DNA from: Simplicispira hankyongi
GTDB taxonomy: Bacteria > Pseudomonadota > Gammaproteobacteria > Burkholderiales > Burkholderiaceae_C
Reading direction: 5' to 3'
Length of the DNA: 64,000 nucleotides
Assembly (NCBI RefSeq): GCF_003570885.1
Contig: NZ_QXJC01000001.1
Location: 310,001 to 374,000 of the forward strand
The position numbers and the translations under genes were made by a program. Below the pieces are notes generated by a model that searched no databases, was not told the origin of the DNA, and saw only the letters and a program-made list of their open reading frames with translations. Below, in pieces: positions 1 through 64,000 of this stretch; positions within the stretch are counted from its first letter, which is position 1; each line of letters opens with the position of its first letter.

Positions 1-119
1 AGCACCTTGTCGGCGGCAGCCGCAGGCAGGCAGGTCAGGGTGGACGCAAGGGTGGTGAGGGCGGCGCAGCACAGCAGCGCCTGCTTGAGCGCCGAGCGGC
101 GCGCAGGGGTAAAGGTCAT
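1..119 (-). CDS. secreted protein, N-terminal part only (runs off the left edge)
   Basis: Only the first 39 codons are present. They read as a signal peptide: a basic start with an Arg-Arg pair near residues 7-8, a hydrophobic Ala/Leu/Thr/Cys stretch at about 14-34, and an Ala-Ala-Ala-Ala-Asp cleavage region near 34-38. The mature part lies outside the window, so the product cannot be named. A periplasmic binding protein or secreted enzyme would fit. The ATG is the only good start in frame. The leader upstream carries two hairpins (171-221). Confidence 0.55.
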   Translation of the reverse strand, partial: MTFTPARRSALKQALLCCAALTTLASTLTCLPAAAADKV

Positions 120-170
120 GGCAAAGTCCGGTTTGAAAGCAGCCACCACCGTGCGGAGTCACGGCGGTTT

Positions 171-221
171 AAAAAGGCTCCCGAGGAGCCAAAAGTTGGG
201 CGCGGCATGCACGCCGCGCCC
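171..221 (-). terminator. tandem hairpins in the leader of the leftward gene
   Basis: Read on the minus strand, a 9-bp GC stem (198-206 with 213-221) is followed by a 6-bp stem GGCTCC/GGAGCC (176-181 with 185-190) and a run of T (171-175). The second hairpin has the form of an intrinsic terminator. It sits about 55 nt upstream of the start at 119, where no leftward gene ends, so an attenuator in that gene's leader or an antisense terminator is possible. Confidence 0.4.
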
Positions 222-330
222 GTGCATTCTCGCGGAAATGTCCCAGCGCCGCGCCGGCCCATGCCTTTTTGTTACGCCGCCCCAGCGGTGCGCCCCTAGA
301 ATCCGGCTCCATCAGTAAAAACCCTGAGTC

Positions 331-1509
331 ATGACCGGAATTCGAGAAAGGCGCATGGATTTGGCAACAAGAAACTTCACGCTGGGCTACAACCCCGCCC
401 TGGATGGGCTGCGCGGTGTCGCCATCCTGCTGGTGGTCCTGTCGCACGCGCACGTGCCGCTGTTTGATGGCGCGTTTCTGGGCGTGGATCTGTTTTTTGT
501 ATTGAGCGGGTTTCTCATTACCTCGCTGCTCTTGCTGGAGCGCCAGGCCCACGGGCGCATCGACTACGCACGGTTTTACTGGCGCAGGTTCCTGCGCCTG
601 ATGCCCGCGCTGGCCCTGTTTCTGGGCACCTACTGTCTGGTAGCGCCGCTGCTCTGGCCCAGTCTTGGCGATGTGTACCAGGATGCGCTGGTGTCTCTCG
701 CCTACCTGGCCGACTACGGTATCGCCTTCTTTGACAGCCCCGGCACGCTGCTGCACATGTGGTCGCTGTCGGTGGAAGAGCATTTCTACCTCGTCTGGCC
801 GCCGCTGCTGATGCTGTTGGTGCGCTTTTCCCCGCCCACGAAGGTCTGGCGGCCGATAGCGCTTCTCTACCTGCTGAGCTGGCTGTGGCGGCTGCTGTGG
901 GTGGTGCACGGCCAGCAGTTCTACGAGATCTTTTTCCGCTTCGACACCCGCGTTTCCGGTTTGCTGGCGGGCAGCTTGCTGGCGGCGCTTGTGCACGAAC
1001 GCCCGGCGTTCGTGCATTGGCTGCACCAACACCTCCCGCGGGCCATGTGGCTGCCATTGGCCGTGCCCTTGTTGATGGAGCTCGGCTGGGACAACCAGGG
1101 CGCCATGGTCTGGGGCATCACGGTGGTGGAGCTGGCCACCATGGTGCTGCTCGTGGCCGCGCAGCAGCGTTCGGGTCTGGTGTACGAGATGCTGAGCGCC
1201 CCCACACTGGTCAAGCTCGGCACGCTGTCGTACGGCGTCTATTTGTGGCACTACCCCGTAGTGCGCTATTTGCGCGCCGATTTCTCCTGGCCGGTGGTGG
1301 TCGTCCTCACGCTGGCGATCTCGACCGCCCTGGCCGCGCTCTCGTTGCATACGATCGAGCGCTGGGCCTTGCGCTACCGCGATCGCAAAGGCGGACAGGG
1401 CGATGCCGGCAGGGCCGCGCCGGGCCTGGGTCAGGCTGCTGCGCGATGGCGGGGCTCCCCCCAAGCCGGGCGCCGCGCGCGCCAGGTGTGGGTCCAGGCG
1501 CCGCGTTAA
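331..1509 (+). CDS. acyltransferase 3 family membrane protein (OafA/YrhL-like)
   Basis: Integral inner-membrane O-acyltransferase of 392 residues, the usual size for the Acyltransf_3 domain without an extra SGNH domain. The N-terminal signature is clear: NPALDGLRG at 21-29, His39 at the end of the first membrane segment (the expected catalytic His of the family), then GVDLFFVLSGFLIT at 50-63. About ten hydrophobic segments follow. Such enzymes acetylate or succinylate cell-surface polysaccharide or lipid sugars; the substrate cannot be read here. An ATG at 355, just after a GAGAAAGG, is an equally possible start. The tail after about residue 350 is basic and looks cytoplasmic. No operon partner is evident. 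Confidence 0.8.
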   Translation: MTGIRERRMDLATRNFTLGYNPALDGLRGVAILLVVLSHAHVPLFDGAFLGVDLFFVLSGFLITSLLLLERQAHGRIDYARFYWRRFLRLMPALALFLGTYCLVAPLLWPSLGDVYQDALVSLAYLADYGIAFFDSPGTLLHMWSLSVEEHFYLVWPPLLMLLVRFSPPTKVWRPIALLYLLSWLWRLLWVVHGQQFYEIFFRFDTRVSGLLAGSLLAALVHERPAFVHWLHQHLPRAMWLPLAVPLLMELGWDNQGAMVWGITVVELATMVLLVAAQQRSGLVYEMLSAPTLVKLGTLSYGVYLWHYPVVRYLRADFSWPVVVVLTLAISTALAALSLHTIERWALRYRDRKGGQGDAGRAAPGLGQAAARWRGSPQAGRRARQVWVQAPR

Positions 1510-1677
1510 GAAGGCTGTCGTGCGGGGTTGAAGCACGCACTGAGGCCCCCCACTGCGCGCTTCAATCGCCAGCGCGACAGTGCGCAGGTGCGCAAAGTCG
1601 CAGAATGGGATGCTTCTCGATTGCTGGGCCAGCCCGGCCAGCACCACGCACGCCAAAACTTCCCAGGAGACACCCCT

Positions 1678-2469
1678 ATGACCCGCACCATCCAGCAACT
1701 CTTTGACCTGACCGGAAAGACGGCCCTCGTCACCGGCGGCTCACGCGGCCTGGGCTTGCAAATGGCCCATGCTTTGGGTGAAGCCGGGGCCAAAATCATG
1801 CTCAGCTCGCGCAAGGCCGCCGACCTGGAGGCCGCCACCGCCGAACTGCAGGCGGCCGGCATCGACGCCCGCTGGATTGCCGCCGATTGCGCGCAGGAAG
1901 CCGAAATCCACCGCCTGGCGAGCGAGACGATGGAGCGCATGGGCGACATCGACATCCTGGTGAACAACGCCGGCGCCACCTGGGGCGCACCGGCCGAGGA
2001 CCACCCGCTGGAGGCTTGGGACAAGGTGATGAACCTCAACGTGCGCGGCTATTTCATCCTGAGCCAGCACGTCGCCAAGCACAGCATGATTGCGCGCCAA
2101 CGCGGCAGCATCATCAACGTGGCGTCCATTGCCGGTCTGGGCGGCAACCCGCAGGGCATGAACACCATTGCCTACAACACCTCCAAGGCAGCGGTGATCA
2201 ACTTCACGCGCACGCTGGCGGGTGAATGGGGCAAGTACGGCATCCGCGTCAACGCCATCTGCCCGGGTTTCTTCCCGAGCAAGATGACCGCGGGTCTGCT
2301 CAAGACGCTGGGCGAAGAGAACCTCAAGGCCCATGCGCCGCTGGGCCGTCTGGGCGATGACGAGGATTTGAAAGGCCTGTGCGCGCTGTTTGCGTCGGAT
2401 GCCAGCAAACACATCACGGGTCAGCACCTTGCGGTGGACGGCGGCGTGAGCGCCCTGGTCGGAGGCTGA
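1678..2469 (+). CDS. SDR family oxidoreductase
   Basis: A 263-residue classical short-chain dehydrogenase. It shows the cofactor motif TGGSRGLG (19-26), an NNAG motif, the catalytic Ser of the INVAS segment and the YNTSK form of Tyr-x3-Lys. The PGFFPSKMT segment after the active site and the GQHLAVDGG end are like gluconate 5-dehydrogenase or 3-oxoacyl reductase relatives. The ATG is preceded by AGGAGA. It heads a co-directional group with a PaaI thioesterase and a CurA-like reductase, which suggests acyl-CoA or keto-compound metabolism. The substrate is not known. Confidence 0.85.
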   Translation: MTRTIQQLFDLTGKTALVTGGSRGLGLQMAHALGEAGAKIMLSSRKAADLEAATAELQAAGIDARWIAADCAQEAEIHRLASETMERMGDIDILVNNAGATWGAPAEDHPLEAWDKVMNLNVRGYFILSQHVAKHSMIARQRGSIINVASIAGLGGNPQGMNTIAYNTSKAAVINFTRTLAGEWGKYGIRVNAICPGFFPSKMTAGLLKTLGEENLKAHAPLGRLGDDEDLKGLCALFASDASKHITGQHLAVDGGVSALVGG

Positions 2470-2605
2470 ATCGTGTTCAATCCCCTGAGGCGCTGCGCGC
2501 CTCGGTTCTCCCGCCGCAGGCGTCCGCTCTTCGGGGCGGCCCTTGCACGGTGGCCGCTGGCTGATGACGCGCCAGTTTTGACCGCTGCAATTTTGAGGAC
2601 GAATC

Positions 2606-3037
2606 TTGCTTGATTTTGGCGTTGAAATCCCTTTCGTCGAGTTGCTGGGCTTTGCCATGGTGCGCATGCAGGACGGCGAATCCGAGCTGCACTACGAGGC
2701 GCGGCCGGAGCACCTCAACTCGTTTGGCGTCACGCACGGCGGCGCTTCGATGACGCTGCTGGACGTGACCATGGCGACGGCGGCGCGCAGCGTTGCGCCC
2801 GAAATGGGCGTGGTCACCATCGAGATGAAGACCAGCTTCATGCAGGCGGCCCAAGGCCCACTGGTTGCCAAGGGCCGCTTGATCCACCGCACGGCCACAC
2901 TGGCATTTACCGAAGCGACGGTGTTCGACGCCAAGGGCCGGCCGTGCACCCACGCCACCGGGACCTTCAAGTACGTGCGGCGCCTGCCAGTCGGGCCGGG
3001 CAGTGCGAACGAGCTGCGTGCCATCGCCACCGATTGA
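2606..3037 (+). CDS. PaaI-family hotdog thioesterase
   Basis: A 143-residue single hotdog-fold protein expected to hydrolyse an acyl-CoA thioester in the cytoplasm. The diagnostic stretch is NSFGVTHGGASMTLLDVTMA, where the HGG loop and following Asp are the usual catalytic region of the PaaI/YigI group. The reading frame has no ATG early enough. The start is a TTG preceded by a clear GAGGA at 2595-2599. It follows the SDR by 136 bp and precedes the CurA-like gene, from which it is separated by one copy of the dispersed repeat. Confidence 0.8.
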   Translation: MLDFGVEIPFVELLGFAMVRMQDGESELHYEARPEHLNSFGVTHGGASMTLLDVTMATAARSVAPEMGVVTIEMKTSFMQAAQGPLVAKGRLIHRTATLAFTEATVFDAKGRPCTHATGTFKYVRRLPVGPGSANELRAIATD

Positions 3038-3057
3038 CGGCACGTCTGCACCAGATT

Positions 3058-3124
3058 GAAATTTCAGGTCAAATTGGCCTCTAGCGCTTTATGGGTCTGC
3101 GCAAGCAGCTATCAAAACAGTAGT
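3058..3124 (+). repeat. dispersed palindromic element, copy 1 (orientation A)
   Basis: Intergenic copy between the thioesterase and the CurA-like gene. It has the family core: GGCCTCTAGCGCTT, a short variable centre, then GCGCAAGCAGCTAT followed by A-rich sequence. This is one of the best-preserved copies, and I used it with the copies at 6504 and 56232 to define the family. Confidence 0.8.
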
Positions 3125-3150
3125 TTCTCCATCCTTATCAGGAGTCTTCC

Positions 3151-4167
3151 ATGCCCCGCAACCAGCAAATTCTTCTCGACAACCGTCCCCAGGGCGAGGC
3201 CGTGGCCAGCAACTTCAAGCTCGTCGCGACCGACACGCCTGCCTTGCAGGACGGCCAGGTCCTGGTGCGCCACCACTATTTGAGTCTGGACCCCTACATG
3301 CGTGGCCGCATGAACGACGCCAAGAGCTACGCCCAGCCGCAGCCGCTGGGCGAGGTGATGCAGGGCGGCACCGTGGGCGAAGTGGTCGAGAGCCGCAGCC
3401 CCAAGTTCGCCGTGGGCGACAAGGTGGTGGGCTTTGGCGGCTGGCAGGAATACAGCGTGGTCGACGCCAACCAGCCCGGCTCCTTGAAGAAGGTGGACAC
3501 GACCCACGTGCCGCTGTCGCATTACCTGGGCGCCGTCGGCATGCCCGGCGTGACGGCCTGGTACGGCCTGGTGAAAATCATCGCGCCGAAAGAGGGCGAC
3601 ACCGTCGTGGTCAGCGCCGCCACCGGCGCGGTGGGCAGCGCCTTTGCCGCCCTCGCCAAGGCGCGCGGCTGCCGCGTGGTGGGCATTGCCGGTGGCCCTG
3701 ACAAATGCCAATACGCCGTGGACGAGCTGCACTTTGACGCCTGCATCGACTACAAGCAGCACAGCGACGGCAAGGCCATGGGTCAGGCGCTGAAAGAAGC
3801 CTGCCCCAAGGGCATCGACGGCTACTTCGAGAACGTGGGCGGCTGGATCATGGACGCCGTCATGCAACGCATGAACGCCTTTGGCCGCATTGCCCTGTGC
3901 GGCATGATCGCCGGCTACGACGGCGCGCCGCTGCCCATGGCGCACCCGGCGCTGATTCTGGTGAACCGACTCAAGCTCGAAGGCTTCATCGTCAGCGAGC
4001 ACATGGAAGTCTGGCCCGAGGCGCTGACCGAGCTGGGCCAGCTCGTGGCGACCGGCAAGCTGCGCCCGCGCGAGAGCGTGGCCCAGGGCATTGCCGCCGC
4101 GCCCGAGGCATTTCTGGGTCTGCTCAAGGGCAAGAACTTCGGCAAACAGGTCGTCAAGCTGGTCTGA
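3151..4167 (+). CDS. curA: NADP-dependent oxidoreductase, CurA/MDR family
   Basis: A 338-residue zinc-independent medium-chain reductase of the curcumin reductase / leukotriene B4 dehydrogenase type. Seen: YLSLDPYMRGRM near the N-terminus (family hallmark), GVTAWYGL, and the Rossmann nucleotide loop VSAATGAVGSAFAALAKARG with a basic AGGPDKC strand end that fits NADPH. It reduces alpha,beta-unsaturated ketones in the known members; the physiological substrate here is unknown. The start follows TCAGGAG. The ElaA-type acetyltransferase begins 16 nt after its stop. Confidence 0.85.
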   Translation: MPRNQQILLDNRPQGEAVASNFKLVATDTPALQDGQVLVRHHYLSLDPYMRGRMNDAKSYAQPQPLGEVMQGGTVGEVVESRSPKFAVGDKVVGFGGWQEYSVVDANQPGSLKKVDTTHVPLSHYLGAVGMPGVTAWYGLVKIIAPKEGDTVVVSAATGAVGSAFAALAKARGCRVVGIAGGPDKCQYAVDELHFDACIDYKQHSDGKAMGQALKEACPKGIDGYFENVGGWIMDAVMQRMNAFGRIALCGMIAGYDGAPLPMAHPALILVNRLKLEGFIVSEHMEVWPEALTELGQLVATGKLRPRESVAQGIAAAPEAFLGLLKGKNFGKQVVKLV

Positions 4168-4183
4168 ACACCCGCGTCGAGCC

Positions 4184-4666
4184 ATGCCCACCGCCGTGCA
4201 CTGGACCTGCAAACGCTTCGATGACCTGGGCGTGCACGCCCTGCACGACGCGCTGGCCCTGCGCTGCCGGGTGTTCATTCTTGAGCAAGGCCCGTACCAG
4301 GACCCCGATGCCGCCGACAGGCAGGCATGGCACCTGCTGGGCTACGACGCCGCGGGCCAACTCCAGGCCTGCCTGCGCGTGGTGGACCCTGGGGCCAAGT
4401 TTGCCGAGCCCTCCATTGGCCGTGTGGTCACCGCCCCCGAGGCACGCGGCCAGGGTCTGGGCCGTGTGCTGGTGGCCGAGGGCCTGGCGCGCTGCGCCAA
4501 AGCGTGGCCGGGCAGGGCGGTGCGCATCAGTGCGCAGGCGCATCTGCAAGGCTTTTATGGCGGGCTGGGCTTTGTGCCGGTGGGCGCGCCCTACCTGGAA
4601 GACGACATTCCGCATATTGAGATGCTGCGCCCCACGGAGCCAGCGCTTGCCAAGGAGACACCATGA
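4184..4666 (+). CDS. elaA: GNAT family N-acetyltransferase, ElaA type
   Basis: 160 residues, the whole of an ElaA-like GNAT domain. Seen: ALRCRVFILEQ near residue 25 (typical ElaA strand-loop), GRVVTAPEARGQGLGRVL with the acetyl-CoA pyrophosphate loop RGQGLG, and QAHLQGFYGGLGF for the Tyr/Phe near the thiol. The acceptor substrate of ElaA proteins is not established. The gene overlaps the following GST gene by the ATGA tetranucleotide, so translation is probably coupled. Confidence 0.8.
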   Translation: MPTAVHWTCKRFDDLGVHALHDALALRCRVFILEQGPYQDPDAADRQAWHLLGYDAAGQLQACLRVVDPGAKFAEPSIGRVVTAPEARGQGLGRVLVAEGLARCAKAWPGRAVRISAQAHLQGFYGGLGFVPVGAPYLEDDIPHIEMLRPTEPALAKETP

Positions 4667-5601
4667 GCACGGAACTCATCCTGCACCATTACCCCTCGTC
4701 GCCGTTTGCCGAGAAAGTCCGCCTCGTTCTGGGCTTCAAGCAACTTCCCTGGAAATCCGTCATCATCCCCAGCGTCATGCCCAAACCCGACGTGGTGGCG
4801 CTGACGGGTGGCTACCGGCGCACGCCCGTGCTGCAGATCGGTGCCGACATCTACTGCGACACCAGCTTGATCTGCGAGGTGCTGGAGCACCGCCAGCCGG
4901 AACCCGCCTTGTTCCCGCCGCACCTCAAGGGCGTCTCGCGCATCTTTGCCCAGTGGGCGGACAGCACGCTGTTCTGGACCTCCATGGCCTGGAACATGCA
5001 GCCCAAGGGCATTGCGGCACTGTTTGCCAAGCTGACACCCGAAGCCGGCGCCGCCTTTGCCGAAGACCGCAAGGCCATGAACGTGAACATGACTCGCTTG
5101 CGCACGCAAGATGCGGCTCCCGCCTACCGCTCTTACCTGCGGCGCATCGCGCACATGGTGGAAGAGCACGACTTCCTGTTTGGCGCCGAGCCCTGCGTGG
5201 CGGACTTCGCGGCCTACCATGCGCTGTGGTTCACCCGCCTTTGCACGCCGACCGTGGCCAACGTATTCGACCATGTGCCCGCCGTGCTCGAATGGATGGA
5301 CCGCGTGGCGGCCCTTGGCCACGGCCGCATGGAAAAATTCAGCGCGCAGGACGCGATCACCGTGGCGGCCAACGCCGAGCCCCTGCCGCTGACAAACGAA
5401 ATCTTCCAGGACGAGCACGGCATTGCGCTGGGCAGCGAAGTCACCGTGACCCCCGAGAGCTTTGGCACCGAGGCGACGCAAGGCACGCTGCTGGCGGCCA
5501 GCCGCACGCACTACACCTTGCGCCGAACCGATCCGCGCGCCGGCACGGTGCATGTCCATTTCCCGCGTATCGGCTATGTACTTAAAAAGGCAGACACATG
5601 A
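4663..5601 (+). CDS. glutathione S-transferase family protein with C-terminal extension
   Basis: 312 residues, longer than the ~200-220 of ordinary GSTs. The N-terminal thioredoxin-like domain begins HHYPSSPFAEKVRLVLGFK, with the RTPVLQIG and CDTSLICEVLE segments giving the cis-Pro and the glutathione gamma-Glu binding Ser region. A helical GST_C domain runs to about 215. The last ~85 residues form an added domain rich in beta-strand-like sequence. It overlaps its neighbours by 4 nt on both sides (ATGA), tying it to the ElaA and SDR genes. The reaction is unknown. Confidence 0.8.
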   Translation: MSTELILHHYPSSPFAEKVRLVLGFKQLPWKSVIIPSVMPKPDVVALTGGYRRTPVLQIGADIYCDTSLICEVLEHRQPEPALFPPHLKGVSRIFAQWADSTLFWTSMAWNMQPKGIAALFAKLTPEAGAAFAEDRKAMNVNMTRLRTQDAAPAYRSYLRRIAHMVEEHDFLFGAEPCVADFAAYHALWFTRLCTPTVANVFDHVPAVLEWMDRVAALGHGRMEKFSAQDAITVAANAEPLPLTNEIFQDEHGIALGSEVTVTPESFGTEATQGTLLAASRTHYTLRRTDPRAGTVHVHFPRIGYVLKKADT

Positions 5602-6503
5602 TTGAAGACTTCGCAGGCAAGACCGCCGTTCTGACAGGCGCTGGTTCTGGTTTCGGCTTGGAGTGCGCGCGCATTGGCATGCAGCGCGGCATGAACCTGG
5701 TATTGGTCGATGTGCAGCAGGACGCCCTTGACGCCGCCGAATCCGAGGCCATCGCCGCGGGCTGCCAGGTGCTGGCGCGGCGTGTGGATGTGTCCGATGC
5801 GGCGCAAATGGAGCAGCTCGCCCAGGCCGTGCAAGAGCGCTTTGGCGCGCCGCACTTCGTCTTCAACAACGCCGGCGTGGGCGCGGGCGGCCTGGTGTGG
5901 GAAAACTCGGTGGCCGATTGGAACTGGGTGCTGGGCGTGAACCTCTGGGGCGTGATCCATGGCGTGCGCCTGTTCACCCCCATGATGCTGGCCGCCGCCA
6001 AGCAGGATGCGGCGTGGCGCGGGCATATCGTCAACACCGCCAGCATGGCGGGGCTCCTGGCGCCGCCCAACATGGGCATCTACAACGTCAGCAAGCATGC
6101 CGTGGTGAGCCTGACCGAGACGCTCTACCAGGATTTGTCGCTGGTGACGGACCAGGTGGGCGCCAGCCTGCTGTGCCCGTTTTTCGTGCCCACCGGCATC
6201 AGCCAGAGCCACCGCAACCGGCCCGCCACCCTGGCAGCCGACAAGCCCACGCAAAGCCAGATCATCGGCCAGGCGATGAGCGACAAGGCCGTGGGCAGCG
6301 GCAAGGTCACCGCTGCCGAAGTGGCGCACAAGGTGTTTGACGCCGTCGCCAGCGGCCAGTTCTACATCTTCAGCCACCCCAAGGCGCTGGCCTCGGTGCA
6401 GACGCGGATGGAAGACGTGGTGCAGGCGCGCAACCCCACCGACCCCTTTGCCGACAAGCCCGAGCTGGGCCAGCAACTGCGCGCGCAACTGCGGGCGGGT
6501 TGA
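5598..6503 (+). CDS. SDR family oxidoreductase
   Basis: 301 residues, classical SDR fold with a long C-terminal tail. Motifs: TGAGSGFG near residue 13, NNAGVG near 90, an N-T-A-S-M active-site Ser segment and YNVSK. The tail QTRMEDVVQARNPTDPF...LRAQLRAG is characteristic of a subgroup whose members act on hydrophobic alcohols/ketones; the substrate is not predictable. A diverged copy of just this tail is stranded downstream at 8674-8784. The gene ends an overlapping three-gene unit (elaA-GST-SDR), and a repeat element abuts its stop codon. Confidence 0.82.
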   Translation: MIEDFAGKTAVLTGAGSGFGLECARIGMQRGMNLVLVDVQQDALDAAESEAIAAGCQVLARRVDVSDAAQMEQLAQAVQERFGAPHFVFNNAGVGAGGLVWENSVADWNWVLGVNLWGVIHGVRLFTPMMLAAAKQDAAWRGHIVNTASMAGLLAPPNMGIYNVSKHAVVSLTETLYQDLSLVTDQVGASLLCPFFVPTGISQSHRNRPATLAADKPTQSQIIGQAMSDKAVGSGKVTAAEVAHKVFDAVASGQFYIFSHPKALASVQTRMEDVVQARNPTDPFADKPELGQQLRAQLRAG

Positions 6504-6566
6504 TTTCTGAAGCAAAATCGGCCTCCAGCGCTTATCAGGAAAGCGTGAGCAGCTATTAAAGATGTA
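6504..6566 (+). repeat. dispersed palindromic element, copy 2 (orientation A)
   Basis: Fills the whole gap between the SDR stop and the ogt start. The core GGCCTCCAGCGCTTATC...AAGCGTGAGCAGCTATTAAA matches copy 1. Because the element lies directly before ogt, it must supply the ogt translation start region; no good Shine-Dalgarno is visible in it. Confidence 0.8.
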
Positions 6567-6569
6567 GTG

Positions 6570-7115
6570 ATGAACGCACCCGCAGGCCACGCTTTGTTCG
6601 GTACTGCCATCGGCCCCTGCGGCATTGCCTGGGGGCCACGTGGCATTTGCGGCGTGCAATTGCCCGAGCAGGATGACGCGGGCACCCGCGCGCGCCTGCT
6701 GCGCTACACCGGCCCGCTGCCCGAGGCGGCACCGCCACCCGAGGTGCTTTCAGCGATCGGCCAGATTGCCGCCTTGCTGGCTGGCGAGCCACACGATATG
6801 AGTGGCATCGTGCTCGACATGAGCGGCTTGACCGACTTCCAGCGCCGTGTCTACGCCCTGGCCTGTGCCATTCCGCCAGGCCAGACGCGCACCTACGGTG
6901 AGTTGGCGGCGGATTTGGGTGGCAAGCACCTGGCCCGTGCCGTGGGTCAGGCGCTGGGATTCAACCCGTTCGCTCCGGTGGTGCCCTGCCACCGCATTTT
7001 GGCGGCAGGCCAGCGGCCAGGCGGGTTTTCTGCGCATGGCGGCGCGGCAACCAAGCTGCGCATGCTGGCAACCGAGGGCGCAGTGCCCGACGGTGCAAGT
7101 GGCCAACTTTTTTGA
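6570..7115 (+). CDS. ogt: methylated-DNA-[protein]-cysteine S-methyltransferase
   Basis: 181 residues. The suicidal DNA-repair methyltransferase of the Ogt/AGT family, which moves a methyl group from O6-methylguanine to its own Cys. The active-site PCHR sits in NPFAPVVPCHRILAAGQRPGGFS, with the Asn hinge and the Arg-finger/HTH region QTRTYGELAADLGGKHLARAVGQALG just before it. The N-terminal domain is short and ordinary. The start could also be the GTG three bases upstream. The leader is entirely a repeat element. Confidence 0.9.
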   Translation: MNAPAGHALFGTAIGPCGIAWGPRGICGVQLPEQDDAGTRARLLRYTGPLPEAAPPPEVLSAIGQIAALLAGEPHDMSGIVLDMSGLTDFQRRVYALACAIPPGQTRTYGELAADLGGKHLARAVGQALGFNPFAPVVPCHRILAAGQRPGGFSAHGGAATKLRMLATEGAVPDGASGQLF

Positions 7116-7252
7116 CGCGCGCAATCGTCTGGCGCAATGGCACTTGCAAGCGTGAGGGCTGCCACTGTGCACCCGTGTGATGGGGCGCAAATCACGACAA
7201 TCGTGCCCATGCCATTTTTGCTTTTGAACGTTTGCACGCAGGGCCTCGCCGC

Positions 7253-8671
7253 ATGAAGCCTTCCGACGTTGCCCACCCGCCGCAAGACGGCCTGCCCCAG
7301 CCCGAGCGCAGCCGCGCCATGCTGGTCATCATCCTGGGGCTGACGATGGCGGTGCTCGATGGCAGCATCGTCAACCTGGCGCTGCCCGGCATTGCGCGGG
7401 AACTGCATGCCAGCGCGGCCAGCGCGGTCTGGGTGGTCAACGCCTACCAGATCGCCACCCTGGTCATGCTGCTGCCGCTGGCCTCGCTGGGCGACCGCAT
7501 GGGCTACCGGCGCGTGTACCTGGTGGGCATGGCGCTGTTTGCCCTGTCGTCGATTTTTGCCATGGTGGCGACGTCTCTGCCGGCGCTGATTGCGGCGCGT
7601 GCGCTCCAGGGCTTGGGCGCCGCCGGCATCATGAGCGTGAACGCCGCCATGGTGCGGCTCATTTACCCGCGCAGCCTGCTCGGGCGCGGCATGGCCATCA
7701 ATTCGATGGTGGTGGCGCTCTCGGCGGTGGCCGGGCCAACGGTGGCGGCGGGCATCCTGTCGGTGGCGACCTGGCCCTGGTTGTTTGCCCTGAACCTGCC
7801 GCTGGGCGCGCTGACGCTGTGGATGGGGCGCAAGTCCCTGCCGCGCAACGTGGTGGCCAGCCGAGCCCCACGGCCGGCCATGCTGGACGTGGGGCTGAAC
7901 ATTCTCATGTTTACCCTGGTCTTTCTGGGTGGCGAGCGCCTGGGCATGCACAGCAGTGTGGGCGCCAGCGGCTTGCCGCTCACCGGTCTGGCGCTGCTCG
8001 CTGCGGGGGGAGTGGTGGGTTGGGTGTACCTGCGCAGGCAGTGGCACCTGGCGGCGCCCTTGTTTCCGGTGGACTTGCTGCGCAACCGTGTCTTTGCGCT
8101 CTCCATGGCGTCCTCGGTGGGCGCATTTGGCGCGCAGATGCTGGCCTATTTGTGCCTGCCGTTCCTGCTGCTGGAGAGCTATGGCCGCACGCCGCTGCGC
8201 GCCGGCTTGCTCATTACCTGCTGGCCACTCGCCATCGCGGCGGTCGCGCCCATCTCGGGACGGTTGATTGGCCGCTACCCCGATGGCTTGCTCGGTGGCA
8301 TTGGCATGGTGATTTTTGCCTCTGGCCTGTGGCTGCTCGCAGCGCTGCCCGTCAGCCCGGGCGACCTGAACATCGCCTGGCGCTTGGCGGTGTGCGGGGC
8401 GGGCTTTGCACTGTTTCAGTCGCCGAACAACCACACCATCGTCACGTCGGCGCCCTTGCACCGCAGCGGCGCGGCCAGCGGCATGCTGGGGACCGCGCGG
8501 CTGACGGGGCAGACCGGCGGCGCCGTGCTGCTGGCCGCGCTGTTTACCGCATGGCCGCCCAGCACGGGTCGGGGTGAGAAGATGGCGCTGGTGGTGGCAG
8601 GTGGCCTGGCGCTGGCGGCCGCGTTCACCAGTTCCCGGCGCGTCGCCGCGATGCACAAGAATCGAGAGTGA
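7253..8671 (+). CDS. MFS transporter, DHA2 (EmrB/QacA-like) family
   Basis: 472 residues with about 14 hydrophobic segments, as in the 14-TMS drug:H+ antiporter group. Seen: motif D1-like AVLDGSIVNLALPGIARELHAS in TM1, LPLASLGDRMGYRRVYL (motif A) between TM2 and TM3, and ALQGLGAAGIMSVNAAMVR in TM4. It should export toxic organic compounds using the proton gradient; the specific substrate is unknown. The ATG is chosen over an upstream TTG at 7232. No regulator or membrane-fusion partner is adjacent. Confidence 0.85.
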   Translation: MKPSDVAHPPQDGLPQPERSRAMLVIILGLTMAVLDGSIVNLALPGIARELHASAASAVWVVNAYQIATLVMLLPLASLGDRMGYRRVYLVGMALFALSSIFAMVATSLPALIAARALQGLGAAGIMSVNAAMVRLIYPRSLLGRGMAINSMVVALSAVAGPTVAAGILSVATWPWLFALNLPLGALTLWMGRKSLPRNVVASRAPRPAMLDVGLNILMFTLVFLGGERLGMHSSVGASGLPLTGLALLAAGGVVGWVYLRRQWHLAAPLFPVDLLRNRVFALSMASSVGAFGAQMLAYLCLPFLLLESYGRTPLRAGLLITCWPLAIAAVAPISGRLIGRYPDGLLGGIGMVIFASGLWLLAALPVSPGDLNIAWRLAVCGAGFALFQSPNNHTIVTSAPLHRSGAASGMLGTARLTGQTGGAVLLAALFTAWPPSTGRGEKMALVVAGGLALAAAFTSSRRVAAMHKNRE

Positions 8672-8673
8672 AA

Positions 8674-8784
8674 ATAGTCTGCCGAAGCATGCAGAACATC
8701 GTCGCGATGAAGAACCCAGCGGAGTCGTTTTTCCAGGCGCCTGAGGTGGGCACCAAGTTGCTGCGGCAGTTGCGGGCGGCTTGA
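8674..8784 (+). pseudogene. C-terminal remnant of an SDR gene
   Basis: The frame ending at 8784 reads SMQNIVAMKNPAESFFQAP then EVGTKLLRQLRAA. It matches, with many substitutions, the last ~32 residues of the intact SDR ending at 6503 (RMEDVVQARNPTDPFADKP then ELGQQLRAQLRAG). Nothing of the Rossmann core is present upstream, because the MFS gene ends at 8671. This is therefore the tail of a lost SDR paralogue. The divergence shows it is not a recent tandem copy. Confidence 0.65.
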
Positions 8785-8846
8785 ACGATCTGGCCGTCCA
8801 ACCTTCAGGTGGCTTCAGCCTCGCGGGCTGCTCAGCGGTGCAGTTC

Positions 8847-10082
8847 TTAGCGTCCGACCTGGGTCAATTGATCGCGCCAGAACACCGGCATCAAGTCGTA
8901 CAGGGGGGTCGGCTCGCGGTGCAGCAGGTGCGTGGTGCCAAGTACCCCCATGGTGGGAATCGTCGTGCCGACGTCCACATAGGCCAGCTGCTGCATCCAG
9001 CCCGGGTCGATGCCGCCACCGGGAGCGGGCCTGGAATAGATCAAGGCCAGAATGCGCCGTGCTTGCACACTGCCGCGCTGATCGGCCAGCCGATAAAACC
9101 GAATCGCCTCGGTGAAATTCGACGGAACGCCCTGGCCCCGGTGGTACTTGCGCGCGGTCATCAGTGCCTCTTCGGCGCTTTCGCTGAGCGGCAACTTCTG
9201 TTGTGCCTGGATCGGGCTGCTGTCGCGTGCTGCCAGCTGCTGCAAGTTGGCTCGTGCAGCCTGCGACTGGGGGCCGGCGCGGCGAAAGTACTGCTCGGCC
9301 TGCTCGAAGCGCTCGTTGGTCACGGCGTCCATGCCCAGCTCGATGTTGGCGTGCATGTCGCCGGCGGCAGCGGCTTTCTCGAGCAGCGGGCGGTCGGGCA
9401 ACTCCAGCACCTGATCCTGATTCACGCCGGACTTGGCCACCTGCAGCGGCGCCTGGCGCATGCTCAGCACCCACTGCAGAAAGTCGGCGCGCGCGGGGTG
9501 GTGCGGGCGCAGCCGCTCAATGGCGCGCCCCGCAGCCGCCGGGTCGGGCGGCCCCGTGCAGCCTTCGAGGTAGCACCAGGCCAGCCCGGCGTAGGCCCAG
9601 GGCTCGCGCCCGAAGCGCGCCGCCTGCTCGAACCAGCGCTGCGCCAGCGCCGTGTCGCGCCGAACGCCCGCGCCGTGCAGGTAAATCAAGCCCAGCGTCC
9701 AGGCTGCCTGGGCCGACTGCGGGGTGCTGCCGATCGTGCGTGGCGCCTCGGCGGTGCGCAGCAAGCGCCGCAGCTCACGATCCACCGCTTGCGCCTGCTG
9801 CGTGTCGCGTAGGGCAAGCGAGTCCTTCGTGACCGCTGGGGCGACAATGCTTGGCTGATCGTCGCCAGGCCTGGTGTCGATTCGTGGCACCGTTGCCGGT
9901 GCCGATTCAATGTGCGGCACTGGGGCAGGCTCCGCCTCAATGTGCTCCTGGGTAGGCTTGGGCATTTGCAACTGGGCGATGACGGTGGCCCGCGTGCGCG
10001 CGGTGGCGCTTGCGCTCGGCGCTGCGGAGGCCAGCACCACCAGCAGCAAGGACGCAAGTCTCGTGATGTTGCAGGGGTTCAT
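8847..10082 (-). CDS. secreted Sel1-like repeat protein
   Basis: 411 residues with a signal peptide (hydrophobic 9-25, Ala-Ser-Ala-Thr-Ala end). A low-complexity Pro/Glu/Val linker runs to about 90. Sel1/TPR-type helical repeats follow: AAWTLGLIYLHGAGVRRDTA, AQRWFEQAARFG, ALMTARKYHRGQGVPSN and AIRFYRLADQRGSVQARRIL. Such periplasmic solenoids act as protein-protein scaffolds. It is the last of four co-directional genes and starts 94 nt after the CsgG-like gene, so I infer it belongs to the same export/assembly locus. It has no enzyme motif. Confidence 0.7.
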   Translation of the reverse strand: MNPCNITRLASLLLVVLASAAPSASATARTRATVIAQLQMPKPTQEHIEAEPAPVPHIESAPATVPRIDTRPGDDQPSIVAPAVTKDSLALRDTQQAQAVDRELRRLLRTAEAPRTIGSTPQSAQAAWTLGLIYLHGAGVRRDTALAQRWFEQAARFGREPWAYAGLAWCYLEGCTGPPDPAAAGRAIERLRPHHPARADFLQWVLSMRQAPLQVAKSGVNQDQVLELPDRPLLEKAAAAGDMHANIELGMDAVTNERFEQAEQYFRRAGPQSQAARANLQQLAARDSSPIQAQQKLPLSESAEEALMTARKYHRGQGVPSNFTEAIRFYRLADQRGSVQARRILALIYSRPAPGGGIDPGWMQQLAYVDVGTTIPTMGVLGTTHLLHREPTPLYDLMPVFWRDQLTQVGR

Positions 10083-10176
10083 ACGAGGCTCGGTTTCCTG
10101 GGGATACGGCTCAGTCGGCTGTGCGATTCAAAGCCGCGGGCCGAATGGTGCCGAACCTGTGGCGGCTCTGTTCATG

Positions 10177-11901
10177 TTATTGCCTTGCAGGGCGTTGGGG
10201 CACCGCCGCGGTCGGCGGCGGTGAGGGCCGGCGTGGCTGCACGACCCACTGGATCGCTTGCGAAACCTGGCCGTTTTCTCCGGTCACCGCGGCAAAACGC
10301 TCCAACACGCCTTGCGTTCCCCGCACGCCATTCATCACAGTGAGCGCGGGCACTTGCATGTCGGTGGGTAGCTTGGGCGCGGCGTCTTCTTGCGTGGCGA
10401 TGCAGATCACGCCTTCGGTTCCGGGTCTGCCCGCCTCCAGGATGAAACCGGGGTTGGGTGCCATCCAGTCCGGAATACGGATGGCCTCATTGGCCGAAAC
10501 CAGCGAACTCGGTTGCAGTCCGTTGGGCAGCAATCGCATCACCGCCCCGGCGCTGTCGGCGTAGTAGCAGTAGAGGTGCGAGGCGCGCGAGACGGTGGCC
10601 GACAGGAAGACCTGCTCGCCTACAGTGAATGCGGGCCGCTCGCCGGCCGGCTGCGGGTTTTCGACCTGCAAGTCGATGCTCCAGGGTTTGGCGGTGGTCA
10701 ACCCAATCGCAGGCGCGGTTGCGCCGTCTGCAACGGCTACCGCCTCGGGTCCGCTGCTGTTCCAGCCGATGCGACTGAGTGCGCCCGCCTCATCCAGCGT
10801 CACGAAGTGGTTCAGTGCCGCCTCGTAAGTCGGAAAGTCGACGATGCCGCTTACCGTCAAACGCCGGTCGGCCTGAAATCTGGCCAGCGCACGGCGCATG
10901 AGGGGGTGGTTGGTCGAAAGGTTTTCCGATTCGCGCGGCAGATAGCCCTGGCTGACTAGCGAGGCCTTGACCAGATTGAATTGCCCATCAGGGCCACTTT
11001 CGCTGTACCACTCTTGCATCGTCCGCTGAAAGTGCGGATTTGCCTGATCCAGGGTCAGGCATTGCCAATAGGGAACGCGAGCCCACTTGCCAACGACTTC
11101 AATCATCGCCAGATCGACCAGGGTGCGCATCGCGGCGCCGGTGCCGACGGCATAGTCGTGTCCGACGTTGAACTTGACCCCGTAGGTGCCAATGCGGCCC
11201 CCCACGTCAAGTCCCTCGCCGCCGCTGCCGGTCACGACCTCGTTTGCGGAATCGATGCCAGGAATGAGGGTGCGTGTGCGAAAGTCCCCCAGATGGACCT
11301 CCAGACCGATGATCGTGGCGCTGCGCGAGCGGCTGTAGCCAAGGTCAACACGCGGGCCCGACACGCCCGCGTCCATGGTGTTGTTGATGACGCTCTGGTC
11401 GACAAAGGCAATCGCACCTGACACATACAGCGCTGGGCGCTGCAACTGCATCTGGTTGTTGTTGAGAAGAATGGTCGTGAGGTTCTGCACCGTGTCCTGA
11501 CGCGCGATATCGACCTCGAAGTCGACGAAGCGAAAGGCATTGCTCAGGCGCGACATCTGTGACAGCGAGGTGGTAACCATCTCCTTCGTCGCCACGGGCA
11601 CCTTGCCAGAGAAATCGATAAATTGCTTGCTGGTGATCAACGTGGTGGGCAACTGCGCCTCACGCAGCATTCGGTCCATGCAGACCAGCGATTCGGAAAA
11701 ACTCGAGACAGATCGCACCGGGCGCACCACCGGGCGGTCGGCTACCGAGGCGTGCGACTGGTATTCGGTGTCCTTGCGCGCATCCAGAGGCGTGGCGCAG
11801 CCCGCCAGCAAGACGGCAGCAGTCATGGTGGCCGCCAGCCAGTTGCACGCTGCGGGCGCTGGGTGATGCTCGGACCCTGAGGTTGCGTTGCGCTTGGTCA
11901 T
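10177..11901 (-). CDS. CsgG/HfaB-like outer-membrane lipoprotein with peptidoglycan-binding and DUF4384-like parts
   Basis: 574 residues from the ATG preceded by GGGAAGG; the frame is open further upstream but carries no better start. A lipoprotein signal ends in LLAGC (Cys35). Residues ~60-310 resemble CsgG/HfaB: FIDFSGKVPVATKEMVTTSL, then ALYVSGAIAFVDQ, RSATIIGLEVHLGDFRT and a final MRTLVDLAMIEVVGKW helix, as in the curli secretion channel. Next comes a peptidoglycan-binding-type helical segment around HPLMRRALARFQADRRL. The C-terminal third (TVGEQVFLSATVSRASHLYC...) is DUF4384-like. In the CsgG family nine copies form an outer-membrane pore. The extra wall-binding part is unusual. It follows the small secreted protein by 131 nt. 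Confidence 0.62.
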   Translation of the reverse strand: MTKRNATSGSEHHPAPAACNWLAATMTAAVLLAGCATPLDARKDTEYQSHASVADRPVVRPVRSVSSFSESLVCMDRMLREAQLPTTLITSKQFIDFSGKVPVATKEMVTTSLSQMSRLSNAFRFVDFEVDIARQDTVQNLTTILLNNNQMQLQRPALYVSGAIAFVDQSVINNTMDAGVSGPRVDLGYSRSRSATIIGLEVHLGDFRTRTLIPGIDSANEVVTGSGGEGLDVGGRIGTYGVKFNVGHDYAVGTGAAMRTLVDLAMIEVVGKWARVPYWQCLTLDQANPHFQRTMQEWYSESGPDGQFNLVKASLVSQGYLPRESENLSTNHPLMRRALARFQADRRLTVSGIVDFPTYEAALNHFVTLDEAGALSRIGWNSSGPEAVAVADGATAPAIGLTTAKPWSIDLQVENPQPAGERPAFTVGEQVFLSATVSRASHLYCYYADSAGAVMRLLPNGLQPSSLVSANEAIRIPDWMAPNPGFILEAGRPGTEGVICIATQEDAAPKLPTDMQVPALTVMNGVRGTQGVLERFAAVTGENGQVSQAIQWVVQPRRPSPPPTAAVPQRPARQ

Positions 11902-12032
11902 AACCTTCCCCTTGTGTCGATCTCGTTCTTCTATTGCGAAAGCAACTCCGGGCGGAGTTTCGTCAACCACAGCCCCAAAAAAGCCGGCAAGAACCCAGAT
12001 CGGGTTGCTGCCTGTCGGCTCTCGCGTACAGG

Positions 12033-12443
12033 TCACCTGCAAATGTTGACCAGGTCACCTCGGACCACGACCACCTGGTCTTCACCCATGGTGCCACCGG
12101 CACCGGGCGCACTGGGTTGCAGCGTCTGCACGCAGGTGACGCCCCCCATGCTGTTGGTCTGAACACTCGACACCACGTCCTTTTCGGTCTGGATGCCTTC
12201 GGTATTTGCCGAGAAGGACTTGGCGACGTAGTGCGCGATCTTGGCTTTGGCGTCATCCGGCATGCCGGTTTTGTAAACGATGCCACTCGATATGGACCGT
12301 GGCGCCGTGGGCATTTGCAGGTAACTGACCTTGCCGGTGATGTGCACGGGATCTTCACCCGGTGCCGCCAGGGCGCAAGTGGCTGCGCCGGCCAGCATGG
12401 CCACGATGAGTTTGCCCATCGCACTTGTGGAATTGCGTTTCAT
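12033..12443 (-). CDS. small secreted protein of the CsgG-like locus
   Basis: 136 residues with a signal peptide ending near ALAAPGED. The mature part has two Cys, one in GGVTCVQTL and one four residues from the end (NICR), suited to a periplasmic disulfide. I do not recognise the family. Its size, export signal and place between a repeat-rich secreted protein and a CsgG-like pore recall the accessory proteins of curli/holdfast systems (CsgE/CsgF, HfaA), but no sequence motif proves it. A good ribosome site (CAGGAGA) precedes the ATG. A terminator-like hairpin separates it from the upstream gene. Confidence 0.6.
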   Translation of the reverse strand: MKRNSTSAMGKLIVAMLAGAATCALAAPGEDPVHITGKVSYLQMPTAPRSISSGIVYKTGMPDDAKAKIAHYVAKSFSANTEGIQTEKDVVSSVQTNSMGGVTCVQTLQPSAPGAGGTMGEDQVVVVRGDLVNICR

Positions 12444-12471
12444 GGCTGTTCTCCTGGTGTTACCCGTTGGA

Positions 12472-12506
12472 AAAACGGCTTTGGTCGGCTTTAGCCGACC
12501 AAAGCC
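12472..12506 (-). terminator. strong hairpin plus T-run between the repeat protein and the assembly genes
   Basis: On the minus strand a perfect 13-bp stem GGCTTTGGTCGGC / GCCGACCAAAGCC with a 4-nt loop (12477-12489 with 12494-12506) is followed by GTTTTT. It lies 12 nt beyond the stop of the repeat protein and ahead of the small secreted protein. It should end most transcripts and let a fraction pass into the three downstream genes. Confidence 0.85.
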
Positions 12507-12518
12507 TGTGGCAGCACA

Positions 12519-13541
12519 TCAGCTTGGCCGGCCCCAGCCGCAATAGCCGGTTGGGCAGTCAGGCAGTTTGAAGTTCGGCGGATCGCAGGCGTCGTTGGAC
12601 GACAGGTTCTGCACCGCGAGGCTCTTCACACCATTGGCCAGGTTCGCCACCGTGCCGCTTACGTGCGTGTATTGGTTGGAATACCCGGAGATCGTCACGT
12701 CGCCAAAATTGGACGACAGATTCTGGAAGGCCTGAGCGGACCTGCCATTGGCTTCGTTGCTGATGGTGCCGCCGTAGCCGGTGACAGCCTGGTCAGAGTG
12801 GCCCCCACTCATGATCTTCACGCCGTCGTAGTTGCTGGCCAGGTTTTGCACCGCGGTCGTGTCAGCACCATTGGCGAAGTTCGTGACGGTGGTCCTCATC
12901 AGACCAACCGCCTGATGACTTTTGCCATCGATCGCCACGGTGCCGATATTGGTAGCCAGCGACTGAATCCCAACGGCTCCCGCGCCCGTCGCCTTGTTGT
13001 CTACGGAACTACCGCCGCCAACATTGGTGCTTTGGGTGCTCTCACCAGCGATCGTCACGTTGCCCACGTTGCTGGACAGGCTTTGCACGGCCAGGGCAGC
13101 GTCACTGCAGTCCACGCCACCGCACCTATCCACCGACCCGGCACCGCTGGCCGTGTTCGTCACAGAACCGTTGATGGTGGCATCCTGCTTGGACGTGCCG
13201 CCTTTCTTGACCTCGACCTTGCCCACGTTGGATGCGAGGCTCTGAACCGCGACGTCCCCGGGATTGACGGCCTTGTTCATGACCTGACCACCCGAATTCA
13301 CTTCGGTAGTCTGGTTCGAATAGCCCGCGATGGTGATGTCGCCCTTGTTGCTCGAGAGGTTCTGGACGGCAGTGGTGTAGGCGTTGGCTGTGTTGGACAC
13401 AGTCGCGTTACTGTCTACGCCGGTGTGCTGGATCGACATTCCGCTGATTTCGATCTTGGCCGCCGCGGTCGGAGTCGGGCCGGCGGCAAAGGCTGTCGCG
13501 GACGCGAGAGCGGTGAGTGTGAACAGAGCAAGTGTTTTCAT
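12519..13541 (-). CDS. secreted seven-repeat Gln/Asn-rich protein, candidate amyloid-like fibre subunit
   Basis: 340 residues. A signal peptide covers 1-20. Residues 29-317 are seven repeats of about 37-53 residues with the pattern V-x-I-x-G-x-S-x-Q ... V-x-N-x-A-x-G ... AVQNLSSN-x-G (repeats start near 29, 68, 108, 161, 201, 240, 281). Gln and Asn recur at fixed places, as in curlin repeats, and alternating hydrophobics predict short beta strands. Repeat 3 has an insert with two Cys; the tail (318-340) has three more. It is not a known curlin. I infer a surface or fibre protein exported by the neighbouring CsgG-like pore. The ATG follows GAAGGAA. Confidence 0.6.
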   Translation of the reverse strand: MKTLALFTLTALASATAFAAGPTPTAAAKIEISGMSIQHTGVDSNATVSNTANAYTTAVQNLSSNKGDITIAGYSNQTTEVNSGGQVMNKAVNPGDVAVQSLASNVGKVEVKKGGTSKQDATINGSVTNTASGAGSVDRCGGVDCSDAALAVQSLSSNVGNVTIAGESTQSTNVGGGSSVDNKATGAGAVGIQSLATNIGTVAIDGKSHQAVGLMRTTVTNFANGADTTAVQNLASNYDGVKIMSGGHSDQAVTGYGGTISNEANGRSAQAFQNLSSNFGDVTISGYSNQYTHVSGTVANLANGVKSLAVQNLSSNDACDPPNFKLPDCPTGYCGWGRPS

Positions 13542-14014
13542 GACAGTTCCTTCAGTTGTGCTGACCAGAGTACCGATTGCAGTCCCTCCGCAACCGATCT
13601 GGCTTGACAGGACACCCGGGCCGTTACACGAAGTGGAACTGGGGGAAGCCCTGTGTGTTCTGTCGGGATCAGTCTGGGCCCGGCCCGCGCTTGCTTCCAT
13701 ACCTAGGTTGACGTAGCGTAACTTGGTGAGACATTTCCAACACCTTGGCTGCATTTCCCTGTACAACAGTCGCATGAGATACCAGCCTTGCTACAACAAA
13801 CAGAGTAAGCAGGGTCGGTAGTTTCTATATGTAAGGCGTGCAACGTATATAAATTGCCGTTTTTGCCGCTAGACGTTTCTTTCGGTTTCTTTTAGTGTTC
13901 AAGCGTGTGAATGTGTGCGCAGAGGTTGGTGAAACCCGTAGAGATTTGCAATGCAGTATCAGCGCCCATAAATCGAAGTTTTTTGCGAACCAAGAAGCGC
14001 AATTGGAGGGGGCC
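13542..14014 (+). other. 470-bp divergent intergenic region of the fibre-like locus
   Basis: No gene seen. Lower GC than its surroundings, with several AT-rich stretches (TATATGTAAGG, CGTATATAAATTG around 13830-13855) that could hold promoters for the leftward subunit gene and the rightward response regulator. Open frames run through it from both sides (back to 13775 leftward, from 13895 rightward) but lack domains and good ribosome sites. A TTGACG at about 13708 is a possible -35 without a convincing -10. Confidence 0.4.
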
Positions 14015-14809
14015 ATGGCCACTTTTTCCAGCCAACCCAGGGTATGCGGACCATTGCATACCGCCCGGGCAGATTCAGCAGTGGGACAGGGGGGATTTGC
14101 CGTGATGGGCAATCCCTCGTCCATCTGGCCCGATTTCATGATCGGCCAGGAACAGCGCCCGGTACGCGTCGTATTGGTGGACGACGACCCTCACATTCGC
14201 CTTGTGATCGGGCAGGAACTAATGAACGAACCGCGCACCCTCCTGGTGGCGCAGGCGGACTGCTTGCGTGAGGCGCGGCGAGCCATCAAGCTTCACGAGT
14301 TCGACGTCTTGCTGGTCGACCTGCATCTGGGCGACGGTGAGGGCTTTGAGCTGCTGGACTATGTGAAGAGCATTCGGCCGTCGGTGGAAACCATCGTGAT
14401 TTCCGTGATGGAAAATGAAGACCAGGTGCTGCGTGCCTTTGAACTGGGCGCCACGGGCTTTCTCAGCAAGAATTCTTGGTTTGGCAGCTATGCCCAAGCG
14501 GTGCTGCAAGTGGTCAACGGGGGGGCATCGATCACGCCGAATCTGGCGCGCCGCCTGCTGCAGCGGTTTGATAAAACGGGAATAGCCGTCCCAACGCCGC
14601 GTGCGCGAGAGGAGCCTGAGCGTCTTTCGGTGCGCGAAAAAGAAGTGCTCAGGCTGGTCGCCAGCGGCTACACCAGCGTGGAAATCGGCGCCCGCCTGCT
14701 GATCAGCAGCATGACGGTGAATACGCATGTGCGCAATATCTACCGCAAGCTCCAGGTGCGCACCCGCGCGCAGGCCGTACGTTTTGCGTCCCTTCGCGGT
14801 TTGTTTTGA
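14015..14809 (+). CDS. LuxR/NarL-family response regulator
   Basis: 264 residues from an ATG directly behind GGAGGGGG; an ATG at 14105 is the alternative. The receiver domain starts RVVLVDDDPHIRLV, with the phosphate-accepting Asp in LLVDLHLGDGEGFELL and the conserved Lys in GFLSKNSW. The C-terminal LuxR helix-turn-helix is complete: LSVREKEVLRLVASGYTSVE then TVNTHVRNIYRKLQVRTRAQ. It is followed within 37 nt by a histidine kinase and faces the repeat-protein gene, the position csgD holds in curli clusters. I infer that it controls that operon. Confidence 0.85.
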   Translation: MATFSSQPRVCGPLHTARADSAVGQGGFAVMGNPSSIWPDFMIGQEQRPVRVVLVDDDPHIRLVIGQELMNEPRTLLVAQADCLREARRAIKLHEFDVLLVDLHLGDGEGFELLDYVKSIRPSVETIVISVMENEDQVLRAFELGATGFLSKNSWFGSYAQAVLQVVNGGASITPNLARRLLQRFDKTGIAVPTPRAREEPERLSVREKEVLRLVASGYTSVEIGARLLISSMTVNTHVRNIYRKLQVRTRAQAVRFASLRGLF

Positions 14810-14845
14810 GCGTACACAGGCGGCGCATATCGAAAAGGAGACTCC

Positions 14846-15667
14846 GTGTCTCTTCCCCGGCCTCTGAACTTCCTTCTGCTTTGTCTCGGCCTGCTGCTGC
14901 TGCAACAGGCGTTGTCCAGCTTTGTGGCCTGGACCCTGTGGTCCCGGGCCGGGCCACTGATGCATGGGACTTGGGTGCTTGTGTTATCCACCGGGACGGT
15001 GCACCTGGTATTGCTGCTCGTGCAACTGCCGCGCGCGATGCGCTGGCGCCCGCGGCGCAGTGTTCGGCCGAGTACTGAGCTGCGGCAGGAGCGCCAGCGC
15101 ATTGCCCGGGATCTGCATGACCGCGTAGGCTCGCAACTCGTCAACGCCCTGGCCCTGTTCGATCCGGCGAAGGAGACAGACGCCCTGCAGCGCGCCGCGC
15201 TGGAGCATGCATTGCTCGAGTTGCGCCTGCTGGTCGACGCCATGGGCGACCCGGACCGCACGCTCGTCGACCAATTGGCGCAGCTGCGCTACCGCCTTCA
15301 GCCGGTCCTCGCACGGCAAGGGATTGCCATCGAGTGGGAGGTCAGTGCCGCCAGCTTGCCGGACGCTCCCCGCGACCCGCTTCTGGCCGTGATCGCCCAG
15401 GAAGCCCTCAGCAATGTGATCCAACACGCGCAGGCCACTCGCGTCCGAGTGTCCCTGAACCGCTTGCCGGGCTCGAACACCTGGCAATTCGAGGTCTGCG
15501 ACAACGGGCGTGGGCTCCCCCAGGCAAGCGCGGACGACGCACCGCAAGGGGGGTTTGGCATGAGCAGCATGCGCGAGCGGGTGCGCCAGGCCGGTGGGGA
15601 GCTGCAGTTCCTGCCATCGGCGCTGGGAGGCACCTGCCTGCGGGTAGTGCTGGCGCGCCGTCTGTAA
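14846..15667 (+). CDS. sensor histidine kinase, HisKA_3 (NarX/UhpB) type
   Basis: 273 residues, GTG start with AAAAGGAG upstream. Two N-terminal membrane segments (about 8-30 and 42-62) enclose almost no periplasmic loop. The dimerisation box ERQRIARDLHDRVGSQLVNA carries the phospho-His. The ATPase has ALSNVIQHAQ (N box), VCDNGRGL (D box) and GFGMSSMRERV (G box). With so small a sensor part it probably reads the membrane itself or a partner protein. Cognate to the response regulator 37 nt upstream. Confidence 0.85.
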   Translation: MSLPRPLNFLLLCLGLLLLQQALSSFVAWTLWSRAGPLMHGTWVLVLSTGTVHLVLLLVQLPRAMRWRPRRSVRPSTELRQERQRIARDLHDRVGSQLVNALALFDPAKETDALQRAALEHALLELRLLVDAMGDPDRTLVDQLAQLRYRLQPVLARQGIAIEWEVSAASLPDAPRDPLLAVIAQEALSNVIQHAQATRVRVSLNRLPGSNTWQFEVCDNGRGLPQASADDAPQGGFGMSSMRERVRQAGGELQFLPSALGGTCLRVVLARRL

Positions 15668-15729
15668 ACCAAGGTCTAGAAGACCTTGTGGCACACTGCG
15701 CCGCTTTTCTGATTGCCACTCCGTTCTCC

Positions 15730-18105
<2,376 letters not shown>

Positions 18106-18204
18106 GGCAGGACAGTCTTGGCGGCTTTACTGGCCACCCGCTTGAACTGACGGATGTGCTGCCGTGGATAATCAGCGCGTCCCAACCAACGCAGCGCCGA
18201 TCCC

Positions 18205-19059
18205 ATGGATTTGAATGCACTGCTGGCCTCGCCACCAGCGTTCCCGAGCCTGCCGCGCGCCGTTGCGCTGCTGATGGCCGAGCTGGCACAGGACGAACCC
18301 AATCTGCGGCGGGTGAATCAGTTTTTTGCCACCGATCCGGCCTTGGCTGCGCGCCTGCTGTGCCTGGCCAACTCGGACGAATTCGGCGGCCCGCGCCAGG
18401 TCGCCGGCCTCCCAGAGGCGCTGGCGCTGGCCGATACCGGGCAATTGCGCCAGTTGGTCGCCTCCGCGCCGCTGGGCACCACGTCGCGCTCGGTGCCGGG
18501 CATCAACATGCAGCAGTTCTGGCGCTACAGCCTGCACACGGCCAAACTGGCGCGTTCGCTCGCCGGCCACGTGCACCACAACCAGGCGGCGGCGTACACC
18601 GCCGGCCTGCTGCACGGCCTGGGCGAACTGGTGATCCATCTGGGTGACCCGGAGCGGGCGCAATCGCTCAACACGCTGGTGGCGCCGCTGGACCTGCGCC
18701 GCGCCAAACTGGAATCGCGCATCTTCGGTTTTTGCTATGGCCGGGTAAGCGGTGCGCTGGCCCGGCGCTGGCAACTGCCCGAGGCGGTGGTCGATGCGCT
18801 TAACTACCAGCACGCGCCCTTTGAGAACGACACCTACGAACCGCTTGCCGGCATCCTGCATCTGGCCGCCTGGCGGGTGCGCGCACGCGAAGCAGGGCTC
18901 GAAGAGCGCGAGCTGGCGGTGAGTTTCCCCGACCAGGTGGGATTGCCGCTGGGCCTCGATATCGACATGGTGCTGCACCAGGACCCGATCGACTGGAGTG
19001 CGCCCAAGCTCGATACCGAGACTGAGGCCGAGGCGGCCGGGCTGGACTACCTGGTCTAG
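18205..19059 (+). CDS. HDOD domain protein
   Basis: 284 residues spanning one HDOD domain, a non-catalytic relative of the HD phosphohydrolases often found in signalling or stress regulation. Seen: FPSLPRAVALLMAEL at the start, DPALAARLLCLANS, and LHTAKLARSLAGHVHHNQAA with AAYTAGLLHGLGELVIHL where the HD residues of true enzymes would be. The last ~40 residues are acidic (DTETEAEAAG). No partner domain (GGDEF, kinase) is attached. It stands alone between tex and a convergent Fe-ADH. Confidence 0.8.
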   Translation: MDLNALLASPPAFPSLPRAVALLMAELAQDEPNLRRVNQFFATDPALAARLLCLANSDEFGGPRQVAGLPEALALADTGQLRQLVASAPLGTTSRSVPGINMQQFWRYSLHTAKLARSLAGHVHHNQAAAYTAGLLHGLGELVIHLGDPERAQSLNTLVAPLDLRRAKLESRIFGFCYGRVSGALARRWQLPEAVVDALNYQHAPFENDTYEPLAGILHLAAWRVRAREAGLEERELAVSFPDQVGLPLGLDIDMVLHQDPIDWSAPKLDTETEAEAAGLDYLV

Positions 19060-19081
19060 TGTTTCGTTCTTATTGGTGCTT

Positions 19082-20218
19082 TCAGAGCGATTCGCGCAGC
19101 ATGGCGCGGTATTCATCAGGCGTTGCGACGCGCGGGTTGGTCTTGTGGCAATGGTCGGCCATGGCACCTTTGATGATCGCGTCGAATTGATCCTCAGTCA
19201 CGCCCATGGCGGCAAGCCCTGAGGGCAGACCCAGCCGGGCGCTCATGTCGCGGATGGCGTCCGGGATGTCGCTCGCCGAGGCCAGCCCCATGGCGCCGGC
19301 CATGCGCTCCAGGCGCCGGTCCTTTTGCACCGAAGGCGCCTCGGCGTTGAAGCGCACCACGGCCGGCAGGAACATCGCGTTGAGCGTGCCGTGGTGCAGG
19401 CGCGGGTTCACGCCACCCAGGCTGTGGCTGAGCGAGTGCACCGCGCCCAGCCCTTTTTGAAACGCCATGGCGCCCTGCATGCTGGCGCTCATCATGTTCA
19501 GGCGCGCTTCGCGGTCGCTGCCATCTTGCGTGGCGCGCGCAATGCTGCCCCAGCCGCGCTCAAGGCCATCGAGCGCAATGCCGTCGGCGGGCGGGTTGAA
19601 GGCCGCCGACATGAAGGTTTCCATGCAGTGGGCGATGGCGTCCATGCCGGTGGCTGCGGTGAGCATCGGCGGCAGGCCCAGCGTCAGTTCGGGGTCGCAG
19701 ATGGCGGCCTTGGGCAGCAGGTTCCAGGAGTGAAAACCAAGCTTGCGGTGGTCGTCCACGATGATGATGGCGCCGCGCGCCACCTCGCTGCCGGTGCCGC
19801 TGGTGGTGGGCACGGCAATCAGCGGAGCCACGCGTTCGCTGATGCGGGGCGAGCCGCCCTCGATGGTGGCGTAGTGCGTCAGCGGCCCTTCGTGTGTGGC
19901 GGCAATGGCAATGCCCTTGGCGCAATCGATGGCCGAGCCGCCGCCTACCGCCACCAGGCCGTCGCAGTTGCCGGCACGGTACACCGCCACGGCCGCGCGC
20001 ACAGCGGCTTCTGTGGGGTTGGATGGCGTCTGGTCAAACACACTCACGGGCAGGTCGCCCAGCGCATCCAGCGCCGTTTGCAGCACGCCGGCCGCTTTGA
20101 CACCTGGGTCGGTCACCACCAACGGGCGCTGGATGCCCACGCGCTCGCATTCCTGGCGCAGCAGGCGCACGGCGCCATGCTCGAACTGAATCTGGGTAAG
20201 GTAGTAAATGAGTGACAT
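19082..20218 (-). CDS. iron-containing alcohol dehydrogenase
   Basis: 378 residues, group III metal-dependent alcohol dehydrogenase. Seen: NAD-binding GGGSAIDCAKGIAI, PTTSGTGSEVARGAII, and metal ligands in TGMDAIAHCMETF and GAVHSLSHSLGGVNPRLHHG. The N-terminus YYLTQIQFEHGAVRLL matches the Fe-ADH start. The substrate alcohol is not predictable. The start is the ATG on the fourth codon side of a weak purine run. Sixty bases separate it from the divergently placed secreted hydratase-like gene, and it converges on the HDOD gene with a 22-nt gap. Confidence 0.88.
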   Translation of the reverse strand: MSLIYYLTQIQFEHGAVRLLRQECERVGIQRPLVVTDPGVKAAGVLQTALDALGDLPVSVFDQTPSNPTEAAVRAAVAVYRAGNCDGLVAVGGGSAIDCAKGIAIAATHEGPLTHYATIEGGSPRISERVAPLIAVPTTSGTGSEVARGAIIIVDDHRKLGFHSWNLLPKAAICDPELTLGLPPMLTAATGMDAIAHCMETFMSAAFNPPADGIALDGLERGWGSIARATQDGSDREARLNMMSASMQGAMAFQKGLGAVHSLSHSLGGVNPRLHHGTLNAMFLPAVVRFNAEAPSVQKDRRLERMAGAMGLASASDIPDAIRDMSARLGLPSGLAAMGVTEDQFDAIIKGAMADHCHKTNPRVATPDEYRAMLRESL

Positions 20219-20277
20219 GGCGATTGGAGGCGTTCCCGCTACGATAGACCCACACACTTTACAACCGGGAGACACGC

Positions 20278-21156
20278 ATGCCACGCAAGCAAACCCTCAT
20301 CGCCCTGGCCTCCCTGGCCCTTGGCGTCGCCGCGGCGACATCGGCCCATGCCGCCTGCCTGAGCGATGTGCAAGTTGCAGAAATGGCCGAGCACTACGCC
20401 GCACGCACGCCCGCCGCCAACCCCGAAGGTCTGTCGGATGCGGATGGCGCCTGCACGCGCGCCAAGTTCAACAGTTTGCTGGCACAGAAGATGGGCAAGG
20501 TCATTGGCTACAAAGCGGGCCTCACCAACACCGCAGTGCAAAAGCGCTTCCATACCGATCAACCCGTGTGGGGCAAGCTGTACGAAGGCATGGTGCTACC
20601 AAGCAGTGCAGAGGTGCCCGCTGCATTTGGCGCCCGCCCGCTGTACGAGGCCGACATGCTGGTGCGGGTCAAGAGCGCCAGCATCAACCATGCGCGCACC
20701 CCCATGGAGGTGCTGGAGGCGATTGACCAGGTCATTCCCTTCATCGAGCTGCCCGATTTGATGGTGCAGGCGCCTCCGAAGCTCAACGGCGCGGCAGTGA
20801 GCGCGATCAACGTCGGCGCGCGTCTGGGTGTGGCCGGCACGCCCATTCCCGTGCCGGTGACGCGCGCTGAGCGCTACGCCATGCTGGACGCCTTGCGCGA
20901 CATGCAGGTGACGCTCACGGATGGCTCGGGCTACCTGCTCGGTGGCGGCAAGGGCAGCGACCTGCTGGAGCACCCGCTCAACGCAGTGGTCTGGCTGGCT
21001 GAGGCGCTGCAGAAAGAAAACATCACGCTCAAGCCGAGCGATCTGCTGAGCCTGGGTTCGTTCTCACCGCTGCTCCCGCCCAAGGCAGGCCTACACGTAC
21101 AGGCCAATTACCAGGGCCTGCCGGGCGCTCAACCCGTGCGCGTGATCTTCAAGTGA
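20278..21156 (+). CDS. secreted 2-keto-4-pentenoate hydratase-like (FAH/MhpD family) protein
   Basis: 292 residues. The body matches the hydratase family: IGYKAGLTNTAVQKRF, PLYEADMLVRVKSA, IDQVIPFIELPDLM (acidic metal-site residues) and SDLLSLGSFSPLLPPKAGL. Known members add water to 2-hydroxypentadienoate in aromatic meta-cleavage in the cytoplasm. Here a signal peptide (1-26, ending SAHAA) precedes the domain, which is odd for the family. The next gene, an esterase, overlaps by GTGA. Function in the periplasm is unknown. Confidence 0.75.
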   Translation: MPRKQTLIALASLALGVAAATSAHAACLSDVQVAEMAEHYAARTPAANPEGLSDADGACTRAKFNSLLAQKMGKVIGYKAGLTNTAVQKRFHTDQPVWGKLYEGMVLPSSAEVPAAFGARPLYEADMLVRVKSASINHARTPMEVLEAIDQVIPFIELPDLMVQAPPKLNGAAVSAINVGARLGVAGTPIPVPVTRAERYAMLDALRDMQVTLTDGSGYLLGGGKGSDLLEHPLNAVVWLAEALQKENITLKPSDLLSLGSFSPLLPPKAGLHVQANYQGLPGAQPVRVIFK

Positions 21157-22121
21157 CCCAGGCGCATCCCAATATTCACGCCAGCCGATTGGCGCCGCAG
21201 ATGCGCGGCGTGCTTGAACGCATGGAGCGTGCCGGGCGGCCGCGGTTGCACACGCTGTCTCCCGAGCAGGCGCGCGCAGTGTATGCGCTAGGTGCCGACA
21301 TTCTCGAAGTGCCGCGCGCCGCGATGGAGCGGGTAGAAACGCTGGCCATTCCGACACGGGATGGTGCCCAGTTGGGCGCCCGGCTGGTGGCGCCGTCGCG
21401 CGCTGCACGCTTGCCGGTGCTGCTGTACCTGCACGGCGGAGGTTTCACCATTGGCAGCAGCGCCACGCACGACATTCTGTGCCGCGAGTTGGCGCGGCTG
21501 GCCGGTTGCATGGTGGTGTCGCTCGACTACCGTTTGGCGCCCGAACACCGCTTTCCTACAGCGTCGAATGATGCCTGGGACGCGCTCACCTGGCTGGCGG
21601 CCCACGCGCAGGAACTGGGTGCGGACTCTCAGCGCATTGCAGTGGGTGGCGACAGTGCGGGCGGCACGCTGGCGACCGTCAATGCCATCTTGGCGCGCGA
21701 CGCCGGCCTGCCGTTGGCGCTGCAACTTCTCTTCTACCCCGGTTGTGCCGCGCACCAGGACACGCCCTCGCACAAGCAGTTCGCCCATGGTTTGGTGCTT
21801 GATGAGCCCGCCATCTCCTGGTTCTTCGGCCAGTACGTGCGCGACCGGGCCGAGCGTGAAGACTGGCGCTTTGCACCGCTGCTCGCCCCGGATGTGGAAG
21901 GTGTCGCGCCGGCATGGATCGGCCTGGCCGAATGCGACCCGCTGGTGGACGAGGGCATCGATTACGCCGACAAGCTGCGCGCTGCCGGCGTGCCAGTGGA
22001 CCTGGAAATCTACCGGGGCGTCACGCACGAATTCATCAAAATGGGCCGCGCCATCCCCGCGGCACGCACCGCCCATGCCGACGCGGCGGCTGCGCTGCGC
22101 GCTGCGTTCAATCTTGTGTAA
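21153..22121 (+). CDS. alpha/beta hydrolase, hormone-sensitive-lipase family
   Basis: 322 residues. The oxyanion-hole motif LYLHGGGFTIG, the nucleophile in VGGDSAGGTLAT, the acid in ECDPLVDEG and the His in GVTHEFIKMG give a full catalytic set of the HSL (family IV) esterases. It should hydrolyse short-chain esters; no signal peptide, so cytoplasmic. The GTG start overlaps the TGA of the hydratase-like gene, which argues for coupled translation and a shared pathway. The fusion gene downstream starts 11 nt after its stop. Confidence 0.88.
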   Translation: MTQAHPNIHASRLAPQMRGVLERMERAGRPRLHTLSPEQARAVYALGADILEVPRAAMERVETLAIPTRDGAQLGARLVAPSRAARLPVLLYLHGGGFTIGSSATHDILCRELARLAGCMVVSLDYRLAPEHRFPTASNDAWDALTWLAAHAQELGADSQRIAVGGDSAGGTLATVNAILARDAGLPLALQLLFYPGCAAHQDTPSHKQFAHGLVLDEPAISWFFGQYVRDRAEREDWRFAPLLAPDVEGVAPAWIGLAECDPLVDEGIDYADKLRAAGVPVDLEIYRGVTHEFIKMGRAIPAARTAHADAAAALRAAFNLV

Positions 22122-22132
22122 GGAAGCCATCC

Positions 22133-23005
22133 ATGCCATTGCAAGACTACCGTTGCCAATCGCGTCTGCGCGTGCGCTGGGCCGAAATCGACATGCAGCG
22201 CATCGTCTTCAACGCGCACTACCTGACCTATTTCGATACGGCGATGACGGACTACTGGCGCGCGCTGGCACTGCCGTACGAGGACGCCATGCAGCAGCTC
22301 GGCGGCGAGATGTATTTGAAAAAAGCCACGCTCGAATACCACGCGTCGGCGCGCGAGGGCGATCTGCTGACCGTTGGCCTGCGCTGCCTGCGCGTGGGCA
22401 ATAGCTCGGTGCAGTTCGACGGCGGCATCTTTCGTGGCGAGCAACTGCTGGTTTCGGGCGAGCTGATTTACGTGTTTGCCGACCCCGCGAACCAGCGGCC
22501 CATTTCGGTGCCGCCGCTGCTGCGCGAGCTGTTTGCCGGGTTCGAGGCCGGCGAGAGCCCGACGCACATCCAGTTGGGCGCCTGGCAGGATCTGGGCGAG
22601 CGCGCTGCACGTGTGCGCCAGGCCGTGTTTATCGATGAGCAGGGCATAGCGCCCGCGATTGAAATGGACGGGCAGGACGCGACGGCGCTGCATGCGCTGG
22701 TGATGAACAGGCTCTCCCAGCCAGTGGCCACGGGTCGGCTGGTCGTGCTTTCACCGGGCGTCTCGCGCATTGGCCGCATGGCCGTGCACCGGGCGCTGCG
22801 CGGCGGGCGCCTGGGGCGGCAGATGCTCGACGCCCTGGTGCAGGCCGCAGCCGATCGCGGCGACCACCAGGTCGTGCTGCATGCCCAGGCGAATGCGCAG
22901 GCGTTCTATGAGCGCGCCGGTTTTGCGGTGAGTGGCCCGCGCTACGAAGAAGCCGGTCTGCCGCATGTGCCCATGCAGCGCGCGCTGGTTACAGGTCGTC
23001 CTTGA
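22133..23005 (+). CDS. fusion of a YbgC-type acyl-CoA thioesterase with a GNAT acetyltransferase
   Basis: 290 residues in one uninterrupted frame. Residues ~1-135 are a 4-hydroxybenzoyl-CoA-thioesterase-like hotdog (RLRVRWAEIDMQRIVFNAHY with the catalytic Asp, LTYFDTAMTDYWRAL). Residues ~145-290 are a GNAT domain (ERAARVRQAVFIDEQGI, GRMAVHRALRGGRLGRQMLD with the acetyl-CoA loop, NAQAFYERAGF). The two families normally occur as separate proteins. ATG start after a weak AAGGAAG. It ends 17 nt inside the convergent ygfZ gene. Confidence 0.85.
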   Translation: MPLQDYRCQSRLRVRWAEIDMQRIVFNAHYLTYFDTAMTDYWRALALPYEDAMQQLGGEMYLKKATLEYHASAREGDLLTVGLRCLRVGNSSVQFDGGIFRGEQLLVSGELIYVFADPANQRPISVPPLLRELFAGFEAGESPTHIQLGAWQDLGERAARVRQAVFIDEQGIAPAIEMDGQDATALHALVMNRLSQPVATGRLVVLSPGVSRIGRMAVHRALRGGRLGRQMLDALVQAAADRGDHQVVLHAQANAQAFYERAGFAVSGPRYEEAGLPHVPMQRALVTGRP

Positions 23006-23906
23006 GCGCGTAGGGCAGGGTGCCCAAGCGAAGAACTTGGCCGTCCGCGCTGCCGGCATGCAGAGCGCCGGATTCGGCGGCAGAGAGCTGCAGCACCACG
23101 ATGGCGTCCGAGCCGCCGCCGGGCGCAGGAGCCGTTTGCGCCACCATACCGCAGGCTTGCTCGGGTTCTGCTGCGCTGAACACCTCCTCGCCCGCATGCA
23201 ATGGAGCATCGGCATGGGCGATGAACGCGCGCCGTTTGATCGCCCCGCGAAACTGGCTGCGCGCGACCACCTCCTGGCCGGGGTAGCAGCCTTTTTTGAA
23301 GCTCACGCCATCGACCGATTCGTAGTTGAGCATCTGCGGCACAAAGGTATCGACCAGCGGCGCTGTCAGCGTCGCCACGCCGCTTTGCACTTCGCCCCAG
23401 GCCCATACGCCTTCGGCCAACGGCGTGCCCTCAGGCGCAGGGGTGCCGGCAGGCGCGACCCACAGGGCACGGGGCACGGTGTCGGCGGGTGGCAATCCGA
23501 TGATGGAAATATTGCCTAAATCGGCCTTAGCGCTTGTCTGCATTGCGCTACCAGCTACTTTTTCAATAGCACTGCCTGCCAAACCATAGAGCAGGAACTC
23601 TTCGCTGGCATCGCTCAGCTTTGCCTTGGCACGCATCACAAACATGGATATGCGCTTGAGCGTAGGCGTCAACAGGTCACGGCTGCAGACCAACAGCACC
23701 TCGGTGGGACTGCGCTTGAAACCGATGAAACTCGCTTGCATGCGGCCCTTGGCCGACAAAAATGCGGTCAGCCGGGCATGCTGCAGGTCCAGCAGGGCGA
23801 AGTCGTGGGTGAGCTGGCCGTGCAGGAATTTCACGGCGTCATCGCCTTCGGCGCGGATCACGCCGAGGTGGGGCAGGGGGGTGATGCCATCAAAGGGGGT
23901 TGTCAT
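22989..23906 (-). CDS. ygfZ: folate-binding protein YgfZ/GcvT-like
   Basis: 305 residues. YgfZ uses folate to help repair or assemble Fe-S clusters. The hallmark KGCYPGQEVVARSQFRGAIKR, with its conserved Cys, is present, and so are the GcvT-like N-terminal FLHGQLTHDFALLD and the FIAHAD region. Residues ~111-133 (AIEKVAGSAMQTSAKADLGN) come from a copy of the dispersed repeat read in frame. It is divergent from mltG, an order common in beta-proteobacteria, and overlaps the end of the thioesterase-GNAT gene. Confidence 0.9.
   Translation of the reverse strand: MTTPFDGITPLPHLGVIRAEGDDAVKFLHGQLTHDFALLDLQHARLTAFLSAKGRMQASFIGFKRSPTEVLLVCSRDLLTPTLKRISMFVMRAKAKLSDASEEFLLYGLAGSAIEKVAGSAMQTSAKADLGNISIIGLPPADTVPRALWVAPAGTPAPEGTPLAEGVWAWGEVQSGVATLTAPLVDTFVPQMLNYESVDGVSFKKGCYPGQEVVARSQFRGAIKRRAFIAHADAPLHAGEEVFSAAEPEQACGMVAQTAPAPGGGSDAIVVLQLSAAESGALHAGSADGQVLRLGTLPYALKDDL
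23508..23575 (+). repeat. dispersed palindromic element, copy 4, in frame inside ygfZ
   Basis: Orientation A on the plus strand, so the coding strand of ygfZ reads the B form: GTAGCTGGTAGCGCAATGCA then GACAAGCGCTAAGGCCGATT. It keeps the full core of the intergenic copies yet has no stop in the used frame. Confidence 0.75.
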
Positions 23907-23953
23907 GCGTCAATTATCATTCCGGGCTCCCATTCATTGCAGGTAGCAGGGTT

Positions 23954-24934
23954 GTGCGTCGCGCTTTCAAAGGTTTGTTGTTGTTGGTGCTGGCGCTTGC
24001 TGCGGCGGCTGCGTGGTGGCTGCACGCGCCGCTGCCCATGGGCGACGCGGCTGTCGAGCTGGCCATCGAGCCCGGCACGGCCCCGCGCGGCGTGGCACGC
24101 GATGTGCAAGCCGCTGGCGTGCACACCGATGCGCGGCTGCTGTACTGGTGGTTTCGCCTCTCGGGCCAAAGCCGGCTGATCAGGGCAGGCAACTACGAAA
24201 TCTTGCCCGGCACCACACCGCGCAGCCTGCTGGAAAAGCTGGTGCGCGGCGATGAAACGCTGCGCGCGCTCACTCTCGTCGAGGGCTGGAACTTCCGCCA
24301 GGTGCGCGCCGCCCTGGCCCAGGCCGAGTTGAAGCCCGACAGCGCCGGCCTGACCGATGCCGCACTGATGGACCGCCTGGGCCGCACCGGTGTGGCGGCC
24401 GAAGGGCGGTTTTTCCCCGATACCTACACCTACGCCAAAGGCGCGAGCGACCTCGCGGTGCTGCGCCGCGCCCTGCACGCCATGGACCGGCAGCTTGCCG
24501 CTGCGTGGGAGCAGCGCGCCGCCGACACCCCGCTCAAGTCGCCCGATGAAGCCCTGGTGCTGGCCAGCATCGTCGAGAAGGAAACCGGGCGTGAGGCCGA
24601 CCGCGCCCTGGTGGCCGGGGTGTTCACCAACCGCCTGCGCGCCGGCATGCTGCTGCAGACCGACCCTACGGTGATTTATGGCCTGGGGGAGCGCTTTGAC
24701 GGCAACCTGCGCAAGCGCGACCTGCAGACCGATACGCCCTACAACACCTACACCCGCCCAGGTCTGCCGCCCACGCCGATCGCCATGCCCGGCAAGGCCT
24801 CGCTGCTTGCCGCTGTGCGGCCTGAACCCACCCAGGCGCTGTACTTTGTGGCACGGGGCGATGGCAGCAGCCATTTCAGCAGTTCGCTGCAAGAGCACAA
24901 CCGCGCCGTCGACCGCTACCAGCGCGGCCATTAA
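23954..24934 (+). CDS. mltG: endolytic murein transglycosylase
   Basis: 326 residues from a GTG behind GCAGGG; the frame is open further upstream, but the basic-then-hydrophobic start RRAFKGLLLLVLALAAAAAW fits a membrane anchor. YceG domain motifs: ASIVEKETGREADRALVAGV (catalytic Glu), FTNRLRAGMLLQTDPTVIYG, and DTPYNTYTRPGLPPTPIAMP. It cleaves nascent peptidoglycan at the inner membrane and sets glycan length. It is followed by tmk after 12 nt and heads the mltG-tmk-holB-pilZ-tatD series. Confidence 0.93.
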   Translation: MRRAFKGLLLLVLALAAAAAWWLHAPLPMGDAAVELAIEPGTAPRGVARDVQAAGVHTDARLLYWWFRLSGQSRLIRAGNYEILPGTTPRSLLEKLVRGDETLRALTLVEGWNFRQVRAALAQAELKPDSAGLTDAALMDRLGRTGVAAEGRFFPDTYTYAKGASDLAVLRRALHAMDRQLAAAWEQRAADTPLKSPDEALVLASIVEKETGREADRALVAGVFTNRLRAGMLLQTDPTVIYGLGERFDGNLRKRDLQTDTPYNTYTRPGLPPTPIAMPGKASLLAAVRPEPTQALYFVARGDGSSHFSSSLQEHNRAVDRYQRGH

Positions 24935-24946
24935 GGAACGTACCGC

Positions 24947-25624
24947 ATGGCAACCAGAGGTTTATTCATCAGCTTCGAGGGCATCGATGGTGCCGGCAAG
25001 TCCTCGCACATCGAACCGCTGGCCGACGCCTTTCGTGCCCAGGGGCGCACGGTGGCGCGTACGCGCGAGCCGGGCGGCACCGAGCTGGCCGAGTCGCTGC
25101 GCGAGCTGCTGCTGAACCGCACCATGGACGCCTTGACCGAAGCCCTGCTGGTGTTTGCCGCCCGGCGCGACCATATCTGCCAGGTGATTGCGCCCGCCCT
25201 GGCGCGCGGCGAGGTGGTGCTGTGCGACCGCTTTACCGACGCCACCTTTGCCTACCAGGGCGCCGGGCGCGGCTTTAGCCTGGAAACGCTATCACTTCTG
25301 GAGCGCATGGTGCAGACAGGCATTGCGGTAGAGCCTGATTTGATGCTGGAACCTGACCTCACGTTGTGGTTCGATGTGGCGCCTGCAGTCGCCGCTGAAC
25401 GCCTGGCCTTGGCACGCGCACCCGACCGGTTCGAGGCGCAGGATGCCGCTTTCTTCGAGCGTGTGGCCCAGGGCTATGCCGCCCGTGCCCAGGCCGCGCC
25501 AGAGCGCTTTGTGCGTATCGATGGGGCGCAATCGCGCCACGCCGTGTGGCAGCAGCTCACCAACGCCCTGGTGCGCCGTGGCTGGCTGGCCATCATGGTG
25601 GCTGCCAATGGAGGGCCAAAGTGA
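24947..25624 (+). CDS. tmk: thymidylate kinase
   Basis: 225 residues; makes dTDP from dTMP. P-loop [18 protein letters not shown], the [18 protein letters not shown] segment and [16 protein letters not shown] are all present. The stretch around residues 114-133 ([20 protein letters not shown]) is about nine residues longer than in ordinary Tmk, which go straight to PDLTL. It coincides with a weak match to the dispersed repeat. GTGA overlap with holB. Confidence 0.93.
25287..25345 (+). repeat. possible degenerate copy of the dispersed element inside tmk
   Basis: Orientation B: GCGCATGGTGCAGACAGGCA then TTGCGGTAGAGCCTGATTT resembles the ygfZ copy (shared TGCAGACA and GCC-GATTT) and falls exactly where Tmk has extra residues. 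The 5' half does not match well, so this copy is uncertain. Confidence 0.35.
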
Positions 25625-26634
25625 GCGTGCCACCGTGGCTTGCCAGCCAGCGCACACAGTTGCTGGCGCAGCGGGGCCATGCCTGGTTGCTGCACGGCCC
25701 TTCGGGACTGGGCCAGTTCACGCTGGCGATGGAGCTGGCCCGTGCCTGGCTGTGCGAAGCGCCTGGCGCCGAAGGTGCCTGCGGCCAGTGCCCCAGCTGC
25801 CACGCCATTGGCGTGCACGCCCACGCCGACCTGGCGGTGCTGATGCCCGAGACGGACATGCTCGCGCGCGGCTGGCCGCTGCCCGAAAAGGCCCAGGCCG
25901 ACATCGACGACAAGAAGCGCAAGCCCAGCCGCGAAATCCGCGTGGACGCCATGCGCGACGCCGTCGAGTTCGCCCAGCGCACCAGCGCACGCGGGCGTGG
26001 CAAGGTGGTGGTGGTCTACCCGGCCGAACAGATGAACGCCATCACCGCCAACGCCCTGCTGAAAACCCTGGAAGAGCCTGCTGGCGATACCCGATTCGTG
26101 CTCGCTACCGAGGCAGCCCACGCCTTGTTGCCCACCATCCGCAGCCGCTGCATGGCGCACGCGCTGCACTGGCCGCCAAAAGAGCAGGTGCTGCAATGGC
26201 TGGCGCAACAGGGCGTCGCAGCCGAGGTGGCTGCGGTGCTGCTGCGCGCCGCCGGAGGCAGGCCAGACGATGCACTGAACTTCGCCAAGGCCGGCGCCAG
26301 CCCGGCGGCCTGGGCCGCCTTCCCCAAGGCCATGCAGCGGGGCGACGTGCGTGCCGTGGAAGGCTGGAACCCCAGCGAGGCCATTGCCGCGCTGCAAAAG
26401 CTCTGCCACGACCTGCAGGTCGTGAGCACCGGCGCCGCACCGCGCTATTTCGAAACGGCTGATTTGCCGCCGCCGCCAGGTCTTGCCGTCCTGGCGCGCT
26501 GGAGCAAGGAACTGGCGCAAGCGACCCGTACCGCCGACCACCCCTTCGTGGTTCCCTTGATGCTGGAGGCGCTTGTCGCGCAGGCGAGAAACGTCCTACA
26601 CTCGGCCGCAGCCATCGCCCAAAATACCCCATGA
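25621..26634 (+). CDS. holB: DNA polymerase III subunit delta prime
   Basis: 337 residues. Clamp-loader subunit with the AAA+ fold. The P-loop position reads [10 protein letters not shown], lacking the Lys of an active ATPase, as is normal for delta prime. A zinc knuckle CGQCPSC is followed by [27 protein letters not shown] and [16 protein letters not shown] are the conserved sensor region, and LLPTIRSRC the SRC motif. GTG start within the tmk stop; ATGA overlap with pilZ. Confidence 0.93.
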
Positions 26635-26999
26635 GCAGTACCCCCACCGCCCCTACGGCCCCCCGCCCCAGTGTGATGCAGTTGGCCATCAAGGAAAAGG
26701 GCGCTCTGCACGCGGCCTACATTCCCTTTTTTGTCGAGGGCGGTATCTTCGTGCCGACGCCGCGCGAGTACCGGTTGGGCGATGATGTCTATGTGCTGCT
26801 GACGCTGCCAGACGATACGCAGCGCTATCCCGTGGCTGGTCGGGTGGCCTGGGTCACGCCAGCGCGCGCTGGTGGGAACCGCACCCAGGGTGTGGGCATC
26901 CAGTTCCCCAAGGACGAAAAGTCACGCCAGCTCAAGCACAAGATCGAGGAAATCCTCGGCACCGCCCTGGGCTCCGAGCGTCCCACGCAAACCATTTGA
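26631..26999 (+). CDS. pilZ: PilZ domain protein of the type IV pilus type
   Basis: 122 residues. The PilZ barrel is recognisable (FVEGGIFVPTPREYRLGDDV, VAGRVAWVTPARAGG, GVGIQFP), but the RxxxR and D/NxSxxG residues that bind cyclic-di-GMP are absent. This matches prototype PilZ of type IV pilus assembly, which does not bind the nucleotide. The position directly after holB and before tatD is also that of the prototype. Role: pilus biogenesis through contact with the assembly ATPase. Confidence 0.88.
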   Translation: MSSTPTAPTAPRPSVMQLAIKEKGALHAAYIPFFVEGGIFVPTPREYRLGDDVYVLLTLPDDTQRYPVAGRVAWVTPARAGGNRTQGVGIQFPKDEKSRQLKHKIEEILGTALGSERPTQTI

Positions 27000-27062
27000 T
27001 TGCACGCGGTGCGGCCCGAGGGCCACGCCGTTGATTGAACCGGCGCACCAAGCGTCGTGCCC

Positions 27063-27872
27063 ATGTTTACCGATTCCCACTGCCATCTGAGTTTTCCTGA
27101 ACTGGCGGCACAGCTGCCCGCCATCCGCGAGGCGATGGCACAGGCCCAAGTTGAGCGGGCGCTGTGCATCTGCACCACGCTGGAAGAATTTTCCGACGTG
27201 CATGCCCTGGCGCTGGCGCACGACAACTTCTGGTGTTCCGTCGGGGTGCACCCGGACAACGAAGGCGTGCAGGAGCCCAGCGTTCAAGACTTGCTGACGC
27301 GCGCCGCGCTGCCCCGCGTTGTGGCCATCGGCGAAACGGGGTTGGACTACTACGGCATGGAGGACCGCAAAGGTGGGCGCAGCATTGCCGATCTCGGGTG
27401 GCAGCGCGAACGCTTTCGTACCCACATCCGCGCAGCGCGCGCCTGCGGCCTTCCGCTCGTCATCCACACCCGCAGCGCCTCAGATGACACGCTTGCCATT
27501 CTGCGTGAAGAGAGCCAGGGCGAAGCGGCCCACCGCGCAGGGGGTGTTTTCCACTGCTTCACCGAGTCGCAGGCTGTGGCGCGCGCGGCGCTCGATATGG
27601 GTTTCTATATTTCGTTCTCGGGCATCATCACTTTTAAAAATGCCCAGGATCTGCGCGACGTGGCCGCCTTTGTGCCGCTGGACCGGCTGCTGATCGAAAC
27701 CGACAGCCCCTACCTGGCGCCAGTGCCGTTTCGCGGCAAGACCAACTCCCCTGCGTACGTGCCCTATGTGGCGCAGCAGATCGCACAGGTGCGGGGGATC
27801 GCCGTGGAAGCGGTGGCCGAGGCCACCAGCCACAACTTTGATCAGCTGTTTGCGCGGGTGGCGGCATGCTAG
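27063..27872 (+). CDS. tatD: TatD family metal-dependent hydrolase (DNase)
   Basis: 269 residues from the ATG at [10 protein letters not shown]; a GTG two codons upstream is possible. The metal ligands of the TatD TIM barrel are present: [16 protein letters not shown] (Glu), VIHTRSA, FHCFTES and [11 protein letters not shown]. The family removes nucleotides from DNA 3' ends. Inserted GGRSIADLG in the loop after [11 protein letters not shown] is slightly long. It follows pilZ by 63 nt and overlaps the ankyrin gene by 7 nt. Confidence 0.92.
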
Positions 27873-28534
27873 GGCGGCGCGGTGTGATCAGTCTGTGCGC
27901 GCTGCTCGTGATGCCGGCAGCACGAGCAGGCTCGTTCGAGGACTTTTTTGCCGCCATCCAGCGCGACGATGCGAGCACCGTACAAGATTTGCTGCGCCGG
28001 GGCTTCGACCCCAACAGCCTCGATACCCGCGGCACCCCTGGTCTGTCCGTTGCTCTGCAGGCCGATGCGCTGCGCGTGGCCGCTGTCCTGATTCGCGCCC
28101 CCGAGACGAACGTCAATCTGCGCAATGCCCATCAGGAAACCCCTTTGATGTTTGCAGCGCTGCGCGGCCAACTGGAGATGGCACGCGCGCTGATTGCCCG
28201 TGACGCCGATATCAACCACCCGGGTTGGACCCCACTGCACTATGCAGCGTCAGGATCGAGCAAGTACCAAACGGACATTATTTCCCTGCTGCTGGAGCAT
28301 TCCGCCTATATCGACGCGGCATCGCCCAACGGCAGCACGCCGCTGATGATGGCCGCACAGTACGGCACCAGCGAATCGGTGGCACTGCTGCTGAGCGAGG
28401 GGGCCGACCCGTCGCTGCGCAACCAGTTGCGGCTCTCTGCGGTGGATTTCGCGCTGCGCGCCGAACGCAAGGATGTGGCGCAAAGCATTGCCGACGCGAT
28501 TCGCAGGCGCCAGCCGCAGCGCGGACACTGGTAG
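27866..28534 (+). CDS. secreted ankyrin-repeat protein
   Basis: 222 residues. A signal peptide (hydrophobic 6-18, cut after ARA) precedes four to five ankyrin repeats: [52 protein letters not shown] and [20 protein letters not shown]. Likely a periplasmic protein-binding scaffold. It overlaps tatD by 7 nt, and this tatD-ankyrin pairing suggests only co-transcription. No catalytic part. Converges on msbA with a 12-nt gap. Confidence 0.85.
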
Positions 28535-28546
28535 CGCTGGCTTTGT

Positions 28547-30346
28547 TTACGCGCCCGGGGTAGGCCGCGACTGGAGGCGGGCGTACAAGCCTTCCATTGC
28601 CATCAATTCCTGGTGCGTGCCTTGCTCGACGATATGGCCGCGGTCCATGACGACCACGCGGTCGGCGTGTTCGATGGTTGAGAGCCGGTGGGCAATCACG
28701 ATGGTGGTTCGCCCCTGCATCAACCGGGCCAGCGCGTCCTGCACCAGCCTCTCGGACTCGGTATCCAGCGCCGACGTGGCTTCGTCCAGGATGAGAATGG
28801 GCGCATCCTTGTAGAGCGCCCGAGCGATCGCCAGGCGCTGGCGCTGGCCGCCGGAGAGTTGCGTCGCGTTGTGGCCCACGGGTGTGTCCATGCCCTGCGG
28901 CAAGCCCGCCACATGCTCGGCCAAGTTGGCTGCGGCAAGGCAGCTCTGTACGCGCGCCCTGTCCGGGGCGGCGCCCAGTGCGACGTTGGCCGCCAGCGTA
29001 TCGTTGAACATCACCACGTCCTGGCTGACAAAGGCAAACTGCGCGCGCAAGCTGGCCAGATCCCAAGTCTCCAGCGCGTGGCCATCGAGCAGCACCTGGC
29101 CAGCATCGCAAGCGACAAAGCGCGGCAGCAGATTGGCCAGCGTGGTTTTTCCAGCGCCCGAGGGGCCCACCAACGCGACGATTTCACCCGGACGCACGGT
29201 AAAGCTCACGCGGTCGAGCGCTGGAGGGCGGTCGACTGCAAACGTCACACTCACGTTGTCGAATGCGATGGCGCCCTGGGCCCGTTCGCTGGTGTGGCTG
29301 CCGCCTGTTTCAGCGGGTGTTTCGCCAAGCAAGAACAAGCCACGCTCCAATGCGGCGACCCCGCGTGTGATCGGATTGGCCACATCGGCCAAGCGGCGAA
29401 TGGGGGCAATCAACATCAGCATGGCGGTGATAAAGGCCACAAACCCGCCCACGGTCACCTCTTTCGCCACCGCTGCTTGCCCCTGGCTTTGCCAAAGTGC
29501 TGTGCAGATCACCGCCGAGAGCGCCGCGGCAGCCAGTAACTGGGTGAGGGGTGTCATCGCGGCAGAAGCGATGGTGGCCTTGATGGCCAAGCCGCGCAGG
29601 TTGCGGCTGAGCACGCCAAAACGCTCTGACTGGCCTGCTTGCGCCGCATGCAGCCGCACCATGCGGTGCGCCAGCACGTTTTCTTCGACCACGTAGGCGA
29701 GGGCATCGGTCGCTTGCTGGCTGGTCTTGGTGATGCGGTATAGCCGGCGCGAGAGGGTCTTCATGATCCAGGCCACGCCCGGCACTACCACGCCGACGAT
29801 CAGAGTGAGCTGCCAGTTGAGGTACAGCAGGTACATCAGCAGCGCGATCAGCGTGAAGCCGTCGCGCGAAAGCCCGAGCAGTGCCTGCACCAGCAGGGTG
29901 GCCCCGGTTTGCACTTCGTACACCACCGTATTGGAGAGCATGCTTGCCGACTGGCGCGAAAACAGCCCCATGTCGGCTGCCAGCAAGCGCGCAAACAAGG
30001 TCTGGCGAAGGATCAGCATGCCTTCGTTCGCAATGCGTGCCAGCGCGTATTGCCCGACAAACTGGGCCATTCCTCGCACCAAGAACACCCCCATGATCGC
30101 AAGCGGCACCACCCACAGCTGGAGGTTGCCCTGTGTAAACCCTCGATCAAGCAAGGGCTTGAGCAGCGCAGGAATCAATGGCTCTGTGACGGCGCCCACC
30201 ACGGTCGCCACCACCGCCACGCTCCAGGCAAGGCGTTGGCCTTGAAAATAGCCGGAAAGACGCGACAGGCGCGCCAGTAGCGATGCAGGGGCCACTTCGG
30301 GCGGGCGATTTTTCGGCGCCGCAGGGGCGTGGTCGGTAGAGGGCAT
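28547..30346 (-). CDS. msbA: lipid A export ABC transporter, ATPase and permease
   Basis: 599 residues, full MsbA length. Six membrane helices are followed by the nucleotide-binding domain with Walker [19 protein letters not shown], signature [18 protein letters not shown], Walker [15 protein letters not shown] and the H-loop [10 protein letters not shown]. It flips core lipid A across the inner membrane. The N-terminal 20 residues are Pro/Ala-rich. It faces tolB divergently across ~117 bp, so both envelope genes may share a promoter region. No lpxK follows it here. Confidence 0.9.
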
Positions 30347-30463
30347 GGGCTGGCAATTCTACTTTTTGCGGCCCTGCCAACGATTTGTGACAGGGAAGCG
30401 TGCTCGCAGTGTGTAACATTCATACCTGACAGCCGTCTCCTGAACGGCTGCTGCCTTTTGCGA

Positions 30464-31771
30464 ATGACACTCCAAAGCTCTCATCCCCCCTCCTTTTTCG
30501 CGCCGTCCCGGCGTCTCCTGCTTGCCGGCCTCGGCGCAGTGGCCACCCTGCCTGCACTGGCCCAGTTTCGTGTCGAAGTCTCGGGCGTGGGCCTGACGCA
30601 ACTGCCTATTGCCATTGCACCGTTTCGCGGCGAAGCCCAGGCACCCCAAAAAGCCGCTGCCATCGTCCAGGCCGACCTGGAGCGCAGTGGCCAGTTTCGT
30701 GCGGTCGACACCACCGGGGCCCTGCTGGACGAGACCAGCAGGCCGGACGTCGCACTGTGGCGACAAAAGGCTGCCGATTCCCTGGTCAGCGGCAGCATGA
30801 CGCGTCTGGCCGATGGGCGCTACGACGTGCGCTTTCGCCTGTGGGACGTGGTGCGTGGGCAAGATTTGGGCGGCCAGAGTTATGTGGTGGTGCAGGCCGA
30901 CCTGCGACTGGTCGCCCACCGCATTGCCGACTTCGTCTATGAAAAGCTCACCGGCGAGAAGGGCATTTTCTCGACGCGCCTGGCCTATGTAACCAAGACT
31001 GGCTCGCGCTACACCTTGTGGGTGGCCGATGCCGATGGCGAAAATGCGCAGGCTGCGCTCGCCAGCCCCGAGCCTATTATTTCGCCGGCCTGGTCGCCCA
31101 GTGGTGGGCAAATTGCCTATGTGTCCTTCGAATCGCGCAAGCCCGTGGTGTACGTGCACGACGTCGCGAGCGGCCGCCGCCGGCTGATTGCCAACTTCCG
31201 CGGTTCGAACAGCGCGCCGGCCTGGGCTCCCGACGGCCGCAGTCTGGCGGTGACGCTCAGCCGCGATGGAAATTCACAGCTGTACACCATCGACGCCAAC
31301 GGTGGCGAACCGCGCCGCCTCATGCAGAGCTCCGGTATCGACACCGAGCCGGTGTATTCGGCCGATGGGAAAAGCATTTATTTCGTCAGCGACCGCGGTG
31401 GCGCACCGCAAATCTACCGTGTGCCCGTATCGGGCGGTGCGCCAGAGCGCATCACTTTCGACGGCAGCTACAACATCTCGCCCGCACTCAGCCCGGACGG
31501 GCACTGGCTGGCCTACATCTCCCGTATGAGCGGAGCCTTCAAGCTTCACGTGATGGATTTGACCAATGGCACCGTGCGCTCGATCACCGACTCCAATGCC
31601 GACGAGAGCCCCAGCTTTGCACCCAACAGCCGCTTAATCGTGTACGCCACCCAGCAACAGGGCCGTGAATCGCTCATGACCACCACGCTCGACGGCAAGA
31701 TCAAAGCGCGTCTGGCAGGGCAGAGTGGCGACATTCGTGAGCCAGACTGGGGTCCGTTCCAGAAACAATGA
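30464..31771 (+). CDS. tolB: Tol-Pal system beta-propeller protein TolB
   Basis: 435 residues, periplasmic. Signal sequence with Arg-Arg before the hydrophobic core ([20 protein letters not shown]). N-terminal TolB domain ([39 protein letters not shown]), then WD40-like propeller blades with repeated [56 protein letters not shown] and [20 protein letters not shown]. It links Pal to TolA during outer-membrane constriction. tolQRA are not upstream: the next gene is divergent msbA. pal follows after 43 nt. Confidence 0.95.
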
Positions 31772-31814
31772 ACTTTATTCAATTCACCTCTATCGATATT
31801 TCAGGAGCATTCAC

Positions 31815-32351
31815 ATGATCAAACGCGTTTCCTTTCTTGCAGCAGCCCTTGTGGTGCTGGCAGGATGCAGTTCGGGTGTAGACCTCGACAACGTTCCGGT
31901 AACCGACAAATCGGGTGCCGCGCTTGCCACGGGCAATGGTGCCAATTCCGGCAATGCAGGCCAGAGCGGGGTTCAAGGGGTTGATCTCAACGCCTCCGCG
32001 CGGGATGCCGCCGGCCCGGTGGGGGTTGCACGCGTCATTTACTTTGACTACGACAGCTACGTCATCAAGCCCGAGTTCCAGTCGCTCATCGAAGGCCATG
32101 CACGCTTTTTGAAAGCCAACACCGCACGCAAGCTGGTGATTGAAGGCAATACCGACCAGCGTGGTGGCAGCGAATACAACCTGGCACTTGGCCAGAAGCG
32201 TTCTGAGGCCGTGCGCCGTGCGCTGGCTCTTTTGGGCGTACCCGATAGCCAGATGGAGGCGGTGAGCTTTGGCAAGGAAAAGCCCGCGGTCGATGCCATG
32301 AACGAAGAGGCCTACGCGAAGAACCGCCGCGCTGAACTCGTCTACCGCTAA
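31815..32351 (+). CDS. pal: peptidoglycan-associated lipoprotein
   Basis: 178 residues. Lipobox LVVLAGCSSG (Cys18). A Gly/Asn/Ala-rich linker runs to about 65. The OmpA-like domain has IYFDYDSYVIKPEFQSLIEG, ARKLVIEGNTDQRGGSEYNL, ALGQKRSEAVRRAL and the terminal NRRAELVYR, which bind meso-diaminopimelate. CAGGAG lies before the ATG. cpoB starts 3 nt after the stop. Confidence 0.96.
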   Translation: MIKRVSFLAAALVVLAGCSSGVDLDNVPVTDKSGAALATGNGANSGNAGQSGVQGVDLNASARDAAGPVGVARVIYFDYDSYVIKPEFQSLIEGHARFLKANTARKLVIEGNTDQRGGSEYNLALGQKRSEAVRRALALLGVPDSQMEAVSFGKEKPAVDAMNEEAYAKNRRAELVYR

Positions 32352-32354
32352 GCA

Positions 32355-33143
32355 ATGATCCCCAAGCGAAACCTAGGCCCTGCTGTCGCGCTTGCCTGCG
32401 TGCTGGTGGGGAGCCTTGCTGCCCCGGCCCACGCTGCACTGTTTGATGATGACGAGGCGCGGCGCGCGATCATCGAATTGCGCCAACGCATCGACACGCT
32501 GCAACAATCGAACCAGCGCGCTGGTGACGATTTGCGTCGATCGGGCGAAGATTCGGCGCAATTGCGCCGCAGCCTGCTCGACCTGCAGACCCAGATCGAG
32601 GGCCTGCAGGTGCAAATAGCCAAACTGCGCGGGCAGAACGAGCAACTGGTGCGCGACGTGTCCGAGTTGCAACAGCACCAGAAAGAAATTTCGCAGGGAG
32701 TGGACGAGCGCCTGCGCAAGTTCGAACCCAGCAAAGTTACGCTTGATGGGCAGGAGTTTGTCGCAGACCCTGCGGAGACCCAGGACTTCGAGGCCGCCAT
32801 GGCGGTTTTCCGAGCCAGCAAGTTTGCCGATGCGCAGAATTCCTTCGGCGCCTTTATCAGCAAGTACCCGCGCAGCGGCTATGGGCCTTCAGCACGTTTC
32901 TGGCTCGGCAACGCACAGTACGCAACCCGCAACTACAAAGACGCGGTCACCAACTTCAAGACTTTGTTGGCCAATGCGCCCAACCACGCACGCGCACCAG
33001 AAGCAGCACTGTCCATCGCCAACTGCCAGATGGAGCTGAAGGAAACCAAGGGCGCGCGCAAGACCCTTGAAGATCTGATCCGGGTCTATCCAAGCTCGGA
33101 AGCCGCAGCGACTGCCAAAGAGCGGTTGGCGCGCATGAAGTGA
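32355..33143 (+). CDS. cpoB: Tol-Pal-associated cell division coordinator CpoB (YbgF)
   Basis: 262 residues. Signal peptide to about 25 (ends AHAAL), a coiled coil from ~30 to 115 (heptads such as ELRQRIDTLQQSNQ and LRGQNEQLVRDVSELQQHQK), and a C-terminal TPR domain with FEAAMAVFRASKFADAQNSF, RFWLGNAQYATRNYKDAVTN, and ALSIANCQMELKETKGARKT. It couples peptidoglycan synthesis by PBP1B to Tol during division. Its stop overlaps the GTG of tcdA. Confidence 0.93.
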   Translation: MIPKRNLGPAVALACVLVGSLAAPAHAALFDDDEARRAIIELRQRIDTLQQSNQRAGDDLRRSGEDSAQLRRSLLDLQTQIEGLQVQIAKLRGQNEQLVRDVSELQQHQKEISQGVDERLRKFEPSKVTLDGQEFVADPAETQDFEAAMAVFRASKFADAQNSFGAFISKYPRSGYGPSARFWLGNAQYATRNYKDAVTNFKTLLANAPNHARAPEAALSIANCQMELKETKGARKTLEDLIRVYPSSEAAATAKERLARMK

Positions 33144-33934
33144 CCACCAACAGGCTCGCAAGCAGGGAGCCGGACCTGCAGCGGCGATTTGGCGGGCTTG
33201 ATCGCTTGTATGGGGTTGCTGGTGCGCGCCGAATATCCGGCGCCCATGTCGTGGTGGTCGGCATTGGCGGTGTCGGCTCGTGGACAGCAGAAGCACTGGC
33301 TCGCAGTGGGGTGTCCCGAATCACGTTGATCGACCTGGACCATATTGCCGAGTCGAACGTGAATCGGCAAATCCATGCTCTGGACGCCACGTTTGGTCAA
33401 GCCAAGGTGCAGGCGATGCGCGAACGGATTGCCGGCATCCACCCGGGTTGCGACGTGCACTGTGTTGAGGAATTCGTGGAACCCGCCAACTGGCCAGCCT
33501 TGTTGGGCGATGTCTCCGTTGACGGGGTCATCGACGCCTGCGACCAAGTGCGCGCCAAGACTGCCATGGCCGCCTGGGCGCGCGACTGCGGAACGCTCTT
33601 CATCGCCTCTGGAGCTGCCGGAGGCAAGCGCTTGGCCCACAAAGTGGAAGTGGCAGACCTCGCGCAGGTGACACACGACCCTTTGCTGGCACAGCTTCGT
33701 TACCGCTTGCGCAAGCACCACGCGGCACCGCGCGGGGCGGATCAGAGAATTGGCACCCATTGCGTATTCAGCCGTGAAACAGTTTTGCAACCCGATACCT
33801 CATGCAATGCGCAAAGTGACGGCTCGCTCAACTGCCACGGTTACGGCTCCACTGTGGCAGTGACAGCGACTTTTGGCATGTGCGCCGCAGGTTGGATGCT
33901 GGATGCGCTGGCAAAGCGCGAGAAAAATGTATAA
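33140..33934 (+). CDS. tcdA: tRNA threonylcarbamoyladenosine dehydratase
   Basis: 264 residues. ThiF/E1-like adenylating enzyme that cyclises t6A37 of tRNA. Seen: RRFGGLDRLYGVAGARRISG, nucleotide loop VVVGIGGVGSWTAEALARSG, DLDHIAESNVNRQIHAL, CDQVRAKTAMAAWARDC and the late GTHCVFSRE. GTG start, GTGA overlap with cpoB. The -10 box of the tRNA-Lys promoter overlaps its last codons, and the tRNA itself is a substrate class of such enzymes only when it decodes ANN codons, as Lys-AAA does. Confidence 0.92.
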   Translation: MTTNRLASREPDLQRRFGGLDRLYGVAGARRISGAHVVVVGIGGVGSWTAEALARSGVSRITLIDLDHIAESNVNRQIHALDATFGQAKVQAMRERIAGIHPGCDVHCVEEFVEPANWPALLGDVSVDGVIDACDQVRAKTAMAAWARDCGTLFIASGAAGGKRLAHKVEVADLAQVTHDPLLAQLRYRLRKHHAAPRGADQRIGTHCVFSRETVLQPDTSCNAQSDGSLNCHGYGSTVAVTATFGMCAAGWMLDALAKREKNV

Positions 33935-33935
33935 T
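33908..33935 (+). promoter_or_regulatory. promoter of tRNA-Lys
   Basis: A perfect TATAAT (33930-33935) straddles the stop codon of tcdA, with a weak CTGGCA 16 bp upstream as -35. Transcription would begin near 33943, about 38 nt before the mature tRNA 5' end. Confidence 0.6.
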
Positions 33936-33980
33936 TCAAGGCTTTGCTGCGCAGTGCATTGATACCGTGCAGCAAGAGAT

Positions 33981-34056
33981 GGGACGTTAGCTCAGTTGGT
34001 AGAGCAGCGGACTTTTAATCCGTTTGTCGTGGGTTCGACCCCCGCACGTCCCACCA
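33981..34056 (+). tRNA. tRNA-Lys (anticodon TTT)
   Basis: Full cloverleaf: acceptor GGGACGT/ACGTCCC, D arm GCTC/GAGC, anticodon stem GCGGA/TCCGT around loop CTTTTAA (anticodon TTT), T arm GTGGG/CCCGC with TTCGACC loop, discriminator A and encoded CCA. Length 76. Confidence 0.97.
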
Positions 34057-34064
34057 GTAAATTC

Positions 34065-34097
34065 AAGGGCTTAGCCGCAAGGCTAAGCCCTTTGTCT
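34065..34097 (+). terminator. terminator of tRNA-Lys
   Basis: Perfect 12-bp stem AAGGGCTTAGCC/GGCTAAGCCCTT (34065-34076 with 34081-34092), GCAA loop, followed by TGTCTTT. Nine bases after the tRNA CCA end. Confidence 0.88.
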
Positions 34098-34104
34098 TTC
34101 TGGA

Positions 34105-34145
34105 CGTGACGAAAACGTGACCAAATTGACTACGTTTTCATCACG
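34105..34145 (+). repeat. inverted repeat downstream of tRNA-Lys
   Basis: Arms CGTGACGAAAACGT (34105-34118) and ACGTTTTCATCACG (34132-34145) pair with one mismatch over a 13-nt spacer. It lies between the tRNA terminator and the Lrp gene end, and could serve the leftward gene as a terminator or be an old recombination site beside the tRNA. Confidence 0.5.
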
Positions 34146-34181
34146 GACGCGCTGGATTCGGCTCGGCAGCAATCCAACGGC

Positions 34182-34634
34182 TCACCCCAATACGCTGCGC
34201 CGGTCGATTTTGCGGCTGAGCACGATGCTGGTCTGGGTTTTGTGGACGCCGTCCATCTGGCCGATTCGATCAAGCAGGCTGTCGAGTTGCTCGTGGCTGC
34301 TGCAGCGCAGAAATGCAAGGTAGTCGAAGTGGCCACTGACGGCGGACACCTCTTCTACTTCAGCCATACCCGCAAGCATGCGCAACACGGCAGGTGCTGT
34401 TCGCGGCAATACGCTCAAGCTGCACCAGGCACGCACGGTGGCTTGGTCCATGCCCGCACCCAAGCGCACGCCATAGCCTGCAACGACACCAGAGCGCTCC
34501 AAACGCGCAATGCGCGCCACAACGGTGGTGCGGGCCAGACCCAGCTTCCTCGCAAGAGCGGCAGTGCCCTCACGGGCGTTCGCCTGCAGCAGACTCAAGA
34601 GCTGGCGATCGGTGTCGTCCAGAGGTGTGTTCAT
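34182..34634 (-). CDS. Lrp/AsnC family transcriptional regulator
   Basis: 150 residues. N-terminal winged helix (LDDTDRQLLSLLQANAREGT, LGLARTTVVARIARLERSGV) and a RAM/AsnC effector domain (VSAVSGHFDYLAFLRCSSHE, LDRIGQMDGVHKTQTSIVLS). Lrp-type proteins sense amino acids and form octamers. It stands divergent to a saccharopine-dehydrogenase-family gene, the classical setting for a local amino-acid-responsive regulator, and I infer that gene as its target. Confidence 0.9.
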   Translation of the reverse strand: MNTPLDDTDRQLLSLLQANAREGTAALARKLGLARTTVVARIARLERSGVVAGYGVRLGAGMDQATVRAWCSLSVLPRTAPAVLRMLAGMAEVEEVSAVSGHFDYLAFLRCSSHEQLDSLLDRIGQMDGVHKTQTSIVLSRKIDRRSVLG

Positions 34635-34775
34635 ATTTATCGTCGGTTGATTTCGTATTTATGACGAATATAAGCTCATTAATCGACGATTTTTACACTA
34701 CACATTGACACCTCTGGGCCGTAGCATCAAAGCGTGCTGCACGGCAGCGCCACCCCAAAAACAAGGAGACACACC
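34635..34775 (+). promoter_or_regulatory. divergent control region of the Lrp / saccharopine-dehydrogenase pair
   Basis: AT-rich for this genome. Two nested dyads: TTCGT (34652-34656) with ACGAA (34664-34668), and ATCGTCG (34639-34645) with CGACGAT (34684-34690). Both have the symmetry expected of Lrp-family sites. The nested dyads suggest two binding sites on one DNA face. A clear AAGGAGA ribosome site lies just before the rightward ATG. Confidence 0.45.
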
Positions 34776-35882
34776 ATGACCCCCAAACGCCGTTTCATCA
34801 CCATCCTGGGCGCCGGCCATATAGGTTTTGCCATGGCCTTGCTGCTTGCACGCAGCGGCGATTACGACATTCTGGTGGCCGACCGCGATGTGGCGCGCCT
34901 GAAACCAGTTGCTGCGCTGGGCCTGCAAACGCTGGCAATGCCTGACGATGCGGCCTTGCAAACCGCCATTAGTGGCCGCTATGCAGTGCTCAACGCGCTG
35001 CCCTTCCACTGCGCCGTGGGGGTGGCCACGCAGTGTGTGCAAGCAGGCGTGCACTACTTTGACCTGACCGAGGACGTGCAAAGTACCCAGGCCATCCGCG
35101 CCCTGGCCAAGGGTGCGCGCAGCGTGCTCATGCCCCAGTGCGGTCTGGCGCCAGGCTTCATCGGCATTGTCGGACACGATCTGGCACGTCGCTTCGACGA
35201 GCTTCACAGCCTGCGCATGCGCGTGGGCGCACTGCCGCGCTACCCGCAAGGGGCGCTGCGCTACAACCTCACCTGGAGCACCGAGGGCCTGATCAACGAG
35301 TACTGCAACCCCTGCGAGGCCATTGTGGACAGCCAGACCACTACCGTTGCAGCGCTCGACGGCCTGGAGACTTTTGCGCTCGATGGCGTGGAGTACGAGG
35401 CCTTCAACACCTCGGGCGGTCTGGGCACGCTGACCGAAACCCTGGCGGGGCGTGCGCGGCAGGTGGATTACAAGTCCATCCGCTACCCCGGCCATTGCGC
35501 GATTCTTAAACTGTTGCTCAACGACCTGCGCCTGCGCGACCGGCGCGATCTGCTCAAGGAAATTTTCGAGGCCGCCATTCCCACCACCGAGCAGGATGTG
35601 ATCGTGGTGTTCGCCAGCGCCTCGGGCCTGCGCGGCGGGCGGTTGGTGCAAGACTCGTACTCGGCCCGGATTGTGGGCACCGAGGTGGACGGCCACCGGC
35701 TGAGCGCCATCCAGCGCACCACGGCAGCCGGGATCTGCACGGCGCTGGATCTGGTCGCCCAGGGCAAGTTGCCGCAAAAGGGCTTTGTCGGCCAAGAGTC
35801 TGTGGCGCTGCAGGATTTTCTCGGCAACCGGTTTGGTCAGGCCTACGCCACGGAATGCGCGGGGGAGGCCGTGGCCGCATGA
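34776..35882 (+). CDS. saccharopine dehydrogenase family protein
   Basis: 368 residues. Starts with a Rossmann fold ITILGAGHIGFAMALLLARS and DRDVARLKP. The body (AGVHYFDLTEDVQSTQAIRA, MPQCGLAPGFIGIVGHDLAR, KSIRYPGHCAILKLLLND) matches the saccharopine / lysine 6-dehydrogenase family. Likely an NAD(P)-dependent amino-acid dehydrogenase; the Lrp gene opposite supports a lysine or related amino-acid role, by inference only. Its last codons form half of a hairpin shared with the convergent acyl-CoA synthetase gene. Confidence 0.8.
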   Translation: MTPKRRFITILGAGHIGFAMALLLARSGDYDILVADRDVARLKPVAALGLQTLAMPDDAALQTAISGRYAVLNALPFHCAVGVATQCVQAGVHYFDLTEDVQSTQAIRALAKGARSVLMPQCGLAPGFIGIVGHDLARRFDELHSLRMRVGALPRYPQGALRYNLTWSTEGLINEYCNPCEAIVDSQTTTVAALDGLETFALDGVEYEAFNTSGGLGTLTETLAGRARQVDYKSIRYPGHCAILKLLLNDLRLRDRRDLLKEIFEAAIPTTEQDVIVVFASASGLRGGRLVQDSYSARIVGTEVDGHRLSAIQRTTAAGICTALDLVAQGKLPQKGFVGQESVALQDFLGNRFGQAYATECAGEAVAA

Positions 35883-35906
35883 GGCCTTAAGTTCATGCGG
35901 CCACGG
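35869..35906 (+). terminator. bidirectional hairpin between convergent genes
   Basis: Perfect 14-bp stem CCGTGGCCGCATGA / TCATGCGGCCACGG with a 10-nt loop. The 5' arm includes the last four codons and stop of the saccharopine-dehydrogenase gene. The 3' arm lies 13 nt beyond the stop of the leftward gene. No long T-run on either side. Confidence 0.65.
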
Positions 35907-35918
35907 GCAAAGCAGTGC

Positions 35919-37772
35919 TTAACGCCCCCCGGGCTTTTGGTACATGCCTTCGATGGCTTGCGCGAAATAGGCCATCAAATTGTTGCGCTTGAGCTTGAGC
36001 GTGGGCGTCATGAAGCCGTTTTCTGTCGTCCACGGCTCCAGTGTGCAGTACACGGTGCGGGGCACGGCGTAGCGCGGAAAGCTGGCGGTGTTGATTTCAA
36101 TGCGCGCCAGGATGGCACGGTGCACTGCGGCGTTGTTCAGGCTGTCCGGATCTTTCGGGTCCAGCCCCAGGCTCTCAGCCAAGCGCAGCCATTCGTCGCT
36201 CTTGAGCACCGCCACGCAGGCGATGAACGGGCGGTTTTCGCCCACCACGAAGGTTTGTTCGAGCAGGGGGTCGGATTGCAGGGCCAGTTCCAAGTCGCCC
36301 GGCGGGATTTTTTCACCGGTCGAGGTGACGATGATCTCCTTGATACGCCCCCGGATGTAGATACGGCCGTCCACGATGTCGGCCTGGTCGCCCGTGCCCA
36401 GCCAACCGTCGGTAGCCAGGATTCTGGCCGTGTCGTCGGGGCGCTTCCAGTAGCCTTTCATCACGATGGAGCCGCGCACCTGCAGCTCGCGGTTCTCGCC
36501 AATGCGCACCTCTACACCGGGAAGCGCACGGCCCACGCTGGCGGGGTCGTTGTCGTGCACGGTGTTCACGCAGACCACGGGGGAGGTTTCCGTCATGCCG
36601 TAGCCCTGCACCAGTGGCAGGCCCAGGCCCAGAAAGCACTTGGCAATGGTGGGCGAGAGCGGTGCACCGCCGCTGACCGCCACACGCACACGCCCGCCGA
36701 ACTGCGCCAGCAGTGGTTTTGCCACCAAGGCCTGCAGCGCGGGCCAGGGCAGCAGGTTCATCCAGCCGCCCAATGCTTCGTCGTGCGCGGGTGGCGGCAG
36801 GCCTTGTGCGCGGCAAAAACGCTGCCAGCCTTTGGACTGCGCGGCTTCATAGAGCTGCATCTTCCAGGGCGTGGGCGACAACATCTCAAGTAGCTTGGCG
36901 TGAACGCGCTCGTAGATGCGCGGCACCGAGACCAGCACCGTGGGACGGATGATTTTCAGGTCGTCGGCCAACAACGCCACCGATCGTGCAAAGGCCACAC
37001 AGCAGCCCGCAGCGATGGGGAGGTAGTAGCCCCCCGTGCGCTCGAAGGTGTGCGACAGCGGCAGGAACGACAGAAAAACGTCGTCCTGCGTGGGTGCAAT
37101 GCGCTCCAGCACGGCCTGCACATCGCTGACCACGTTGCGATGCGTCAGCATCACGCCCTTGGGCTTGCCCGTAGTGCCCGAGGTGTAGACGATGGCGGCG
37201 AGGTCGTCTGGGCCTGGAGGGATAGGCACCGGCGCCGCCAGTGGCTGCCCGGCATCGCCCAGCCACTGCGCGAGCGAGCCCAGGGCGGGGCCGTCGGAAG
37301 GGGTGGGGCGGAGTTTCAGCGCCGGGTCTTCGTCCGTTACCACCACAGCGCGCAGCGCAGGAAAGGCGGTACCCACGGCACGGATCTGCTCCCACTGCGC
37401 CGCCTGGCCCACGATGAGCACGGAGGCATCGCTGTCTTGAAGGATATAGGCAATGCTGCCTGGGTTATCAATGGCGTGCAGCGGCACCGGCACGCAGCCG
37501 GCGGCCAGCGTGGACTGGTCGGCGCACACGGCGTGCAGACCATTGGGCAACAAAATGGCCACGCGCGCGCCTGCGGGCAACTGCATGGCGGCCAGGGCCT
37601 GCGTCCACGAGGCCACCTGCTTGGCGGTCTGCGCCCAGCTCAGATCAGACCAGGCCTGGGTGGCAAGGTCGTAGAGGCGGTACGCGGGGGCGTCGGGGGT
37701 CAGGGCCACCCGGTTGGAGAAAAGCTGGGGAAGGGTTTGCGCGCAGGAGATGTCGGGTGAAAAGGTGGTCAT
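35919..37772 (-). CDS. AMP-dependent long-chain acyl-CoA synthetase
   Basis: 617 residues, FadD15/long-chain ACSL type. AMP-binding P-loop IVYTSGTTGKPKGVMLTHRN, SFLPLSHTFERTGGYYLPI, adenine site GYGMTETSPVVCVNT, hinge DGRIYIRGRIKEIIVTSTGE and the catalytic Lys region TPTLKLKRNN. It activates fatty or other carboxylic acids to CoA esters. Regulated by unknown means; a GntR gene lies 142 bp beyond its start on the same strand. Convergent with the saccharopine-dehydrogenase gene. Confidence 0.88.
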   Translation of the reverse strand: MTTFSPDISCAQTLPQLFSNRVALTPDAPAYRLYDLATQAWSDLSWAQTAKQVASWTQALAAMQLPAGARVAILLPNGLHAVCADQSTLAAGCVPVPLHAIDNPGSIAYILQDSDASVLIVGQAAQWEQIRAVGTAFPALRAVVVTDEDPALKLRPTPSDGPALGSLAQWLGDAGQPLAAPVPIPPGPDDLAAIVYTSGTTGKPKGVMLTHRNVVSDVQAVLERIAPTQDDVFLSFLPLSHTFERTGGYYLPIAAGCCVAFARSVALLADDLKIIRPTVLVSVPRIYERVHAKLLEMLSPTPWKMQLYEAAQSKGWQRFCRAQGLPPPAHDEALGGWMNLLPWPALQALVAKPLLAQFGGRVRVAVSGGAPLSPTIAKCFLGLGLPLVQGYGMTETSPVVCVNTVHDNDPASVGRALPGVEVRIGENRELQVRGSIVMKGYWKRPDDTARILATDGWLGTGDQADIVDGRIYIRGRIKEIIVTSTGEKIPPGDLELALQSDPLLEQTFVVGENRPFIACVAVLKSDEWLRLAESLGLDPKDPDSLNNAAVHRAILARIEINTASFPRYAVPRTVYCTLEPWTTENGFMTPTLKLKRNNLMAYFAQAIEGMYQKPGGR

Positions 37773-37914
37773 CGGGGGCAGTGTGGGGGCAGGCCTGCGG
37801 CACTGGGACGGTTGCCAAGCACGGGCAAACCCTTAAATGATAGCGCCCAGGTACACCACCACCACGTCGCAGACTTCGTTGGAAAGCGTGGGAGCGTGCC
37901 ACGCTGGAAAACGG

Positions 37915-38550
37915 TCAGGCGGCGGCTTCCAGGCCGTGCGCAAAATGCTCTTGCATGGCCTTGACCGTCGCGGCGGTGTCGCGCGCCAACAAGGCGGCCA
38001 TGATGGCGCGGTGCTCGTTCAGCGAGTCTTCAATGCGGCCCTGCTTGAGCAAGGAATTGTGGCGGTTGAGCTTCATCACTTTGCGCAGGTCAGCCACCAT
38101 CTGGCTGCGCCAGCGGTTGCCAGATAACTCCAGAAGGCGCATGTGAAATTGCTCATTGAGGACAAAAAAGCGGTCACGCTCGCCAACGGCCGTCTCCAGC
38201 TCGGCATGCAATTGCTGCAGAGCCCGCAGATCCTCTGGCTTGGCGAGCGTTGCCACCACCCCGGCAGAATCGCTCTCCAGCAAGCTGAGCAGGTGGTACA
38301 CATCGCGCAGGTCTTTTTCCGACATTTCGGTGACGTAGGCGCCGCGCCGCACTTTCATGGTCACCAGCCCCTCGGCGGCCAGCACCTTCAGCGCTTCGCG
38401 CAGCGGGGTGCGGCTGATACCGAACTCCTCGGCAATGCGCAGCTCGTCGATCCAGCTACCGGGTTCAAGCTCGCGCCGAAAAATGCGCTGACGCAGTTCC
38501 TCTGCCACCTCCTGGTAGAGCGCGCGGGGGGTGAGCGTAATGGCGGACAT
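37915..38550 (-). CDS. GntR family regulator, FCD (FadR) subgroup
   Basis: 211 residues from the ATG at 38548-38550; the frame is open upstream but AT-rich and promoter-like. Winged helix LYQEVAEELRQRIFRRELEP with ELRIAEEFGISRTPLREALK. All-helical FCD domain with metal-ligand type residues (DLRDVYHLLSLLESDSAGVV, NEQFHMRLLEL, LNEHRAIMAALLARD). It stands divergent to methylmalonyl-CoA mutase, so it is the likely local regulator of the propionyl-CoA operon, responding to an acyl-CoA or organic acid. Confidence 0.88.
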   Translation of the reverse strand: MSAITLTPRALYQEVAEELRQRIFRRELEPGSWIDELRIAEEFGISRTPLREALKVLAAEGLVTMKVRRGAYVTEMSEKDLRDVYHLLSLLESDSAGVVATLAKPEDLRALQQLHAELETAVGERDRFFVLNEQFHMRLLELSGNRWRSQMVADLRKVMKLNRHNSLLKQGRIEDSLNEHRAIMAALLARDTAATVKAMQEHFAHGLEAAA

Positions 38551-38578
38551 GGGCGGATTGTAAGCTGGATAGAATATT

Positions 38579-38608
38579 TTGAATGAATAATTATAAATGA
38601 TGTAAACT
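38579..38608 (+). promoter_or_regulatory. probable promoter of the propionyl-CoA operon
   Basis: TTGAAT (38579-38584), 18 bp, TAAACT (38603-38608) in an AT-rich divergent gap, with an ATAATTAT palindrome between the boxes that could be a GntR operator. Start site would be about 70 nt ahead of the mutase ATG. Confidence 0.4.
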
Positions 38609-38683
38609 GCACGGCGTTTCAGGTCGGCGGTTTGCAGCCGCAGCAGCAGGTCGCTACGACCATTTTTCAAAGAGTTGTTCGCT

Positions 38684-40845
<2,162 letters not shown>

Positions 40846-40849
<4 letters not shown>

Positions 40850-41874
40850 TCCCTGCGGCGATTCTCGACGGCATCCTGCATGGCAGCGCCGCTCAGCAGC
40901 GCCGCGCCATGGCCAAGGCCATCACCCTGCTCGAATCCACCCGCGCCGACCACCGCGCGCAGGGCGATGCGCTGCTCACGCAGCTGCTGCCGCACACCGG
41001 CAAGAGCTTTCGCTTAGGGATCAGCGGCGTGCCCGGCGTGGGCAAGTCCACCTTCATCGAGGCGCTGGGCCTGTACCTCATCGCCCAGGGCCACCGCGTG
41101 GCGGTGCTCACCATCGACCCATCCAGCAGCGTCTCGGGCGGCTCCATCCTGGGCGACAAGACGCGCATGGAGCACCTGTCGGTGAACGAATCGGCCTACA
41201 TCCGCCCCAGCCCCAGCAGCGGCACCCTGGGCGGTGTGGCGGAGAAAACGCGCGAAGCCATGCTGGTCTGCGAGGCCGCAGGCTACGACGTGGTGATCGT
41301 CGAGACGGTGGGCGTGGGCCAGTCCGAGACGGCCGCCGCCAGCATGACGGACATGTTCGTGCTGCTGCAACTGCCCAACGCTGGCGACGACTTGCAGGCC
41401 ATCAAGAAGGGCGTGATGGAGATCGCCGACCTGGTGGTCATCAACAAGGCCGACCTAGACCCCCATGCCGCCATGCGGGCCGATGCGCAAATCACATCGA
41501 GCCTGCGCATCCTCAGCCAGCACGGCAACCCCGACAACGCCTCGCACGACACCACGCGCTGGCACCCCAAGGTGCTGCAGATCAGCGCGCTGCTGGGGCA
41601 GGGTATCGATAGTTTCTGGAATGCCGTCACGCAATACCGCCAATTGCAAACCGCCAACGGCCGCCTGGCCACGCGGCGCGAAAAGCAGGCCCTGGCCTGG
41701 ATGTGGGAGCGCATTGACGCCGGGCTCAAGCAGGCGTTTCGTGCGCACCCGCAGGTCAAACACCTGCTGCCCGCCCTGCAGCGGGATGTGGCGGCGGGGC
41801 GCATCGCGGCCTCCACTGCAGCAAGAAATCTGCTTTCAGCGCAATCAGGACAAGCGCTGTCAGCTATTGAATAG
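40846..41874 (+). CDS. meaB: methylmalonyl-CoA mutase-associated GTPase MeaB
   Basis: 342 residues. G3E GTPase that loads and protects the mutase cofactor. P-loop [52 protein letters not shown] (Walker B) and VVINKADLD (base recognition). GTG start inside the mutase stop, so translation is coupled and stoichiometry matched. The last ~16 residues ([16 protein letters not shown]) and the TAG stop are supplied by a repeat element that has replaced or extended the native end. Confidence 0.93.
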
Positions 41875-41884
41875 ATAGCAAATC
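41823..41884 (+). repeat. dispersed palindromic element, copy at the 3' end of meaB
   Basis: Orientation A: TGCTTTCAGCGCAATCAGGA then CAAGCGCTGTCAGCTATTGA. Provides codons for the meaB tail in the same frame as the tex copy (Ser-Ala-Gln-x-Gly-Gln-Ala-x-x-Ala-Ile-Glu against Pro-Ala-Gln-x-Gly-Gln-Ala-x-x-Ala-Ile-Glu) and then the stop. Confidence 0.75.
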
Positions 41885-41914
41885 AAACCACACAGGCTCA
41901 CTCAAAGGACGACC

Positions 41915-43447
41915 ATGCAAGACATCCTCGATCAACTGGAAAAAAAGCGTGCGCTGGCGCGACTGGGTGGCGGGCAAAAGCGCATCGACTCGCAGCACAA
42001 GAAGGGCAAGCTCACCGCGCGCGAACGCATCGAATTGCTGCTCGACGATGGCACTTTTGAAGAATGGGACATGTTCGTCGAGCACCGCTGCACCGACTTC
42101 GGCATGGAAGGCCAGAAAATTCCCGGCGACGGCGTGGTCACGGGCTACGGCATGATCAACGGCCGCCTCGTGTTCGTGTTCAGCCAGGACTTCACGGTGT
42201 TCGGCGGCGCCTTGTCTGAGACCCATGCCGAGAAAATCTGCAAGGTCATGGACCAGGCCATGAAGGTCGGCGCCCCGGTGATCGGACTGAACGACTCGGG
42301 TGGTGCGCGCATCCAGGAAGGCGTGGCCAGCCTGGGCGGCTATGCCGACGTGTTCCAGCGCAACGTGATGGCCAGTGGCGTGGTGCCGCAGATCAGCATG
42401 ATCATGGGCCCCTGCGCCGGCGGCGCCGTGTATTCGCCGGCCATGACCGACTTCATCTTCATGGTCAAGGACAGCAGCTACATGTTCGTCACCGGCCCCG
42501 ACGTGGTCAAGACCGTGACGCACGAGAGCGTGACCGCTGAGGAACTGGGCGGCGCCATTACCCACACCACCAAGAGCGGCGTGGCCGACATGGCGTTCGA
42601 GAGCGACGTCGAGGCGCTGATGATGCTGCGGCGCCTGTACAACTACCTCCCGCTGAACAACCGTGAGAAGGCGCCCGTTCGCCCCAGCAACGACCCGGCC
42701 GACCGGGCCGACCTGTCGCTCGACACCCTGGTACCAGCCAATGCCAACCAGCCCTATGACATGAAGGAACTCATCGTCAAGACGGTGGACGACGGCGATT
42801 TCTTCGAGCTGCAGCCCGACTACGCCAGGAACATCGTCATTGGCCTGGCCCGCATGGAAGGCCAGACCGTGGGCATCGTCGCCAACCAGCCGCTGGTGCT
42901 GGCCGGGTGCCTGGACATCAAGAGCAGCATCAAGGCCGCGCGCTTCGTGCGCTTTTGCGATGCCTTCAACATCCCCGTCATCACGTTTGTTGACGTGCCC
43001 GGCTTCATGCCCGGAACGTCGCAAGAGTACGGCGGCATCATCAAACACGGCGCCAAGCTGCTGTTTGCCTACGCCGAGTGCACCGTGCCCAAGATCACCG
43101 TCATCACGCGCAAGGCCTATGGCGGTGCGTACGACGTGATGAGCTCTAAGCATCTGCGCGGCGACGTGAACCTGGCCTGGCCCAACGCCGAAATCGCGGT
43201 GATGGGTGCCAAGGGCGCCGTGGAAATCATCTTCCGCGAAGACAAGAACGACCCGGTGAAGCTGGCTGCCCGTGAGGCGGAATACAAAGAGCGCTTTGCC
43301 AACCCGTTCGTGGCCGGCGCACGCGGCTTCATCGACGACGTGATCCTGCCGCACGAGACGCGCAAGCGCATCTGCCGCAGTCTGGTCATGCTGCGCGACA
43401 AGAAGCTTGAGAACCCATGGCGCAAGCACGGCAACATTCCCCTTTGA
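41915..43447 (+). CDS. pccB: propionyl-CoA carboxylase, carboxyltransferase (beta) subunit
   Basis: 510 residues. Makes (S)-methylmalonyl-CoA from propionyl-CoA with the biotin-carrying alpha subunit. Seen: [40 protein letters not shown], the oxyanion-forming [37 protein letters not shown] and [20 protein letters not shown]. Length and motifs are those of PccB rather than AccD. It starts 40 nt after meaB. A 155-nt gap with strong RNA folding potential separates it from pccA. Confidence 0.94.
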
Positions 43448-43457
43448 GCGACACTGC

Positions 43458-43549
43458 CACAGCCCTTGGGGCGTCGTTGCCAGACCTTGTCGTAGCGCTG
43501 CTACTGCCTGCGGTCCGGCGCCTGGCCCCAACCGCTTCGCTGGGCTGTG
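43458..43549 (+). ncRNA. structured RNA candidate between pccB and pccA
   Basis: Four nested helices can form in the 155-nt gap: CACAGCCC with GGGCTGTG (43458-43465 / 43542-43549), TTGGGGC with GCCCCAA (43466-43472 / 43525-43531), GCC-A-GACC with GGTC-C-GGC (43479-43486 / 43512-43519) and GTAGC with GCTAC (43492-43496 / 43500-43504). Together they make one long bulged hairpin of 92 nt. It could be a cis element controlling pccA or a small RNA. No known class recognised. Confidence 0.45.
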
Positions 43550-43602
43550 TCAGCACCTAACCTAATACGTTTCGGGTAAGAGCCCTTGGAAAGATACAAA
43601 GT

Positions 43603-45647
<2,045 letters not shown>

Positions 45648-45651
<4 letters not shown>

Positions 45652-46784
45652 CGGAGCGCGCGCACCCACACACCATGGCACTGCACCGGCCCGCTGCGCC
45701 GCGCACCGCGACCGGCCCCTGGCCCGTCGCGGCGGTGCAGGCGCTGCTGGAGCGCCCGCTGCTGGATCTGCTGTTCGAGGCGCAAAGCGTGCACCGTGCG
45801 CACTGGCCGGCCGGGGACATCGAACTGGCCACGCTGCTGTCGGTCAAAACGGGCGGCTGCCCCGAAAACTGCGGTTACTGCCCCCAGTCGGCCGAATTTG
45901 ACACCGGCGTGAAGGCCCAGAAAATGCTGGGCGTGGACGAGGTGCTGCAGGCGGCACGGGCGGCACAGGACGCCGGCGCCACGCGCTTTTGCATGGGCGC
46001 GGCCTGGCGTGCGCCCAAAGACCGCGACATCGAGAAAATGGCCGAGCTCGTCGCTGCGGTGAAGGGGCTGGGGCTGGAAACCTGCGCCACGCTGGGCATG
46101 CTCGAAGTACACCAGGCGCAAACGCTCAAGCAGGCGGGGCTCGACTACTACAACCACAACCTCGACACCGCCCCCGAGTACTACCAGGACGTGGTCAGCA
46201 CGCGCGCCTACCAGGACCGCCTGGACACGCTGGACCATGTACGCGCTGCCGGCGTCAAGGTGTGCTGTGGCGGCATCATCGGCATGGGCGAAGCCCCGGT
46301 GCACCGCGCCGGGCTCATTGCCCAGTTGGCCAACCTCAACCCCTACCCCGAATCCGTGCCCATCAACAGCCTAGTGCGGGTGCCGGGCACGCCATTGGCC
46401 GACAGCGAGCCGGTGGACCCGCTTGATTTCGTGCGCGTCATCGCCGTCGCCCGCATCACCATGCCCAAGGCGCGGGTGCGTCTCTCGGCCGGCCGCCAGC
46501 AGCTCGGCGAGGCCGTGCAGGCCCTGTGCTTTCTGGCTGGCGCCAATTCGATCTTTTATGGCGACAAGCTGCTGATCACCGGCAACCCCGATGCCGGCGC
46601 CGACCTGCAGTTGCTCGCAAAGCTGGGCCTGCGCGCGCAGGCCGCGGCGGACCGGCCAGCGGCAGCCACGAGCACGGGCGGATGCGGCTGTGGCTGCACC
46701 TGCGCCAGCGATGCCAACGACACGGCCGAAATCGCCGCCGAAATCACCGCAGTACCCACTGCAGATACAGGAGCCCCCGCATGA
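45648..46784 (+). CDS. bioB: biotin synthase
   Basis: 378 residues, longer than the ~346 of E. coli. Radical-SAM enzyme that inserts sulfur into dethiobiotin. [4Fe-4S] cysteines in [16 protein letters not shown] (Cys71, 75, 78); [36 protein letters not shown] and [20 protein letters not shown] are family segments. The C-terminus adds about 35 residues with a Cys/Gly cluster ([11 protein letters not shown]) of unknown use. GTG start in the pccA stop, linking cofactor synthesis to the biotin enzyme; ATGA overlap with the VOC gene. Confidence 0.93.
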
Positions 46785-47251
46785 CCCCCACACCACGCCC
46801 GTTCAAAGTTCTGGGCATCCAGCAAATCGCCATTGGCGGCGCCGACAAGACGCGCCTGCAAACGCTCTGGATCGACATGCTGGGCCTGGAGATGACCGCC
46901 ACCTTCAAAAGCGACCGCGAGAACGTGGACGAAGACATTTGCACCATGGGCCGGGGCGCCACGCGCGTTGAAGTCGATTTGATGCAGCCGCTGGACCCCG
47001 AGAAGAAACCCGCCGTCCACACCACGCCGCTCAACCACGTGGGCCTGTGGATCGACGACCTGCCCAAGGCCGTGGACTGGCTTACGGCGCAGGGCGTGCG
47101 TTTTGCGCCCGGTGGCGTGCGCAAAGGCGCTGCGGGTTACGACATCTGCTTTCTGCACCCCAAGTCCAACGACGAATTCCCGATCGCCGGGGAGGGCGTG
47201 CTGATTGAGCTGGTGCAGGCGCCGGCGGACGTGATCGCCGCCCTGGGCTGA
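46781..47251 (+). CDS. VOC family protein, possible methylmalonyl-CoA epimerase
   Basis: 156 residues with two beta-alpha-beta-beta-beta modules of the glyoxalase/VOC fold: [53 protein letters not shown] and [11 protein letters not shown]. As last gene of the propionyl-CoA set it is a natural candidate for the epimerase that joins PccAB to the mutase, and none other lies in the window. The first metal-ligand position is Gln15 where epimerases and glyoxalases have His, so activity is uncertain. A lyase of other function remains possible. Confidence 0.6.
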
Positions 47252-47300
47252 CTGGGCCTATTCAGGCGGCCAGTCTCTCAAGAAGCCTGAAAATACTATC

Positions 47301-47350
47301 AAAAAAATAGCTGCTTGCGCTTACTGGATAAGCGATAGCAGCTATTTTTA
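47301..47350 (+). terminator. repeat element folded as a bidirectional terminator
   Basis: This copy of the dispersed element is nearly a perfect palindrome: AAAAATAGCTGC ... GCAGCTATTTTT with inner TGCGCTTA/TAAGCGAT and a CTGGA loop, about 21 bp of stem with two mismatches and A/T runs on both outsides. It lies between the convergent VOC and DUF2892 genes and would terminate both. The wider element spans 47283-47365. Confidence 0.8.
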
Positions 47351-47359
47351 TCTAAATTT

Positions 47360-47554
47360 TCAGCTTTTCTTCATCGGGCAGGTCTTGATGCCCAGCAGCG
47401 AATACGCCGGGCAGAAGCCCAACAGCCCCGTGGCCACGGGCACCACGCCGATCCAGCCCCACAGCCCCACCGTGCCGGTGGCGGCCAGGGCGATCAGCAC
47501 CAGGCCCACCACCACGCGCAGCACGCGATCCCAGCTTCCTACATTGAGCGACAT
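47360..47554 (-). CDS. DUF2892 small inner-membrane protein
   Basis: 64 residues. SLNVGSWDRVLRVVVGLVLI opens the YgaP-like DUF2892 fold: two membrane helices with a Cys-Pro in each end region (GFCPAYSLLGIKTCPMKK). GGAAAACGAA precedes the ATG. Last of four leftward genes with OsmC and rhodanese. The family is usually tied to sulfur transfer through rhodanese fusion, which suits this operon. The molecular role is not known. Confidence 0.8.
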   Translation of the reverse strand: MSLNVGSWDRVLRVVVGLVLIALAATGTVGLWGWIGVVPVATGLLGFCPAYSLLGIKTCPMKKS

Positions 47555-47598
47555 TTCGTTTTCCTTTCGTTGACAGGGCCCCCGAGATGGGGGTTCAT

Positions 47599-48045
47599 TC
47601 ACTTCAGGCGCACGCCTTCGGCGTCGATCACCTGCAACTCGATGGCAATGCCCAGGCCCACGCTTTGCGTCACGGTGCAGTAGGCTTCAAATTGGTCCAG
47701 CACCCGGTCCAGGTGCTGCAGCGATGCGGCGGCAACGCCCAGGCGCAAGACGGCCGTCATCTTCAGTACGCGCAGGCGGTTCTGGTCGTTGCGGCCGACT
47801 TCGGCCGTCACCGTGCACCCAATCGGCTCGGGCGCCTGCTTGAACTTGCGCAGGGCAAACAGCAAGGAGTCCGACAGGCAGTTGCCCACCGCGGCAGCCA
47901 GCAACTGAACGGGCGAGGGCCCTTGTCCGCTGCCCAGAGGCGCCGGCTCGTCCGCCGCCAGCACCGGGATGCCGCCACCAAAATCCACATCGAAGCGGTA
48001 GTCTTTCTGCTGTCGCAGGGTAATCTGAACCGTGTTTTCACTCAT
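47599..48045 (-). CDS. OsmC/Ohr family protein
   Basis: 148 residues. OsmC fold with PLGSGQGPSPVQLLAAAVGN then CLSDSLLFAL carrying the first peroxidatic-type Cys, and the second Cys in AYCTVTQSVG. Known members reduce organic peroxides; others act in sulfide/persulfide handling. Its place between rhodanese and DUF2892 under an ArsR regulator favours the latter, by inference. ATG start with a weak AAGGCTTGG upstream. Confidence 0.85.
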   Translation of the reverse strand: MSENTVQITLRQQKDYRFDVDFGGGIPVLAADEPAPLGSGQGPSPVQLLAAAVGNCLSDSLLFALRKFKQAPEPIGCTVTAEVGRNDQNRLRVLKMTAVLRLGVAAASLQHLDRVLDQFEAYCTVTQSVGLGIAIELQVIDAEGVRLK

Positions 48046-48079
48046 GCCCAAGCCTTTTCTTGTTGGAATGTTCGAAACA

Positions 48080-48394
48080 TCAGAGGCGGCGGATGCTCCG
48101 TCCCGTCTGCAGTGCCACGGCGCCCACCGAGCCGCCATTGACCGCCTGGGTATAGCCCATTTGCCGCAGCCATTGCAAGGCCATCCCGGACCGGGCGCCG
48201 GACAGACAGTACAGCAGCAGGCGCGCATCCTTGTCCGGCAAGACGGTGGGCGCGTCGTGCACCAGCCGCTCAAGCGACAGGTGCAGCGCGCCATCCACAT
48301 GCCCGGACTCAAACTCAGGACGCGAGCGCACGTCCACCAAAAGCGGCTCGGGGTGGACGGCGGCGTGTGACGCAGGCATGGCGCAGACGCTCAC
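48080..48394 (-). CDS. rhodanese-like sulfurtransferase
   Basis: 104 residues, a single rhodanese domain: LLVDVRSRPEFESGHVDGAL, then the active loop YCLSGARSG with catalytic Cys63, and MALQWLRQMGYTQAVNGGSV. It moves sulfane sulfur onto its Cys. GTG start immediately after the stop of the membrane-protein gene (no gap). E. coli YgaP is a fusion of this domain and a DUF2892 anchor; here the two parts are separate adjacent genes. Confidence 0.88.
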   Translation of the reverse strand: MSVCAMPASHAAVHPEPLLVDVRSRPEFESGHVDGALHLSLERLVHDAPTVLPDKDARLLLYCLSGARSGMALQWLRQMGYTQAVNGGSVGAVALQTGRSIRRL

Positions 48395-48604
48395 TCAGCA
48401 GCCGGGCTGTGCACCCAGCTTGCGCAAAATGGTCTCCAGCATGCACCAGTGCGTGAGCGCGCTTTGGAACAGGTTGGCGCCGACAAAGGCCGTGAACGCC
48501 AGGAACCATTGGCTGACAAACACCGGGCTGCCGGGGATGCCGAGCGCCAACGAGAGAAGAATGAAAGTGCCCGCAAGCAGGCGAACGATTTGCCAGGATT
48601 TCAT
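48395..48604 (-). CDS. DUF2892-like membrane protein
   Basis: 69 residues, two hydrophobic helices (IVRLLAGTFILLSLALGI; FLAFTAFVGANLFQSAL) followed by a Cys-containing end (HWCMLETILRKLGAQPGC). First gene of the leftward rhodanese operon, with its start beside a dyad-rich control region. Probably anchors or works with the rhodanese next to it, as the membrane part of YgaP does. Confidence 0.78.
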   Translation of the reverse strand: MKSWQIVRLLAGTFILLSLALGIPGSPVFVSQWFLAFTAFVGANLFQSALTHWCMLETILRKLGAQPGC

Positions 48605-48634
48605 GGCGGACTCCCAAAATTTAGTTACGAAACT

Positions 48635-48662
48635 GATTATTTAGCCAAACAACTAAATAGTC
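48635..48662 (+). promoter_or_regulatory. operator-like dyad of the ArsR/rhodanese divergent region
   Basis: GATTATTTAG (48635-48644) and CTAAATAGTC (48653-48662) form 10-bp arms with one mismatch and an 8-nt spacer. A second, shorter near-dyad (AGTTACGAAACT) lies just left. AT-rich, between divergent genes, the usual form of an ArsR-family site. Confidence 0.6.
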
Positions 48663-48739
48663 AATTGCCGTATTATGGCAGCATCCGAGGCCGGGTGACT
48701 TGTCTGGCTGTCGGCCCTTGATCCAAGCCTCGCCATCCC

Positions 48740-49090
48740 ATGAAAAACCTCCCGCCCGAAGCCCTCCAGCAAGTTGCGTCGTACTTCCAGACGCTGGCCG
48801 AGCCTACGCGCTTGCGCATCCTGAACCTGCTGCGGGAAGGTGAGCACAACGTGGGCGAGCTGGCCCAGCTCTGCGGCTACACGGCGGCCAATGTCTCGCG
48901 CCATCTCAGCCTGATGACGCAGCAAGGCTTTGTGACGCGCGAGAGCCGGGGCACCAGCGTGTACTACCGCATCGCCGACCCCTCGGTGTATGCCCTGTGT
49001 GATCTGGTCTGCGACAGCATTGCACGCCAGTACGAACGCGCGGTGAAGAACCAGCAGGCGATCTTCACGCGCGGCGACGGCGCGGCGTAA
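48740..49090 (+). CDS. ArsR/SmtB family regulator, likely sulfur or redox responsive
   Basis: 116 residues. Winged helix FQTLAEPTRLRILNLLREGE then ELAQLCGYTAANVSRHLSLM and SRGTSVYYRIADPSVYALCD. Cys45 sits in the recognition region and Cys86/Cys90 near the C-terminus; persulfide sensors of the BigR/SqrR/YgaV group use Cys pairs, though the positions differ. Divergent to rhodanese, OsmC and DUF2892 genes, so I infer it represses them until sulfide or persulfide appears. No metal-site His/Asp cluster typical of SmtB is evident. Confidence 0.82.
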   Translation: MKNLPPEALQQVASYFQTLAEPTRLRILNLLREGEHNVGELAQLCGYTAANVSRHLSLMTQQGFVTRESRGTSVYYRIADPSVYALCDLVCDSIARQYERAVKNQQAIFTRGDGAA

Positions 49091-49194
49091 CAGCGAGGAA
49101 TCGACGAAGCGGGCAGAGCCGCCGTGCGATGACCCGCATGGCGGCTGCTGGCGGCAGAAACCCAGCACCGTCTGGTGGTGCAGATCAGATAGGA

Positions 49195-49215
49195 AACCTT
49201 GAATAGGTCAAGGTT
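49195..49215 (+). other. short perfect hairpin after the ArsR gene
   Basis: AACCTTGA / TCAAGGTT with a 5-nt loop, in a 226-bp gap between the ArsR gene and a convergent secreted-protein gene. No T-run follows, so its status as a terminator is doubtful. The rest of the gap is AT-rich around 49225-49260 and shows no gene. Confidence 0.35.
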
Positions 49216-49316
49216 CTGGGGTTTCATTAGTTAACATAATATACATCGTATCTACTGAAAGATAGGTTCGGCCGTTGCCTGATGTTTCTTGATACAGCAG
49301 CTCCAGTCCTGGCGCG

Positions 49317-49832
49317 CTATCCGACGGCACAGCGTGCCCAACGCGGTACTTGGGGCCGGCGAGACCCATCGTCTGGGTCGCTCCACACAAGCACAAATCG
49401 CTGCAGGAGCTTGCCGTCCTGCACGCGGCGCAGCTCGAAGACCTCATTGGATCGCCCATGCAAGGCGGTCTGTCGAAATGCCACGGCCTTCGAGTCGCTG
49501 GCGAAACACCAGCCGAAGATGGCTTGGGGACCAGAAAAGCTGTGCAGCCTTCGATGCCGATCCATGACGATGAGCTCAAGCGGGACGGCATACGACGTAC
49601 AGCAGTTGGGATATTCCGCGAGCCAGCCCATCAGCTTCGCGTCTGGGGAGACCTTGGCGTCCTGAAATCCGGTTTGATCCTTCAATAACGGTGCTGCCTC
49701 AATCGCAGAGTTCGCGGTGGTCCGGTACTCAAGGCTGCGCCCACCCGCAGTGATCACAGCCGAACTGAACTGCGCGGCAGCGTCGTGCGGGAGCATGGAC
49801 AGCAGCAGCGGCAACAGGAAGGCTGGCTTCAC
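49317..49832 (-). CDS. secreted protein of unknown function
   Basis: 171 residues, GTG start behind GGAAA. Signal peptide to about residue 20 (ends DAAAQ). The middle (KVSPDAKLMGWLAEYPNCCT, VPLELIVMDRHRRLHSFSGP, SKAVAFRQTALHGRSNEVFE) resembles the strand-rich repeats of WD-like or propeller segments. I do not recognise the family. The end after DPDDGSRR lacks an obvious domain boundary and might be frameshifted, because another frame continues leftward to 49208. Confidence 0.5.
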   Translation of the reverse strand: MKPAFLLPLLLSMLPHDAAAQFSSAVITAGGRSLEYRTTANSAIEAAPLLKDQTGFQDAKVSPDAKLMGWLAEYPNCCTSYAVPLELIVMDRHRRLHSFSGPQAIFGWCFASDSKAVAFRQTALHGRSNEVFELRRVQDGKLLQRFVLVWSDPDDGSRRPQVPRWARCAVG

Positions 49833-49905
49833 CTGGGGTTTCCTGGCACGTGGTGGCTAAACGCCCGAGGTACGGATGCGCGGCGCGTGAGGGTTCAGCA
49901 TCGCC

Positions 49906-50250
49906 TTAGGCCTGCCGGACGATATCGACCGAGATCTCCACCGCGGCAGTGGTTCCTCGGTTTTCCAGCCAGTGCGTGGTGTTCCTGTCCTCGGGCCAGC
50001 CGACTCCCGGCCCATAGTCTGTAGCGACGCCATTCCGATGGTCGGTAATGGTGCCTTCCAGGATGTACACGATGCCTGGCCTGTCCTTGTGGTCGTGAAC
50101 CGGGCCGAAGACGCCACCGGGCGCAATGTTCACCATTCGCATTCGAAGCTGGCGCCCAGCCATTCCCTCGATTTCGGGGCCAAGGTCCACCGACGCAAGT
50201 AACTTTACCGCCACACCTTTCGTTTTAGGTGCCTGCTGTTCGCTGCTCAT
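49906..50250 (-). CDS. cupin domain protein
   Basis: 114 residues from the ATG behind GGAG. Single cupin barrel: GRQLRMRMVNIAPGGVFGPV and HDHKDRPGIVYILEGTITDH give the His-x-His...Glu metal motif of cupin 1. Cupin 2 is RNTTHWLENRG. A small non-enzymatic or dioxygenase-type cupin; the substrate is unknown. Stands alone, convergent to nothing, between the secreted protein and the SDR on the other strand. Confidence 0.82.
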   Translation of the reverse strand: MSSEQQAPKTKGVAVKLLASVDLGPEIEGMAGRQLRMRMVNIAPGGVFGPVHDHKDRPGIVYILEGTITDHRNGVATDYGPGVGWPEDRNTTHWLENRGTTAAVEISVDIVRQA

Positions 50251-50456
50251 GGTGCGCTCCTTCTGTAATTCCATGGTCCAACGGAATTCAGCGGCCGCTG
50301 CAGGCGATCCGCTGGAATGACTGCGTAGGCACATTCTTCACCACTTCTGCGCGCCCTGCTTCGGCCGAGCGTGCACAGGCATGAAAGCATCGTACCGGCA
50401 GGCGGTGCCTTCCGGAACCCGACCTCGCCGCGGTGCCTGCTTGCTACCATGCGGCC

Positions 50457-51248
50457 ATGACGTCCGTACCCACCGAAAACCACTCCATTTCCTTCGGCCA
50501 CGCTGGCCGCGTCTGCCTCATCACTGGCGCCGCCCAAGGCATAGGCGCGGCCTGCGCACGGCGCTTTGCCGCCGAGGGCGCACATACCGTGCTCGCGGAT
50601 GTGGACGATGCGCGCGGCGAAGCGTTGGCGGCCGAGCTCTCCGGCCGGTACGTGCACTGCGACGTGGGCGACAAGGCACAGGTGGACCAACTGGTACGGC
50701 AGGCGCTCGCCTGGCAGGGCCGCATCGATGTGCTGGTGAACAACGCCGGCATCTTCCGCGCGGCCGATTTCCTTGAGGTCACCGAAGAAGACTTCGACGC
50801 TGTGCTGCGCGTCAACGTCAAAGGCGCGTTCCTGGTGGGCCAGGCGGTGGCCCGCGCCATGGCGCAGGCTGGGCGCGGCTCAGTCGTCAACATGAGCTCG
50901 GTCAACGGCACGCTCGCCATCCCCAACATCGCCAGTTACAACGTCAGCAAGGGCGGCATCAACCAGCTCACGCGCGTGATGGCGCTGGCGCTGGCGCCGC
51001 ACAACATTCGGGTGAACGCGGTGGCCCCCGGCACCATTGCCACCGAACTGGCGGCCAAGGCGGTGCTCACCAGCGATGAGGCCAAAAAGAAGATCCTGAG
51101 CCGCACGCCCATGGGTCGGCTGGGCGAGCCGGCCGAGATTGCAGATGTGGTGGCGTGGCTGGCCAGCGACGCGGCCAGCTATGTGACGGGCGAGATCGTC
51201 ACCGTCGACGGGGGCCGCATGACGCTCAACTACACCGTGCCCGTCTGA
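50457..51248 (+). CDS. SDR family oxidoreductase
   Basis: 263 residues. ITGAAQGIGAACARRF, VNNAGIFRAADFL, VNMSSVNGTLAIPNIA and YNVSKGGINQ are complete SDR motifs; TGEIVTVDGGRM closes the fold. Of the glucose/3-oxoacyl dehydrogenase type. The last residues (YTVPV) recur, diverged, in a remnant at 53293-53337, and the same intergenic sequence follows in both places. Originally it probably stood directly beside the convergent MFS gene, now at 53436-54698. Confidence 0.86.
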   Translation: MTSVPTENHSISFGHAGRVCLITGAAQGIGAACARRFAAEGAHTVLADVDDARGEALAAELSGRYVHCDVGDKAQVDQLVRQALAWQGRIDVLVNNAGIFRAADFLEVTEEDFDAVLRVNVKGAFLVGQAVARAMAQAGRGSVVNMSSVNGTLAIPNIASYNVSKGGINQLTRVMALALAPHNIRVNAVAPGTIATELAAKAVLTSDEAKKKILSRTPMGRLGEPAEIADVVAWLASDAASYVTGEIVTVDGGRMTLNYTVPV

Positions 51249-51282
51249 CGGGGCAAACGCCCTGCCGCTCATTTGTCGAATG

Positions 51283-51345
51283 CTTCTGTTTCAATAGCTG
51301 ATTGCGCAACAGCAGCAAGCGCTAGAGGCTGTTTTCATCATATTC
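51283..51345 (+). repeat. dispersed palindromic element in the left junction copy (orientation B)
   Basis: CAATAGCTGATTGCGCAACA then GCAGCAAGCGCTAGAGGCTG followed by TTTTCAT. It is about 80% identical to the copy at 53370 together with its flanks, as part of a longer duplicated junction. Confidence 0.8.
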
Positions 51346-51445
51346 TTTGATGGCAGATCCCGCCGACACCGTCCTGGCGGATCGGCAAGTTGACCCACCC
51401 AGCACCGACGGCCAGCAGGATGTCGATGTCCCTGTGGTGCACCCG
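51338..51445 (-). pseudogene. C-terminal remnant of an MFS transporter gene
   Basis: The minus frame reads HRDIDILLAVGAGWVNLPIR then QDGVGG and a stop. It matches the end of the intact MFS protein at 53436 (YIDIVLAVGAALVNLPIREA). Only the last ~35 codons exist; upstream on that strand is the promoter of the MerR gene. It is the left half of the duplicated SDR/MFS junction. Confidence 0.75.
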
Positions 51446-51468
51446 TACAACACCAAGCCAATTGGGTC

Positions 51469-51499
51469 TTGAACCTAACGCAACGTCAGGTTTTACGAT
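51469..51499 (+). promoter_or_regulatory. MerR-type promoter and operator
   Basis: -35 TTGAAC (51469-51474) and -10 TACGAT (51494-51499) with an overlong 19-bp spacer. Inside it lies a perfect-arm dyad AACCTAACG / CGTCAGGTT (51472-51492, 7 of 9 pairs plus flanks) centred between the boxes. This is the classical geometry of a MerR-activated promoter, here directly upstream of the MerR-family gene itself (autoregulation). Confidence 0.75.
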
Positions 51500-51522
51500 G
51501 CCGTGCATGGAGCGGATTCGCA

Positions 51523-52590
51523 ATGCAATTGAAAATTGGTGAACTGGCAAAGCGTGCCGGCTTGAGCGTGCGGGCCTTGCACCATTACGACGCGATCCAA
51601 CTGTTGTCGCCCTCGGTGCGAACGCCCGCAGGCGCGCGCCTCTATGGCCAAGCCGATCTGGTCCGCTTGCACCGCATCCAGTCGCTCAAGCAGATGGGCT
51701 ATGCCCTGCCCCAGATTCACCAGGCCTTGAACGATGTGCACCTGGAGCCTGTGGACCTTCTCTTGCGCCAGGCCAAGGCTTTAGAGGCCCAGGCTGAGCA
51801 GGCGCACGCCTTGGCCCAGCGTCTGAAACAGGTTGCCAACACGATCCAGCAGGATGGTGAGGCACAGGGCACCGACTGGTTGGATGTGCTGGAGATGATG
51901 ACCCTCTATGCGCGCCACCTCACGAAAGAAGAGATCTCGGCCATGCAAAAGCCGGATCAAAAGGCTGCGCGCCAACGGACGGTGCAATGGGAAACCCTCG
52001 TTGGCGAAGTTGAAATGGCCATGCACCAGGCCATTGCTCCCAATTCGCCACACGCGCAGGCCTTGGCGTGGCGTTGGGTGCGCTTGGTCATTGCCATGAC
52101 GGACAACGACGCCGCATTGGCCGGCAAGCTGAAGTCCTTGCAAGAGCATGAAGCGCGAGCGCAGGAAATACTCGGCATCGATACGGCCATGCTCCAGTGG
52201 ATCGGGCTGGCCATCGCACATGCCCGCCTGGCGCTATTTGCCAAGCACCTGTCGGCCCGCCAATGGGCTGAGGTCCGCAGACGCCAATTGGCCACCTCGG
52301 CGCATATGGACGCATGGCCCAGTCTCGTGGCGCAAGTCCGCGCGCAATTGGCGGCAGGGGTTTCTTGCGAGGCCGAGCCCATGCAGCGACTGGCCAGACG
52401 CTGGAATCAACTTTTTCAGGAATCGTATTGCGGCCAAGACGCCGCCCTGGAAGCCAGCGTCCGGCAAGCCTTCGCAGCCGAGCTCGATCTGAGTTTGGGG
52501 GTAGGTGTTGACCAGGCGCTGATGGACTACATACACGCCGCAATCAGGGTGGCGGGAAAGAAGGATCAGCCAGTGAAGGACATCCAATGA
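51523..52590 (+). CDS. MerR family regulator with TipA-like C-terminal domain
   Basis: 355 residues. N-terminal MerR winged helix LKIGELAKRAGLSVRALHHY and LYGQADLVRLHRIQSLKQMG, then a dimerisation coiled coil (~75-115). A long helical C-terminal region with two TipAS-like halves (MTLYARHLTKEEISAMQKPD; WPSLVAQVRAQLAAGVSCEA) could bind a small hydrophobic ligand or peptide antibiotic, as in TipA. Own promoter has the 19-bp MerR spacer. Overlaps the DUF1579 lipoprotein gene by ATGA. The two genes form a cassette inserted in a duplicated junction. Confidence 0.82.
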   Translation: MQLKIGELAKRAGLSVRALHHYDAIQLLSPSVRTPAGARLYGQADLVRLHRIQSLKQMGYALPQIHQALNDVHLEPVDLLLRQAKALEAQAEQAHALAQRLKQVANTIQQDGEAQGTDWLDVLEMMTLYARHLTKEEISAMQKPDQKAARQRTVQWETLVGEVEMAMHQAIAPNSPHAQALAWRWVRLVIAMTDNDAALAGKLKSLQEHEARAQEILGIDTAMLQWIGLAIAHARLALFAKHLSARQWAEVRRRQLATSAHMDAWPSLVAQVRAQLAAGVSCEAEPMQRLARRWNQLFQESYCGQDAALEASVRQAFAAELDLSLGVGVDQALMDYIHAAIRVAGKKDQPVKDIQ

Positions 52591-53255
52591 CCCAGCGTAT
52601 CCCCCCATGTGTTCGCACTCTCATGGTGGTTTGTCTGGTGCTCGGACTGTCAAGTTGCGCCAGCACCCAACCCGAACAGCCCGCCACCCGCAGCAAAGAT
52701 CACCAATCAATGAAAACGCAAGGAACCGACATGTCACATTCTGCGAACCAAGTGCCGCCCGAAGTGGCCCGCTACCTCAAAGGCCCGACGACAGAGAGTC
52801 GACAGTTCGATTTTCTCATTGGCCATTGGAATGTAGCGGCCACCAAGTTCCAGGAAGACGGCAGCGTGCAGTTCCATTACCAGGCGCAATGGGTGGCACA
52901 GCATCTGAACGAAGGGCGCATCGTCATGGACGAATTCAAAGCGTTCGCGCCCACAGGGCAACAGGTCTCGTCCTATGTGTCCTTGAGAACCTATTCAGAG
53001 GCCACACATCGCTGGGAAATTACCGGTTTAGCGGCCTTTCAGCCCGCCATGAGCGGTGAGTGGCACGGCACCTGGACCGACGGCGAAATGCACCTTGATG
53101 CGGTAGGAACCAACCCCGATGGCAAGCGCGTCAGAACGAAAATTCGCTTCTTCAATATCCAGCCGAATAGCTTTTCCTGGGACAGCAAGTCAAGCCTGGA
53201 CGACGGCAACACTTGGCTGCACACGGCCTCGCTCAATGCAACCAGAGCACTCTGA
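52587..53255 (+). CDS. DUF1579-like lipoprotein
   Basis: 222 residues. Lipobox VLGLSSC (Cys24). After a Ser/Gln-rich linker the domain starts FDFLIGHWNVAATKFQEDGS, with GEWHGTWTDGEMHLDAVGTN, a lipocalin-like beta pattern seen in DUF1579 proteins. Function unknown. Translation coupled (ATGA) to the MerR regulator, so it is the likely target of that activator and may sense or bind the same ligand at the envelope. Confidence 0.75.
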   Translation: MTQRIPPCVRTLMVVCLVLGLSSCASTQPEQPATRSKDHQSMKTQGTDMSHSANQVPPEVARYLKGPTTESRQFDFLIGHWNVAATKFQEDGSVQFHYQAQWVAQHLNEGRIVMDEFKAFAPTGQQVSSYVSLRTYSEATHRWEITGLAAFQPAMSGEWHGTWTDGEMHLDAVGTNPDGKRVRTKIRFFNIQPNSFSWDSKSSLDDGNTWLHTASLNATRAL

Positions 53256-53292
53256 TGGGGGGCGCCCCAGCAGACCGCTGGATTGCCTGACC

Positions 53293-53337
53293 TGGGACGG
53301 CGGCAGCATGGCGCCGAGCTGCACCGTGCCCGTCTGA
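53293..53337 (+). pseudogene. 3' remnant of an SDR gene
   Basis: In frame with a stop at 53335-53337 it reads LTWDGGSMAPSCTVPV against VTVDGGRMTLNYTVPV at the end of the SDR gene at 51248. The DNA from here through the repeat element and into the MFS gene matches 51205-51445. It is the right half of the duplicated junction. Confidence 0.7.
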
Positions 53338-53369
53338 CGGGACCGACGCCCTGCCGTTCCTTTGTCGGA

Positions 53370-53442
53370 TGCTTCTGTTTCAATAGCTGGTTGCGCAATA
53401 ACAGCAAGCGCTAGAGGCCGTTTTCATCTTTATTTTCAGGCG
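53370..53442 (+). repeat. dispersed palindromic element in the right junction copy (orientation B)
   Basis: CAATAGCTGGTTGCGCAATA then ACAGCAAGCGCTAGAGGCCG followed by TTTTCATC. It overlaps the last codons of the MFS gene and so may also act in its termination. Confidence 0.8.
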
Positions 53443-54698
53443 ACAGAACCCGCTCGCGCAGTCTTCGCGCTGCCCAAGCGCGCTTCGCGGATCGGCAGGT
53501 TGACCAGCGCAGCGCCCACGGCCAGCACGATGTCGATGTACCAGACCCAGTCATAACTGCCGGTGGCCTGAAAAACACTGCCGCCGAGATACGCACCCAG
53601 GAAGCCGCCCACCTGGTGCGCGAGCATCACGATGCCAAACAGCATGGCCATGTTGGCGGTGCCGAACATTTTGGCCACCAGGCCCACCGTGGGCGGGACG
53701 GTGGAGAGGAATGTCACGCCCATCACGCCGGCAAAGACCAGCACCACCCCGGTACTCTTTGGCGCGAACAGAAACACCAGCACCGCGATGGCGCGCGTCG
53801 CGTACAACAGCGACAACAGGGATTTCATGCGCCAGCGCCCCACGGCCCAGCCCATGGCCAGGCTGCCGACGATGTTGAACAGGCCAATCAGGCCAAGCGC
53901 CCAGCCACCCACCTCGGGCGCGAGCCCGCAGGCGGCAATGACGCCCGGCAGGTGCGTGGCGAGGAATGCCACGTGGAATCCGCACACCAGAAAGCCCGCT
54001 GCCAGGTAGCGGTAGCTGGGCGTGGCCAGCGCTTGCCTGATGGCCTCGCGGGCGCCGAGCGGTCGCTGGCCCGACTCGGTAGCGGCCTGCGCCGCCAGCG
54101 CCTTGGAATGGCCCTTGAGCACCCAGGCAGCCGGCAGCGCGAGCAGCACCAGCACGCCCAGCCACTGCATGGCACTGGCCCAGCCCAGGGCGGCGGTGAG
54201 GCCGATGGCCATCGGCGCCATGGCGAACTGGCCGAACGAGCCGCCCGCATTGACGATGCCCGTGGCCAGCCCGCGCTTTTCAGGCGGCACGAGCCGGCTG
54301 GCGGCCGCCATCAGCACCGACGGGCCGGCCATGCCGGCACCGCCCGCAGCCAGCACGCCAACGGCCAGGATCAGGCCGGCGGTGCTGGTCATCAGCGGCG
54401 TAAGAACCGTGCCCACCGCCACCAGCGCCACACCGAGCAGAATCACCCGCCCGGTGCCGATGCGGTCCGCAACCGCGCCGGCAAACGGCTGGGTCAGCCC
54501 CCACCAGAGCTGGCCCAGTGCAAAAGCCAGGCTGATACGGCCCACGCCGAGGCCAGTGGACGTGTTGAGCGCCGACAGAAACAGCCCCATGGTCTGGCGC
54601 ACGCCCATGGTGAGCGCAAAAGCGCCCGCCGCCGCCAGCAGCACCAGCCAAGGAGCCAAAGGGCGCACCGCCCTCCCCGCGGGTTCAATCTTCGCCAT
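53436..54698 (-). CDS. MFS transporter, 12-TM
   Basis: 420 residues, about twelve hydrophobic segments. Seen: TMGVRQTMGLFLSALNTSTG in TM1, LWWGLTQPFAGAVADRIGTG (motif A), and GLATGIVNAGGSFGQFAMAP, typical of the cyanate/oxalate:formate-like groups. The substrate is unknown. It overlaps the MarR gene by 14 nt and is probably controlled by it. A remnant of its C-terminus is stranded at 51338-51445. Confidence 0.87.
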   Translation of the reverse strand: MAKIEPAGRAVRPLAPWLVLLAAAGAFALTMGVRQTMGLFLSALNTSTGLGVGRISLAFALGQLWWGLTQPFAGAVADRIGTGRVILLGVALVAVGTVLTPLMTSTAGLILAVGVLAAGGAGMAGPSVLMAAASRLVPPEKRGLATGIVNAGGSFGQFAMAPMAIGLTAALGWASAMQWLGVLVLLALPAAWVLKGHSKALAAQAATESGQRPLGAREAIRQALATPSYRYLAAGFLVCGFHVAFLATHLPGVIAACGLAPEVGGWALGLIGLFNIVGSLAMGWAVGRWRMKSLLSLLYATRAIAVLVFLFAPKSTGVVLVFAGVMGVTFLSTVPPTVGLVAKMFGTANMAMLFGIVMLAHQVGGFLGAYLGGSVFQATGSYDWVWYIDIVLAVGAALVNLPIREARLGSAKTARAGSVA

Positions 54699-55173
54699 GC
54701 GCCTGCTCCGTTGCCGGCGCCAGCAGCGCCAGGGATTCGTCGATCAGCGTGTGCAGGGCGGCGACGCGCTCCACGCCTAGGGTGTCGTTCAACGCCAATT
54801 GCGCGGCCTTCCAACTGCGCTGGGCCTGGGCGCGTTTGTCCCGCCCGGCCTGTGTGATGTGCACCAGGCGGCTGCGCGCATCGGATCCCGATTCCAGGGT
54901 GACCCAGCCCGCGTCCACCAAGGGGCGCAGGTTGCGGGTCAGCGTGGAAGGCTCCATGGTCATGGCTGCGGCCAGCTCCCCCGGGCGAATCGGCCCGAGC
55001 GTGAGCACATGCGAGAGCAGCGTGTACTGCGTGGTCTTCAGGCCGCACTGGGCCATCTGCGCGTCGTAGTGCTGGGTCACGCGGCGCATGAGCTGGCGCA
55101 GCCGGAAATTGGTGCAACCCTGCGGCATCGCCGGTGGCAGGGCAGGAACGGTTGCGATGGTTTGGCTTGGCAT
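54685..55173 (-). CDS. MarR family regulator
   Basis: 162 residues. The winged helix reads LKTTQYTLLSHVLTLGPIRP, GELAAAMTMEPSTLTRNLRP and SDARSRLVHITQAGRDK. MarR proteins repress genes for efflux or detoxification until a phenolic ligand binds. First gene of the leftward MFS unit and divergent to a PaaI thioesterase; a symmetric operator lies 7 bp before its start. Confidence 0.9.
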   Translation of the reverse strand: MPSQTIATVPALPPAMPQGCTNFRLRQLMRRVTQHYDAQMAQCGLKTTQYTLLSHVLTLGPIRPGELAAAMTMEPSTLTRNLRPLVDAGWVTLESGSDARSRLVHITQAGRDKRAQAQRSWKAAQLALNDTLGVERVAALHTLIDESLALLAPATEQAHGED

Positions 55174-55179
55174 GAAACA

Positions 55180-55208
55180 ATTGTAGTTGCAATCATTGCA
55201 TATACAAT
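55180..55208 (+). promoter_or_regulatory. MarR operator doubling as a symmetric two-way promoter
   Basis: ATTGTAGTTGCAAT-C-ATTGCATATACAAT: 14-bp arms with two mismatches. On the plus strand TTGTAG and TACAAT stand 16 bp apart as -35 and -10; by symmetry the minus strand has TTGTAT and TACAAT at the same spacing. MarR bound here would block both genes. Confidence 0.75.
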
Positions 55209-55256
55209 ATTAAATTTGCAAGTCGCCATCTGGCCCAAACTCTGAACGGACCGTCC

Positions 55257-55799
55257 ATGTCCCACCACAACCATCTCGAACACTGGCTCGCGCAGGAGCG
55301 CGAGATCCTGGCCCTCCTCGATGCAGGCCCAGGCCCCGGCGTGGCCTCCCGCGCGCAGATCGCCAGCCTCACCGGCTTGCAGCAAATGCAGGCCATGCTG
55401 CGTGGCGAACTGCCCTACGCCGCCATCGCCAAGACACTGGACTTCTTGATCGTCGAGGCGGAGGAAGGTCGCGCCATCTTTCAGGGAACGCCCGGCACGG
55501 CCCACCTCAACCCTATGGGTTCGGTGCACGGCGGCTGGTTTGCCACCCTGCTCGACTCGGCACTGGGCTGCGCCGTGCACACCTGCATGCTGCCTGGGCG
55601 GGGCTACACCACCGCCGAACTGGGCATCAACATGGTGAAGGCACTTACGCCCAAGGTGCAGCGCGTGCGCGCCGAAGGCCGCATCATCCACTGCGGGCGC
55701 CAGCTGGCCACGGCCGAGGCCCGTCTGGTGGGGCCGGACGGCACGCTGTACGCGCACGCCACCACCACCTGCCTGGTGTTCGATCTGCCGGCACAATGA
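55257..55799 (+). CDS. PaaI-family hotdog thioesterase
   Basis: 180 residues. About 65 helical residues precede the hotdog domain; the core is [20 protein letters not shown] then [15 protein letters not shown], with the HGG/Asp region of the PaaI group, and [20 protein letters not shown]. Divergent to MarR/MFS under one shared symmetric operator. Translation overlaps the glyoxalase gene (ATGA). Likely clears an acyl-CoA that arises from the MarR ligand's metabolism, by inference. Confidence 0.83.
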
Positions 55800-56218
55800 T
55801 GGGCATGCGATTTCTTCACACCATGCTGCGCGTCGGCAACCTTGAACGCTCCATCGGGTTCTACACCAACGTAATCGGCATGCAGCTGCTGCGCCGGTCC
55901 GAGAACCCGGATTACAAATACTCGCTCGCCTTCCTCGGTTTTGACGGCGGCAACCCCGGCCAGGCCGAAATCGAGCTGACCTGGAACTGGGATACCGACC
56001 ACTACGAGCTCGGCACAGCCTTCGGCCACATCGCCCTGGGCGTGCCCGATGTCGCCGCCGCGTGCGAGACCATCCGCGCCGCTGGCGGAAAAATCACGCG
56101 CGAAGCCGGCCCGGTAAAGGGCGGGCGCACGGTGATTGCCTTTGTCGAAGACCCCGATGGCTACAAGATCGAGCTGATCGAGCGGCCCGCCGAGGCGGCC
56201 GGTGGCGGGCTGCGCTGA
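55796..56218 (+). CDS. gloA: lactoylglutathione lyase (glyoxalase I)
   Basis: 140 residues from the first of three close ATGs; the one at 55805 gives the usual start [12 protein letters not shown]. Metal ligands are in place: His in FLHTMLRV, Glu in AEIELTWNW, His in [11 protein letters not shown] and Glu in GYKIELIER. The family turns the methylglyoxal-glutathione adduct into S-lactoylglutathione. The short C-terminal Ala/Gly tail is unimportant. A repeat element follows the stop. Confidence 0.92.
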
Positions 56219-56231
56219 ATCTGCGCACCGC

Positions 56232-56312
56232 ATATTTGCAATCATATTGATAGCTGCTTGCGCAATACCCATAAGCGCTAGAGCCTGTTTTTAATGTTAT
56301 TTCTAGCTCAAA
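56232..56312 (+). repeat. dispersed palindromic element between gloA and chaC (orientation B)
   Basis: TGATAGCTGCTTGCGCAATA then CCCATAAGCGCTAGAGCCTG followed by TTTTTAATG and a trailing AAAATT. One of the most complete copies. Confidence 0.8.
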
Positions 56313-56361
56313 ATTGGTGGCGTGCATGGTGCCTTGCCCTTTGCCTGCCGGGGCCGGATTG

Positions 56362-56952
56362 ATGCGCGAGCCCCCTTCCCTGCTGGAGCGCACCGTCCAG
56401 GAATGGCGCGGCCGGGGCGACCTGTGGGTCTTTGGCTACGCCTCGCTCATCTGGCGCCCCGAATTCGACTACCTGGAGCGGCGCGAGGCGCGCGTGCATG
56501 GCTGGCACCGCGCGCTCAAGATGTGGAGCCGCATCAACCGCGGCACGCACGAATGCCCCGGCCTCGTCTTTTGCATGCTGGCAGGTGGCAGTTGCCGCGG
56601 CATGGTCTACCGCATCGCCGAGGCGCAGGGCGAGCAGGCGCTGGCCAGGCTGTGGGAGCGGGAAATGCCGATCCCGGTCTACGAACCGCGTTGGCTGCTG
56701 TGCCACACCCCCGCCGGACCGGTGCGTGCGCTGGCCTTCACGCTGGCGCGCAGCAGCCCCAGCCACACCGGCGAATTGCACCCGGACGAATACCGCCGCA
56801 TTTTTCGCCAGGCGCGTGGGCGCTACGGCAGCACCCAAGACTATGCCCAGGCCACGCAGGAGGGCCTGCGCGCCGTAGGCATCCGCGACCGCCGGCTGGA
56901 GCACCTGATTCGCACGGCTGGGGGCGATGCGCCTTCCGACGGGTCTGCGTAA
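56362..56952 (+). CDS. chaC: gamma-glutamylcyclotransferase, ChaC-like
   Basis: 196 residues from the ATG before REPPSLLERTVQEWRGRGD; starts further upstream are possible. The BtrG/ChaC signature LWVFGYASLIWRPEFDY is followed by HGWHRALKMWSRINRGTHEC, GMVYRI and a conserved acidic WEREMP. It should cleave glutathione to 5-oxoproline and Cys-Gly. Placed after glyoxalase I and before SodC, it is part of a loose oxidative/thiol stress neighbourhood. Confidence 0.85.
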   Translation: MREPPSLLERTVQEWRGRGDLWVFGYASLIWRPEFDYLERREARVHGWHRALKMWSRINRGTHECPGLVFCMLAGGSCRGMVYRIAEAQGEQALARLWEREMPIPVYEPRWLLCHTPAGPVRALAFTLARSSPSHTGELHPDEYRRIFRQARGRYGSTQDYAQATQEGLRAVGIRDRRLEHLIRTAGGDAPSDGSA

Positions 56953-57242
56953 TCGGCGCCCGGCAACGCGGCTCGCACCTCGGTTGCGTTCCTGGCCAGG
57001 CGTTTGCACATCGCTCGCCGTTGGCGTACCTTGATTCTTTTTGCAGCACAGCGGCCACGCAAATTGCAGCTGCGCAGCTTTCCCGAGCTGCAATGGGACG
57101 CGGCCTGGGAAGGGGTGCAGGCCCGGCCCAACTGAACGCATCGGCCGGTTTGTGCGGCGCTGGCTGACATCGCAAGCGTCCCAGCGGGCGCACCATTGGC
57201 AGCCGTGTCCTTGAATCACCAGACCCAAACCGGGAGTTTTTC
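56953..57242 (+). other. gap between chaC and sodC with a possible gene scrap
   Basis: 290 bp. A short open stretch ending at 57135 reads RKLQLRSFPELQWDAAWEGV then QARPN, which looks like natural protein but belongs to no gene I can name and has no start. Possibly the end of a lost gene. The promoter of sodC must lie in 57140-57240. Confidence 0.3.
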
Positions 57243-57779
57243 ATGCAACGCTTTGCCTTCGCCGCTGCTGCCGCCCTCGCCCTTGCCGGCTGTGCCGGCG
57301 TCATGCCCGGCCACGGCGGCGCCGTGCACTGGCCCAGTGCGACAGCGCAGCTCGAGGCGACGCGCGGCAACCATGTCACCGGGACGGTGCATTTCATCCA
57401 GATGGGCGATCAAATGCAGATACGCGGCGATATCCAGGGCCTGGCACCCCATTCCGAGCACGGCTTTCATGTGCACGAAAAAGGCGACTGCTCCAGCGGC
57501 GATGGCAACAGCGCCGGCGGCCACTTCAACCCGCACCACAGCCGCCACGGCATGGCCATGGGCCCAGAGCACCACACCGGCGACTTGCCCAGCATTCGCG
57601 CCAACGCCCAGGGCGTTGCGCACATCGACGTCAAGATCACCGGCGTGCGCGTGGGCAGCGGCATGGACGACATCGTCGGCCGCGGCCTGATCGTGCACCG
57701 CGACCCGGACGACTTCATTACCCAGCCCACCGGCAACGCCGGCCCGCGCCTGGCCTGCGCCGTGATTCAGCGCGACTGA
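57243..57779 (+). CDS. sodC: Cu/Zn superoxide dismutase, periplasmic lipoprotein
   Basis: 178 residues. Lipobox ALALAGCAGV (Cys17). Copper and zinc ligands: HGFHVHEKGDCSSGDG, AGGHFNPHHSRHG, GDLPSI for the Asp, and GLIVHRDPDDF; the Cys of KGDC and of RLACAVI form the conserved disulfide. An extra His-rich loop (NPHHSRHGMAMGPEHHTGD) is typical of bacterial SodC. Removes superoxide from the envelope. Converges on the MobA-like gene. Confidence 0.94.
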   Translation: MQRFAFAAAAALALAGCAGVMPGHGGAVHWPSATAQLEATRGNHVTGTVHFIQMGDQMQIRGDIQGLAPHSEHGFHVHEKGDCSSGDGNSAGGHFNPHHSRHGMAMGPEHHTGDLPSIRANAQGVAHIDVKITGVRVGSGMDDIVGRGLIVHRDPDDFITQPTGNAGPRLACAVIQRD

Positions 57780-57791
57780 GCGTTCGCCGCC

Positions 57792-58370
57792 TTAGGGCAC
57801 TTGGCGCCGCGCCCGCAGCAAGGCATCGGCGCGCTGCAAGTCGGCCAGCGTGTCGATGTCGGTGACCACGCCGCAGTCTTCCACTGGCATGCTGAGCAAG
57901 GCTCCACGCTGCGCCGCGGCGCGCAGCAGAGCGCTGGCGCCCTGCTCTCCCGTCAATGCCGCCAGCGCTGGCCCCAAGGCCGTGGCAAAGCCCACCGGGT
58001 GACCGCGCTGGCCGCCAAACACCGGGGCCACCACCTCGGCCCCGCCCGCCAATGCGGCAGCGATCGCACGCAGCGTGTCTGGCCGCACCAGGGGCAGATC
58101 GCCGGGCAGCACCAGCCAGCCCCCCGCTGCCGGCGTGGCACGCACCGCCGCAGCAATCGAATCGCCCATGCCGGGGTGGCCAGCGTCTTCCAAGTGCCAG
58201 GGCAGGCCACTGGCACGCACGGCAGCCAGCGTGTGTTCGAGCACGCTGCGGCCTTCCAGCATCGCCGCCAGCTTGTGCACTTGCCCGCCTGAGGCGCGGA
58301 ATCGATCACCCCGGCCCGAGGCCAGCACCAGCACGCAGGGCAGAAGCGGATCAGACAGGGGTGGAGACAT
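57792..58370 (-). CDS. MobA-like nucleotidyltransferase (MocA type)
   Basis: 192 residues. NTP-transferase opening [17 protein letters not shown], a Lys shortly after (HKLAAML), [20 protein letters not shown] then [14 protein letters not shown] with the metal-binding Asp, and GQRGHPVGF. Like MocA/MobA of molybdenum cofactor maturation (CTP or GTP transfer). The usual AGGxSxRxG is here ASGRGDRF, missing one Gly, a common variant. No molybdoenzyme gene is adjacent in the window. Confidence 0.8.
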
Positions 58371-58437
58371 GGCAAAGACTCTATCGCAATGCGTTTCCCT
58401 TCCAAGGGATGGGGCACAGGCGCGGCACAATCCTGCC

Positions 58438-59097
58438 ATGAACCCGCCCTCCACTCCCCTGTCAGCCCACCTCGCCGATCTGCGCAAAAGCTACGAGCGC
58501 GCCGAGCTGAACGAAGACGCCTCACACGCCGACCCTTTGCAGCAGTTCAACCAGTGGCTGAGCGAAGCCATCAGCGCCCAATTGCCCGAACCCAACGCCA
58601 TGACGCTGGCCACCGTGGGCAGCGACCTGCGCCCGAGCACGCGCATCGTGCTCATCAAGGGTTGCGACGCGCGGGGCGTCGTCTGGTTCACCAACTACGA
58701 GAGCCGCAAGGGCCAACAACTGGCTGGCAACCCCTACGCCGCCCTGCAGTTCCACTGGGTGGAGCTCGAGCGCGTGGTGCGCATTGAAGGCGTGGTGGAA
58801 AAGGTCAGCGACGCCGAGAGCGACGCCTATTACAAAACCCGCCCGCTCGACTCGCGCATCGGCGCCTGGGCCAGCCCGCAAAGCGAGGTCATCTCGGGCC
58901 GGGGCGTGCTGGTGGCCAACGCCGCCAAATACGGCGCCCAGTACCTGCTGAACCCACCGCGCCCGCCGCACTGGGGAGGCTACCGCCTCAAAGCCGACCG
59001 CTGGGAGTTCTGGCAGGGGCGCAAGAGCCGGCTGCACGACCGGCTGCGCTACCGGTTGGAGGCAGACACCTGGGTGCGCGAACGCCTGGCTCCCTGA
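58438..59097 (+). CDS. pdxH: pyridoxamine 5'-phosphate oxidase
   Basis: 219 residues. FMN enzyme making pyridoxal 5'-phosphate. Family segments: [75 protein letters not shown], and the closing [17 protein letters not shown] with the PLP-binding Arg and His. Length and C-terminus complete. ATG start; the neighbour on the left is divergent by 67 bp. Confidence 0.95.
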
Positions 59098-59149
59098 CCG
59101 GACCAAAGCGTCGGCTCCGGCCATACTCGGGGTCGTCGCAGACAACGAA

Positions 59150-59520
59150 AGCACGCCAAGCCAGTTGCTGCGGGTGCAGCTGCCGTACCGCAGCAGCGCC
59201 ACGGCGCTGGGTCTGTTGGTGGACAGCATCGGGATCAGGTTCCGGGGAGAAGGCGGGTGAAAACGCAAGGAGCACCCGGCCGAGTACCGGCGGCAGTGGC
59301 GCAAGGCGCATCTGGCTATCGATGCCCGCACGCTGGAAATACCTGCCATCGAAATGACCAGCAACAGCGTGGACGACGCGCCGATATGGCCTGAACTTCC
59401 GAGCCAGATCCCTCCCGCTGAAGCAGTGGCCAGTGTCAGCGTGGACGGCGCTTACGACACCAAGGCGTGGCATTCGGCGACAGCCCTGCGAGGTGCGCAG
59501 GCGGTGATTCTCCCGCACAA
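59150..59520 (+). pseudogene. remnant of an IS5-type DDE transposase
   Basis: One frame reads LPYRSSATALGLLVDSIGIR, then RGEGG and a TGA (59258-59260) where relatives have Trp-Lys, and continues EYRRQWRKAHLAIDARTLEI and SVSVDGAYDTKAWHSATALR. These are the central part of IS5-family transposases with two of the catalytic Asp positions. The N-terminus and the Glu region are missing, and no inverted ends are seen. Dead. It directly precedes the lower-GC ATPase gene. Confidence 0.8.
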
Positions 59521-59588
59521 GAAACTGCGCATTGATTGGAGAATCCATGCCATAACCAAATCCTTTCTTTCTTGGTTCGCAAGCAAAT

Positions 59589-62054
59589 ATGGCGATGCCA
59601 GATACCAATAGGGGCGATACCCCGCTGTATTCGACGACAGCCGAGACGTTGCTAGCGCTCGGCTCAAACGGTGAAACCGGGCTAACGGGCTCGGAAGCCA
59701 AAAATCGTCTGGATCAGCACGGTCCAAATGAGGTTCCCGAGGAAAAACGCCATCCCCTTTTGCGCTTTTTGAAGAAGTTCTGGGGCCTCTCCGCGTGGAT
59801 GATTGAACTCATCGCACTGCTGTCCGTTGCCCTTCATAAGCAAGCCGACCTGTTGGTTGCTGTCTTGTTGCTGGTCATAAACGCGATTCTCAGTTTTCTT
59901 CAGGAACAACGCGCGTCGGCCGCAGTGGCCGCACTACGTCGCCAACTGAATGTGACTGCGAGGGTGCTGCGTGACGGCACTTGGCAAACCGCAGCAGCCC
60001 GCACACTGACTATTGGAGATATCGTGCGCATAAGAGCTGGAGACTTCGTTCCCGCCGATCTCCAACTCATTGATGGCGTCTTACAGACCGATGAATCCGC
60101 ACTCACTGGTGAGTCGCACGAGGTCGAAAGGACGATCAACGAAGCGTTGTACGCCGGCGCAACGGTACGCCGGGGAGAGGGAACTGGTGTTGTGGTTGCA
60201 ACTGGAGCACGGACCTATTTCGGCCGGACCACGGAACTTGTCGCCAGCGCACATCCGAAACTGCATGTCGAGGAGGTCGTCGCGCGGGTCGTTCGCTGGC
60301 TGCTCGCCATCGTTGGCATATTGGTCGCATTGACACTGGTCGTCTCGTACATCAAAGGCTTGCCTTTGCTCGACACGCTCCCTATCGCGCTGGTACTGCT
60401 TATGAGTGCCGTGCCGGTGGCACTGCCGGTGATGTTCACCGTGAGCATGGCGTTGGGATCAATGGAGCTTTCGCGTCGTGGCGTCTTGATTACTCAGTTG
60501 AGCGCTATCGAGGATGCCGCGACAATGGATGTGCTGTGCGCCGACAAGACCGGCACGCTCACCACGAACCAGCTATCCCTGCGCCGCGTCGAGCCGCTGC
60601 ATGGTTTCAGCGAGGGCGACGTGCTGCAAACCGCTGCTTTTGCCTCGAATGAAGCCAATGCCGACCCCATTGACCTCGCATTTCTCCGCGCGGCAAAAGA
60701 ACGCGGCGTTGGGAGCGCCGACGCACGAATCGTATCGTTCCAACCTTTTTCCGCAGCGACCCGGCGCACCGAATCCATCGTTGTTCTTGGCGGGCGAACG
60801 ATGCGCTGTGTGAAAGGGGCTCTGCGAACCATTGCGGAAACAGCGGGGCTCGACGCAGTCGCCATCGCGGAACTGGAAGGGCGCGCCAACAAGGAAGCGC
60901 GGAACGGAGTGCGCGTGATGGCGGTCGCGCGTGCCGACGATGAAGGTGCGCTTGCACTGCTCGGCCTTGCCTACCTGTACGACGCGCCACGGCCCGATTC
61001 GCGCCGCCTTATCGACGAACTGCGCTTGCTCGGTATTCGGGTCAAGATGCTCACTGGCGATGCCCTTCCCGTCGCGCGGGCAATCGCAGATGTCCTGGGG
61101 CTTGGCACAATTGTCCGTGCTCCAGACCTGCATATTGCGTTGCAGGAGGCTCAAGAGCGTGGGACAGAGATGGCCGAAGATGCCGATGGCTTCGCCGAAG
61201 TATTCCCAGAAGACAAGTTTCTTGTTGTGAAGCGGCTACAAGCGGCTGGCCACGTGGTTGGTATGACGGGTGACGGCGTGAACGACGCACCTGCGCTGCG
61301 CCAGGCGGAAGTTGGAATCGCGGTCAGCGGTGCGTCCGACGTTGCCAAGGGTGCCGCGAGCGCCGTACTGACTCACGAAGGTTTGGTGGACATCATCGAC
61401 CTGGTAAAGAGTGGGCGCGCGATCTACCAGCGTGTATTGACATGGATCGTCAACAAAATTAGCCGCACGATCCTGAAGGCAGGCTTCGTTGTTTTGGCCT
61501 TTCTTGCGACTGGACAGTTCGTCATTTCTGCGTTGGGCATGGTACTGCTCGTGTTCATGACCGACTTCGTGAAAATTGCGCTGGCAACTGACCGTGTGCG
61601 CCCGTCAGAACACCCCGAAACCTGGAATATCGGCCCATTGGTAAAAGTTGCCGTTGCTCTGGGGCTTCTGATGCTGGCCGAAGCCCTCGCGCTACTTGCA
61701 TACGGTTGGCATCGGTTCGCCCTTGGTGATGGCGGCGGACGATTGCAGACTTTTGCGTTCCAAACGCTCTTATTTTTTGCGCTGTTCTCCATTCTGTCGG
61801 TTCGTGAACGCCGCGCGTTCTGGGCGTCACGTCCAAGCATGCTCCTTGCAAGCGCACTCGTCGCAGATGCTGTCGTTGGAGCATTGATCGGCATTCATGG
61901 CCTTGCCGAACTGCGACCGCTGCCAATCGCCCAAAGCCTGCTGATTGCAACCGTTGCTGGAGTGCTTGTGCTCGGTCCTAACGACCTCCTGAAAACTTCG
62001 CTCACAGAACGTGCTTTGAAGCGTTTGCGCAAACTATCCCCAGAGAAGCAATGA
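59589..62054 (+). CDS. P-type ATPase, plasma-membrane proton-pump (P3A) type
   Basis: 821 residues. Actuator LTGESHEV, phosphorylation site CADKTGTLTTNQ, nucleotide domain and hinge MTGDGVNDAPALRQAEVGIA are complete. M4 reads AVPVALPVMFTVSMALGS and the N-terminal membrane pair ends NAILSFLQEQRASAAVAALR, as in H+-ATPases of group P3A. Expected to move protons or another monovalent cation outward. Base composition is visibly lower in GC than its neighbours, and an IS5 remnant abuts it, so it was probably acquired. No clear ribosome site; the ATG at 59595 is an alternative. Confidence 0.85.
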   Translation: MAMPDTNRGDTPLYSTTAETLLALGSNGETGLTGSEAKNRLDQHGPNEVPEEKRHPLLRFLKKFWGLSAWMIELIALLSVALHKQADLLVAVLLLVINAILSFLQEQRASAAVAALRRQLNVTARVLRDGTWQTAAARTLTIGDIVRIRAGDFVPADLQLIDGVLQTDESALTGESHEVERTINEALYAGATVRRGEGTGVVVATGARTYFGRTTELVASAHPKLHVEEVVARVVRWLLAIVGILVALTLVVSYIKGLPLLDTLPIALVLLMSAVPVALPVMFTVSMALGSMELSRRGVLITQLSAIEDAATMDVLCADKTGTLTTNQLSLRRVEPLHGFSEGDVLQTAAFASNEANADPIDLAFLRAAKERGVGSADARIVSFQPFSAATRRTESIVVLGGRTMRCVKGALRTIAETAGLDAVAIAELEGRANKEARNGVRVMAVARADDEGALALLGLAYLYDAPRPDSRRLIDELRLLGIRVKMLTGDALPVARAIADVLGLGTIVRAPDLHIALQEAQERGTEMAEDADGFAEVFPEDKFLVVKRLQAAGHVVGMTGDGVNDAPALRQAEVGIAVSGASDVAKGAASAVLTHEGLVDIIDLVKSGRAIYQRVLTWIVNKISRTILKAGFVVLAFLATGQFVISALGMVLLVFMTDFVKIALATDRVRPSEHPETWNIGPLVKVAVALGLLMLAEALALLAYGWHRFALGDGGGRLQTFAFQTLLFFALFSILSVRERRAFWASRPSMLLASALVADAVVGALIGIHGLAELRPLPIAQSLLIATVAGVLVLGPNDLLKTSLTERALKRLRKLSPEKQ

Positions 62055-62190
62055 AGGTAATCACCGACAAGCCCGTCGAGTAACCGCAGGGCGCGCATGC
62101 CGTGCCTTTTGGCGTGCTTTATTTTCTGTTTTCTGAAGTGCCCCACTCGGGCGTTCAATCGAATCACCGCAGCGACAAGGAGACGACGCC

Positions 62191-63033
62191 ATGCCAACCG
62201 CCCCCAACCGACTCACAGGCAAAACCCTTTTCATCACCGGCGCCTCGCGCGGCATTGGCCTGGCGATTGCCAAGCGCGCCGCTGCCGACGGCGCCAACAT
62301 CGCGATCGTGGCCAAGACCACCGAGGCCAACCCCAAGCTGCCGGGCACCATCTACAGCGCTGCCGCCGAGATCGAGGCCGCTGGTGGGCGGGCCCTGCCG
62401 CTGGCGGTGGATATCCGCGACGAGGCGGCGGTGTTTGAGGCGGTCGCCAAGGCGGTGGAGGCCTTTGGCGGCATCGACATCCTGGTCAACAACGCCAGCG
62501 CCATCAGCCTGACCAACACCGAAGCCACGCCCATGAAACGCTTCGACCTGATGCACGGCGTCAACGCGCGCGGCACCTACCTGTGCACCATGGCCTGCCT
62601 ACCCGAGCTGAAAAAGTCCGCCGCAGCCGGGCGCAACCCGCAGGTGCTGACCATGTCGCCGCCGCTCACCATGCAAACGCACTGGTTTCAGCCCCACACC
62701 GCCTACACCATGGCCAAGTACGGCATGAGCATGTGCACGCTGGGCCATGCTGGCGAGTTCAAACGCTATCGCATCGCCGTCAACAGCCTGTGGCCGCGCA
62801 CCGCCATTGCCACGGCCGCCATGCAGATGATTCCCGGAATGGATGTGGCGCTGTGCCGCACGCCCGAAATCATGGCCGACGCCGCCTACTACGTGCTCAC
62901 CGATACCGCGGGCGCCACGGGCAACTTCTACATCGACGACGCGGTGCTGGCGGCGCACGGGGTCACCGATTTCGACCGTTATGCCGTCACGCCGGGGAAC
63001 CGCAACTTCCTGCCGGACCTGTTTCTGGATTGA
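62191..63033 (+). CDS. SDR family oxidoreductase, HSDL2-like
   Basis: 280 residues. FITGASRGIGLAIAKRAAAD, IAIVAKTTEANPKLPGTIYS (long first loop typical of the HSDL2/citronellol-dehydrogenase subgroup), NNASAIS instead of NNAG, a TMSPP active-site strand and YTMAKYG. The C-terminus GNFYIDDAVLAAHGVTDFDR is family-like. Substrate probably a long-chain or terpenoid alcohol; not proven. AAGGAG lies before the ATG. 136 bp downstream of the ATPase and back to normal GC. Confidence 0.86.
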   Translation: MPTAPNRLTGKTLFITGASRGIGLAIAKRAAADGANIAIVAKTTEANPKLPGTIYSAAAEIEAAGGRALPLAVDIRDEAAVFEAVAKAVEAFGGIDILVNNASAISLTNTEATPMKRFDLMHGVNARGTYLCTMACLPELKKSAAAGRNPQVLTMSPPLTMQTHWFQPHTAYTMAKYGMSMCTLGHAGEFKRYRIAVNSLWPRTAIATAAMQMIPGMDVALCRTPEIMADAAYYVLTDTAGATGNFYIDDAVLAAHGVTDFDRYAVTPGNRNFLPDLFLD

Positions 63034-63097
63034 CGCTGGTGTCGTGAATTGCAAGTTCGCTTCAGAACGCTGCCGAGAATCGCTGCCATGCTGCGTT

Positions 63098-63137
63098 GCA
63101 AATCCTCGCGATAGCTACAGCTATCGCTGTGGTTTGC
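63098..63137 (+). terminator. hairpin between convergent genes
   Basis: Inner stem GCGATAGCT / AGCTATCGC with a 2-nt loop (63108-63116 / 63119-63127), outer stem GCAAA / TTTGC (63098-63102 / 63133-63137). It lies between the SDR and the leftward transporter and probably terminates one or both. It is not a member of the main repeat family. Confidence 0.55.
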
Positions 63138-63197
63138 GCCTTGCCTGACGACCATTTCGACCGCTTTTCTTCTTCATCCAACTTCCAACGCACGACA

Positions 63198-64000
63198 CTA
63201 GGCGGTCACAAACCGCGTGACCAGGAACATCACCACCGGCAGCGTGACCAGCGCCATCGCCGTGGAGACGGCAATACTCGCCGTCACCTCGGCTTCGGCC
63301 ACGTTGTAGCGCTGGGCAAACAGGAAGACATTGGCGCCAATCGGCAGCGACGCGGTGACCACCAGCACCGCCAGCGCCGGCCCGCCAAAGCCTAGCGCCA
63401 TGCCCAAACTCCCCAGGACCAGCGGAAAACCCAGGGATTTGACCAAGGCCACGCGCAGCGCGGGCCTGAAGTTCGACCCTACCTTCGAGAACGCCAGTGT
63501 GACCCCCACCAGCAACAGTGCCAGCGGCCCCAGCGCCTGACCGAGCAGTTGCAGGGGCTTGTCGACCACGGTGGGCAACGCCAGGCCTGTTTGCGCAAAC
63601 AGCAGGCCAATGATGATGGGCAAGGGCACGGGGTGCAGGATGCCATTCTTGACCGCCTGCAGCACCGTGCGCAGCATGTGCGCTTGAGGCTGGCCCGGCG
63701 TGTCGGCGCGCTCGCGTGCGGCGGCCATCTCAAAGACCACCGTGGCCCCCGTCAGCAGCACCAGGGCGTGCACCGAGATCAAGGTGAACAGCGTCACCAG
63801 CCCGGCCTCGCCAAAGGCCAGGCCGATGAGCGGCACACCGATCATGAGGGTGTTACCAAAGGTATAGGCCAGAGCCCGCGCCGCCGCCAGTGTCGCAAAG
63901 CCCTGCAGCGCCAGCGTGGCGGCAAAAACCAGTGCGGCGGCCGCGAAATAAATACCCACCGGGCCAAAGTCAAGCGCTTCGATGTGCACCGTGCTCATGG
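63198..64000 (-). CDS. AEC family transporter (auxin-efflux-carrier type), N-terminus outside the window
   Basis: About 266 residues visible. AEC proteins have ~300-320 residues in ten helices; the first one or two helices are missing, so the gene very likely continues past the right edge even though an ATG is in frame at 63998. Seen: ALAYTFGNTLMIGVPLIGLA with the conserved Gly-Asn and Pro, a hydrophilic centre loop (RERADTPGQPQAHMLR), and SLGFPLVLGSLGMALGFGG in the second half. Bacterial members export malonate, malate or similar anions. Confidence 0.8.
   Translation of the reverse strand, partial: MSTVHIEALDFGPVGIYFAAAALVFAATLALQGFATLAAARALAYTFGNTLMIGVPLIGLAFGEAGLVTLFTLISVHALVLLTGATVVFEMAAARERADTPGQPQAHMLRTVLQAVKNGILHPVPLPIIIGLLFAQTGLALPTVVDKPLQLLGQALGPLALLLVGVTLAFSKVGSNFRPALRVALVKSLGFPLVLGSLGMALGFGGPALAVLVVTASLPIGANVFLFAQRYNVAEAEVTASIAVSTAMALVTLPVVMFLVTRFVTA

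Follow-up and report, generated by a model that had tools for sequence, protein, structure and literature searches.

A CsgG-superfamily pore gene conserved alongside a secreted repeat protein gene and a divergent two-component system, a candidate surface-fiber export locus

To our knowledge, curli, Fap, and Hfa are the known surface amyloid or anchor systems of the sort considered here. In curli, the LuxR-type regulator gene csgD lies divergent from the subunit gene, and Fap exports through the FapF porin and not through a CsgG pore. Here we analyze a six-gene locus at positions 8847-15667 of the window (the whole 64,000-nucleotide stretch of DNA that was studied) that shares features with each of these systems.

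Gene content and conservation of the locus

The locus contains four leftward genes, transcribed in the order rep, sm, csgG-like, and sel1, and two divergent genes on the + strand (Table 1). The products other than those of rep, sm, and csgG-like are a Sel1 protein, a response regulator, and a histidine kinase. The original prediction had described four leftward genes divergent from a LuxR response regulator and a histidine kinase, and all six genes were found where it had placed them. When judged by eye, the N termini of the rep, sm, and sel1 products resemble signal peptides, and residues C104 and C135 of sm are invariant.

Table 1. Features of the locus, with positions numbered along the window
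Feature	Position	Strand	Description
sel1	8847-10082	-	Sel1-repeat protein, 411 aa; proposed scaffold or chaperone in the periplasm
csgG-like	10177-11901	-	Outer-membrane lipoprotein, 574 aa, proposed export pore
sm	12033-12443	-	Small protein (136 aa), secreted; accessory or minor subunit proposed
Hairpin and T-run	12477-12506	-	In the rep-sm intergenic region; stem of 13 bp (9 GC); candidate attenuating terminator
rep	12519-13541	-	Secreted repeat protein, 340 aa, proposed fiber subunit
Conserved element TTnC-N8-CA-N4-GnnACTACC	13817-13843	-	Precedes rep; candidate promoter or operator for the response regulator
Response regulator	14015-14809	+	LuxR/NarL family; divergent; most likely start ATG 14015, 264 aa
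Histidine kinase	14846-15667	+	HisKA_3 type, two hydrophobic segments

A scan for the pore family in one genome per species (84,980 genomes) identified 261 relatives, and locus counts were made on the best 80 of these, a set selected by pore similarity, using the relatives with room on the contig. By record title, the best 80 are mostly Comamonadaceae and Burkholderiales, apart from Lysobacter segetis, one record each of Pantoea and Cellvibrio, and several MAGs labeled to class or phylum only. Among the relatives with room, rep was present in 71 of 71, sel1 lay on the same strand and adjoined the csgG-like gene in 74 of 74, and a strict position rule scored sm in 69 of 71, missing the sm genes also present in L085 and L097; the counts are not all independent, given near-duplicate loci or repeated genomes among the relatives (L037, L038, L099-L101; L070/L103). 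The four genes are co-conserved across genomes, in keeping with the original prediction.

Some of these records have peculiarities of their own. The labels of L071 (Pantoea sp. 18069) and L102 (a Cellvibrio MAG) are at odds with the mostly Burkholderiales distribution of the cassette, and these could be mislabeled or contaminating contigs. Two contigs of a single Ottowia beijingensis assembly, L070 and L103, carry the locus in very similar form, and the pore and sel1 frames of L103 are split, perhaps by an assembly or sequencing error.

In a 60-genome sample, the pore family matched 13 genomes, 7 of them close (at 61-100% identity) and the other 6 distant (at 22-32%). The same 7 close genomes contained sm, and 6 of them contained rep (the contig of the seventh ends there); both genes were absent from the other 53 genomes. 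Because 5 of the 7 close genomes recur in the set of 80 and most served in model building, the informative part of this sample is that the other genomes lack both genes. A blastp comparison matched none of rep, sm, and sel1 in the six distant pore relatives (L020-L025, with L023 at a contig end), which counts against a fiber-export function; the pore family is therefore wider than the cassette.

Near the distant pore relatives we observed OmpA-family proteins (Pfam; L020 and L022), a caspase-domain protein (Pfam Peptidase_C14; L020), and short secreted repeat proteins (L020-L022), for example a pair in L022, each 104 aa long and with IQGNT..VG..N repeats. These three loci may represent a second subtype that uses a different subunit. 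Pore relatives at ∼31% identity, annotated only as DUF4384 proteins, are also found on the Azospirillum plasmids NZ_CP029832.1 and NC_016587.1.

The pore and its secreted partners

The csgG-like protein contains CsgG (residues ∼64-284), PG_binding_1 (312-361), and DUF4384 (425-505) domains, and its lipobox cysteine, C35, is kept in all 72 rows of the family alignment. When its profile was compared by hhalign with those of an HfaB-like group and of curli CsgG, the pairwise scores were 97.9% (E 5e-13) and 93.8% (E 1.8e-7), respectively, far above those of ten unrelated or reversed control profiles (all ≤0.8%). The AlphaFold model of the protein has the CsgG fold, and its Foldseek matches 1-25 were CsgG throughout. 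Based on these profile comparisons and on the predicted fold, the csgG-like protein is a member of the CsgG superfamily, as its originally predicted likeness to CsgG/HfaB had implied, and we infer that it would form a nonameric ring. In a tree, its family is a separate clade from CsgG and HfaB. The Pfam CsgG model had no match at E ≤ 1 to the window protein or anywhere in its genome, a result that weighs against fiber export; at E ≤ 0.1 it matched only 2 of 72 family members (best 0.041), and the protein, at 16 and 17.9 bits, missed the HfaB equivalog cut-off of 300 bits.

The rep protein has a signal-peptide-like start, seven ∼39-residue repeats (residues 29-316; one of them 53 long), and a cysteine-containing C terminus, and its repeat carries a Q-X10-N-X10-Q spacing. 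Its seven repeats, part of the original prediction, were recovered as 7 copies of the core motif; shuffling this protein 2000 times gave 0.015 copies on average and never more than 1. The accompanying description of rep as Gln/Asn-rich is generous: in the mature protein, G makes up 13%, S 12%, A 11%, T, V, and N 10% each, and Q 5%. Short forms predominate among its relatives, 53 of 76 having 3 cores.

The best AlphaFold model of rep (pLDDT 87.3) is all-beta and solenoid-like, with nothing of the globular, enzymatic fold that would have contradicted a fiber subunit, and rep is thus predicted from this model to be a beta-solenoid of ∼39-residue units. Three points about the model count against the fiber-export interpretation: two of the five models were weaker (pLDDT 72.2 and 64.9), AlphaFold may draw solenoids for repeat sequences, and no Foldseek match was obtained at E ≤ 0.001. 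The subunit had also been proposed to differ from CsgA/CsgB and from HfaD. None of 50 rep proteins matched a Pfam curlin model (E ≤ 0.1), and the rep profile did not match an HfaD-like profile (4 rows, picked by position); in the Pfam search of the 50 members at E ≤ 0.1, no family matched more than 2. Profiles of CsgE (11 rows) and CsgF (19 rows) gave 0.1-6.6% against sm and rep, without a match, and HfaA-like and HfaD-like profiles (4 rows each, picked by position) gave ≤8.2%, both of which are to be set against fiber export.

The divergent regulators and the sequence upstream of rep

The response regulator, which was queried from 13979 (in frame, no start codon) in the Pfam, NCBIfam, and PADLOC searches, is divergent in 56 of the 63 relatives with room. 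Regulator and kinase are both divergent in 51 of these, the regulator only in 5, and neither in 7; the 7 loci without a divergent regulator count against the fiber-export interpretation. The window kinase has no recognized sensor domain. By a simple hydropathy rule, the kinases are either short (mostly 270-331 aa with two hydrophobic segments, as in the window) or longer and multi-segment, and a kinase of the longer type also occurs in L087, a close relative of the window.

Additional genes were seen at this end of some loci. Two extra response-regulator frames lie between the kinase and rep in L042 (Hydrogenophaga aromaticivorans), and three extra response-regulator pieces are in the same place in L056 (a betaproteobacterial MAG). 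The kinase is followed at 15334-18105 by a gene that we take to be Tex-like; its homologue falls within the stretch covered in 28 of the 80 loci, with no evident functional link.

Upstream of rep, the pattern CW-N4-GnnACTAMC was present in 27 of 78 loci, starting 265-316 bp before the rep start codon, and the T, T, and C positions of the preceding TTnC were kept at 93-96% in those 27. With at most one mismatch, GTWACTACC was found at -320 to -240 of rep in 35 of 78 loci; the corresponding count for the rest of -360 to +12 was 4 of 78. These sequences are also the ones from which the element was derived, so the evidence for it is its fixed position. In a full-pattern search of six genomes, the element was present at the locus in the window's genome (as its one site), in G004 (with one further site elsewhere in the genome), and in G014. 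It was absent at the locus in the other three (G001, whose sole site is on another contig, and G006 and G035, which have zero sites), a further count against the fiber-export interpretation. The reversed pattern, as a control, gave a single site across the six genomes together, in G004. This element may be a promoter or operator.

At the rep/sm junction, a terminator-like hairpin was present in 13 of 76 relatives compared with about 1% in shuffles. Over the region as a whole, the 10 terminator-like sites found were in little excess over shuffles (6.5 ± 2.7).

A candidate fiber system and its relation to curli, Hfa, and Fap

Pore kinship with CsgG/HfaB, a conserved gene set, a repeat architecture, and a conserved upstream element were all obtained by computation, the first two being well supported, and the original interpretation of the locus as a surface-fiber export system is supported. 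We consider it probable that the locus encodes a dedicated surface-fiber export system of the CsgG superfamily that would work as follows. The rep protein, likely the exported substrate of the csgG-like system, would cross the inner membrane via its signal peptide, remain unfolded in the periplasm, leave through the outer-membrane pore of the CsgG-like lipoprotein, and fold and stack outside the cell as a beta-solenoid fiber, plausibly an amyloid. Through its PG-binding and DUF4384 domains, the pore would be anchored to the cell wall and might also be gated. By our inference, sm would act in nucleation, as a chaperone, or as a minor subunit, and Sel1 would provide a periplasmic scaffold. The divergent kinase and regulator would control the cassette by switching on rep via the element ∼285 bp upstream, and the hairpin after rep would hold the subunit in excess over the exporter.

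Other readings of the same genes were weighed. The pore might export rep as a monomeric or coat-like beta-solenoid surface adhesin and not as a polymerizing amyloid, a reading that we regard as unlikely, since most rep members are short, more like stackable blocks than long adhesins, and Q, N, and S return at matching positions from repeat to repeat, as they do in curlins; by analogy, a CsgG-type pore also suggests polymerization outside the cell. We hold it more doubtful still that the CsgG-like protein and its partners form an HfaABD-like anchoring complex that mainly tethers or exports exopolysaccharide, with rep as an anchor layer, because there is no polysaccharide gene within the six-gene set.

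The divergent two-component system could also be a neighbor without a regulatory link to the cassette. The loci with no divergent regulator, together with those that have the regulator only, favor this, whereas the recurrence of both divergent genes in most loci, with kinases that vary in length and helix number, and the conserved element found at some loci in the interval separating the regulator from rep argue against it, so that we think it improbable.

If the surface-fiber interpretation is right, the cassette may make a surface fiber of a kind not yet described, and we found no published description of the system among the matches listed from open-licence literature of partial coverage. 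The chances seem to us evenly balanced that it represents an undescribed third branch of CsgG-type secretion with a wide distribution in Comamonadaceae and their kin, in which a wall-tethered pore (CsgG, PG-binding, and DUF4384) exports a new functional-amyloid class of 39-residue repeats and has its own two-component system and promoter element. This would give a large group of environmental bacteria a further surface fiber, distinct in pore clade, subunit repeat, and regulation, as well as a new pore scaffold and repeat rule for testing substrate choice by CsgG-type pores, and would allow the role of the PG-binding and DUF4384 domains to be compared directly in a system without recognizable CsgE/CsgF.

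The cassette is likened to Fap by a secreted repeat subunit of functional amyloid and differs from it in having a CsgG-like pore in place of the FapF porin; a FapC structure matched the rep model only at a Foldseek E of 1.8. CsgG is much closer to the window pore than is PelC of Pel polysaccharide secretion, and the six-gene set contains no Pel gene. With Caulobacter HfaA/HfaB/HfaD, the cassette shares its nearest pore profile (HfaB-like), a cysteine pattern, and secreted proteins that adjoin the pore gene, but sm and rep lack an HfaA/HfaD match, and the pore is in a separate clade and has C-terminal PG-binding and DUF4384 domains. With curli (CsgA-G, the nucleation-precipitation pathway), it shares a CsgG-fold lipoprotein pore, a secreted repetitive beta-strand subunit, a divergent LuxR-type regulator, and an 11-residue spacing of key residues, which is QX10Q in curlins (PMC10192328) and Q-X10-N-X10-Q in rep. 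It differs from curli in the period of its repeat (∼39 residues compared with ∼23 in curlin), in having no Pfam curlin match in rep and no CsgE- or CsgF-like partner among sm and rep, in the two extra domains of the window pore, and in the pairing of its regulator with a kinase. Because the cassette fails the defining tests of both the curli and Hfa families, although it would work like them, we place it as a putative CsgG-dependent surface-fiber export system outside both.
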